64,000 bases of DNA from Apostichopus japonicus (Eukaryota; Echinodermata; Holothuroidea; Aspidochirotida; Stichopodidae). The DNA is taken from contig NC_092561.1 of NCBI RefSeq assembly GCF_037975245.1, positions 1,154,501 through 1,218,500 of the forward strand, read 5' to 3'. The position numbers and the translations under genes were made by a program. The notes under the pieces are model-generated. The model had not been told where the DNA came from. It did not search any database and worked only from the letters and a program-made list of their open reading frames with translations. Shown piece by piece: positions 1 through 64,000 of this stretch. Positions within the stretch are counted from its first letter, which is position 1. Each line of letters starts with the position of its first letter.

Positions 1-590
1 CTGTGAATCCTGCAAAATTATCACGAATAGATTTTTTTGTGATTATTAAAACGTAAGCGGAAACCGGGAGCCTGTTTCACCTACATAATTGCCCTCTTTG
101 CAAAGTACACAGTAGAAAATGTAAATAACATTAATAGAATCACAAGAGAGGGAAGGGGGTCTTAGACTAAAGTCAACATTGGGAATCTTGACCACGGTGC
201 CTGGGGTAATATGGGGGCATATTTGGCATCGAGGTTTACCGCAAGGTTAATTGCCTGCGGAGGTGGAAACTGAATGGGGGAGTCTGGAGGAAGTGAGTAG
301 AAATTTAAGGTTGGGGGGTTGACGAAATGCTAGCGATATCGATCGGAGTCTGAGTTATTTCGGGTATAATGGGAGGATTACACTACTTTAGGCGGTTACG
401 CATACAATGGAAGTTATATTATTATACAAAACAAAACCTATCAAACCTAACCCCTAAAACACTGATCCATCCTACCGACTGTAACCACGACTTCAAGTTT
501 CCTTAATATTCGGTTCGTATCCCGTAATGTTAACAATTCCCGAACGTTTCCTTATAAATTGAACAATATTGAAGTATAATATTTAATCAA
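1..590. other. Intergenic or intronic DNA, no feature seen
   Basis: No exon, RNA gene or clear repeat was recognised. If the gene starting at 1053 has the same structure as its partner at 31611-35236, its signal-peptide exon should lie upstream. I found none here, so it probably lies outside the window. Confidence 0.5.
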
Positions 591-727
591 TGTTGGTCGA
601 AATGACCAGCAAGGTTGGGCGAAATGACCATACTGGTTGGGCAAAATGACCAATGAGGGTTGGGCGAACTGGTAATGTTAGACGAAATGGCAGTTGGGCG
701 AAATGGTTGTTGGGCGAAGTGACCAGC
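591..727. repeat. Degenerate ~20-bp tandem repeat
   Basis: About seven imperfect copies of a unit near GTTGGGCGAAATGACCA follow each other with small length changes. The open frames crossing it are products of the repeat. Confidence 0.75.
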
Positions 728-757
728 TTCCGTTTCGAACCTCTGGACATACAATCA

Positions 758-829
758 GCGTCCATAGCATAGTGGGTAGGGTGTCCGCATATAAAGCGGG
801 AGGCCCGGGTTCGAATCCCGGTGGAGGCT
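758..829 (+). pseudogene. tRNA-like sequence, probably a SINE head or tRNA relic
   Basis: These 72 bases fold like a tRNA. The T arm is perfect (CCGGG, loop TTCGAAT, CCCGG) and includes a good B box. The anticodon stem is CCGC/GCGG with loop ATATAAA, and the acceptor stem is 7 bp with one G-G mismatch (third pair). The loop would give anticodon ATA, which is not a normal tRNA-Tyr anticodon. No CCA is encoded, as expected for a eukaryote. With the mismatch, the odd anticodon and the T-rich tail running into a TA repeat, a tRNA-derived SINE or decayed tRNA is more likely than a working gene. Confidence 0.5.
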
Positions 830-878
830 GGAAGTTTTTTCACTGTTCTGGATTTTCCAACTCATTACGTTTTCAATT

Positions 879-894
879 ATATATATATAGATAT

Positions 895-934
<40 letters not shown>

Positions 935-985
935 ATTGATTGATTTATTTATTTATGTGTGTGTATGTGTGTGTGTGGGTGTGTG
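879..985. repeat. Compound microsatellite (TA, GATT, GT)
   Basis: An AT dinucleotide run passes into a short GATT/TTTA run and then into TG/GTGTGTG. It lies just upstream of the exon at 1053, in the presumed intron 1 of that gene. Confidence 0.9.
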
Positions 986-1052
986 TACTTAATGAGTAAG
1001 TAGTTACTTTGATGCTCATGAACAAACAATCAAATCACAACATTGTTTTCAG

Positions 1053-4017
1053 GTGATGGGTCAGTTTGCTACATGCGTACCAGTGATGTTTCAGACGCAG
1101 ACACCAGTCTAACATCTATAATTACCAAAGTTAATTGCGAGGTATCAAATGACTCGAACCATGTCATTCGATTTGATACCGAAGTCGATGTCTCCCTCTC
1201 TGGTAAGCGAATATTTATTGAAATGTGTCAGAACGTTTTTCTTTTTCAAAGAAAAAATAATCAGCTTTTTTTTATAACGATTACAACATTGATAACAATT
1301 TGAAAAGCACTGATCCAGCTCCGTCAGCATTCATCATCATCAGCCTTAGCAACCAGCCACAAAATCCCATTTGAAAATTTAGGTCATAACTTACACGCTA
1401 GTATATAAAGACCCCCCCCCCCCGGCCCCACCCATACCCAATTAGAATTCAGTCTGGCAACTAGGTCACGTCACTAAAGGATTTGCGATTTGGATATACA
1501 CAACGCCTTTGTTCTTTCCTCACACACCAAATATAGAGTTGTTAAAGATGTTTGATCCTTCAAATGATAACACCATCGTACCAACCGGGGATGTCATCGG
1601 TTCTACCCAAACCGCCATCAAGTCTACCAATGACGTCATCGATACTACACAGAAAGTTTTACAATCTACATCCCAGGAGGATTCCACAACACCAATCAAC
1701 CAGTAGTGTGTATTACAAGACAATGAAACAACACAAGGTAGGCCTATATCATGCTTAGGATTATGTATACTGCTTGCAGCACGAGAAATTACAACTTTTA
1801 AGGTCTGCTGTATAGACCCCAACTATAGCACGCTATCATGGAAAAAGTTTCTGGAGAGAACGTAAACGACCTGCCTTGGTCGTAAAATGACCTCTTTTTA
1901 CCAATTAGTCTGCAGTGCCTGCCACATATGTTTTCTTGTATGAGGGTCTTTGTGTGAACGCTGTATGATTAACTACACTGTAGACATGAACATATATCCA
2001 CACAGTGTTTACACAAGGAGCCATTATAATGGTGTTAAATTAAGTAGCTATGCAGGCTAATTGTGGATCCCGAGGTCGATTTACGACCGTGGCACCTTGA
2101 TTACGTAATCAGAAAACTTTCCTAGCTATAGGGTGCTATAATTGGAGCCACTAAAGCAGATCTTTAATGGCATCTTGTTGCTCTGTTTATAGCTCCATAC
2201 TCAAATGAAGGAACACAACAGCTCTTATTCCGAAACGATTAGCCTACAGCTAAAGATATTTGTGATCCAGGCTATATATGTGAGTCAAAGATAGTTATGC
2301 TCTTGTATGAGTGTTTCCACTGGCTAAGGTTATGCGTGCTATAAATTTGCTATTTCAAGCAGTTCACTGTTGGTACAAAGCGTATACAATTCTCACAGAA
2401 ATATCTCGGGAGTCGTGTAGGAATTAAAAAATAAAGAAAAAAGAAGTACCATGATGCTTAGATTATAGACCATAACACCAAAAATAAATTGACCTGAACT
2501 TTTCTTTCCAAAAGGACAAATTGTAGCATATGTTGCATGTTCGTCATGATCAGCTGTTCAATGTTAGAGAATCCGGAAAGAAAATTGTGTTAGTTACATA
2601 TTCACGACTCAATGGTCTCACATTGTTAAAATTAATCAAAACTGGCCAAAAATCTTAGCATATTTTGATGTATGATTATGACTGTTTCCAGTATCCCTTC
2701 ACTGGTTTACGTCAATTCGATTGCTTTATCTTTATCCAATCAAAGAATTCCAAACATCTCTTGTATAAATGACGGATATGATTTATCCCCCCTTCTAAAC
2801 AACATTGTTCGCTCATTTTCACAGTTGGTCTTCATACACATGTGTTTACATTTCTACCGCTCGAGTGCGAAGCGGATTCATATAGTCCACACATTTTCAT
2901 TGGAACCATTGCGAAGAACGTGACCTCAGGACGGATTTGTTACTCAGAAGTCAATGTTCCCGACATCTCTTTTCAACTTAATCCTAACGATGGCAACTTC
3001 TTTCTACTTCCTTCACAAGTTATTCCCGATCAAAATGTTTACAACTCTAGAAGATTTTCGACAGTTATAATTACATCCAATGAGAAGATTGAAGTGTACG
3101 GATATCAGGAATGCAAGTCCCGCCCAAACACTGCCTCTGCTTTCCGTGTTAACGAAGTAGCATATCTCGGGACCGAGTACCGGGTAAATATTTATTGGAA
3201 AAAGGGGATCAGTCAATTTGGGGTAGTAGCAACAAGTAGCGGAATAACGTCGATAATCGTACATCATAGTGCAATCGGTTCATTGGAAGTCACATTAAGG
3301 CAATATGAGGCTTATTATTACGGTGCTAACTTAGATATTACTGGCACACACATAATTTCTGATCAGATTATTTTCGTTATAGCAGGAAACACTCAAGAGG
3401 CAGTAGTCGAAACATTACTTTATGGTACAGATGGATTCTGCGAGTCTCTAGACCCAATGCCAAACTGGGGAACTAACTTCTCGTTTGTCGCTTTCCCCGA
3501 GGAAGATACGAACTATCAGATACGTGTTCTGTCGCATTACAATGACACAGAGGTAAGAATTACCAGCCGGGCGAATGAAAGCGTCTCGATGATGCAAGGT
3601 GGAGAATATCTGATCAGGCTATACAATAACGCGTCATCCATTATTCACTCTATTAAGTCATCTCATCCAATTTCTGTATCGGAGTTCTTCGGACGAGTGG
3701 CCATGACCAACGTCCCTTCTCTGCCAGAGCAGGGTTCGTCCATGTTGTTGTTACCTGTCTTCGTGCTCGAACGATTTGGAAGAAAATACTTCATCACGAT
3801 TTGGGTCAGTCCGACCGGTATCGGAAATCCTCTCTATTTGGATGACTCAATCATAACACCGGATGTTTTGGGCACCGATAGTTTTGGAAATGCAATATTA
3901 CAAATACCATGTACTGCAGGCTTGCATATTCTCGTCTCTAATATTACGGTTATTAAGATGGCAACAGTTTCCGGTTTTACGGATCGTCAGTCTTACTCTT
4001 ACGTCATACATTCATAA
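1053..4017 (+). pseudogene. IgGFc-binding-protein-like gene with nonsense codon in exon 3
   Basis: Three exons are visible: 1053-1202, 1537-1737 and 2825-4017. All have AG acceptors and GT donors in phase 1, and each matches an exon of the inverted gene at 31611-35236 (the first is 150 bp in both). The last exon gives about 397 residues resembling the N-terminal IgGFc-binding domain of secreted mucin-like FCGBP relatives, with blocks such as YNSRRFSTVIITSNEKI and GTNFSFVAFPEED and several N-glycosylation sites (NVT, NDT, NES, NAS, NIT). In exon 3, codon 1704-1706 is TAG where the partner has AAG (Lys), 11 codons before a donor that is still in phase. Translation through normal splicing would therefore stop before the main domain. 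Either this is a recent pseudogene, or an exon-skipped form or a start inside exon 4 rescues it. The signal-peptide exon is not in the window. Confidence 0.8.
1704..1706 (+). other. In-frame TAG stop in exon 3 of the left IgGFc-like gene
   Basis: Reading from the acceptor at 1537 in the phase set by both neighbouring exons, CAG at 1701 is followed by TAG. The rest of the exon stays open to a GT donor at 1738 with unchanged phase. This points to a single substitution, not a wrong exon boundary. Confidence 0.8.
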
Positions 4018-4402
4018 TTTCTATGTTGTATATTACTTTTATTAGGCCATTGCATGTCTAACAATGTTGTGTCAATTAATCTAACAACCAAGTTTACATT
4101 TTGTATATATTTACTTCAGAGTGAGCATGCTGCCGTCATGAGAATACATATTTTGTCTCAATGTTAGGCCCTCAATTACATGATACGGTATAGGCAGTTT
4201 AAACTTACAATGGCTTCTGTTATCTGCTATAGACAGATAGGCGTTCGGCAGATCCAGTCGTTAACTCTTACTCTCAGATTTACAATTTTTAAGCTTTAGC
4301 CTAGAGGAAGCCTTAGTGTTTGTTCAAACACAGGAACTGTGATCGTGCTTTTGGTAAGTGATTCTATTTAAAAAAATATATATATATATTGCTGTACTTG
4401 CT

Positions 4403-4408
4403 AATAAA
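4403..4408 (+). promoter_or_regulatory. Candidate polyadenylation signal
   Basis: AATAAA lies about 385 bp after the stop codon of the left IgGFc-like gene. It is the first clear hexamer I saw after the stop. The assignment is positional only. Confidence 0.4.
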
Positions 4409-5199
4409 AGTGAGTCGTTGTTTTCACCTTCCCTTTCAATCTCGTTTTCAAAGCGTTGTGTCTTGCCAAAGTGTTCATAGTATGGAAGAAAACGCTAATG
4501 ACATGGATAACTGACCTACAAAACCTGTCAATCTGATGTTTGCAATCGAAAGGTTTCATCCTGCATTTTAATTTCAACTGATAATCTTATGGTCCTAGCT
4601 CAATCGTTGTATATCCATCTCACTGAACACATCCATGGTCATATTTAGAGCAGGATCTTCTTCAAAGGCTACCCGAGACGAAAATAGATCATAAAGAGTA
4701 CATTAAAGAGAGACACATGAACAGAAAGCTTAACTGGGTCATGAAACAATGGATAAAACTTACACAGAACAAATGTCATTGAGAAATGTAAGGAGGCAGG
4801 AGATGGAGGTGCTATAGTACCGAAGATGAAAAGTCATTAGGTTATCAAATCTGCAAAGGGGTATAGCGATTAGTCAGCTTGTAATAGAGGTGAAGGACTG
4901 AATTGAATAAAAAATTGAAATAATGAGAAAGCACGTAGGTGTGGATTGACACGCTATGTGATGAACGGAGGCGAGAGGGTGAGTTAAAATAAAGGAGGAG
5001 TCTGATCACTCTCTCATTGGATGTTAAGACCATGAGGTGAATGTTGCAAAGGGGTTGCATTCACAATCGTTCCCTGCTTAGGCGAACTGTTTAATGAATT
5101 TTAAACGTTTTCTGAGAGTTGTTTTCAAAGGATTAAGTGTTCATAGCTACAATGTATTGTCATGTTTGATGTTTGTTACATGTTTGCTCACAAAGTGGT
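4409..5199. other. Intergenic, no feature recognised
   Basis: I see no exon or repeat family here. The short frames have no family resemblance. Confidence 0.5.
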
Positions 5200-6100
5200 T
5201 ATGTAGTGTTATTGGAATTGATAAAGTGGCTATTCTGTATCAATCGGCGCCCCATACTTGTTATACATGCTTTGTCGCCATTTAGTTTAAATCACTTGTT
5301 TGAGGTCTTTCGTGCCCTTTTCGCTTGCCAAGCTACGTATTAGGCTAAATACATTTGTAAGCAGTTTGGGGAGAAATCTCTTTGGATCACATTTTAGTGT
5401 CACGTAAAGCTGACATTGTAACTTAGGCGTTATTTCAAGCAATTCTTGTAATGGAACAAAACTAGCGTGGTTGGCATGGTGATGAGCAAATCACTAGTAT
5501 GAGTTCTGTAACAAGTACCGGTACGTACATTGGATAATACCAATGTTCATGTCATATGTTTATGAAACGATTGAAGAAAGTTAAAGATAAATCATTATAG
5601 TTCGAGTTTCTTGACGAATCAGTTAAGTAGTTGTGCATAGGGAGTTTACAGTATGGTCAGTCAAACAAATAAGGTGACCAGCTATGAGATTGGGCCCGTT
5701 GATGTCCACTGTAGTCTATATAGTATGAGCCTGTTGTATGTATGCATTAACAGTTATGGGAGACACGAATATGACGTTAAGTTACCGCCGTGAGTTGATA
5801 CAGTATTAATAATAGTATAGACGCGGAGAATTACAATGGGAATGTGAAGCTAATAGCAACCTATAGTAGAGTAATCTTCACTACTGCAGGGTATCCAATA
5901 GATCAGGGTACAAAATGTATTCAAGCTAATTCCACGGCAGTATTCAATCTTTTGTAAATATTTAAGAAAGAAATTCAGTAATTCATTACTATTACTTTCC
6001 TTGCAGTTAAAGAGTCATCTTGTTTATCGTGTGAAATATTATTAAAAGTATTGTTGTTGTTGAGATGAACCCCTTTTTTGTTTGCTTCAGTTTATTTTCA
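5200..6100 (+). repeat. Left arm of inverted segmental duplication (3' flank)
   Basis: This non-coding stretch matches the reverse complement of about 28690-29340 in several separate blocks. Examples are the segment around TGTCGCCATTTA, the block GAGTTTCTTGACGAATCAGTTA, and the region around TTACTTTCCTTGCAG. The order of blocks fits an inverted copy that also includes the IgGFc-like gene, so the duplicated unit is at least 5 kb. Confidence 0.75.
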
Positions 6101-7199
6101 GTCTAGATATTAAACATATATACATGAAAACATAACAGAAATAGTGTAATGAAACAATGTAAATGGAGAATGATAAACGAATATACTTAGCGATAGTTTC
6201 TTATATACTATCAGTCAGACCTTTTGCAATATCTTTTAATTTATTGTACATATGGAAACTGTGGTTATTAAATGTCATATGTGTTTCGAAACTCAACACT
6301 AAGGGATAAAATCTACAGCGCTTTTTAAATGAGCGCGGCTGGGATTGATCTCCTATAAATTTGACATTTGTATATGAAATATTTAGCATAAAATAAGCAA
6401 AACATTAGATATCTGCCATGCCTGTCAAGTCTGAAGTAGAATATTGGACACAGATATTGAAAGTGAAAAACAAATATAGCATGTCAATGTTGACCTATGA
6501 GATTACATATTCTTCTTTTCAGTTCACTTTTGTTAACAAATCAATAAGAGATTACTCGTATAATACAAAAATACAATACATGGAAGACCTTAGCAACTTA
6601 GCCGAGAAATCAATAACACTCGTAACCAAAGAAAGATATTTTATATTTGCCCAGGTCTTTTGGTGTATATATAATATAATACAACGAGCAGAATATTTGA
6701 TTCCGGTCAAAATAAAAAAAAATAAAAAAAAAATCAATAAAAAAATCAATGCATCGTCACAGACCTTCAAAGACCATTGTCGGTGAAAATATATGATCAA
6801 GGAGATTCAGAATCGCAATATTCACATCACTGTCTTTATTTAATCTATAGTTGCTTTTTATTTCAGAATTTGACCAAAGACCAAAAAAAAAAAAAGACAA
6901 AAAAGTTTGCTTCATCTTGAAAACGTCATATAGATATTGTGTATAATAGGTTCCTTAGACTGATGCATGGCGACAATTTAACGATCGTAGTTCAAGTATT
7001 CAAACAGTTTGATGATACTCAAAACATGGTTGTCCAGATTCGTAGCATACTTCCCATCATAACTCACAAATCATACGTTACTTTGAAGCCGGATACCGTA
7101 ATGTTAAAATTGTTTTTGGTGCCGAGTGCATACAGTGCACATATAATATGATGTACTGGAGTGAACAAGAGGCGACGCGTCGAGCGCGCTGTAAATATA
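6101..7199. other. AT-rich intergenic DNA, nothing recognised
   Basis: A-rich runs occur near 6714-6750 and 6882-6905. Short open frames are AT-driven and lack motifs. Confidence 0.4.
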
Positions 7200-8620
7200 T
7201 ATAACCTGACCTGAGATTCCCCACCTTGCTTTCATGAAGACGCTTACATTCCCCCACTGGTTTATTCGTACCCCTGTGTTAATGTAATGGGGCAGGAATA
7301 CGAATCTGGTATTTAAAATCTTCCTTAGGAAAAGGAGTAAACGAAAACTCGGTCCCCCCCCCCCCCCCCCAATTTGACATTGGAGTTAGAGACTCGCATA
7401 CTCCAACAAGACCATTTAGGGATGCTTCTATTAATGGTGTTTCTTGAATGGTTCATATACTACAACACATAAACAAGTTAACGGTTACCATCTTTCCAGT
7501 AGATACTTATAAGGCCGTACTCGTTCCTGCGTACGACGCACCACCTATATCAAACACAGCTGAGAATATTAATTAACTACGGGAAAAATTTGGACACAAA
7601 AGCACGTTAGAAGTTCAATAATTATTCAACTCGCCATGTAGGCTACTGCAATAACTCACAGGAAAGGCAAAATACCAAACACGAACATAACCTGGCTCCT
7701 TTTACCACAATGATTTTGTCAGTGTTGTATAATATGAAAGATGGATGATTTTTTTTGTGGTTACTTCAGCAAGAACTAAACATGGTAGTCCAATACGTAA
7801 TGATAGACCACTGACCACTTGTAATTAAATTGATAAAGTCTGATAATTAGATTTGCCTCGTTTTAAGGAACATATCTGAGCGGAACTGCAAAATATAAAT
7901 CCTCTGTTACATCACCATAGCAATGAAACAAAACCGGTTAATTTTTAGAAAACAACTGTTGTTACTGCATTCAAAGATAATGTGAAAGTTACAAAATCTA
8001 TCTAATAATGTAATAGATCTAGTTAGATTCAGTCATGTGCGACACAGCGGTTTCCTTAATCACCCCATTGTCGACCGTTTCATTTCAGACGGTTTCATTT
8101 CAGACGGTTTTATTTCAAACTAAGTTTGTGTGCTTCATTTTTCAAAATAGCAAGTATAGTTCTTAAATGAGACTCAATGCAATTAATTTGATCTGATGCA
8201 TGACGTCACTACTAGGTCCATTTATTCTTAATTTTTTCGAACTAGAAATGCTAACAAAAGTTTCCAAGTCCTTAAGTCCTTACGTCGATACAGTTCATAT
8301 ATATTACTGACAAGCCGTACACCTTGATATAGAACTTTGTGTGGCAGCAATTTAGTCAAACAAGCTGGGACATTCTCGACGTCTAGAAAAAGAACAAACA
8401 ACTCGGCTATACAACCTAGGTCATGGGGTTGACCAAACTTCTTTTGAAGTCATGCAACATGAATGGAATTACTGGAAAAGTCCCTTACATCTCTAGCAAG
8501 AAATATCCTTACAAAACTGTGACGTCATCTTGGTGGACCGTACAATCCGAGTTATTTTACAACCCGAAACGGTTTCATTTCGTTCGCAGTGTTTCTTCTT
8601 CTTGAGTATTAATTCCATTC
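7200..8620 (-). pseudogene. Relic of a third IgGFc-like gene copy, coding exons missing
   Basis: Blocks here match, in the same orientation, the flanks and an intron of the minus-strand gene at 31611-35236. Bases 7200-7440 resemble its 3' flank near 31330-31560. Bases 7780-7990 resemble its 5' region near 35290-35470. Bases 8160-8220 resemble 35650-35690, and 8520-8610 resembles its third intron near 32530-32600. No exon with an open frame remains. This looks like a decayed copy that lost its coding part. The alignments were made by eye. Confidence 0.5.
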
Positions 8621-8920
8621 ACATTTGTAATCGGATTAAGATAATCCAGGGCCTAGGGGTCAATAATAGCTAAGGAAGTAATAGCACACACATTAATCAA
8701 ACTAATATTTTGGGTAAAAAAACGAAGAAACTCCAGATTCATACTAAAGCAATTCAAATAAAACTCTTCCATAAAACTACATTTTCGGAATTCCCGGGTC
8801 GAGATCTTTCAGGTAATTATAAAATCCCCGCCCTGCCCCCCAAAAAACATGATTGAAATTTATTTCGTATACCAGGCAAAATTTGATATATAGAAACACT
8901 TTCAATATCATGTGCGAATT

Positions 8921-9029
8921 AGTCTATTGTAGGGGCTTTAGCTTTATTAGCGAATGGGATAATCCGACCCTGTTCATAGTCTATTGTATGGGCTTGCTTT
9001 ATTAGCGCATGGGATAATCCGGACCATAT
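8921..9029. repeat. 57-bp direct tandem duplication
   Basis: Two copies of a unit starting AGTCTATTGTA and ending GGGATAATCCG(G)ACC lie head to tail, with a few differences between them. Confidence 0.75.
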
Positions 9030-9474
9030 TTATAATATCTTCAGCTCACTTTTTACCACTCTCGAAGAAATAAAAGAACAACAAAGTAAACATTTTATTT
9101 ATATATGTATCTATATATTTCTCATTACGTTCTGTTCTCAAACATCTAATCTGAATTAATCATCTTGTGGTATAAAAAATTCAAATATTAGTAACTTTTG
9201 TCAGTGGCTTGTTGGGGGAGGTGGTTGGGGGGGGGCATTGGGACATGGTTCCATCACCTCCATCGATCAGTCGAGGAAGCATTAAACCAACACTTATGTT
9301 TAAACCTCATTAATAGTCTAAACATTCCTCAGAATAAATTATGTGACATCTGCACTTTTAACTCCATTTTCCTGGTGAGGGTGTGGGTGGGGGGGGGGTG
9401 GTGGTGGGAGCCCTTGACCACACTGCCTCCTTGGTCACCAGCTGAGATAAAAACTTTGCTGTTTTTCTAGTGTC

Positions 9475-9565
9475 CTTCATATGTCAACCTTCCTTCTGTA
9501 ATGTTAGTTTTGTATTGATCTTGTACAAGCATATGAGAAATAAATTTGAAATTGAAATTAATCAA
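9475..9565 (+). repeat. Possible 3' tail of a non-LTR retrotransposon
   Basis: The segment ends in AATAAATTTGAAATTGAAATT, a polyadenylation hexamer followed by a short A-rich tandem tail. This is typical of CR1/L2-like element 3' ends. No coding part is present, so the assignment is weak. Confidence 0.3.
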
Positions 9566-12428
9566 ATCCTGGATCTGCTTCTGTCAGTTAAATAAATCAA
9601 GGGACATTAAAAATTGCCCACCCCCCCCTAACCGTTTAAATCCTGGGAACCTAATTGTTTTGTTTTTCATGTAAAAGGGATAATAAAGAGACAGTGACTT
9701 AAGAGTAATCTTAACTTAAGTGACTTAAGAGTAATCTTAAGAGTAATCTTAACATTTGACCAGACCCTCCTTCCTACCCTCATGCCACCGGTCCCCCCGC
9801 ACCTAAGTTCACAGAGATGGAAGTTTACATACATATGTGAAGAGACATTGAAAACTAACCATCCCTTGCGATGAATACTGATGATTACAATCAACCTTTG
9901 TTGATCTTTGGATACCAAAATAAAAGTTATTAACTTGACTTGCCACATTTCATTTCTAATAAATGAGGACAACTTAATTAATGTATTGAACTGTAGATTT
10001 GAAATTGGAATCATCTTTCAATTTTGTTTACTCAAGTTGTAAAAACTCCTATTACCCCCAACCCAGAATATCTCACAACTAGATGGTTATATATGTCATT
10101 AAATTCATGATATCAGTAGAATAAATAGCAAGTCATTCAAATTCCCAATAATGATATTTAAGCCATATCATCCCTAATGATGTTAAGTTGCATCCTCACT
10201 TTCTTGTCAATCAAACCTTGAAAACTAAAGAGGAGAAAATGCAAGAGGGAAATAGTTAACCAGAGGTCACATGAGTGTAAACAAGAGCATCTACCATTTC
10301 TAATCCATCGTTTATACTCCTCTGATGTACAGAACTATCATGCATGTAAAAAGAAAGTTGAGGGAAAATTTTACTTCCGCTTTTGAAAAAAAAAGGAACA
10401 GATACGTCTACGATTATTTCATTTGTTCTGCACCGCCCGAGCATTACAAACAGCTCTTGGCTTATCTTTTCAGAGATCTGAGTCGGCTCCTTGGCTAGTT
10501 ACATTCAGCCCCGGGCATTGGCTTACCTTCACCCATCTTCTAGTGACACAATGTAAACACAACTTGAACAACATGACAACCCGCTGACAGAAATTTTCAG
10601 ACTTTTCACCAAAAAAAAAAATCAAAAATCAATGTTCCCTTTGCTGTTCAGGAACTTTCTTCATATCACAATCAACCCTGTCCCATCACCTACTGATGAA
10701 AAATCTGATCTCATTTGGGAGATATCACAGACTTAATTGTTCACTCACACATCACCTTGTAGACTTGAGCAAGTACATAAATATGACATCATGGACCAGT
10801 TATTTTCATATTTTCAATTACAATATGTTTGTCCTGTCATAGACATGAGTTAGGAAGATGCTGAAGAGGACCTGTTTGAAGTTCTTTGACATGTCTGTAT
10901 AGTGGCACTGATTTCAGTGGTAACACTTTGTACATTCATCTGGAAAATACCAAGATTCTAAACTTCCCATCTCTGGCTGAAAGTCAGGAATTTTCCTTTG
11001 TCGTTCGCATTTAGTTTACGGCAACACTGATGCTCTTCGGGATTTCTAACCTCCGTGCAAACAACCAGCTGATTGTACGCCACGCAAACCCAAGACTACA
11101 CACACATGCTGTACAAATGAAACCGGCAGACACTGAATGAACCCGACGCCCCCCACCAGAGATCGGGATTGTTCGGGATCATTTTTACTAAGGGCTATTT
11201 CAAATGATGCGTGACACAATGACAAAATGAGCAGCCGGCTGACATATGTCTTACAAATATTGATATCTCTCAAATGGTGCAAGATTTCCCTAATATATTT
11301 GGGGGTATTGGTCATCCACAAGGAACTCTTATCACAAGAACCTGCAGATGCTGGTTAGGTTAACTTCTCCACTATATATATGAAATGATTCAAGCAAAAA
11401 GTACTAATCATGTCAGCTATCTAAACGACTGGAAAATTAAGAATAATCCTCACGTATGACAACATATGTATACCAGGATACAGACCCAGAAACTTATAAT
11501 GCAAGTCAGCCAGGGATTGGTAAATGAAGTCAGCCAGGGATTGGTAAATGAAGAAGCACACATATTGGATGGTTCTCATATCGAAAAAAAATTTCACTAC
11601 ATAGAAATGAGAGCGGAACGTTGAAGATAAAAACCGTCCACTCCCTTGATGGATGACTCATCTTACTTTGGCAGTGCTTATAAAAAAAAAATTATAAAAA
11701 AAAATAGTCTTTAGATAAATAAGTTACCTTCATTTTCAAGGTGAAAATTGAGAATAATAAAAAAAGGTATACTTTTTGAAATGGGGTTTCATGAATATTT
11801 AAAAACACCAGTTTCATCATTTATTTATAGTAGTTACTAACTAAACAAACTAGGATACCCAGGTATTTAGTAGTCGTAATATCTCAAGGCATTGGAACCG
11901 ACAGTTACAAAGGTAACCAGCTCTCTCTCTCTCTCTTGCTTTCCTCTTCAAATTGACTATACGGTAGCAGTTTGTATAGTGTTGCAGTAAGTAGCCCAGC
12001 ACCTACGTAATGTTAGCAGAAATAATTTGCAACTTTGTGCACTGACTTTAACTAGCACACATTACCATAGCTGCTTCACGAAATGTCCTGAATGTAAGTA
12101 CAAAAAGCTCAGCACTGAGTGCAAGCGGACCTCTCAGTTAAATGGACATTTGTTACTCACTTTTGAGTTTTTGGAGTGGCAGACTTCTTAATGATAGGCG
12201 CTTCCTTTATGCTTTTTCAAAGGAACTATTTTCCTGAATGTCCAACTACACAATGATAGAGAAAAAAGGGTCTGTGGAGTTAAGATTTCTTCCAACAAAA
12301 TAAAAGATGACCCCATCCACCTCACAGACAGTCCTGTTAGGGAATTGATCGGCTCGACATCTACATCTCAACAAGTGGTGAGATGTCAACCGATTTGATT
12401 GTCAGGTTATACACGACCCAATACAACG
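9566..12428. other. Region downstream of RABL2, no gene recognised
   Basis: This stretch holds short local repeats (a TGACTTAAGAGTAATCTTAA cluster at about 9690-9750 and two 24-bp copies at 11503-11550) and homopolymer runs. The RABL2 3' UTR must begin at its right end. TTTATT at 11820-11825 is a minus-strand AATAAA and one possible 3' end. No other exon is supported. Confidence 0.45.
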
Positions 12429-15400
12429 TCATGAAGTACCCGAAGCGCCCTCGCTTTCTTCATCGGCATTGTTATTGCGATCACCATCCTTGCCTTCGGA
12501 GTCCGGAGCTGTATCGAGTCCACTGTCTGGCGATAACTTCAGGTCACCCATACCCTACAGATGTAAACACATACCGCAATGACGGATTACAGAGCAAATC
12601 ATCAGCACGTCAATTTTAAGTATCCTATCGTTGCAAAAAAGTACTATTCAAATTGACCTGCTTGGAGGTCCTGACCATCAAAGTTATTCTGAGACATTGA
12701 CAAGTTCAACCAGATTATAATTAAATCTCTCAGATAGGAACAAACAACCCTTAAGGGTGGTTCTAAAAGCATGCCTCCAAAATGCATCACTGGTACGACA
12801 ATATGGCCACAAAATGCATTCGAAAAGGCAACATATTAAATTGCAACAAATGCTTTGATGGTGACATAAATTACATAGCATACAAAAATACAATTACAGG
12901 TACTTTTAAGCAAAGTTCCTGTACTACAGGGATCAATTTTAAATAGTCTGTCGCACCAAGGCTTTTGCTCAAGAAAATGACTAATCAAAGCCAGAAAATG
13001 TTAAGATCAGGGTTGTGCTGGTGTTATAATTAACACTAGGATTGTTCTGGTGTTTTAATTAGCACCAGACAATATCACTAAAATGAATTTTCCCTTCTGA
13101 AAGTGACATTGTGAGAATCTGAAAATCCTATGCAATCACCAAAAATAAACACTGAAAAATTTGAAAGCATGACTCTGGCTTTTTCATGGGTTGACTAGTA
13201 CAGTATCTGCTGAGGGTCTTTTGAAACAGGGGTGAGGGGTGAATCCCTCATCGGCCCAGTGTACATTGAAATATCAACCAATTCCATTAAAAGAAAAGAA
13301 GAAAAATGAGAACAAACCTCTAGTTCTTGTAAGACTTCATCCATGAAATCAGTAGGGTTGGCTTTATAGCTATGAGCCATATTTATTGCTTCCCTGAATA
13401 ACTGCAAAATAAAACCAAACAAGAGAGACTTGCTTGAATCATGAGCAAGACCTACAGTAGTTAAGGTACAAAACAAACTTAAGTCTTGGCTCATGGGTGG
13501 GGGGTGGGTAGGCCTCTGAAAAACCCCTGGTGTAACTATGTAGTCAGTGAATGATATTCATGGAGCACTTTGCCTATTTCCGGAATAAGGGCACTCAGTC
13601 TATGGTAGTCAAGTAGCCTAGTCTAGGGAATAGATGACTGCACACAATCTCATGCTCTACCCATTACTATCAGTCTATGGTAGTCAAGTAGCCTAGTCTG
13701 GGGAATTGATGACTGCACACAATCTCATGCTCTACCCATTACTATCAGTCTATGGTAGTCAAGTAGCCTAGTCTAGGGAATAGATGACTGCACACAATCT
13801 CATGCTCTACCCATTACTATCAGTCTATGGTAGTCAAGTAGCCTAGTCTGGGAAATAGATGACTGCACACAATCTCATGCTCTACCCATTACTATCAGTC
13901 TATGGTAGTCAAGTAGCCTAGTCTAGGGAATAGATGACTGCACACAATCTCATGCTCTACCCATTACTATCAGTCTATGGTAGTCAAGTAGCCTAGTCTG
14001 GGGAATAGATGACTGCACACAATCTCATGCTCTACCCATTACTATCAGTCTATGGTAGTCAAGTAGCCTAGTCTAGGGAATAGATGACTGCACACAATCT
14101 CATGCTCTACCCATTACTATCAGTCTATGGTAGTCAAGTAGCCTAGTCTGGGGAATTGATGACTGCACACAATCTCATGCTCTACCCATTACTATCAGTC
14201 TATGGTAGTCAAGTAGCCTAGTCTAGGGAATAGATGACTGCACACAATCTCATGCTCTACCCATTACTATCAGTCTATGGTAGTCAAGTAGCCTAGTCTG
14301 GGGAATTGATGACTGCACACAATCTCATGCTCTACCCATTACTACCAGTCTATGGTAGTCAAGTAGCCTAGTCTAGGGAATAGATGACTGCACACAATCT
14401 CATGCTCTACCCATTACTATCAGTCTATGGTAGTCAAGTAGCCTAGTCTGGGGAATTGATGACTGCACACAATCTCATGCTCTACCCATTACTATCAGTC
14501 TATGGTAGTCAAGTAGCCTAGTCTAGGGAATTGATGACTGCACTGTCACGAACGACTTTATTCATTGTACGTGTATTCAGTATATGCTGGTCAGGGTGAT
14601 AAGTAGGTCACTCGCCGTGACTGACAACTTGTGCGTTTTTTTCTGGAAGCTACGAGAAATGATGGCGCTATTCGGTATTAGCGAGTGCAAATTTCCAGAA
14701 CATACGGGAAGTAATTTTTAGCAGGTGACCGGATATCGTCGACCAATGAACGATGCACTATCAGTCGTATCTTCGAGACATGGATGATTCTCGATGTTTT
14801 TCCGTCAGGATTCCTGGAAAAGAACTTTCGGGAGATTAAACCCGGCTATATATAAGAAGAGATATTTTCGGTGAGGAGGAGTTCAGAATTTTCCGATCTA
14901 TTGTATAAAGAAATTCATCTGAGATAAAAGATTAATCGAGGGGACGGACGGAGGAACCGGTGGACTGTTTGTTTATAAGATTGGTGCGTCGTTTAACCGG
15001 GACAGGCGTGACTTCGGCAGAGTTTTTCGGAGTTCACCCAGGAGGAAGCCATCCTTGGGATACAAACGTTGAGTCGAATTGGACCAGCGGGGAACGGTTT
15101 TGCTCCTGACCAAGTCACGGGATACCAGCCTACGAGGGAGAATCCCGACATCATTGTTGGTGACGCAAGGAGGTCAGAACAGCTACGAAAGGAACCGAGA
15201 GCCGGCACGCGCCGCGTAAGATAAGTTAAGTAATCTTTTAAAAATTTAACGGCCGTATAATATTGTAAAATCTGTCTGTAATATTCCAAATTTCTAGTAC
15301 CAATAATCCTTGTACAAATCAGTAGAGATCGTATCATTGTAAATATATCGATTTTGTTAACTTTCAGAAACCTCTCAGTAGTCTTTTGGTCCTTTGAGTT

Positions 15401-18400
15401 CACTTCCCTGAATCTATCTAAAATTTTATTTTTATCGGCTTTGAAGGCCAAAGGAAAAACCCGGGGTCGCAACAGAGGGGGCGCTAGAGGGTGCCATTTT
15501 GTATTATCCCACGGAAGTTGTGACATGCACACAATCTCATGCTCACCCATTACTATCAGTCTATGGTAGTCAAGTAGCCTAGTCTAGGGAATAGATGACT
15601 GCACACAATCTCATGCTCTACCCATTACTATCAGTCTATGGTAGTCAAGTAGCCTAGTCTGGGGAATTGATGACTGCACACAATCTCATGCTCTACCCAT
15701 TACTATCAGTCTATGGTAGTCAAGTAGCCTAGTCTAGGGAATAGATGACTGCACACAATCTCATGCTCTACCCATTACTATCAGTCTATGGTAGTCAAGT
15801 AGCCTAGTCTGGGGAATTGATGACTGCACACAATCTCATGCTCTACCCATTACTATCAGTCTATGGTAGTCAAGTAGCCTAGTCTAGGGAATAGATGACT
15901 GCACACAATCTCATGCTCTACCCATTACTATCAGTCTATGGTAGTCAAGTAGCCTAGTCTGGGGAATAGATGACTGCACACAATCTCGTGCTCTACCCAT
16001 TACTATCAGTCTATGGTAGTCAAGTAGCCTAGTCTAGGGAACAGATGACTGCACACAATCTCATGCTCTACCCATTACTATCAGTCTATGGTAGTCAAGT
16101 AGCCTAGTCTGGGGAATTGATGACTGCACACAATCTCATGCTCTACCCATTACTATCAGTCTATGGTAGTCAAGTAGCCTAGTCTAGGGAATAGATGACT
16201 GCACACAATCTCATGCTCTACCCATTACTATCAGTCTATGGTAGTCAAGTAGCCTAGTCTGGGGAATTGATGACTGCACACAATCTCATGCTCTACCCAT
16301 TACTACCAGTCTATGGTAGTCAAGTAGCCTAGTCTAGGGAATAGATGACTGCACACAATCTCATGCTCTACCCATTACTATCAGTCTATGGTAGTCAAGT
16401 AGCCTAGTCTGGGGAATTGATGACTGCACACAATCTCATGCTCTACCCATTACTATCAGTCTATGGTAGTCAAGTAGCCTAGTCTAGGGAATAGATGACT
16501 GCACACAATCTCATGCTCTACCCATTACTATCAGTCTATGGTAGTCAAGTAGCCTAGTCTGGGGAATTGATGACTGCACACAATCTCATGCTCTACCCAT
16601 TACTACCAGTCTATGGTAGTCAAGTAGCCTAGTCTAGGGAATAGATGACTGCACACAATCTCATGCTCTACCCATTACTATCAGTCTATGGTAGTCAAGT
16701 AGCCTAGTCTGGGGAATTGATGACTGCACACAATCTCATGCTCTACCCATTACTATCAGTCTATGGTAGTCAAGTAGCCTAGTCTAGGGAATTGATGACT
16801 GCACACAATCTCATGCTCACCCATTACTATCAGTCTATGGTAGTCAAGTAGCCTAGTCTAGGGAATAGATGACTGCACACAATCTCATGCTCTACCCATT
16901 ACTATCAGTCTATGGTAGTCAAGTAGCCTAGTCTGGGGAATAGATGACTGCACACAATCTCATGCTCTACCCATTACTATCAGTCTATGGTAGTCAAGTA
17001 GCCTAGTCTAGGGAATAGATGACTGCACACAATCTCATGCTCTACCCATTACTATCAGTCTATGGTAGTCAAGTAGCCTAGTCTAGGGAATTGATGACTG
17101 CACACAATCTCATGCTCTACCCATTACTATCAGTCTATGGTAGTCAAGTAGCCTAGTCTAGGGAATAGATGACTGCACACAATCTCATGCTCTACCCATT
17201 ACTATCAGTCTATGGTAGTCAAGTAGCCTAGTCTGGGGAATTGATGACTGCACACAATCTCATGCTCTACCCATTACTATCAGTCTATGGTAGTCATGTA
17301 TCCTAGTCTATGACTACTGTTGATGTGTAGTCTCTTTTTCTAACCATTTATATATTGGTCTATGCTTCTCCAGCAGAATTTAAGTTATTGTGACATTCGA
17401 ATGGCACTCATTCCCTTCCCCACCCTTCCCTCAACCATCCCAGTGATGAAATGCTAATAGAGGTAACCACAAACTTACAGTTAAGTTAAGGTGGTAGAGA
17501 ATAGGTTCACATAATTTCCCTTAAGTCAGTCACATTCATTAAGTATCTATTTCAAGTTGACGACATGTAAAACAATTCACCCGCTGTCAAACCAGTTTTC
17601 AGTTATGCATGAAAGTGTCCAATAAGCACAGTGTTGGATGGAACTGCCGATTACAAAGTTTGCCAGAGTCGACAGACTATCATCATAAATAAACTCATAA
17701 ATACAAATTTGTTGTGTAAATATTTTGGACGTTATCTTAGACACAGTCTGGAATCAAACTCGGTTAATTCCTTGCAAATTTCGTTTAATGAAATATCACA
17801 AAAGGTGAGGTTCATTTGCTTGAGAATTCAATTAGCATAACGAAAAAATTAAACAAAAGGAAAAAGGCCCCAAATTTATATTTTAGGAATTCTGAGTTTT
17901 TTTTGTGTGTTCCATGCTTCATTAGTCTAGCTTACTTTGGAGGACATTACAATATCAATGTGAGGAAAGCAAAAGAGAAACAACAACATAAACAAAGTCA
18001 CTTTACCTTGACTACGTTAGTACCATCGGCGGCTGAGACAAAGTAGAATGGCATGTTGTATTTCTTTCCAAAATGAAAAGTTTTCTGTGTTACCTTATAA
18101 TCAACTGAAATGAAAAGATATGAAAATGATATATAATTACTGCAGGACCTTTGGATGCAAACAATCACCCAATATAACACAGGCTCCTCAAGTACCTGAC
18201 CAACTCCCACCCTTCCCCCCCCCATCCCCTCCCACTTCTTGCTACTAGCCTCCACCACAACAGGGTTCTGGCAGCAAACATTTTATGTTGGGTATATTTT
18301 GTTGCTAAGTACATTTATTCGGAGGGGAAGGGGCAGAAGTGGGAGGGGGGTAAATGGAATTTTGTACACCATCTGTGGGCTGCAATACTTAAGGATGTGC

Positions 18401-21400
18401 CTACTCTTGTGACCCAACAAATGGAAATACTAAATCATATGGGAAATAATGGATCAGAAAATTTTATATTCATGTCCATTATCGATTTCCTATGTTGATA
18501 TATATCCTATCACAAGCTATTTTATTCCCAGATTAACATAATATCACCATCACATTTATCTGTAACTGTAAAATGTTTGTTTACCTCATAATATGGGAGT
18601 CAAGAATCAACAGTCTTACTGCCATCACATAGCCTCTTTCATAACAGGCTGATTGCCCCTCCCCTTCTCTAGTAGGTATTTACCATAACACTTTAATTCC
18701 TCTTTCTTTTACCATCAAGCTATTCTTACCCCCTCTCATTACAGGCCGACCCCCCCTGCCCCTTCCCTCTTACAACATACTGTAGCTCTATAGTAGGTCT
18801 TCTCCATAACACTTTAAATCCTATTTCTTTTACCAAAATCAAGCTATTCTTACCCCCTCTCATTACAGGCTGACTCCCCTCCCCTGCCCCTTTCCTCTTA
18901 CAACATACTGTAGCTCTCTAGTAGGTATTTACCATAACACTTTAATTCCTCTTTCTTTTACCAAAATCAAACTATTCTTACCCCCCTCATTACAGGCTGA
19001 CCCCCCCCCCTGGCCACTTCCCTCTTACAACATACTGTTGCTCCCTAGTAGGTCCTCTCCATCACACTTCCAATTCTCTTTCTTTTACCAAAATCAAGCT
19101 ATTCTTACCCCCTCTCATTACAGGCTGACCCCCCCCCCCCCCCCGGCTACTTCCCTCTTACAACACACTGTTGCTCCCTAGTAGGTCCTCTCCGTCACAC
19201 TTCAAATTCTCTTTCTTTTACCAAAATCAAGCTATTCTTACCCCCTCTCATTACAGGCTGACCCCCCCCCCCAAACACCTCTTCCCTCTTACAACATACT
19301 GTTGCCCCATAATAGTTCTTCTCTATAACACTTCAAAATCTCTTTCTTTTACCAAAATCAAGCTATTCTTACCCCCTCTCATTACAGGCTGACCCCCCCC
19401 CCCCAACACCTCTTCCTTCTTACAACATACTGTTGCCCCATAATAGTTCTTCTCTATAACACTTCAAATTCTCTTTCGTTTACCAAAATCAAGCTATTCT
19501 AACCCCCTCTCATTACAGGCTGACCCCCCCCCCCCCCCAACACCTCTTCCTTCTTACAACATACTGTTGCCCCATAATAGTTCTTCTCTATAACACTTCA
19601 AATTCTCTTTCTTTTACCAAAATCAAGCTATTCTAACCCCCTCTCATTACAGGCTGACCCCCCCTCCCCTGACCCTTCCCTCTTACAACATGCTGTTGCT
19701 CTCTAGTAGGTCTTCTCCATAACACTTTAATTCCTCTTTCTTTTTACCAGAATCAAGCTATTCTTACCGTCTATTTTATTTGCAGCTAGTAAACAAGGGA
19801 TTTCTGGTCTGTACTCTCTGAGTTCTTTGTACCATGTTGGTAAATTCTTGTAAGTTATCTTTCTAGTGACATCAAAAACCTAGCACAGAAAACAAACAAA
19901 AAATGAAGAAATTTAAGAAATGAATTTGCGGTTAGTTTAAAGACATACTGTATTAGAATACATGACATTAGATCAAAAAATTTACAGGACAGGTTCTCCA
20001 TGTCACAAATTAATGTTTCATTTCAGCAAAAATTCTGCAACGAGACCATCGCTGTCAAAAGAAAAGAAATTCCAGGAGGACAAAGCAACCTTTGGGTTTT
20101 AGATAACCGGTTAACTGCTCAAATAATTGACCAGTTAACTGATTTACAATGGAAGAAATTAATTGGTTAAACTATCAAATGTGACCAATTAACAGTATTT
20201 CAATGAAAGAGCAGTTTGGTTTTTTTTTCTTACTACTTGACTGTCCAGGATGGAGTGGGTAAGTCCCACCCCCTCTCCCCCCCCCTCTCCCCCAACCCAA
20301 CCTGCAGATTCCCATGAAAGAGATCCAGTATAATTGGCAATATGACGTGCACATTGTTGACATACACTTTTTCATTTGGAGATGAGAATTCTCACCAATG
20401 GGGGGTGGGGGGAGGGTATAAGGTATGTGAGGTTAATACAGCCCCTCATCTGGGACCCAGCCATCTCATACTGACCAATTTACTCTAAACAACATATAAA
20501 CCTACATTAATACTCACCAATATACAAGCATGTGCTTTATGATAGTATGAAGGATGTAAACTGCTAAACCTCTCTTGTCCTGCAGTGTCCCAAAAAGCTG
20601 TATAATCAGAAACAGATAGCGAATAGTCTTACAACATACTTATACGATATTATCCATTGCATCCATCACATCATTTTCTTTTCTCATTTTGTCTGTAAAC
20701 GTACAAGGTGAACCACAATCGTACAAACATGGCTACTTACTGTGCTGTAACTCGACATGACACAAACATGGATACTGTGAAAAGTAGACACACACACACA
20801 CTTATACTGTACTATACACACACAGACACGTGCACAACATCAGTAAGCTTAGGCTTACTGTACATACAGTATGTGAAAGAAACAACAACAAGAAAGTATC
20901 AAAATAATGCAGCAAAGAATTTATTGTTTCAGTCTTGTGCATCCCATCTAAAAGGAACGTTGGTTGACCAGAGCAAATGCTACTTAAGTCAACCATGCAC
21001 TCCCCCTCACCCCCCCCCCCACTTCCACCCACACACGCCACTTCCATTGACTTGATTTACACCTATCCTCTGCTACTTGGTATACTATCTAACATACACT
21101 TCACATCTATTCTACATCACACCACCCCTTTCCCCTCCATTTCTCCTACTCCACACATCCCTACCAATGCATACAGTATGTATAGATATGTTGGAACAAG
21201 ATTACATCACCTAATGTGGTTTGCCTACTGTTGAGCTAACTGTACCTACAGATATTTAAATACTCACCAACAGTCACAGCTTCACTGTTTACTTTGGTTT
21301 CATACCTAAAGAGAGTAAGGGCATATGTTGAAAGCTGCTGAGGTCGACTGAAACAAAGGTTAAAGGTTAAGGAAACACAAAGGTACCGATTAGTCGCCGG

Positions 21401-24400
21401 CCACATCATCATGCAATGCTACGTTGTGGTAAATAACAAGTGTAACATCTAACATCCACCAACTTAGAGTTACTGTATATTAATCTAGAGTAGATTGATG
21501 AGAAACTTCGAGCCATGTCTCCATCTATAATATCATGCAATGCTTGGTTACGGTAAATATTAAACTGTGTAAGATCCAACAAGTGGTATACTGTATATCA
21601 AACAAGATACTGCCAAACCTGATATGAACTATGTACACATTGCATGCATGAATGTGTAATGTGTATCTTTATATACTTTGAGTCTGAAATTTTAATATTA
21701 AACAAAAGTCTTTGGATCACTGAAGGCTACATATGCACTACTGTACATATGTCCATGATATGTCAAATTAGTTATCTCATCTGTACATGACTTATCCCTA
21801 GCGTAACTTCTACCGAATTTTAGCACCATATTTATAGTACATTATGTTAGATAAAAGGATACTATCCATCCATCAAAAATCGCTCCACTAATCTGAAAAA
21901 GAAAGAGAGAATTGAAATTTAAGAACAAAACTGACGTCAGATCATAATTTGTTGGCAGTAGATCATTCCCTAGATGTGTATGATGTTCTTCGGGAAGTAC
22001 AGTATGTCACCTGACCCAGCAAGTGAACGGTTTCACCACTTAGGTCTTTAATACCAAGGTCTCTGAGATCAACCCAAATACACTCCTGACCTTATTATCA
22101 ATGTATGGATAACAAATTTGCTAAGTACTGCCAGTTTCTTGGCACAAGTAGTCAGGCTTGGCAAAACTTATTACAGTACAGCAAGCTTAGATGGTGTCCA
22201 AATTCTATTTCTTGTGCTTTGTACAGTAAAGAGACAATTACTGTAGGTCTTGAGCAAAAAATGGAAAGTAAACAGGAAGGCATCACAGGAAGGCATTTAT
22301 GGTAGGTTCACTGTAGGCCTATATGCACTGTTTATTGTTTTGCTTCACACTACCTACTGTATAGTAGTGTTTACACGGGTCCAAAAATCGGGAACCGGGT
22401 ACCCGAGGGCCGTTACCCGTCGGGTATCCAGGTACCCGGAAAAAATTTGTTTACCCTCGTGTATCCCGATTTTCAAGAAATTACATATTGGATGCTGTAA
22501 TAAATGCATTATATTCTCTACTGACAATGTTTTCATGTTCAAATACGTAGGTGTAAGATAAGGTATAAAACCTCCCTCAATAAATTTTATTTGCTTCTGT
22601 TTCTTTCATTAACTTGTTAATAAATTAATTATTTAATTATAATTAGCATTACTACTAACATCGCACTGCCGCCGCTGCTTATGCTAGCTCGTGCACGTCT
22701 ATTGGATCAAACCATATAAATATCCAATTTAGCTCTTAAACAGTTTTTAATACTACTACTATCTATTATGCAGGCCCAGGGTTCGCATTAGCAGCGCGAT
22801 TCGCGCAATTTGATCGCATTTGGAATAAACGATTAGTAAAAGGCCACTTGCGATTACTATTTTTAGTTATCCCGTCTATAATCCATAAACATCGCGTAAA
22901 ATTCCTTGTCAGCCTTTCCTTCTTTGAAATCAACGAATGAATAAATAATAATTTCTTCCACATGGTAGCCTAACACCACACTAAGTCAATGAGAAATCTA
23001 GCTAAGCCTAATCATCTGTTTATTTGCTGGAGTTGTGACGCAGTTATAAGACATCCATGGAATTCTTTCGTTATTGCTGTTACGTTCGACCACATGGTTG
23101 CCTAACACCACACTAAGTCAATCGGAGTAGTCTAGCCTAGCCATCTGTTTATTAGCTGAAATTGTGACGCAGTTATAAGATGTCTATGGAAAGCTTTCGT
23201 TATTGCTGTTATCTTCGAACACATGGTAGCCTAACAACACACTTAGTCAATGGGAAATCGGCCTAACCATCGGTTTGCAATTTTTTTTTTAAACAATGAC
23301 ACTTTGCGTATGATTCGGGTAATAAATTAAGACCGGGTAGTATCGCGTCGAGCGGGCCCCTTCGTTATTGCTGTTATCTTCGACCACATTGTCGCCTAAC
23401 ACCACACTAAGTCAATGGGAAATCTGCCTAACCGTCGGTTTGCCATTTTTTTTTTAAATCACACTTTGCTTAGGATTCGGGTAATAAATTAGGAACCGGG
23501 TAGTATCACGTCGGGCGGGTACCCGGGTACCCGGATAACCCGGTACAATTATAGAATACAGGGCCATTCATTAACTCTTCCCAGCATCCGGATGCGCGGT
23601 GTGTCTGGACTCTGTACATGTCCGTACACGTATGACGCCCTCTAAAATTCCATCACGTATTTCATTTTGACTCCGCATCCGCGCATCCGCGCATCCACCC
23701 CGGGAGTACTAGGAAAGGACTTATATAATTTTCGAAAGTTTCCCCATATACGACCATATACGATTTACCATCACGTGTTTCATTTTGACTCCGCGTGTTT
23801 CATTTTGACTCCGCATCCGCGCATCCACCCCGGGAGTACTAGGAAAGGACTTAGATAATTTTCGAAAGTTTCCCCATATACGACCATATACGATATACCA
23901 TCACCTATTTCATTTTGACTCCGCATCCGCGCATCCGCGCATCCACCCCGGGAGTACTAGGAATGGACTTAAATAAATTTCGAAAAGTTTCGACATACCA
24001 TCACGTATTTCCAATACTGAAAGTCCCGTATGTACAGTACGAAGATATTCCACATCAATAGTGTGTCGTTCTTAAAAGGCATCCGTACATGTGACGTGTG
24101 ACGCCCTCTAAAATTCCACCACAGAAGTAGTGAGACTGAGCATCCGCGCATCCGGTATGGCGGGCCATCAGTCTCAAATCAAGGGAGAGCGACTTATACC
24201 GATTTAAATCGACATATACCAGTTTCCTTCGACTTATACCAGTTTCATTCTACATATCATCGATTTAAATCGACATATACCAGTTTACTTCGACATATCA
24301 TCGATTTATTTTACATATCATCGATTTAAATCGACATATACCAGTTTCATTCTACATATCATCGATTTAAATCGACATATACCAGTTTCATTCTACATAT

Positions 24401-27206
24401 CATCGATTTATTTTACTTATCATCGATTTAAATCGATGATAAGTAAAATAAATCGATGATATGTCGAAGGAAACTGGTATATGTCGATTTAAATCGATGA
24501 TAAGTAAAATAAATCGATGATATGTCGAAGTAAACTGGTATATGTCGATTTAAATCGATGATATGTCGAAGTAAACTGGTATATGTCGATTTAAATCGAC
24601 ATATCATCGATTTATTCTACATATCATCGATTTATTTTACTTATCATCGATTTAAATCGATGATAAGTAAAATAAATCGATGATATGTCCATTTAAATCG
24701 ACATCTACCAGTTTAAATCGATGATATGTCGAATTAAATCGGTAGAAGTCAATTTCCGTGGACTTATACCAGTTTCTAGCGTCTCAAATTGACATATACC
24801 TATTTAAATCGACATATCATCGATTTAGCTCATTAACATATTCCAAATCCCGATTTCGGTGATGATTGACATGTGGAGATACATCACGTGTAGTCACCTG
24901 ACAAGGCGGACGAGTAATTTAATAGTTCCAAAATTACGAAGCTAGCAAGGGTGTTCATCATGGTTATATGTCAATGGTAATTATGAACAATTACTTGCAA
25001 AAAGATTTCGGTGTAACAATAAGGCTGAAATAACTGATATGTCAATGACGTGCAATTATCTCAATGCAAACTGGGCTTGTCTACTCGAACACGTGGCGCT
25101 ATAGTATAGGAATACACAGAGCCGTATATTCATACGGCTCTGGGAATACACATGCAACTGAATAGGCCCACAGTACGTACACAGATGCAATTACCTACTC
25201 CAGTTACACCATAAACAAAGATGATATTGTTCTGCAGTGAGGCCTACTGTAAGCTTACGTTTTTAATGTAGCTAAGTATATACCCATGGGGTTTAACAGT
25301 TACAGTATTCAAGCTCAAAACATGCATTCCACTGTACTCGTGTTTATTTTCAATTATTCGCCCGCCTTGTCAGGTGACTTCACGTGACGTATCTTCACAT
25401 GTCAATCATCACCGAAATCGGGATTTGGAATATGTTAATGAGCTAAATCGATGATATGTCGATTTAAATAGGTATATGTCGATTTGAGACGCTAGAAACT
25501 GGTATAAGTCCACGGAAATTGGCTTCTACCGATTTAATTCGACATATCATCGATTTAAACTGGTAGATGTCGATTTAAATGGACATATCATCGATTTATT
25601 TTACATATCATCGATTTAAATCGATGATAAGTAAAATAAATCGATGATATGTAGAATAAATCGATGATATGTCGATTTAAATTGACATATACCAGTTTCA
25701 TTCTACATATCATCGATTTAAATCGACATATACCAGTTTACTTCGACATATCTTCGATTTATTTTACTTATCATCGATTTAAATCGATGATAAGTAAAAT
25801 AAATCGATGATATGTAGAATAAATCGATGATATGTCGATTTAAATTGACATATACCAGTTTCATTCTACATATCATCGATTTAAATCGACATATACCAGT
25901 TTCCCTCGACATATCATCGATTTATTTTACTTATCATCGATTTAAATCGACATATACCAGTTTCCTTCGACATATCATCGATTTATTTTACTTATCATCG
26001 ATTTAAAGCGACATATACCAGTTTCCTTCGACATATCATCGATTTATTTTACATATCATCGATTTAAATCGATGATAAGTAAAATAAATCGATGATATGT
26101 AGAATGAAACTGGTATATGTCGATTTAAATCGATGATATGTAGAATGAAACTGGTATAAGTCGAAGGAAACTGGTATATGTCGAAGGAAACTGGTATATG
26201 TCGATTTAAATCGGTATCAGTCGATCTCCCATGATTTGAGACTGATGGCCCGCCATAATCCGGATGCTCAGATAGTATCATCGAGTGGCCCTGTATTCTA
26301 TAATTACTCCGATAACCCGTGCAAACACTACTGTATAGGCCCGCAAAATCGTTCATTTAATTAGAAAATAGTAAACAATCAACCTAAAATTATCTTGACT
26401 TTATTCATCGAACTATTATATATTTGAAGACATTGTATTGACTCAAGAATACGAAATTACAATTAAAACTATTCAATCAACATGTACATTAAGACTGTAT
26501 TTCTATTCCCCAATCTTGTCTTAACTACAATTCAGTCTATCCAGCGAACTGTCACATTTCAAGACGGTGTACCTACAGTATCCTTTCACGGGAATCAAGA
26601 AAGTTTCACCGATACATTCCTGTGTAATATCCATTTCTAAACTGTACCTTTCCACCTTAGGTTTCAATCCTTTCCGCCATTGCAGAAAGGATTGAAACCT
26701 AGGCCTATGGCATAAAGGTATCTAGGCTACCTAGGCTATGGCGGAATGGCACTGAAACCTTGTTATAGGCCAAGGCTCGGTATCAATGATTTTCTTTGTT
26801 GGTAATGGCAAGAATATTTCTTCCTGAATGAATGAGATTGGTAACAAATGACATTGTCGGTTAGGATTATTCAATTCACTTGCATTCCTGTACCTATCCT
26901 GCAACGGTAGGCTTCCATGCAAATTTCAATACTGACCAAGGTATCGTAAATCTAGCCTAATGTTATCTTTAACTGTGTACTACATGTTATAGCCTAAGGA
27001 CGCTTTTCCGTCGTTAACGAACAATTGTCGAGAGAACCTTTATTTTATCCATTGAAGAAAGGATTAAAACCCCCGAATACGACACAATTTCCATTGCACA
27101 TTTCTTACTTTGACTTTCCGACCGCGGAATCACCCAAACAAATAATTTTTAGGTCATTCTCGGTTGACTTGTCCTCTATAGTCGGAATTTTCGCACTACC
27201 GTCCAT
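12429..27206 (-). CDS. RABL2: RABL2 small GTPase, eight exons, complete
   Basis: Exons (minus strand): 27109-27206, 21863-21892, 21268-21347, 20518-20597, 19768-19879, 18007-18104, 13318-13401 and 12429-12554. They total 708 bp with all phases agreeing and encode 235 aa; human RABL2 is about 229. Visible GTPase motifs are the P loop GDSAVGKS (25-32), WDTAGQ (72-77), NKID (130-133) and SAADG (157-161). The family signature FMDEVLQELE lies in exon 7. The C-terminus is acidic and ends GTS with no prenylation cysteine, as in RABL2. In other animals RABL2 is recruited by CEP19 to the ciliary base and triggers entry of intraflagellar-transport complex B; that role is family knowledge. The start is the ATG at 27206, in frame with the P loop 24 residues later. 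Exon 2 is only 30 bp. Intron 1 (5.2 kb) and intron 6 (4.6 kb) carry large repeats. Confidence 0.95.
13597..14543. repeat. 75-bp minisatellite, first block
   Basis: About 12.6 copies of a 75-bp unit beginning CAGTCTATGGTAGTCAAGTA. Units alternate between two types, one with CTAGGGAATAGATG and one with CTGGGGAATTGATG (some CTGGGGAATAG), giving a 150-bp higher-order period. The array lies in RABL2 intron 6 and continues after the LTR at 14544-15525. Confidence 0.95.
14544..15525 (+). mobile_element. Solo LTR of a retrotransposon
   Basis: This 982-bp insert interrupts the minisatellite. It starts TGTCACGAACG and ends GTTGTGACA, the TG...CA termini of an LTR with a short inverted terminal repeat. 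It is flanked by the 5-bp target duplication TGCAC (14539-14543 and 15526-15530). A TATA-like motif CTATATATAAG near 14844 suggests the promoter faces the plus strand. No gag or pol coding is present, so this is a solo LTR left by recombination. A 5-bp duplication fits Ty3/Gypsy or BEL/Pao elements. The open frames inside it have no recognisable product. Confidence 0.85.
15526..17310. repeat. 75-bp minisatellite, second block
   Basis: About 24 further copies of the same unit, with the same alternation of two unit types. Two units have a 1-bp shorter form (GCTCACCC for GCTCTACCC), at about 15540 and 16820. The second block is phase-continuous with the first once the LTR and one TGCAC are removed. 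Confidence 0.95.
18630..19766 (-). repeat. ~130-bp tandem array copying the RABL2 exon-5 donor region
   Basis: Eight imperfect copies of a 125-133 bp unit run into the end of RABL2 exon 5. On the minus strand the true intron begins GTAAGAATAGCTTGATT at 19767. Six array units carry GTAAGAATAG in the same context (GT at about 18728, 18853, 18981, 19108, 19241 and 19372), while two nearer units have GGTTAGAATAG. Each unit also has a variable C-rich run of 6-17 bases. The array therefore repeats the first part of the intron, with its 5' splice site. Confidence 0.85.
22958..23536. repeat. Four ~130-165 bp tandem repeats inside the hAT element
   Basis: Each unit starts near ACCACATGGTAGCCTAACAC and includes TTCGTTATTGCTGTTA. 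The last two carry a poly-T run and a stretch with GGGTAATAAATTA and the GGGTACCCGG motif. Confidence 0.7.
23655..24010. repeat. Three ~110-bp tandem repeats (CGCATCCGCGCATCC unit)
   Basis: Copies begin with CATTTTGACTCCGCATCCGC and continue through CACCCCGGGAGTACTAGGAA and a TTTCGAAAGTTTCC stretch. They lie between the hAT left part and the long inverted repeat. Confidence 0.7.
24156..26257. repeat. 2.1-kb foldback inverted repeat
   Basis: Arms of about 760 bp (24156-24913) and 900 bp (25360-26257) are inverted copies around a ~450-bp spacer. The outer parts are themselves many small palindromes built from ATCGATTTAAATCGA and CGACATATACCAGTTT. The ends read TATGGCGGGCCATCAG on both sides. 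ATCCGG abuts each end (24150-24155 and 26258-26263) and could be a target duplication, but the inverted similarity continues slightly beyond, so the exact boundary is uncertain. The spacer holds an 11-bp-stem hairpin at 25117-25142. Confidence 0.85.
26659..26704. repeat. Perfect-stem hairpin, ~18 bp
   Basis: TAGGTTTCAATCCTTTC and GAAAGGATTGAAACCTA are reverse complements around a ~10-base loop, in RABL2 intron 1. It may be a tiny inverted-repeat element. No function is implied. Confidence 0.7.
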
Positions 27207-28609
27207 GGTTCGCAGAAAATATGCAGTAAGTGAAATGGATTATGGGAAAATCGGGTTCACTTACAGGTAGCATACTCCATATAAATGCCCCATTGACTTG
27301 CACAATAAACAATAAAAGTAATGCGTCTCTAAGTCCCTATAACAGAAGTTCTCACTAGCTAAAACGTTACCAATCATTGGATAGCTGACACCTTGGCCAT
27401 CCATGGCACTTTTAATTTTCGATGTCACGACCATGTAGATCTTTTGGAGACCCCGAAGTTTTCATAACTTGCTGTTAAACGAGGCTCTTATTTATAATTA
27501 ATATACTGTTCGCAACTAAGCTCTTGGAAGTATTTTAAGTTTCTCCGTGAACCAAAAATGAAATAAAACGGTCAAAGGAAAGTGCAGACAAGCGAAAGAC
27601 AGCCAATTAAAGACAACCAAGTTAAGGATCCATTGTAAATGATAAACTTGAAATAGATCTAAGTTTCCGGGGAGCGCTCGAATTAACGATAGAATGGCAC
27701 TATGAAGATGTGCTTTTCAAATGAGATCCAGAAGATACCAACTTCAATCATATGTCTGTGGCATACTCACATGTTATATGTATATAAATTTATTTTCCTC
27801 ATCATAATAGCTAACTTAATTGTGGATGGGAAGGTCATTACAAAATGCGAAGTTTGAAAATGTAAGCGGAATAATGTTTTAAACATGTCAATTTCCTCTC
27901 TTAAATAACGTGTAATTTACTTGGTGAATGAAACAGGAAAATGTTAAAATCCTTTGGACAGATCAGATGCAGGTTGCATCATTGTTCACCTGTGGATTAA
28001 CAATCCACTAGGAGAAATCAACGTCCATTAATAGGCCTACTTTTGCAACTTGATATGTTTGAAACGTGACCCAAAGATATTAAAATGTATATTCTATAAT
28101 TTAAGCTAGTATTTCTTGTTGTTGACTTCGTGAAAGAAAGAAACAATGACGGCGTTTTGTGCTTCAATACAAGCCATTTTTATCAGATTTAATTGTCACC
28201 TTTAAGGCGCTTATTGCAGCGCACGGTTATAGTTGGAGAAGTTAAACTCAATGCAAGTTTTGGTCAAACTTTGTCAAACTTGGAAACATGTAATAGTGGA
28301 TGAAACTAACAATTCAACATGATATGTGAAATCAGGTCAGGCCAATGACGACATATAATTTTGTTGCCCCCGTCCAGTCGGTCAGTCCGGTATCGATCAT
28401 CGCATACATGGATCAGGCTCGTCCCGTCTGTACCCGCCGCCGTCAGTAGCTACCGTTAGTATAGCCGTCGTGTGTAGCTTCCAGCTATATCCGCTGTCAG
28501 TAGCCACAGCCAGTAGCCGGTGTCCCTCAGTGTGTGTGCTGGGGGGGGGGGGGGTCTCCTAGCCCAGGTTCACTCGGCACTGGGACAGAGCTGAAAACCT
28601 CTAGGTAGG
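27207..28609. other. Upstream of RABL2, promoter not resolved
   Basis: The RABL2 promoter and 5' UTR must start here because exon 1 lies at 27109-27206 on the minus strand. I see no clear TATA box or divergent gene. A more GC-rich stretch with a G run lies at 28370-28555. Confidence 0.4.
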
Positions 28610-28689
28610 GGCTTGACGTGACAAGTGAAAAAGGCAATAAAGACCTCACACATGGGTTTTAATTAAAGTGTGTCAAAATGGCGACAAAT

Positions 28690-29340
28690 CAAGTTCAATG
28701 TTTATCACAACAACAATGAATCTATATGTTTATCCCTACAACAACAGCAACACTTTTTTATATTATTTCACAGTAAACAACATGACTCTGCAAGGAAAGT
28801 AATAATAATGAATTACTGAATTTCTTATATATTTACAAAAGATAAACGTCACATATCCGTGTCTCCCATAACTTAGAATGCATACATACAGCAGGCCTAC
28901 ACTATATATGACTACAGTGGATATCAACCCCAATCTCATATATAGCTGGTCACCTTATCCCGAATTGACTGACCATACTGTAAGCTCCCAATGCCCAACA
29001 ACATAACTGATTCGTCAAGAAACTCGAACTATAATGATTTATCTTTAACTTCCTTGAATCGTTTCATAAACACAGATATACTTGAACATTGGTATCCAAT
29101 GTCCGTATCGGTACTTGTTACAGAACCCATACTAGTGATTTGCTCCTAATCATTATCACCATGCCAACCACTCTAGGTTTGTTCCATTACAAGACATGCT
29201 TGAAATAACGGCCAAGTTAGGATGTCAGCTATACGTGACATCAAAGTGTGATCCAAAGAGATTCCTCCCAAAATTGGCAAGCGAAAAGGCAGGAAAGACC
29301 TCAAACAATGTTTTAAGATAAATGGCGACAAAGCATGTTA
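28690..29340 (-). repeat. Right arm of inverted segmental duplication (3' flank)
   Basis: The reverse complement matches 5200-6100 in order, including GAGTTTCTTGACGAATCAGTTA and CGCCATTTA...TTGTTTGAGGTCTTT blocks. A second, partial copy of the GACCTCA...ATGGCGACA block lies at about 28645-28690. Confidence 0.75.
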
Positions 29341-31392
29341 ATTTTGTTTATGGGGAGCCGATTTATACACTGTTAGGGCGCTTAATCTTTAATGGAGCGG
29401 CTAGCTTCCCAGGCAGAGCTACGTGCGGCAGATATCTATATAAATTGCCAAAACTTGCATTTCCCACATCCTACATTATCAGGTGCTCAAACCAAAATAT
29501 TTTCACACTCTCGGTCCGCGATTACTTACGTTTGGTGAATTTTGCAATGTTGTTAAGAACTTCCGTCCAAAAATGTAATAGATGTCTATCAGCATGTCCA
29601 ACTATTGTGCACACTCTCTACCTTTAGAAAGGCACAAGAGAAGCACATCATATTTAGTTTGGAAGGTTATTCTGTTTGTAACGAAGGTTTCGTCAACCAT
29701 TTTTGTATCCTTATTCGTACGTTACTCCTGCATTTCAAATGGCATAGTGTAGAAACTTATGTAATACTACATACTTGCACCATGGAGGTCTGTTTTTACC
29801 TCCATGCTTGCATCATGGGGTTGTTAAGAATTCGTGCTTGGAACCTTGTACTCGTAGGCCTACACGTAAACACACCAAGGCTGATGCAACATGTACTTGT
29901 GTTCATGCGATGCGTAGCTATGTGACATGTCATATCCAACAGCACCGTCCCCCGTGAAGGCGAATCCCATTGTGTCAAACCAAACACCGAACTGTGATAT
30001 TGATACATACAGTTTAGATTAGTTACATATATTTCACAAGTGAAGCAATTATTATTACCATGCTCCCCGTGTGACACTTAAAACATCATGTAGGCTAAAG
30101 TACTTCCAAAATGGTTTAAATTTTTAAAACAAATGAAAAAAAAACATCACACTAAACAACAACTTGAGTCAATGAGAACTTTACCCTTGTTAACTTAATT
30201 CGTTACTTGAGTAAAATAAACTAGCGAGGTTGTAATGTCTTAAATTTCAACAAGCAAATTGCTAAAGCATCACGCACCAACATACTTTAATGCTTTCAGT
30301 GTTATCGTCTGACATTGTGTTATGAAATAGACAACTGGAGTAGTTTACTATACCAAACTGCTGCTAGGACACCGTATCGTTTATAGTTTACGATGACCTC
30401 ATCAAGGCTTTGCCACGTATTAAAGCAGTTTTACGACTTTATTTGTTGTCGTTGTTGTTCTTGTTTGCTTAATGATGTATTCTACTTAACTTCACGAAGC
30501 TCATTAGTTTGGCTATGGCCAAATTTCCATTGTAAGAAACGCAGTAAAAGTCCGAAAATTTAAATAATTTCCAAAAAGGTGTTCGCCATGCTACTGTGGA
30601 AAGTGTATGAAAGGTAATAGGTTAAGATTTGAATGCAGTTCTTTAATTAATTTGATATAGAAGGAGAAAACTAAATCAACATAAATCAACTTGAGCATTT
30701 ATTCTTTTTAAGTTGAAATGCACACTACATTACACCATGAAACAGGTTATGTTTTAACATTAACAATTAGCGATATTAATGGGAAATGCAAAGAAGAGGG
30801 AATAACAACATTTTAAGCGAAAAATATTACCACATTGACCCATGGAAATATATAGTTTATCATTAATTTAATTTGCTTGAACTTCATCTTTCGTTCCTCA
30901 CACTGACCCTTCCGTTTGGTATTTCGATTCACTTTTAAGTTTAAGTTGTGGGGAAAAAATTGTGATGTAAGTTTTGAACTGTTTACTATAAAGTAGCTAT
31001 GACTATTACTATGATGTCTCTTTTTCCGATGTGTCTGAAATGTACAAGTTTCAATAATGACCCTTTGCACAGTATTGATAGGCTTGTAATTATCTGATAG
31101 AAGAATTGTTAAGATATGACGTAAGCGTAACATTGAAAATCCGTCCTACGGATTTACTACTGTCATGATCGCTCGTGAACTCTTGTTCATGAAGACAGGA
31201 AACTATAATTTGGACGAATTCTGCTCTGACTGGGTAGCAACGTTGATCAACGCTACTCTTTCGGATAACTTTGCCACATAAATCGGATGGGACGACGTAT
31301 TAATGTGAAGGAGAGATGACTATTATTGCGATATAACCTGACGAGTGTATTGTCCACGTTGAATCATGATGACGCTGTCACTCATTGTATTG
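29341..31392. other. Intergenic, nothing recognised
   Basis: Several short open frames exist but none shows a motif, a splice context or a match to another exon in the window. Confidence 0.45.
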
Positions 31393-31398
31393 TTTATT
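31393..31398 (-). promoter_or_regulatory. Candidate polyadenylation signal
   Basis: TTTATT is AATAAA on the minus strand, about 215 bp after the stop of the right IgGFc-like gene. Confidence 0.35.
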
Positions 31399-31610
31399 CG
31401 TACCTCCGGTGTCATTGTACTGGAAATTAGTAAAAGGGCGGTAGTTGGAATCATCGTATGTAAAAGGGGTTATCAATAAGTATGTTACGCCCCTTTTTGA
31501 TATATGGTCTCGAAACTTGCAGAACCCAACTAGACCACTTAGGGATTCGTCAGTGTTTCCTTCTACAACAAAAGAAATCTGATAAGAAACAAAGTCTGTG
31601 ACAATAATAT

Positions 31611-35236
<3,626 letters not shown>

Positions 35237-35732
35237 TTTGTCAAAGTGATACTGTTCAAAAATATAAAGTTTAAAATATGGAACTTTCGTTATACTTTGT
35301 ACCACCGTGGCAGTCCAATCCGTTATGATGTACCACAGACCGTGACAAATTATTAATATTGTAAGCAACATGATTTAAATCGGTCATTTCGAATGACGGA
35401 AAACAAAACTATCGTCTCCTGTCACATCACAATAACTATGAAAAACCTTTCATCGTAAGAAAGAAATGCTTTTAAGGCACGCAGATAGTAAATCGATACA
35501 GAGATATAGTTAAAATAATGTTTTGCAATCCATATCGCCGAATAGATACCATCAGATGGAAATCAATTCAGCACAATGGTCACTTCAATGGTTTCATTTC
35601 AATTCAGACTTTAATTAAAAACTTTTCCATCGCTGGGGAAATTATAGTTAGTTACCGTATATTATTTTGATGCATAACGTCAATATAAGGGCTTCGAAAC
35701 AAAAATGAAAATAAATTTCCATGTCCATCATA

Positions 35733-35748
35733 ATATACGTACATATAC

Positions 35749-35833
<85 letters not shown>

Positions 35834-36000
35834 AACATATATATATGTATATATATATGTATATATATATATATAATATATAAGTATATATATATGTATA
35901 TGTATACGTGTATATATATATATATATATTTATATATATACATATATATTTATATATATATATACACACATATATAAATATATATATAATATAATATAAG

Positions 36001-36042
<42 letters not shown>

Positions 36043-36167
36043 TATGTATATGTATATATATATACACACACATATATAAATATATGTATATATATATATA
36101 TATATACACGTATACATATACATATATATATATTTATATATACACTTATATTATATTATATAAACAT
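35733..36167. repeat. TA/TACA-rich compound microsatellite
   Basis: Roughly 430 bp of AT dinucleotides mixed with ATAC, ATGT and ATAA variants, upstream of the right IgGFc-like gene. Confidence 0.9.
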
Positions 36168-36334
36168 CAGTTATTAGTTTTCATTCGTGCACCTGCCTTT
36201 GCAACGTTTGATGTCAATCCGTCAAAATCTCATTTGTCAGTGTGTATTGGCAGCGATGTTCATCACATGACTACGCCACGTATAACCAAAATGCATCATG
36301 GGTATTGACACACTGCGGCATGTGATATTTATAC

Positions 36335-36468
36335 AGAACAGACATGGACCGAGATGACGGTGTAGTTGGGCTCAGTTAGCAATGGGAATCAATCTTTCGC
36401 TCTAGGAAATTAAAATCTAATGACACTTCATAGAACTACACCAAGGATTACAACGATTGAAGGGATTA
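36335..36468 (+). other. Possible 5' untranslated exon
   Basis: A strong donor context, GATTAG|GTAAGTAAAAG, ends a stretch without long frames at 36468. The next plus-strand gene starts at 40308 and has an acceptor-like TTAATAAATTGTAG just upstream of its ATG. A non-coding first exon for that gene is possible but not shown. Confidence 0.2.
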
Positions 36469-37015
36469 GGTAAGTAAAAGCACTTTTAAATGACAAACGT
36501 CCGTATTTTGCCACTCGTCTCTGGGTGGTTGTGCCTGCCCTCTTTGAACCACTCATTAGATGTATAATGCACAGGGTTTACCTCTTAACTGGCTCTGAGA
36601 AACTTGTGGACAATCTTTCCACAATTCGTTCACAATATTTTTGATACATTCGCACATATTTTTCACAATACTGATGTATATCGGCTCATTTCTCCGAATG
36701 GAGTAGAAGCCGTAAGTTCACAAGTCAAACATGCCAACATTTGGCAACAAACGAGACGGTATTGTACAGCGACTGTAGGTTATGATTTCTACAAGGGCTT
36801 CAACAGTAGATTTCGGAAAAATGAAATGTCAATCAAAGAAACGATAATAATTAATCTGAACTTCACAATGGGCATCATTAATGACTGTAATTAATTACCA
36901 TATTACCTCATTTTTGCCACATCGGCCTAAAAGGAACAAATAAGCTTCTCAATTCTCACAACAGAAATGCGGAAGTTGATGCGCGTTTCAGTGTTATTTG
37001 GCGATAACTGTCTGA
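36469..37015. other. Intergenic, nothing recognised
   Basis: A 96-residue plus-strand frame at 36604-36894 has no motif, and no exon structure is supported. Confidence 0.4.
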
Positions 37016-37395
37016 GAGTATTATAGGCCGCGCCCTATGTACTGTGGCATATGATTGATATTGGTCCGAAAGCGATGAAGGGACATGTAAATTGACGTTC
37101 TGATGAATTGCAACATTTCGTCGAAATGACAAGAAGCTGAAAATTTACATTTTGTCGAGATGCATAAACTCGTCAATATCTCAACAATTTGAAAATTTAC
37201 ATTTGCCGAGATTTTAAGATGTTTTATCAATTTGGTATGACGTCATCGAAACTTCAGTTTTCATATTTTAGTCATCAAAACGAGTTGATGTATCTCGACA
37301 AAACCTAAATTTACATGTCTCTTCTACGCTTCCGTAATTTAGGCTTTGGCTTTATTCTTCCAGAAAGTAGTTAGCAGCGCTCTGGGTATAATATG
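37016..37395. mobile_element. MITE candidate with imperfect inverted ends
   Basis: GACATGTAAATT on the left and AATTTACATGTC on the right, with AAGCG and CGCTT blocks outside them and TATAGG.../...GGTATA ends, give an inverted layout of about 380 bp. The middle contains inverted copies of TTTGTCGAGATGCAT-like sequence. No coding part is present, and the superfamily is not clear. Confidence 0.45.
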
Positions 37396-40307
<2,912 letters not shown>

Positions 40308-41993
40308 ATGGCTATGACTATGGCACAAAGAAGGGCGTTAGGCATGACCTTAGAGAGCCTGTCTGGGGAACTGGATGTTACCCATGTAGTTCGTTATCTC
40401 AGAAGTAAAGACATTCTTACAGAACCTGACGAGGACACCATCAACGCAAAAGGCACGGATGCAAAGAGAGTCACAGAGTTTGTCCAAATTATCAAAAAGA
40501 GAGGGAAAAGAGCGTATTCAGTTTTCAAAGAGTACTTGGAGGAATGTCAAGGATCGGGAAAACTTGCAAGAGAACTGGAAGATAATTTAAACACTTCCGA
40601 GGTACGTAAAAGTAATATAAGCTTACTTGCATCATCAAGCCAACAATATTTATTAGTTGTGTATCTGAATTATGTTAAACCGTTGGAAATATGCGAGGCA
40701 GCTTCCGATATACTTCATGCAATGTTGTCTACTAATTGGTCTTCCGGTTAAGAGGAACAAACCCATCCTGATAAACTGTACGCGATGAAACATGATGCAA
40801 TAGTAGCTAAAAATTATTGAGAAATCAAGCACATCAGTCAAAAGCAGGAGCAAAGCTAGAATACATGGTTCTTGGGAAATTGTAAACAAACTTATTGAAC
40901 AAGTAGGCGATTGCAATGCAGGAATTGATAGGGAAGTATGTTCACCCTCTTTGTACAACAATACAGACATAAATGTGACAAGTATAATTAGATAACTGCA
41001 AACACAAACCAGGCGATTCTAGACAGGAGCAGAGTTTCCCAGCAGACGTCACGTCACAGGACTGACGGAACATACATCACTGATTACATGGGTAGCACAT
41101 GTTGTTGGTGACAATGTTTAATATGACGAAATCGAAATCGAAAAATATGATTGCCATCGTCATCTCGCCGTGTTATAGGCAAAAGCTTCTAAAGAAAAAC
41201 AGAAAACCTTTCACTAGATAATAGGATTACATTAAGCATGTCTTCGTTAACTTGACATTGGTATTCTGCCAAGTCGGTGCGGCAATCGCCATTGTAAAAT
41301 CATCCAGCGGTTAGACTTCGTGAGTTTTTTTTGTATTTAAAATTCATTCCAAACTCTTTGTTTTTGTAGATACAAAGTGAAAAGGGGAAACAGATAGAAA
41401 GATGGAATACTTTTGACGAGAAATCCCCTTTTTTCAAATGTCAGCACAAGCGCATTTGTCATTATGAGGATATTCCTGGCGAGATTAATATTCTTTTAAT
41501 CGGGAAAACTGGATCTGGCAAGAGCGCCACCGGAAATACAATCATCGGGAAACCTTACTTCAGAACTAGTGGAGCAAGTGGTTCGGTAACACGAACAATA
41601 GACGTAGAGAATACCAAAGAGGCTCGATTTAACATCACAGTCATTGACACTCCTGGACTTTTTAACACCGACGAAAGTTTTGAAAATGGCATTTCGATGG
41701 CTGAAATCATGAAAAAGACGTTACGTCTCAAACAGGGAATTCACCTCTTTCTCCTGTTGATTAACTCCGTTCGATTCACAGAGGAAGACGAACAAACCAT
41801 TGATGTGTTGGAGGTATGTCTGACTTGATGTCTTGAACAAAACTATGATATTTCATGACAGGCCCATATTATTTTAAGATATATTTAATGTACCTTTCAT
41901 TGCAGCATACAGGGTTTGGTATGTTAGCAACCTATCAAGTGTCGGGTTAGCTTTTTCGTTTCATATCAGTGTGGACATAAGCACAATGGCAAT

Positions 41994-42187
41994 TCAGTAA
42001 CTCATCACGTTTATCAACACGAACCGACACAAAACCCCATTCGAAAATCTTTCTTTAGGAAGGAATCTCGTGTCCTCCCCACACTTTCAAAATCAGTATA
42101 GGGAGGAAATAAAGACAATGGTAAGACAGTAACTCATCACATTTATCAACAGGAACCGGCACAAAACCTCATTCGAAAATCTTCAGT
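41994..42187. repeat. 133-bp period tandem duplication in intron 2
   Basis: CAGTAACTCATCAC...TTATCAACA...CATTCGAAAATCTT occurs twice (at 41994 and 42127) with a few differences, inside the second intron of the disrupted CARD-AIG1 gene. Confidence 0.75.
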
Positions 42188-42516
42188 TAAGAAGGATTGC
42201 GTAATCTCGTGTTGGGGCAACATGAGTTCACATTGTTACTACATGTTCATTAATGCACCCAGTGGCATCAAAACACATTTACACACGACATGACTTGCAA
42301 TTACAAAATGCTGCTTTCGCTTTTGTGTTACTTCAACAGAAAGTCCTCACTGAAGATGTTTTCAGCAAGTGCGTGGTGGTTATTTCCAACGCACGCGCCA
42401 AATTTGGTGGGAAGGCAATGCAATCCTTGAAAGACACTATCAGTGGCGGATCCAGGATTTCGCCGAAGGGGGGGCCCAGATGGGAAATGCCTAATCGTCC
42501 TGGGTCAGGGGTCTAA

Positions 42517-43484
42517 TGGGAGTGGGTGCCCCCCTCCCCTTTGGGAAATTTCACAAAATATGGAGGTCCTCGGTGCAATCTGGTGCTACTTTTCGTGAAA
42601 GTTTGGAGTAAAATTTATTTCCAATAAATCATGTATTCATGGTTTGCCGGGCATATATTTGCAATTTCGAGCAATGAGCTGAGATTTACGTCTTTGAGGA
42701 GTAAGTGGTGATGCAAACTACTTTTTACCACGCTACTCCAGGCCATTTCATCTTGGATGCCCCCTTCCAGATGGAGACTATTGATGCAGTCAGAGTGCCC
42801 CTCTCACCTTCACTTTATCAGAATGATGGTGTACTCTTTTTGCAAATTTATTTTACAAAAAATACACGTGGGATATCATTAAGGTGCAATAATTTCATGT
42901 TCTTAAAAGTAGCCTCGTGAGGTCACGCGATACTAGGGTAAGTTGCAATGAAAAACTACCATTCTTACATGGATCACTAGCCACTGGATGACTATGTTCA
43001 TGTCATGTGGGTATCTCGATCGAACAGATGACGGAATAAACCTCGAACTATCTCATGACTCCATTCGATGGTGGTCCACAGAACACATAATTAATAGAGT
43101 TTATCCCCCATAAGGAACTTTCTGAGCAGCGATACATAAATTTCTAACAGCTATATCTAGAATCAATGATTCGAGCATAATAAATAGTCATTTTGAATAC
43201 TTTTAATAATGATAGCAACAATAACAGATAAACAGAATAGCTCAAATTTAGAAAGGGCAGTCTGTATCCAGAGGAAGTTATCCAATCTCAGTCTACGGGC
43301 AGCAAAACCGTTAAAACATGGAAGTCATGACATCATGGTACTGATAATAGTCAACTCTGAAATGTTGTCATCATCAAAATAACCCCTTGCCATAGGGACC
43401 AAAAGAGTGTGGACTGTCAATACTCATACAAAGAAAGGCACAGCTATATTATCTCAGAATGTTCCTGAATAATGGAGGAGATTG
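42517..43484. other. Left non-coding part of the hAT transposon
   Basis: This stretch lies between the left terminal repeat and the transposase stop codon. It should hold the transposase 3' UTR. No further feature was recognised. Confidence 0.5.
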
Positions 43485-46400
43485 TCAGTCTGCAAGTGGG
43501 TTGCAAAGCATCATTCGTCTGGTATTCCTCCTTGCATACATGTCAATTATAATGTCGTAGTCAAGCTTTATTGACTTGTGTACGTATAACAACACCAGAG
43601 CATTCAGCCGTTCGTTCTCCATTGTTGACCTTAGTTTGTTCTTGATTAACTTCAATGCCGAGTGGCTTCTTTCTACAGATGCAGATGACACTGGTAACAT
43701 TAGCAGGAGCCTCAAGATTTGAGTGATGTTGGGGTAGAATGATTTATTCATACGGTTCAGAGTTTCCTCTATATCCTTTGGCCTGTCTTCGATGGTACTA
43801 CGCCATTCTCTCTTCCACAGGTTGATCTCATGGGTGAAGGTATTTGGAGAGGGCATGTCTGCAGCATAGAACTGGTGAATATCGGACATCTCCTCATCAT
43901 TAAGATTGTGTATGTGTGCGGGTAGTAGGCTGAGAGATCTAGTTGCCACTTTACTGGCATGCGTGAATCTGGAGTTGAATTCTGAGATTAAGTGGTCTAG
44001 GTATGTTATGAAAATAGCTTTCCTCCAGTAATCTTCAGGAGAGTTGGCTTCGATATTGGAGCGCATGGTTTGCTGACCACATCTCCTAGGCATAGATAGT
44101 TCAACTTGAACATATTCCTTCCCCGCTAGAGTTTGTGCGTTTTGCCAGACCTCTCTGAATTTATCCTCGGATGTTGCTCTAACATCCTTAAACTCATCGA
44201 GCACAAGTTTGACTTTCTCGTGCGCTGTTATTATGTCCTGCGTCGGACCCTGTAGAAGTAGGCTCAGTGATTTTAGGTATCCTGAAAAATGAAGGTTTAC
44301 TTTGAACGCTACGATTAACTTGGGACTTGTCAAATGGATGAGCAGTCCATTAGCCTCCGTCACTGATTTGGTGTCCCAGTTGCCATCCCCAGATGAAATT
44401 GATGCCAAACAATCAATCACAGCCTCGAACATGTCATCTAGGTCTTGGAGTGCAGTATGGCGTTCCACCCAGCGTGTCTCACACAACATCTTCACCTTGC
44501 GCTTGTTTATCAAGCCTGCTCCCTGATCAGGTACTGCTGATGATTCTCGACGTTCACGGTTTATTTTGTCAATTGAGGCCTCCAGACACGTTTGCTTCTT
44601 TGGGGAATATCTAAAAAACAAGCCGACCTGTTTGACCGCGTCAAGCATTACTTGCATCTCTGGCAAATTACACGACTTTGATACAGCAAGGTTCAAGTCG
44701 TGGCTCATGCAGTAGTAGTACACAGCTTTGGGGTGCAAGTTCGAAATTCTGGAGGCACATCCACGCCTCAAACCAGCCATGTTTCCGGCACCATCATAAG
44801 ACTGCGAGCGGCATTCATTCATGCTCAGGCCGATTCCGTCAATCTTATCAAGAATCTGTTTAGCAAGGGCCAATCCTGTGATATTCTCACACTCGATAAA
44901 TTCAACAATTCGCTCAACAGGCTTGTCATTGACTAGGTAACGTAAGACTAACCCAAGCTGTTCTTTATTACTGACATCTGTTACCTCATCTGCCTGAATA
45001 CCGAACAAGGGGCCATGGTGTTGCGCGTTGATTTCTTTGATGATATGCTGCTGAATGAATTCCTTAATGCAGTTCAATAATTCATTTTGGGTGGTTTTTG
45101 AAGAATACGTAGCACTCCTCGCGCACGTTTCAAAATGTGCTTCTAGTGTTTTGTCTCCTGATTCGATACAAAGCCGAAGGAGGCCATTGAAATTTCCACT
45201 ATATCCAAATGCATCCTCCCCGGCATGACCTCGCATAGCAATACCATGACGACCACAGTATTCCACGCACCGTAGAATAGATCTGAGAACATCTCTGTTC
45301 TTTGCAATTTGTTCCATTTTACGTGCATTCAGCATCAGGTCAACACGACTGGCCTCGTTTTGAGTTGTGCGAACGAAACTCTCCATCAGTGCTGCTGAGG
45401 TTTTGTGATATTCACACACCGAATGTTTCTTCAAATCAGCTAGTGCATCCTTCCAGTTGGTATAAGATTTGTTGATGAGGAACTGGGCACGGCAACTGGT
45501 ACGATTTTCAACAGGGAACAGGACACATGCCAGACAGTAGAGACCACTTTCTTTCAACGAATAAGTGATGTATTCAAACTGTGTAAACCATTTGTGTTGG
45601 CACGACCGTTTCCTCACTCCGGATTTCTTTGCTTTATCTGGATACTCTTTACATGGGAATATATAGGATGCGGGAGGAATTCTGTCCTTAATTAGCTTGT
45701 ACTTGCTATCGTCATTAATTCTCTTTCCCACACATTGGCTAACGTCGTACATGGACGAACGGACACCAACATCTGGGTCTTCTCGATCCTCATCAGCTGT
45801 ATTACTGTCATGTTGGCTGGGTTCCATGTTGTCAGTAGGATCTGCCATTCCCTCTGCATCAGATTCTTCTAATGCTGAAGAAACCAAGAAAATACAAGAT
45901 TACACAGTGACACAGTTATTCAGACTGGATTATAAATTTTGACCCCCGTGCCAGATACTGAAATGTGTAGAGGACAATCTAATGGGTGTTGGGGGGGTTG
46001 TTCTGTGTAACTACTATGGAAAATATTTGCGTATGCGTGCGGTGACGTATTTGCATATTGTACTGCTCGTTTTGTTAGCTGGGTTGCAGCGGGCTAGTAG
46101 GGTTAGGCCAAAACACGCTAGCTAGTAGGCCTTCAGAAGAGACATAATGCATGCAACTTTTAGTCTTACTTGGTCTACTTCGTTTCGGAGGTGATTGACT
46201 ACCATCACTTTCATCGGAGGTTTGGTTTTCTCCCAAGACGCTATCTTCCTCCGAGGATAGCCCCTCCTCATTGCGGCTACCTGGTGTTGAATTAGCTGAT
46301 ACTGGTGAGTTGTGTTGTCTCATGGGATGGTCTTCAGCATCTCTCCTGTCAGGAGACTGTATCAAGCTGAAAACATGAGAATAAAATTATTAAAGTAAAT

Positions 46401-48441
46401 GTTACTGTTATTACACATCATGTTTGGATGGGTTGAATGTGTGTGTGTGTGTGGGGGGGGGGGGTTAGAGGGGGTCATATTGGATTTTAGTCAGCATAAA
46501 CTACATAAGTATAACGGTTTTTCTTGTTGATTCTATGATTTGTTCATCTCCTTCCCAACACGAAAGGGGCGGCAACACCGGACGCCGCGCCGCATGCATA
46601 TTTTTTCCCAGAGACGAATTGCGAATAAGGGCAATTCCCATTAAGAATAAAATGAGACAACACCCACTGTCCCAAAAACACTTTCTGGACCTTTTTTTGT
46701 GATTCTGACGTCAGAATATAAAAGAACATGCTTCATTCCCCCTGAGCTGATGAGTATTTTCGTCGCCCGAAACAAATTTGTGAATTCCTGAAGAACCCTT
46801 ATCCGTCATGGGGAATAAAAATATGCGCGCCGGACCGCGCCGAAACCCGCTTCAAAATGAAGTTGAAAATATGCTAGCTTTCACGGTGCCGTGCAGCGCC
46901 GACAATTCCAACAGCCAATTACAGGCACTGATTTGCTGACTCTAAAACAAATGACATAAATCTTTGTGGAAACGGTGTTGGGAAGGAATCCGGTAATATA
47001 TTGAAATAATCTGTACCGTTGCCAAGTTTAGTGCAGTGCGGCGCAGCGCCATGCCCGTAGTCAAGGAGGGGGCAGGGGGAAGGTGAGGTGGGCAGGAAGG
47101 CGGCACCCCTTGAAAAAATCTAGAAAACATAACAAAATATGCATTTCGCCCCCCTGGAAAAATCTTCGCCCCCTGGACATTTTTCACCCCCCTCCCTCGT
47201 GAACATGGTCTGGCTACGTGCCTGCGAAGCGCCTCAATGCTAGTATAAACTCAATTGGAAATATGCAGAACATATCAGGAAAGGCATGTTTGCCTTTGTA
47301 GCCTCAAAAAAGGAGTTTACCTTCTGGAAATTCCAGTTGGGGTTATCTCGAAACATGCCGTAGTTTGGTTGAGAGACTTGGCTAGATCCTTGGTGTAGGA
47401 AACAGCTGCTTCCAAAGATTCAATTTTCATGATAACAGCTCTACCACTGGGACTACTCTCTCCAGATAAATTACGAGAGTGTGAATCGAAGCACAGAAAT
47501 GTACCATTACCCTTGTAATAGAAAGCGCTGGTGTATCCTGGTGAGCTGCCAATAGTCACAAATAAATATTGGCTACGTTCCACAGCATTTGCAAGCGCCT
47601 CCGGCAAAGCATAAACCAGTGAATCGTTGTTGGATTCGGTGGCCTCAAGTGTTCCTGAGTATGGCTGGTGCTTTGTTATATCCAGACGCTCATTGTCCAC
47701 AGTGATGACATCGGGGATTTCTTCAACTAATAAATACTGGACATCCCTCTCCTCTGCTATTTGTCTATATAGTTGATCACCGCTGTAGAGTACGTGATCA
47801 ACATCCTCTGTCGTGAAACTGACATCATCGATAACACCGAGACAACGATCCACGAGAAATCGTAGAGACATGCCCACACATTGTTTTCCACCGTCCGCGA
47901 AATCACCTTGATGTGAAGAACCACTAGCAAGACAGCGTCGACCAGTCCTAAAAGTAGGAATGAAGGGAAAAAAACTGAGACACATCCACACAATGTGATT
48001 AGATACTCATCTACAACATTTTGTAGCACTTGGTTAGCTGCGAAAATACAAAATTCTGAAAATTGTGGACAGAGCATCAGAGTTAATATAAAAAAAGGGG
48101 CCAACAATTAGTATGATATTGTTGAAATTTTCCTGTTGGGAAAGGGCAGAACTGTAGCCAGAGTGGCCCTGGCAGGAGGCATAGCAAAGCCCCAGGAACT
48201 TTGTCATCCTCCCCACCCAGAGACTTTCACCCTTCTATTGTTTCGCATCTCCTAACTGTCAAATTTAATTACCGTCGGGCCTATACAGGAAGATTGAGTA
48301 GATAATGCTGAGGACCCCCAGCCTATTCTCCTCAAAGTATCATAATTGATTGAAATATAATTGTATATACCTCTTCCCCCTCTGGAATGCTTGGAAAATA
48401 TCCTGCTGCCCACGTTGTTTTCCTCTCGTTCTCTTTCCCAT
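43485..48441 (-). CDS. hAT transposase (ZMYM1-like) with C76-like cysteine protease domain
   Basis: Exons (minus strand): 48371-48441, 47321-47947, 46170-46366 and 43485-45874. They total exactly 3,285 bp (1,094 aa) with matching phases. Residues ~40-240 look like a papain-fold protease of the C76/OTU kind: GKQCV with Cys47, GDQLY, and a later FDSHSRN with Asp178 and His180 as the likely acidic-His pair. An acidic Ser-rich linker follows. From ~360 comes a TTF-type zinc finger (YCLACVLF, then HSVCEYH). The RNase-H-like transposase core has Asp in QADEVTD (~594), Asp in SYDGAGNM (~659), the CMSH motif (~687) and TRWVERH (~766). The C-terminal hAT dimerisation block reads LPVSSASVERSHSALKLIKNK, with Glu ~1033. 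No stop or frameshift interrupts it, so the element may be recently active. The protease assignment is by motif and would need a profile search. Confidence 0.88.
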
Positions 48442-49363
48442 GCTGCTTACTATATAGGACTCAATCTGAAATGGAGATATATAATACAGTTACGAATCAG
48501 AATCAGGCAATGAAAGCATTGCATTAATGACAAGATTTGTGATATCGGCTGAGGTTTGTGGTGACTTCCTGCAGTGACCACTCAGCCTACCTAGGCCGAG
48601 AGAGCCCCAGGCTGGAGGTAGGAGCCGGGGGGCACTGGGGGCACGTGCCCCCACTTCCCCCAATACAGCAATTGCGCCCCATTGAAATGTAAAATATGCC
48701 CCTCCTATATGAATAGGCCGAATGTTTTTTTTTCGCTCCCAAACAATATTAAAATATAAATAATAATGGAATGTTTTCAGTGGCAGCGGCGGGGGGCAGA
48801 ATTTCAGGAGGGGAGGGGGAGTGGGGAAAATAACACTTAATAGGGCTCAAATTTCCACAAGTTGCCCCTGGAAAGTGGGGACAGCTGGGGTGAGCAAGAC
48901 CATTTGTTCTGTGGGGGGGAGTTGCCCCTCATGCCCCCCCCCCCATAGCGCCGACACTGATTATTCTGTATTGTTGGTACGACGAGTGGGAATTGTGTAA
49001 TGGGAAAGTGCCCCTCTGATGTTGTGCTGCCCACACCCCCCACTTTTTGGAAGCCTCCTGCCCCCCCCCCCGACCCCAGGCTACGCCAACATTTACATGC
49101 ATCAAAATCCCTCCCTGTGCTAAATCCCAGGCTAGGCTGGTCCTTGCACGGTTGCACCATTCCCTCGTGTATGGTTGGCTGCCCGAACCTCCAACGGAGG
49201 TTATTGCCAAAAGGTAGGCCTACAGTGCCTATGCGACCAGACGGCCACAAATTTCCGACTAGTCCCATATTCCCAAAAAGCGAAATTTTCGCACTAAACT
49301 ATTGTGCTAAATCGATATATTCTTGCTGTATTATTATTCTTGCTAAGTTCGAGAGTGACACAA
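48442..49363. other. Promoter side of the transposase and old repeat fragments
   Basis: The transposase 5' UTR probably splices here (TTTCAG about 20 bp before its ATG). Stretches with runs of GGGGGCACGTGCCCCC and CCCCCCCCC are remnants of other short elements. Confidence 0.4.
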
Positions 49364-49522
49364 CAGGGGCGTAGCCACTGATCGCAAGTCCCCCTTCCCC
49401 CCAAAAAATCGCTTGCCTTAAGCATTAATAGCCTAGCATATGGAGCCTGGAACCTCCAGGCCCCCGAGATGATTGCCAGTCCCCCTCACCCCCCAAAAAA
49501 ATCTATCCTGGCTACGCCCCTG
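49364..49522. mobile_element. Short hAT-type MITE nested in the transposon
   Basis: The ends CAGGGGCGTAGCCA and TGGCTACGCCCCTG are inverted repeats around ~160 bp with no coding capacity. The flanking 8 bp, TGACACAA and CCAGACAA, agree at 5 of 8 positions, so the target duplication is decayed or misjudged. Confidence 0.65.
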
Positions 49523-50817
49523 CCAGACAATCAAAATTGTGTTCCAAGTTCCCACAGTACAGAAGAGTGTGTAGTAATTTCATAACATTAGGCCACACAC
49601 TGTAGATATGGTACCGCAGTGATGGTATTGTTAGGGAAAACAGGCTATCATGTGTGGATAGCCTAGGCTTAGATTGAGTCTGTCGTGCGATCGTACCACA
49701 CTCGTTTTCTCACATTTTTTAAACTAATAATTTCATACACACACTGTGCGTGCTTATATGTAGCATGTAGCATGTATTGCTTTCGTCATATACTCACGTC
49801 TAGTTGCGAGTCGTTTCCCTCTCTGCTAGCTTCGTGCTTACTGGATCCGGACTGCCGCGAACGTACGTTCAAAGTGCATCGTGCTCAGTGCTTCCACACT
49901 CAAAATTTGTTTTTCCCGAAATGGAATCCAAATTTCCCGAATCGGCTCGGTATTTCCTGAAATTTCCAAAGTGCCGTACGGCTCACCCTACCCAACACCT
50001 ACATTTATTTACAAATAATTTTCACACTTCGAGACTCCATATGATTTTTTTTCTTTTAATTTTTTCATCACGCATGGGGCCCTTTCCCTCGAACGCGGTA
50101 AAAAAAAAAAAAAAAAAAAAAAATCAGGATTTTCAAAAAGGGGGGGCCCGGGCCCCCCGGGCCCCCCCCCTGGATCCGCCCCTGACTATCGCAGAAGTGA
50201 AAGAACACGGAGGAAAATTTGTAAACCTGCTGGAGCGAGTTCAAGATAGAATAGTAGCTGTCGAAAACTGCTTTGACGACAATTCTACGAAAGAAATCCA
50301 ACGCCAGAAACTTCTTTGTTGTCTTGCCCAAGTCATATCTGATAACAAGGGATCAACATACAATTCTTTTGAATGGACAAATAGCAAATTGAGACACTTT
50401 AAGTGCGGACGACAAAAGAAATTCATCGTTGTGATCAAAGAATTGTACAAAATGAGAGAGCTACTTAATCATTATTTTGAAGAGGATTTTCTTCCCAGTT
50501 CATCGGTAGGCGATATGGACAATTTATTACAAATTTCCAGAAACAATGTAAAACGCATAATGGCAAAATCCGGTGTAAAGGGGATTCCGAACATCACTAA
50601 AGAAGATGTTCTTGAGCACATTGAATACTTCATCCAGGACAAACAACAACTTATTGCAGAGATGAAATGCTCGAAAGTTGAAGTGCTCGAGCAACGACGA
50701 AAAGAATGCCACAAAGTAAAAGGACAGATTAATAATGAGACAAAGACTGAACGTTTGCAAAGTAATAAAGTTTTGCCTGGTGTACCATATAAGCACGGTA
50801 ATACAAGCAACAGTTAG

Positions 50818-51169
50818 CAAACAAAATACCTCCAGGTAGTGAAAACTACCAATTATTAAAGAGTGATATTATTGAATTTAAACATTTTGCTCAATGAGGT
50901 AGTTTATAGATGATGGCGTAATATCAAAATAAGCTACTATAGGTTCTAGTCTTGACTTATCGATGTTCTTCCTGTTCCTTCGTGATTTAATTTTTGCAAA
51001 ATAAGAATCCGAAGAAACTTTCACTTTCCAGATTACGAAATACACTTTGGCTGCTGGAATGTTTAATAGGACTTGACTCGACGTTGTTTTCGCAAATGAA
51101 GTTATGATACATTAGATATTTTTATTTTTGGTTCCTTGCTATAGCAAAAGAACATATGCAGTCATCGTG
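50818..51169. other. 3' flank of the disrupted CARD-AIG1 gene
   Basis: No exon follows the stop codon. The nearest clear AATAAA is at 51332-51337, about 515 bp downstream and at the edge of the repeat region. I see nothing else. Confidence 0.4.
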
Positions 51170-52480
51170 GCGTGGGCGTGCGTGTGTGTGTGTGTAACAC
51201 TTGCTTGGGTACACTGTAACTCGACAACTAAAGGTTGAACCACACTCAAACTTGGATCCACCATAGTGAGAAGGTGTGCCCTATTGACTGTAAAGAACAC
51301 CAAAGGTCAGTTAAGGTCCAAAAACCCAAATAATAAACAAAGCAATAACTCCCAATGACAGGGTACGAATTGTTTGTTATTTTGGAACTAGTTGTAAATG
51401 GGGGTAGGGATCGTTTTCAAACATAACAAGCGTGTGATCCAAGGTCAACAATGGTCAATTAGGGGTCAAAAACTAGTTTTTTTCCTATAACTTGAGAACA
51501 CAATGTCCGTCAAGGTTGGAAGTTACGCTATTGTAAGTCCATTAGTCGACCCGAATCTATGTGACTTTTGACCTTAGGTTGACCTATGGTGACCTGTATT
51601 AGGTTCATCGGTTATTGGAATTTTGTGGCCATATTCAGACCTCAAATGGTCTTCCGATCAAAATTGTCCATGGGTTGACCCCTGTGCGACCTTCGGGTGC
51701 AAAGTTATCAGAGGTTAAGGTTTTTTTTATAAGTATGCTCATTTTAGGAGATACAGGGCAGAGAAAAATGTTTGTCAATATTTTTTCTATATAATAGAGC
51801 TCTGTGTGCTCTATAGACGACCAAACTCCCGCTTCGATCGGACACCTGGTTCTTAAGTTATGAGGTGCCAATTAAAGGTTCGATTTGATACCTTGTTAGC
51901 ATTAACATTGTGTATGTACATTGGAGTGAATAACAATTTTAGGATGGAGTGCACATCATTGAGGGGAGCATTTTTTATAAAAACCGTCATGTTATCCAAG
52001 ATCATTCAAGGTCGCTTTTGGGCAAAACATATGCCCACTTATGTTAATTTTTGCATCAACTTCCAATGACGAAGTCTAAATGGCTGATATATTGGGACCA
52101 GTTGTGAATGAAGTAGATGCACGTTTTGCTAAATAACTGTTATGTAATCCAAGGTCACCAAAGGTCAATTATGGGTCAAAAATTCAATCTCCAAACTGAT
52201 CAAAGTTGTCCATGGTTGACCCCTGTGAGACCTTCATGCACAAAGTAATCAGAGGTCAAGGTTTGGTTTGGTTTTGAGGGGTGGACTTCTGTTGACCTCA
52301 AATGACCTTGGAATAGCGCCTCCAGATTTCATTTTTTTAAGTTGAATATTTGAATTTTTGTGGCCATATTTTAATTGTCAATCGGTTGACTCCTGTGCAA
52401 CCAAAGTTATAAGGTACAGTTAGGGTGATTCTGCAAGTTCTTATCAAGAAATCTAACAAAAGTCAACAGATTATCAAATG
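51170..52480. repeat. Interspersed repeat rich in AGGTCA/TGACCT motifs
   Basis: Many phrases recur with variation: CAAGGTCAACAATGGTCAATTAGG, GGTTGACCCCTGTGCGACCTTC and TATAACTTGAGAACACAATG. They lie in both orders and in three or more loose copies. A short piece of the same kind occurs in the second intron of the paralogue near 56915-56955. No coding capacity is seen. Confidence 0.6.
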
Positions 52481-54610
52481 GACCAATCATTGATTTGTGA
52501 TATTTATGGCAATTTGTGTGTGTACATTAAACCCGTAAATAACAATTTTAGGATAGTCCGTATAAGCAAGGAACCATAGTGCCATTGGGCGTTTGTTTGT
52601 TAATGTATGTATCAATGTATGTATCAAGTTAAATATGACCTGTGTACAGTGCTGTCCTATCACCGCCAACATATGTAACATATTTCTCCAGGCATAGCAT
52701 GTGTTAATAACAATTTCATTCTATTTTTGTAAATATTTTGGGTAGGAAACAACTATTCATTAGAATTGACGGCAGTGGGTACATCGTATTAATTGTTACA
52801 GGGTCGGTCATCAATGTTATGGAATCCATTCATGCAGGGTAAGTTGGGTAAGCTTTTGTGCGATGTCAGTGATATTGAGGAAAATGTTTATCGGATGGAG
52901 ACAGATTTCACGATTTGATCACATATGATAGCTATGGTCACAAATGGGTGTTTTTTTTTTTTTTTTTACTATCTGTTTGGCTGGTTCATTACCGTAACAA
53001 TAGAATACTAAAAATATTTATATATAAGATGTTTTGTGGCTCACTGTTAATGTCTTTTTATTCACAGTAGGCCTAAATTGCTGTCCCCCACCCCCTTTCT
53101 TATATTTGAACGATTGACGAGAAGGAAAATTCAGTTGAGTCTTATGAATTTGTGAGATGATATAATGAAAGAATATGTAGGTAATTGATCATTACGTACA
53201 AATTGTTATGAAGATAGTTCCCATATTTATTGCAACCCTGGGAATGTGTCTTCTCGTCTGTTTCCAGGCTCAAATATAAAGTCAGAGTTAACAAGTTTTT
53301 TTTTTCTAATGACTTTTTGAATCTCGAACAATGAGATTTTAGTATGCAGGTGTTCATGTCTATACGGCACAAATTGTAGGCATTGCTTGGAAAATTGTTG
53401 AAAATTATGCATTTATGATTGGCTTTTTGGAGCAATCTACTAATCGATATTAACATTTTTGGAGTCGAGTTGTTGTTCAACCATTCAACAGTTAGCGTTT
53501 AAATATGTCCCATCACAGTACTCTTACCTGTATGATACGCAGAGTCTAAATCTGGATAAGCTTTGGAATCAGAAGGGTCTAGTAATAATTATTTCATTGC
53601 CGACGATTTAATGTCTTCATGTGATTCAACTTACTTTTCCATATATTGAGCTTCATAATTTCTTTCATAGTAAATACTCACATTTGTTTGAGAGGAGAGA
53701 ATAAATTAATAGAAAATCAACTGAAACTTACCCGTTTTATTAAGAGTGATTGACTGCTTGTGTAATATCTAGGATTTCGTAGCCTCAACATTGTTCAACA
53801 CACATGCCAAGACCTGCTAAGCATACCCTTTACTCGAAGCTACCGCGAGCCAAGTTGGTTAACACGTCAATACTCTATCGGTCGGACACACGTCACTTCC
53901 TGTGAAATTGCATACGTCACGTGACTGGAGTGAAAACACTGTACAGTGTGGAATGACTTACGTACATGAATGTATGCGAATGGCTCAACAAGTTTACAAG
54001 ACGATCGGGACTTTCTTTCATTCAATATTCAAACTTTGGGTATATGGTTTGATATTAGTCCAACATTTACACCACGCGCCACCTAATCGTTGAATTCTCG
54101 ATATTCGAACAAAGCAACTTGGGAAATCGAAAAATGTTCTCACTATTTCTGGCGTTTTTATGCCTAGAAAGTCTATGTGTAGATCATTTGTCCATTTTAA
54201 GCGGTCAGAAAGGGAAGACTATAGTTATAGTTATAAAATATCTATATATATATATATATAAATATAAATGAGAAATGTGGAGGGGCGGAAGTATCATGCC
54301 GCCCCCCCCCCCCCCGCTTCGCAAGTCAGAAAACCCCTTTTTCATTTCCAAATGAGAAAAAAATCTCATTTGGAGCACCAAATTGCATCTAAGGCCAGGT
54401 GAAAATGCAAAATTATATACAAAATGGATTGAGTGGGTTGAAGTATGCTATATTGCACCAAATTGCATCTGAGGCCACCTGGAAATGCAAAAAAAAATCC
54501 AAAGGGGAGGGGTGTCCCCCTTCCCTTTGGATTTTTTTTAAGACCCCTCTCCCAGGCCGGCCATCAGTCTTCAGCCCCCCCCCTACTCAAAAGTTCCTTC
54601 CTACGCCACT

Positions 54611-54709
<99 letters not shown>

Positions 54710-54837
54710 CAGTCAAAGTCGATTGATATATGTTGCCTACCTCGCACCTTTAAGTTGTTTGAAAGAAGTGTTTCCAGTCAACATGCAACTTCTATTTGTC
54801 TTTCTTTCGAAAAGGTCTCTCTGAGTATCATTTGAAG
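52481..54837. other. Intergenic between the CARD-AIG1 genes
   Basis: No exon is supported. Near 54489-54540 there is a strong hairpin (AAATCCAAAGGGGAGGGG against CCCTTCCCTTTGGATTT), and CCTACGCCACTG at about 54600 looks like a hAT-type terminal remnant. An AT run at 54613-54707 ends 130 bp before the next start codon. A CTTTCGAAAAG acceptor-like site just before 54838 suggests a 5' UTR intron. Confidence 0.45.
54613..54707. repeat. TA microsatellite upstream of the CARD-AIG1-Hint gene
   Basis: A pure AT run of about 95 bp, some 130 bp ahead of the start codon. Confidence 0.95.
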
Positions 54838-57800
54838 ATGGCTATGACTAAATTACAAAGGGAGACCTTAGCTAAGACATCGGAGGTGCTAACTGAAGAC
54901 CTAGATGTGAGTCCGGCAATAATTCACTTAATAAGCAAAGGGATCCTTAACGAAAATGACCGGGAAAACATCATCGCCAAAGTTACAGAGAGAGAAAAAG
55001 TCATGGAATTTCTGAAAATCATCAAAAAGAGGGGAACGAAAGCTTACTCTACATTTTATGAGTACTTGAAAAACTGTCGAGGATCAGAACATCTGGCCGA
55101 AGAACTGGACAAAAAGTTAAAAGAGGTAATTGAATTTGTAGCTAGTGTAATTTGGCATTGTCAAATTGATGTATTATGCTAACCTTGACGTTTTAAATGG
55201 GATGGTTAACTAAAATCTCTTTTTGCTGCATTGTCTCGCTTGTGCATGCTATTTACAGGATTGAATATTCCATTCAAACTAAGCAATAAAATGCGCAAGG
55301 TACAACACTGCCGAATAACAAATTTATTGAATATGTAGCCTCCAGTTTCGGATACGAGACTCTTTGTTATAATTTTTACATGCATATTAATATTCTTGTG
55401 GCAGGCAATGTCAGAATTTTATCAAGGAGAAAAAAAATTATTACAGTGCTCTGAAAACCCCATCTCAATATCTTGCCCCTAACTCGAGATACGGTTGATT
55501 GAATGTAACCTACAGTTTGTTGACTATAGCTAAACCATATTCCTGCCAGGAAATCCCAGTTGGTGGTCTGTGATCTCTTCAGGACAAATGTTCTTCAAAG
55601 GCTAATATAATCTTGTTGATTTATCCTTGGAAATTGATACATTTGTAATGCTTCCTTTGCTCTCATTGTTCTCTTTAGAACTTCATCAAATGCAATTTTT
55701 TTTTAGAAATATTGTTTTCTTCTGTGGATTAATGATTGGAATATAAAGAAACCAAAAAACAACTTCATCTGAACTGCCCTTAGATGACATTCACGCATTC
55801 TGCTGTTGTCAGATGCATTTACAAAATATCACCAAACAAAATGCTCAAAGAGAATTTGTTTTTGACCTAAACATGCAGAAAATCTTCAACAGTGTTGCTA
55901 ATCAATATATTTTTTAAATTCCCCTTGAGACATCACTAATGAGGAGGCATGCTGCAGACACATAGTAACATGGTAGGAGAAAAAAAAATATCCCCTACAA
56001 GTATTAAACAGTTTAGGAAACCCAGGGATGTACTTAAACAGTCGTGGATGATTATATAGATCTCCAATCATGTATTTTCTCCTGACCTTTTATTGCAGCT
56101 GGAAACAGAAGCTACGAAACAGATAGATAGATGGAAAGGATTTGAAGATAAATTCCATTACTTTAAGTGTACCCATGAAACCATTTCCTCTTATCAGGGT
56201 ATCCCTAAAAAGATTAACATACTTTTGATTGGTAAAACTGGATCCGGCAAGAGCGCCACCGGAAACACAATAACTGGAAGTTATTGTTTCAAAGCACTTG
56301 GTAGCACCGAGTCGGTAACTAAAACAATAGAAATTAAGGCTACCACAGAGGAAAGGATTAACATCACAGTCATTGACACCCCTGGACTCTTTGACACCGC
56401 CAAGTGTAATGAAAACGAGACTATTCAAAACGAAGACTTGATGCTTGAAATAGCAAAAACTATGATAAGTTTTAATACAGGTATCCACCTGTTCCTGTTG
56501 GTATGTAGCTCTACGGTAAGATTCACAAAGGAAGAACAGGAAACCATTAAAGTGATAGAGGTAAGTAAAAAAGTCTTTCTCGACCAGAAGAAGGGATTAA
56601 AAGGTAGAATCGTTTACATACTCCAGTACCGATGTATTTAAATGCTTGTTGGTCTGTTAACAAACAGATGATGGGATAATAAACTCCCAATATCTGTCCA
56701 TAAATTGGACCATTTGATTTCAATCCCGCATCTTTGAACTCCTTCAGTAGCCACAACAATTTCATAATCAGGGTGATGGTGGAAACGGCGGCGAAACTTT
56801 GAACCAAACAAAGGGATTAGGAGGGCAGGGTGGGGATTCCATGCAAGGAAATTGATGGACAGTATGCTTTGTATATAGATAAAACATATTGAAGTGATAA
56901 AAGCCTGTTTTTGGTGGTCAAATGGGTTTCGAGGTCAACAGAGGTCAAATTTAAAGAAAAATAACACCTTTTCTAAAACGGAAATTTGGATTTCCAACTT
57001 ATTTTAACATTTCAACCCTGTGGCAACTCAGATCACATGCGACGTCCATCAAAAAACTAATAAGCTTCTTGTAATCATTGTGATATAAATGTGAGATATT
57101 TTCAAGCTTCACTTCTTAAGACAGGCCTATCGTTTTTACAATGTTTTTATGATTTCACATCTACTGACATCAGATTTGCTTCCATGTCCCCTAATAATAA
57201 TGTATCTTTACTTAAATTAATATGCCTTCAAACATACTTCATTTCTCATATTTGTTTAAATTTCGAACCTTTCAGAAAATTCTAGGCAAAGATATCTACA
57301 GCAATTGCGTAGTGATTCTGACAAACGCACGTGCTCAATTCGGTGGTAACAAGATGGAACCATTGAAAGATTACGTTAAAAGAGAAATCGAAACTGGAGG
57401 GAAGTTTGCCGAACTTCTTGCTCAAGTTAAAGGAAATATAATAGCTGTCGAAAATTGCTTTGACGACGATTTCTTAGAAAAAAGACATCGCGAGAAATTT
57501 CTTTGTTTTCTTGCTCAAGTAATAGAAGCTAACAAAGGGTCTGTGTATTCCAACATATTATTTGAAGCTGCTCACAAGAGAGTAGAACAGCAAGAGATAG
57601 AGCGAAAGAAGAGAGTTACGAAAGGAAATGAAATGACAGCAATGAAGAGCTTGCTACGTAATTTCCTCATTAAGAAATATCTCAACACTTTATCAGAGCA
57701 GCAGCTCGATAGCATATACCTAGTCGTATCGAAAGATATAGAACACATAATGCATCAATCAGGGGTGTTGACACTTGAGTCAATCACGAAAGACGATGTA

Positions 57801-59630
57801 CAGGAATATGTGAGTTGTTTCATTCAAGAGAACATAATTTTAATATCGAAATTAAAGGAAATGAAACTTCAAGAATCAAATCAACGAAAAGAGCTCGAGA
57901 AGATGGAGGCGATTAGTCAAATGCAGCTCCTGATCTTGTCATTCGCTGGTAATTATTTGAGAAATCAATCAAGGGAGGATCTAGAAATACTAATGAAAAA
58001 CAGAGAAGTGCCTAGGGATGCAATAGATCATTTTGAAAACGGTTTAAAAACATCCAAAGTTAATGTTACAACAGAAGACATCCAGGAATATGTCATGAAA
58101 CTTTTTTTTGAAATTCCATCGGAGATCCAACGGTACTTAGATGACAAAAACTTAGAACGCGAGTTGGAAAACAAGTTAAAACAAGTCGAAAGAGCCAACG
58201 CAATCCAGGTTGCAATGAATAAGCTGCGAGAAGAACTTCCTGATGCTTTAGAACGTTATACAGACGATGAATTAAGACAATTAATCAGTGAGTTGAAATC
58301 TAAGGAGATTTCTGGTGAATCTAACTGGAAATCATTGGTTCGTGAGCTTCTGAGGGATACTGTTCCTTTTGACGAATTTTTACAATTGTGTTCCGAGCAA
58401 AGTAGTAACAGTCTTCAGGGTATTTTGGAAACTTTTCTCGAAAAACGAGAAAAAACACAGGAGGCAACAGAAAAGCAAGAACAGGAACATTTACTAAATA
58501 CTTCATTTAGTCAAATCTCAATTGCAATCAAAGGAAACCTGAAGCCGTTTCTTACAAGTAAAACTGTAAGTGATTTAGAAAAGTTAGAAGTGCAGATAAA
58601 GCAAGGCAAGGTTCCTGCAGAAATTATCACTCAAGTATCGAACAATCTATCAACAGAACAGAAAGAATTGTTAGGTGAAGATGCAATAGAGAGAGAAATA
58701 GTAAAGCAACTTACGGAGCAAAGTCAGCTTATAGAGGAATGTAGGGAAAGTGCAAAAAAGTGTTTTGCGGGATCAACAAAGGTGAGCATCAAATTGAGAG
58801 GTAACGCTAAAATATCTAATGTGAAAGTAGGTGACGAAATTCTCGTCTACGACGAGAATGGCCATTTATTCTATGATAAGGTTTATCTTTTTTCTCATGC
58901 AATAGAAGATGAAAGTATTACATTCATCCGGTTGAAAACATCTTCTGGTAAAGAACTGTTTATTTCTCCGGGACATTTGTTGCCTGCTGGAAGCCTTTGC
59001 AGGAACGTCTCCGCAACAGACATATCGATTGGTGACATCATATTTACATTGCAGAACAGTGAAATGACTTCCGACACCGTCACCTCGATAACATATGAAC
59101 TATGTCGAGGAGCGTATTGCCCGATGACAATGCATGGGACTATTGTTGTCAATGACGTAGCAGCATCTTGTTATACAACGTTCTTCCCAGCTCGTCTTGC
59201 ACACGTTTTGCTCTCTCCCAACAGATTCCTCTTCGGTTATTTACCTTCGCGTCTCTTTCATGGGTTATTTCCTTATGATGCTGAGGAAGGAATGCCTATC
59301 CTGCTCCTAAGATGTCGTAACATGATCACTACATGGCGTTCTCTTGTAAGAATGTATAACCCTTGGGCATATCAAAGGAAAAAGTTTGGAATCATAAAGA
59401 AACATATAGATCATCGGAAAGACTTTTTTACAAGCTTGGGGACACGGCCAACCACAAACACTTGCTTTTTAATTCCAATAGGCCTAATTATTATATTCCT
59501 GGGAAGTGCCCAGTTCAACACACCACTCAGCAGTCTTGCAATCTATTTCTACGCAAATAGTTACATCAATTTTGTCAATATTTTCATGCTAAGTTTTTTT
59601 TCTTCAAAATATCGAATATTTGGTTCTTGA
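54838..59630 (+). CDS. CARD-AIG1 GTPase-helical repeat-Hint/Hog fusion protein
   Basis: Exons: 54838-55125, 56099-56560 and 57276-59630. All junctions are phase 0 and the gene encodes 1,034 aa. Residues 1-96 form a CARD (ILNENDRENIIAKVTEREK, then IIKKRGTKAYSTFYEYLKN). Residues ~136-330 form an AIG1/GIMAP-like GTPase with GKTGSGKS (141-148), DTPGLFDT (189-196) and the conserved IIAVENCFDD (305-314). The usual TKxD base-recognition motif reads TNAR (266-269). Residues ~370-735 hold four related helical units. Cys746 starts a Hint domain of the Hedgehog C-terminal type (details in the separate entry). The last ~55 residues contain two hydrophobic segments (~980-995 and ~1003-1028), so the end may bind membrane. 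The start is the ATG in AAGATGG, the same context as the paralogue at 40308. Family knowledge: CARDs recruit adaptors or caspases, AIG1 GTPases polymerise on membranes, and Hint domains self-cleave. Their combined job is unknown; innate immunity is inferred. Confidence 0.92.
57633..58750 (+). other. Four helical repeats of ~65 residues between GTPase and Hint
   Basis: Units begin at about residues 370, 466, 560 and 661. Units one and two share the closing pattern I(T/Q)(K/T)(D/E)D(V/I)QEYV. All four have a leading MKxLL/MQLLIL/IQVAMNKL/QISIAI helix followed by a Y/F-L-x(4-6)-DL/QL/EL helix. Charged linkers between them could form coiled coils. The sister gene at 40308-50817 has only one such unit (NITKEDVLEHIEYFIQ). 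I do not recognise a named family. Confidence 0.6.
58761..59240 (+). other. Hint/Hog autoprocessing domain
   Basis: The domain starts CFAGSTKV at Cys746. SPGH follows, with Ser814 68 residues and His817 71 residues after the cysteine, and then HGTIVVNDVAASCY with Cys882, 136 after it. In Drosophila Hedgehog the nucleophile Cys258, Thr326, His329 and Cys400 are spaced 68, 71 and 142. The block around VKVGDEILVYDENG and the GTIVVNDV...SCY block are typical of the Hog type. Differences are Ser for the TxxH threonine and His (residue 791) where Hedgehog has Asp303. In Hedgehog, Cys attacks the preceding peptide bond and the ester is then resolved by cholesterol. Here the residue before the Cys is Lys, not Gly. 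Confidence 0.88.
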
Positions 59631-60720
59631 AGAGGTTATGCACATAATTGTTCTTATATAGAGAGTTTTGCAAGTTTGTATTAATTGTCTTATGTCATTT
59701 ATAAACTAGTATAATGAGTAAAGAGCATCAGCACGATTATCCCTTTCAATCTTAAATTAGTCACCATTTCTTTTGCAACTTCGGTTGTATTGATACGTAC
59801 ATAGTTCTTCCCGGTTTTTATCGAGTTATGCTTGTATAAGTTAATTGTTTATTTGTAAAGCAGATGACAAGTTATGTATTGTCACGATAAACGTAATATT
59901 ACATTTTAAATGAATGTATATTATGTGTGTTAATTTTTTGTATATAATGTAGCAAGCAAAAGAGTCTCTCAATGTATCATAATCATCATAGATAGTGCGT
60001 AAGGAAATTCGCTTCATTTAATTTAACAAACCGGAGCATAGCCTATACAGGACAGTATAGGTTCACTGTAAAATGTCGTGCTGATGTAATATGCGTTTTT
60101 CTAATATTTTTAAAATTCAGCTCTGCTAAACTTTTTGTGTTATTAGGCAACAAAATACTATAAATATAGCAGTATCTTAGATTGGGTAGTTAAGTTAACT
60201 TTCCATATGGTCAAAGGTCGTGTCAGTGAATTTCCAATTTGCTTTTGAGAGTAGCTACTACAAATATCACATAAAGTCCAATTACTCTCTGCTCTTATTT
60301 CATTGTAGTTTGATCAATATCAACTTTAGTGTCAACAATTTCAAATAGTAACCTTGGGCCATATTTGTTGAAGTTGGCCCATCAAAACTGAAAATACCAG
60401 TAAGCAAGTGTTTTATGTCATCCATGTTGTATTGTAAAATGTATCCTTATGTGGTTGTTCTATAATGAGTGTTTGCCTCTTTTTGCATTATATGCTAATG
60501 TTCTAATAATTATTTGTAGAGTAGCTGGAAGTTACGTTTCTCAGTTCCTGCGGATATTATCCTCTCTGTTTGTTGCAACAGTCATTGCAGCTTCATTACC
60601 TACTAACATCTAAATATATTAAACTTTACAAACTGACTACTGTGGCAAGGTCTGTACCTTTTCAAATTCAACGTTCATGTAAAAACAAGTGTAAGATATT
60701 TTAATGTAAAAAGTCAGAAA
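59631..60720 (+). other. 3' untranslated or flanking region of the Hint gene
   Basis: AT-rich DNA without an open exon. The first clear AATAAA is at 60721-60726, about 1.1 kb after the stop. Confidence 0.4.
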
Positions 60721-60726
60721 AATAAA
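60721..60726 (+). promoter_or_regulatory. Candidate polyadenylation signal
   Basis: AATAAA followed by a T-rich stretch (GTTGTGGTCTTTATATG). It is assigned to the CARD-AIG1-Hint gene by position. Confidence 0.35.
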
Positions 60727-63560
60727 TCAGTTGTGGTCTTTATATGTTTCCATCTATATGAAACTTATATTACGTCTGATTAAGCTTTTTATATTGATTT
60801 AGATTACTTTCGATGTTTTATATTACTAAAATACCACAATAATCTAACTCTTAGGCTTGACTCATCAAATTTCATTTTACAATAATGGAAAAACGCAGTA
60901 ACTTGTACAAGTTTACTAATTTCCTTTTGGCATTCGGTTATGATACTGATGTAAAAAGTACTTTGGCGACAAAACTGTTGAGAATTGGAATTAATTTCAT
61001 GAAATGATTCGATAATTAATATTTACTTGGGAATTGAAGACCTTTATTCATCCATTTATCCATTCATTCATTCGGTTTATCACCTGCAATCGTAGATCGA
61101 GCAATTTCAAAGTTAATTTATTAACAAAGTTGCAAAAAGCTACAATAACGCAAATAATCAGAGTGACATAAAATTCTGAATGACAGTCAAATATGACATT
61201 TTTTTTAATATTATATCTTTTATAGCACGATACAAATCCTTTCCTTAACAATAATTGCTTCAATCAGCTGTACATATCAAGACATTATACGAATATTTAA
61301 CACGGGATCTCACAACAACGTCACAGGAAATGCATGTGCATTAAGAGTCGACCGGATTTTAGTTTTAGTTTTGAAACCTGTCATGAATCTCAGTTTGTAT
61401 TCTCTGAAACTAATAAACCAGTTAAGCTCACCTTACTCGGTCTGTTTGGTTTATTTGTATTCTGTTCACCTGATTCATACAACATACCTTACCAGACCAG
61501 TGCATGATTGTCTATTGACAAAATATTCCATGTGGACATTCAATGCTGCGTCTCGTTCTATATTCCGAAAAAAAACATTATTGTCTCGACGTTTTATTCA
61601 CCTATAGCAGGCAGCCTTAGACAATTAATTTTTATGTAAAGATACTATTAAGATGTTTAAAGTGAAGAAGTTTGCAGAGAAGGCATATCATTAGAGTCAT
61701 CACTCAAAGTAAACTTGGTAGCACGTTGAATGAGTGTATGTTTACATGAACAGGAGATACCACATCCACAACACTGTTGTTCAATTCAGTATTTTTCCGG
61801 TTACACTTTTGTGATTGAATCAATTCTGTGTAAACGCAAACCCGTCCAGTTTGACGAGTCTTTACTTAATTAAAAAATGCAATTGTGGGTCTTTTGACGG
61901 AACTGGACCCCATATATAATATGTCGATAATGTAACTTATTACATACGGATATATAGGTTACTTTCATGCATATTAATATAAGGTTTATAATGGAATGGG
62001 CAGATAGATTCACCCTCGTGATTAATGTATGTATCAATGGAACTCTCTTTCCCAAACCAACCACGCACCATTGAATCGCATTTGACGAAAGGCATTGACT
62101 TCCAGGACATCATTGATGACTTTCCAAAGTTGAAATCCAGAAAAATATTAATTTGATGAATATGTCCTCGGTAACAGGGGAATAGTGTCCCCCCCCCCCC
62201 TAACAATTGCGACCTATGCCTCGGTATTGTGATAATACGTGCCTGATTACAAGCTATCTTAGACTTATATCGCTTTGGATCATCAGCTTGTAGTGCAGAT
62301 TAGTATTTAGCGACAACTTTTTACACTTGGCTCATATCTTGCCCATGATATTTCAATATATAAATAGTTGCAATAACATCAAATAACTACAATCTACAGT
62401 CATGAACGTAATTATAGTTATTTTGTTTAGGTTGTGTACTTAAAGGCCAACCCATATCAAAGCAAAGTACACACTCAGTGGGAGTATACTATCCCTTCAA
62501 ATATACCGCTCAACCCCCCCCCCCCCCACCACAAACTTTTTATTTAGACCTAATTATATACCGAATTTATAAGTATGATAATTTATAAGTATGCTATTCT
62601 GTATGATTTGGTTTCTTATCATGGGGACAACCCAGACTGTCTAACATGGGGGGGGGGGCGGCATCAACGCCCGGTTCACAGTCTCACGCCCTCTCCTTTA
62701 TAGGATCCTGAATCCGCCCTTAATGTAGAAGAAATTGACTGTCGGGCTGGTATCAAGTATATACACAATGTATTCATCGTCCTTCTTGCATATATTACAC
62801 AGTAAATAAATAAGATTTGAAACAATGGCACATTTAAATATACAGTTTTGTAAAGTTTAGATTAAAAATAACTTTCTAAAATATTTACATAATTTATTAC
62901 ATTTTATGATTATATTAAAACGAAGCCAATGTGACAATGTTGACTTACATGTTGCAATTAGATAACTAGGACCGCTCGACGTGACCTCATTAACCTTTCT
63001 TGTAGAGGTACTCGTGATGAACAGCTCCCAACTACCAGCAAAATATTTTCAACATTCATGAAGGATAAACCAACCATCTTTATTAATCTTTGTGATATAT
63101 GGGACCTGCCATGACCTCTCACAAACCCAACCCTACATCCACCACCCTCCCATCTTCCAACAGCCATCAGAAGTAAAACTAGACCATCACCAATGGCCCT
63201 TGTAGTAGGGACCACTATGATGAACATTTCTTTCACAAGAATTGTCCTTTTCATATCAGAAGATACACAGCTTTTGTGTACTATACTATAAACGACTTAA
63301 GCAAGTCGACCCAAACTAGACCACCAGCTCTAGTTCACCATTCACTTTGCAGTGTTCTAAAAAAAAATTCTAAACGTACTCAGATATACCATCCTAAATG
63401 TTCCTTCTTTTCAGCAATTTTCGCTATTTTCCATAGCCTCATGTCCCTTACCGGCTGCCACTCAAGTTAATCAGTATTTTCGTGAGGATTGTTCTTAGAT
63501 CGCTAATAGTAATCAGATTTACCTTCCTAGATGTTCTATATCTGCAGGTCTGTTCGCAAG
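60727..63560. other. Intergenic, nothing coding recognised
   Basis: C and G homopolymer runs lie at about 62187-62202, 62514-62528 and 62649-62658. GGATCCTGAATCCGCCCTTAATG near 62704 resembles a decayed hAT end of the type at 50184. No exon is supported. Confidence 0.45.
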
Positions 63561-63704
63561 TTTACATAGCCTAACGCGCCAAAGACACTCAAAGTGTTAC
63601 ACAGCCTCATGTCCCAAATGGGACACACCTAATTTAACATAGCCTCATGCCCGGAAAGGCATACTTTGTGTTAGGTATCCTCATGCACCAAGAGGTCATT
63701 TCGT
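63561..63704. repeat. Four ~36-bp tandem repeats
   Basis: Units follow the pattern TTA-CATAGCCTCATG-CCnnAAnGGnCA-TnTGTG. A further single piece, CCATAGCCTCATGTCCC, occurs at about 63431. Some units contain a small palindrome such as TCCCAAATGGGA. Confidence 0.6.
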
Positions 63705-64000
63705 GTTGCACAGTAATATGACACCAAGGAAACAAATTTAAACTAAAGCATGTGAGTATAAAATATTTGCATCTTCAAGAATAACACTCTACATATTGCA
63801 ATAGATGGTAAATTTTAGTAGTAATTAAACCCCTATAAAACTTAGGATTATATGTTAGTTCTATATGTTATGTAACATCAGATCCAACACATACAGCAAC
63901 ACATGTCACCTGATCAGGGCAACAGTAATAATCAGAGCATTTGACAGGACAAGGCAACTGTTACTGATAATGTTCATACTCAATGGGTACCTGCCCTTGG
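63705..64000. other. Right edge, nothing recognised
   Basis: AT-rich sequence with no exon or repeat that I can identify. Confidence 0.4.

What the first reader, a model, noticed from the sequence alone, without database searches (positions are those of the whole stretch)
54838..59630. CARD, AIG1 GTPase and Hedgehog-type Hint domain in one protein
Seen: three phase-0 exons give one 1,034-residue frame with CARD, GKTGSGKS/DTPG AIG1 GTPase, helical repeats and a Hint/Hog domain with its key spacing intact. Known: CARDs and AIG1/GIMAP proteins belong to death and immune signalling; Hint domains self-cleave and are mostly known from Hedgehog and related secreted proteins, inteins and bacterial toxins. 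Inference: a cytosolic sensor may release its signalling part or a membrane-seeking C-terminus by self-cleavage after nucleotide-driven assembly. I do not know of a described protein with this order.
Basis: partly seen in the sequence, partly recalled or inferred. Interest (0 to 1): 0.95.

Follow-up and report, generated by a model that had tools for sequence, protein, structure and literature searches.

The report
Sea cucumber CARD–GTPase–Hint protein
A sea cucumber gene joins a cell-death signalling domain, an immune-type GTPase and the self-cutting, fat-attaching domain of Hedgehog in one protein that seems to work inside the cell; the combination has been reported before in lancelets, and whether it cuts itself is untested.

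Summary
Three phase-0 exons encode 1,034 residues with CARD, AIG1 and Hint domains, each above its Pfam cut-off. The translation equals residues 289-1322 of a public Apostichopus japonicus protein. Of nine close database hits (eight A. japonicus, one unnamed source), eight list all three domains. The order is not undescribed: CARD+AIG1+HINT was reported in 2025 as 'unique to amphioxus among animals' (PMC12373286), which these proteins contradict. AIG1+Hint is older (fungus, coral, snail).

The Hint keeps Cys1, His72 and Cys143 in 11 of 11 sequences. Hedgehog's general base Asp46 is His, and Thr69 is Ser, in 11 of 11. A sterol-recognition-like segment follows with Hedgehog's HPR motif (H 10 of 11; P and R 11 of 11). 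Engineered fly D46H keeps cholesterol activity and accepts more sterols (PMC9163320). I propose that the module cleaves at K745/C746 and sterol-anchors a cytosolic CARD-GTPase. Cleavage, adduct and function are inferred, not shown. The hydrophobic C-terminal tail is not seen in the ten aligned relatives.

The parts
54838..55125 (+). Exon 1: ATG and CARD (residues 1-96)
   Evidence: CARD nearest in PDB to CED-3, RAIDD and Apaf-1 CARDs
56099..56560 (+). Exon 2: linker and first half of AIG1 GTPase with P-loop GKTGSGKS (141-148) and DTPG (189-192) (residues 97-250)
   Evidence: nearest solved structures GIMAP7, GIMAP4 and GIMAP5
57276..59630 (+). Exon 3: rest of AIG1, helical units, Hint, SRR-like segment, tail and stop (residues 251-1034)
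57627..58760 (+). Four long-helix/short-helix units that end directly before Cys746 (about residues 368-745)
   Evidence: helix pattern; profile similarity clear only for units 1 and 2
58761..59195 (+). Hint fold (residues 746-890): C746 (pos 1), H791 (pos 46), S814 (pos 69), H817 (pos 72), C882 (fly Cys143 equivalent)
59196..59345 (+). SRR-like segment (residues 891-940) with HPR motif H893, P898, R900 and a second helix around EGMP...CR
   Evidence: helices there in the paralogue model at low confidence; HPR motif described in PMC7906309
59346..59627 (+). C-terminal tail (residues 941-1034), one TM-like segment 975-999, not seen in the 10 aligned relatives
40308..42440 (+). Upstream broken copy: CARD exon (from 40308), AIG1 exon (from 41370), start of third exon (to 42440); public model P0002 fuses these to this gene
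42441..50184 (.). hAT-like insertion that splits the upstream copy (end motifs CAGTGGCGGATCCAGG / TGGATCCGCCCCTG)
   Evidence: transposase-like ORF 43485-45899 minus, DUF4371 and Dimer_Tnp_hAT
50185..50817 (+). Rest of the upstream copy (end of AIG1, first helical unit); no Hint match after it before this gene

Best explanation
The gene encodes a cytosolic GIMAP-type GTPase with an apoptotic-type CARD and a Hog module (Hint plus sterol-recognition-like segment) at its C-terminus. Proposed course: (1) Cys746 attacks the K745-C746 peptide bond (N-S acyl shift) helped by His817 and Ser814; (2) the SRR-like two-helix segment docks on a membrane and offers a sterol, whose hydroxyl is activated by His791, the natural counterpart of the D46H base swap; (3) the CARD-GTPase-helical part leaves with a sterol ester at its C-terminus and is held on sterol-rich cytosolic membranes, as transmembrane helices hold some vertebrate GIMAPs (recalled); (4) GTP-driven assembly there clusters the CARDs and recruits a CARD caspase or adaptor. 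Shown: domains, active-site letters and their conservation. Inferred: every chemical step, the sterol, the location and the output.
For: Pfam hits. Catalytic letters: C1, H72 and C143 in 11 of 11; HPR motif H in 10 of 11, P and R in 11 of 11. The Hint is more alike than the AIG1 part in 6 of 7 pairwise comparisons and more alike than the helical part in 7 of 7 (P0007: Hint 73%, SRR-like 68%, CARD 67%, AIG1 65%, helical 42%). Fly Hint with His at this site keeps structure, pKa and catalytic efficiency and gains >200-fold on coprostanol (PMC9163320 section 11). The Hint of the window aligns to solved fly Hint domains, the D46H mutant 6tyy included (title). The HPR motif and following leucines matter for cholesterolysis and sit on the membrane in simulations of human SHH (PMC7906309 passages). 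The CARD resembles CED-3, RAIDD and Apaf-1. Paralogue P0009 (BSL78_09939) is listed in a body-wall proteome table, so at least one family member is translated (PMC12924188 passages).
Against: I saw no cleavage, adduct or location data for any member. Hedgehog's Asp46 and Thr69 are replaced in 11 of 11. The HWY hinge of the second SRR helix of SHH is missing. P0010 has Q for the H of HPR, and in the comparison with P0010 the Hint (50%) is less alike than AIG1 (58%) and CARD (54%). The residue before the cut is K here and varies among relatives (E, K, G, T, I), where SHH has Gly. Hedgehog processing occurs in the secretory pathway (recalled), while this protein has no signal peptide-like stretch. 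The 11 sequences are related and partly redundant (P0001 and P0008 are 96% identical), so 11 of 11 overstates independence. The Hint part of both models is of low confidence.
Confidence: 0.42

Rival explanations
1. Release by hydrolysis: the Hint cuts at K745/C746 without lipid transfer, and the cut licenses the CARD-GTPase part, as autoproteolysis does in NLRP1, CARD8 or PIDD1 (recalled).
For: Cys1 and His72 kept in 11 of 11 while Asp46, needed for sterol transfer in Hedgehog, is replaced. Fly D303 mutants (A, N, R, E) cleave with DTT more efficiently (PMC9163320 passages).
Against: The SRR-like segment with HPR is kept and would be idle; His at site 46 supports sterol transfer in the fly enzyme.
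Confidence: 0.25
2. Self-cleavage with an adduct other than a sterol, or a slow cleavage gated by a ligand or by GTPase assembly, so that the Hint is the sensor.
For: It was not clear in 2008 whether the Hog domains of nematode Hedgehog-related proteins add cholesterol, and their SRR-equivalent region differs (PMC2362128 passages); the second SRR helix here lacks HWY.
Against: HPR motif complete in 10 of 11.
Confidence: 0.15
3. The Hint is a retained fold without catalysis, for example a membrane- or protein-binding module.
For: Thr69 to Ser and Asp46 to His in 11 of 11.
Against: Cys1, His72 and Cys143 are invariant where 44 of 145 Hint columns are; five named positions (1, 46, 69, 72, 143) would all be invariant with probability 0.002 if columns were independent.
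Confidence: 0.12
4. The public 1,322-residue model is right: one transcript joins the broken upstream CARD-AIG1 copy to this gene, giving two CARDs and two GTPase domains (the first cut short) before the Hint. This can hold together with any of the readings above.
For: P0002 exists with exactly this make-up; P0003-P0006 have two AIG1 units. P0007 starts seven residues upstream (MSEVTSK), in line with the leader LSEYHLK that P0002 reads here.
Against: The join uses a GT inside the end of the hAT-like insertion and an intron of about 12.4 kb (read from the letters). P0008 and P0010 start at MAMT without a leader, and P0003-P0006 have one CARD, not two, in the alignment.
Confidence: 0.15

Closest known systems
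Amphioxus CARD+AIG1+HINT GIMAP proteins (PMC12373286; section 10 read whole, other passages)
   Same: Same three domains in the same order; among the most recurrent amphioxus AIG1 architectures
   Different: Described as unique to amphioxus among animals; active site, SRR and adduct not discussed in the text seen. No amphioxus sequence was compared here. The orthology passage seen names no echinoderm among the species
AIG1+Hint proteins of coral (PMC3723955) and snail (PMC7053062), fungal GmGIN1 (PMC2362128); passages seen
   Same: AIG1 GTPase with C-terminal Hint/Hog
   Different: No CARD on the same protein stated for coral or GmGIN1; in the snail, CARD and Hint are both listed among AIG architectures, not shown together in the passages seen
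Hedgehog Hog domain (Drosophila Hh, human SHH; PDB 1at0, 6tyy)
   Same: Cys1, His72, Cys143, HPR motif with equal spacing
   Different: His for Asp46, Ser for Thr69, no Hedge domain hit, no signal peptide-like stretch, no HWY
Vertebrate GIMAPs
   Same: AIG1 GTPase; best solved structures GIMAP7/4/5 by sequence, GIMAP2/1/7/5 by paralogue model
   Different: No CARD or Hint known to me in the vertebrate ones (recalled)
NLRP1/CARD8 and PIDD1 self-cleaving sensors (recalled)
   Same: Works like: death-fold protein with built-in autoproteolysis (here only predicted)
   Different: Different cleaving domain; no lipid transfer known to me; not compared by any search

Membership tests
AIG1/GIMAP GTPases | AIG1 domain with P-loop and DTPG | tested here: met
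   PF04548 138.4 bits, cut-off 27; GKTGSGKS 141, DTPG 189
AIG1/GIMAP GTPases | GTP binding or hydrolysis | not testable with these tools
   needs biochemistry
CARD proteins | CARD fold | tested here: met
   PF00619 49.7 bits, cut-off 23.9; six helices at the N-terminus of the paralogue model
Hint/Hog domain (PF01079) | Profile above curated cut-off | tested here: met
   107.4 bits, cut-off 29.7
Hint/Hog domain (PF01079) | Cys1 nucleophile and His72 | tested here: met
   11 of 11
Hint/Hog domain (PF01079) | Thr69 of TxxH | tested here: inconclusive
   Ser in 11 of 11; T326A in the fly greatly loses activity; effect of Ser not seen
Hedgehog proteins | Asp46 general base | tested here: not met
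   His in 11 of 11; fly D303H is active
Hedgehog proteins | Hedge signalling domain and secretion signal | tested here: not met
   no Hedge domain among Pfam hits up to E 1; no hydrophobic window near the N-terminus
Hedgehog proteins | SRR helix 1 with HPR motif | tested here: met
   H893, P898, R900 with spacing 5 and 2; H 10 of 11, P and R 11 of 11
Hedgehog proteins | HWY hinge of SRR helix 2 | tested here: not met
   no HWY in the segment of any of the 11 sequences (alignment)
Hedgehog proteins | Sterol transfer | not testable with these tools
   needs biochemistry
Amphioxus-type CARD+AIG1+HINT proteins | All three domains in this order in one protein | tested here: met
   8 of the 9 hits P0002-P0010 by listed Pfam domains
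Amphioxus-type CARD+AIG1+HINT proteins | Common descent of the fusion | not tested
   no amphioxus protein was among the hits

The most novel reading that the evidence does not exclude
Sea cucumbers have a gene family in which the Hedgehog autoprocessing module sterol-anchors cytosolic CARD-GTPases: an intracellular immune use of protein sterylation outside Hedgehog, with a naturally evolved His general base that widens the sterol range, perhaps to the unusual sterols of sea cucumbers (the sterol point is recalled and speculative). The death-fold part is exchangeable (CARD, or a DED-like domain in P0028).
Probability: 0.35. Interest if true: 0.85.

Novelty: new member of a known kind. Interest (0 to 1): 0.55.

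Why it matters
If the module works as predicted, protein sterylation would not be confined to secreted Hedgehog and to Smoothened (cholesterylated at D95 by another route; abstract of PMC9828284 in the listing), and animals would have a way to place death-fold scaffolds on membranes by self-processing. A natural His in place of Asp46 gives a test of a base swap known to me only from an engineered enzyme. The sea cucumber family also shows that CARD+AIG1+HINT is not confined to amphioxus, so the fusion is either old in deuterostomes or arose repeatedly.

Tried and rejected
Artefact of exon guessing: rejected, since a public model and relatives carry the same join. Bacterial toxin-type Hint: rejected; Pfam gives the Hedgehog-type Hint at 9.9e-31, and a pretoxin HINT match appears only for P0010 at 0.002, below its cut-off (six proteins scanned). 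Conserved membrane tail: rejected as a family feature; 0 of 10 relatives in the alignment have it. P0008, almost identical in the Hint, ends at WRSF, but its model may be cut short.

Relatives elsewhere: three protein searches listed no amphioxus, coral or snail Hint protein; these searches need shared 5-residue words, and only the 7,992 candidates sharing most words were scored, so this is no evidence of absence. NCBIfam gave no hit for exons 1 and 3 and 11 hits for exon 2, all below their cut-offs. Structure: the model of exon 3 has mean pLDDT 61.4 (Hint blocks 22-64), and its best PDB matches, fly Hint 1at0 and 6tyy, are not significant (E 0.39 and 0.49). The paralogue model (P0007, pLDDT 69.7) matched GIMAPs (first 50 rows seen); the second look mostly covered model residues 141-363, so helical units and Hint were barely tested. 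A global alignment mispaired the CARD of the two-GTPase relatives P0003 and P0005 (20% and 16%); tblastn gives 47% and 50%. The codon score was trained on the same coding windows, which flatters them. Genome search: 9 of 9 tries did not complete, so copies in the whole genome were not counted.

Papers: passages of PMC3723955, PMC7053062, PMC12373286 (section 10 whole), PMC8529194, PMC9599816, PMC2362128, PMC7906309, PMC8195603, PMC4695875, PMC9163320 (section 11 whole) and PMC12924188; PMC8857920 and PMC7106946 are not held, so Zhao et al. 2019 was seen only as reported in PMC9163320 and PMC8529194. Searches for the architecture.
Full report
Observation. Pfam finds CARD (9-91, 3.7e-13), AIG1 (136-355, 2.8e-40) and Hint (743-902, 9.9e-31), all above their curated cut-offs. 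By sequence the CARD is nearest to CED-3, RAIDD and Apaf-1 CARDs and the GTPase to GIMAP7, 4 and 5.

Relatives. The first search gave 25 hits among the 7,992 candidates scored: P0002-P0009 from A. japonicus, P0010 from an unnamed source, and 16 GIMAP-type proteins without a listed Hint (14 fish, a snake, a scallop). By the listed Pfam domains 8 of the 9 (P0002-P0008, P0010) carry CARD, AIG1 and Hint; P0009 lacks CARD. A Hint-only search gave 10 hits, two of them new: P0027 (AIG1+Hint, N-terminus missing) and P0028. P0028 has a weak DED match (20.9 bits, cut-off 35.9) where the others have CARD. P0010 reads through CARD, AIG1 and Hint in one frame on a 5,225-base contig, which fits a transcript better than intron-bearing genomic DNA (inference). 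P0009, BSL78_09939, stands in a table of proteins differing between sea cucumber origins (fold change 1.65, P 0.0035); the study kept library proteins with two or more unique peptides. The text seen does not mark whether it is among the 12 of 64 proteins that stayed significant after correction.

Active site. Eleven Hint domains were aligned with the fly Hedgehog segment. Cys1 (746 here), His72 (817) and Cys143 (882) are kept in 11 of 11. Position 46 is His (791) in 11 of 11 where Hedgehog has Asp; position 69 is Ser (814) in 11 of 11 where Hedgehog has Thr. Of 145 Hint columns 44 are invariant, so five named positions would all be invariant with probability 0.002 if columns were independent; the sequences are closely related, so this is only a guide. 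Directly behind the Hint lies a segment of 50 residues with the HPR motif of the first SRR helix of human SHH at the same spacing (H893, P898, R900); the H is Q in P0010 only. The paralogue model shows helices at 915-931, 934-940 and 948-968 there, at low confidence. In human SHH this motif and the leucines after it are needed for cholesterolysis in cells, and the helix stays on the membrane in simulations (PMC7906309 passages). The HWY hinge of the second helix is missing.

Base swap. Asp46 (Asp303) activates cholesterol in Hedgehog; D303A cleaves with DTT but does not complete sterol transfer (PMC9163320 passages). Engineered D303H keeps structure and catalytic efficiency and gains >200-fold on coprostanol and >300-fold on epicoprostanol (PMC9163320 section 11). 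The sea cucumber proteins carry His there by nature. Whether other Hog proteins do so was not tested.

Conservation by domain. Against P0007 identity is CARD 67%, AIG1 65%, helical 42%, Hint 73%, SRR-like 68%. The Hint is more alike than AIG1 in 6 of 7 comparisons; the exception is P0010 (Hint 50%, AIG1 58%, CARD 54%). It is more alike than the helical part in 7 of 7. So the Hint is about as constrained as the GTPase. The tail 941-1034 has no counterpart in the 10 aligned relatives, a TM-like stretch at 975-999 and a codon score (-0.11) between the coding windows (0.11 to 0.51, the training set) and the non-coding windows (-0.21 to -0.70). I read it as a recent extension.

Neighbourhood. A second CARD-AIG1 copy lies upstream, from 40308, split by an insertion of 7,744 bases (42441-50184) with hAT-like ends and a hAT-type transposase ORF. 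No Hint match follows it before our gene. The public model P0002 joins this broken copy to our gene; the letters place the join at a GT in the end of the insertion. I judge this less likely than a gene that starts at 54838, though P0007 has a short leader (MSEVTSK) in line with the leader that P0002 reads.

Known or new. A 2025 pangenome paper reports CARD and HINT architectures of amphioxus AIG1 proteins, 'unique to amphioxus among animals', with CARD+AIG1+HINT otherwise only in a few multicellular fungi (PMC12373286 section 10); the species passage I saw names no echinoderm. AIG1 with Hint is reported in coral, snail and the fungus Glomus mosseae. So the architecture is known; the sea cucumber family, its Hog active site and its His46 are what this window adds. 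In the searches listed under Tried and rejected I found no paper on these sea cucumber proteins as Hint proteins; most subscription journals are not in the library.

Mechanism and verdict. The best reading is a cytosolic CARD-GTPase that cuts itself at K745/C746 and leaves with a sterol anchor (0.42). Hydrolytic release, another adduct or a gated cut, and a dead fold are the rivals; the longer public model is a separate question. Nothing here shows cleavage, and the two Hedgehog letters that differ could each lower activity.

Noticed in passing
42441-50184: hAT-like insertion that breaks the upstream CARD-AIG1 copy; ORF 43485-45899 (minus) with DUF4371 and hAT dimerisation domains.
   Followed up: partly
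47317-48006: ORF on the minus strand inside the insertion with a Herpes_teg_N match (1.2e-8); origin unknown.
   Followed up: no
2782-4017: ORF with IgGFc-binding domain (1.9e-21); 31611-32099 (minus) looks alike by eye but has no Pfam hit.
   Followed up: no
33666-34436: Long tandem array that reads (IHPS)n on one strand and (WMDG)n on the other.
   Followed up: no
P0028 residues 25-86 (no window coordinates): DED-like domain in place of CARD in an otherwise similar AIG1-Hint protein of unnamed source (below Pfam cut-off).
   Followed up: partly
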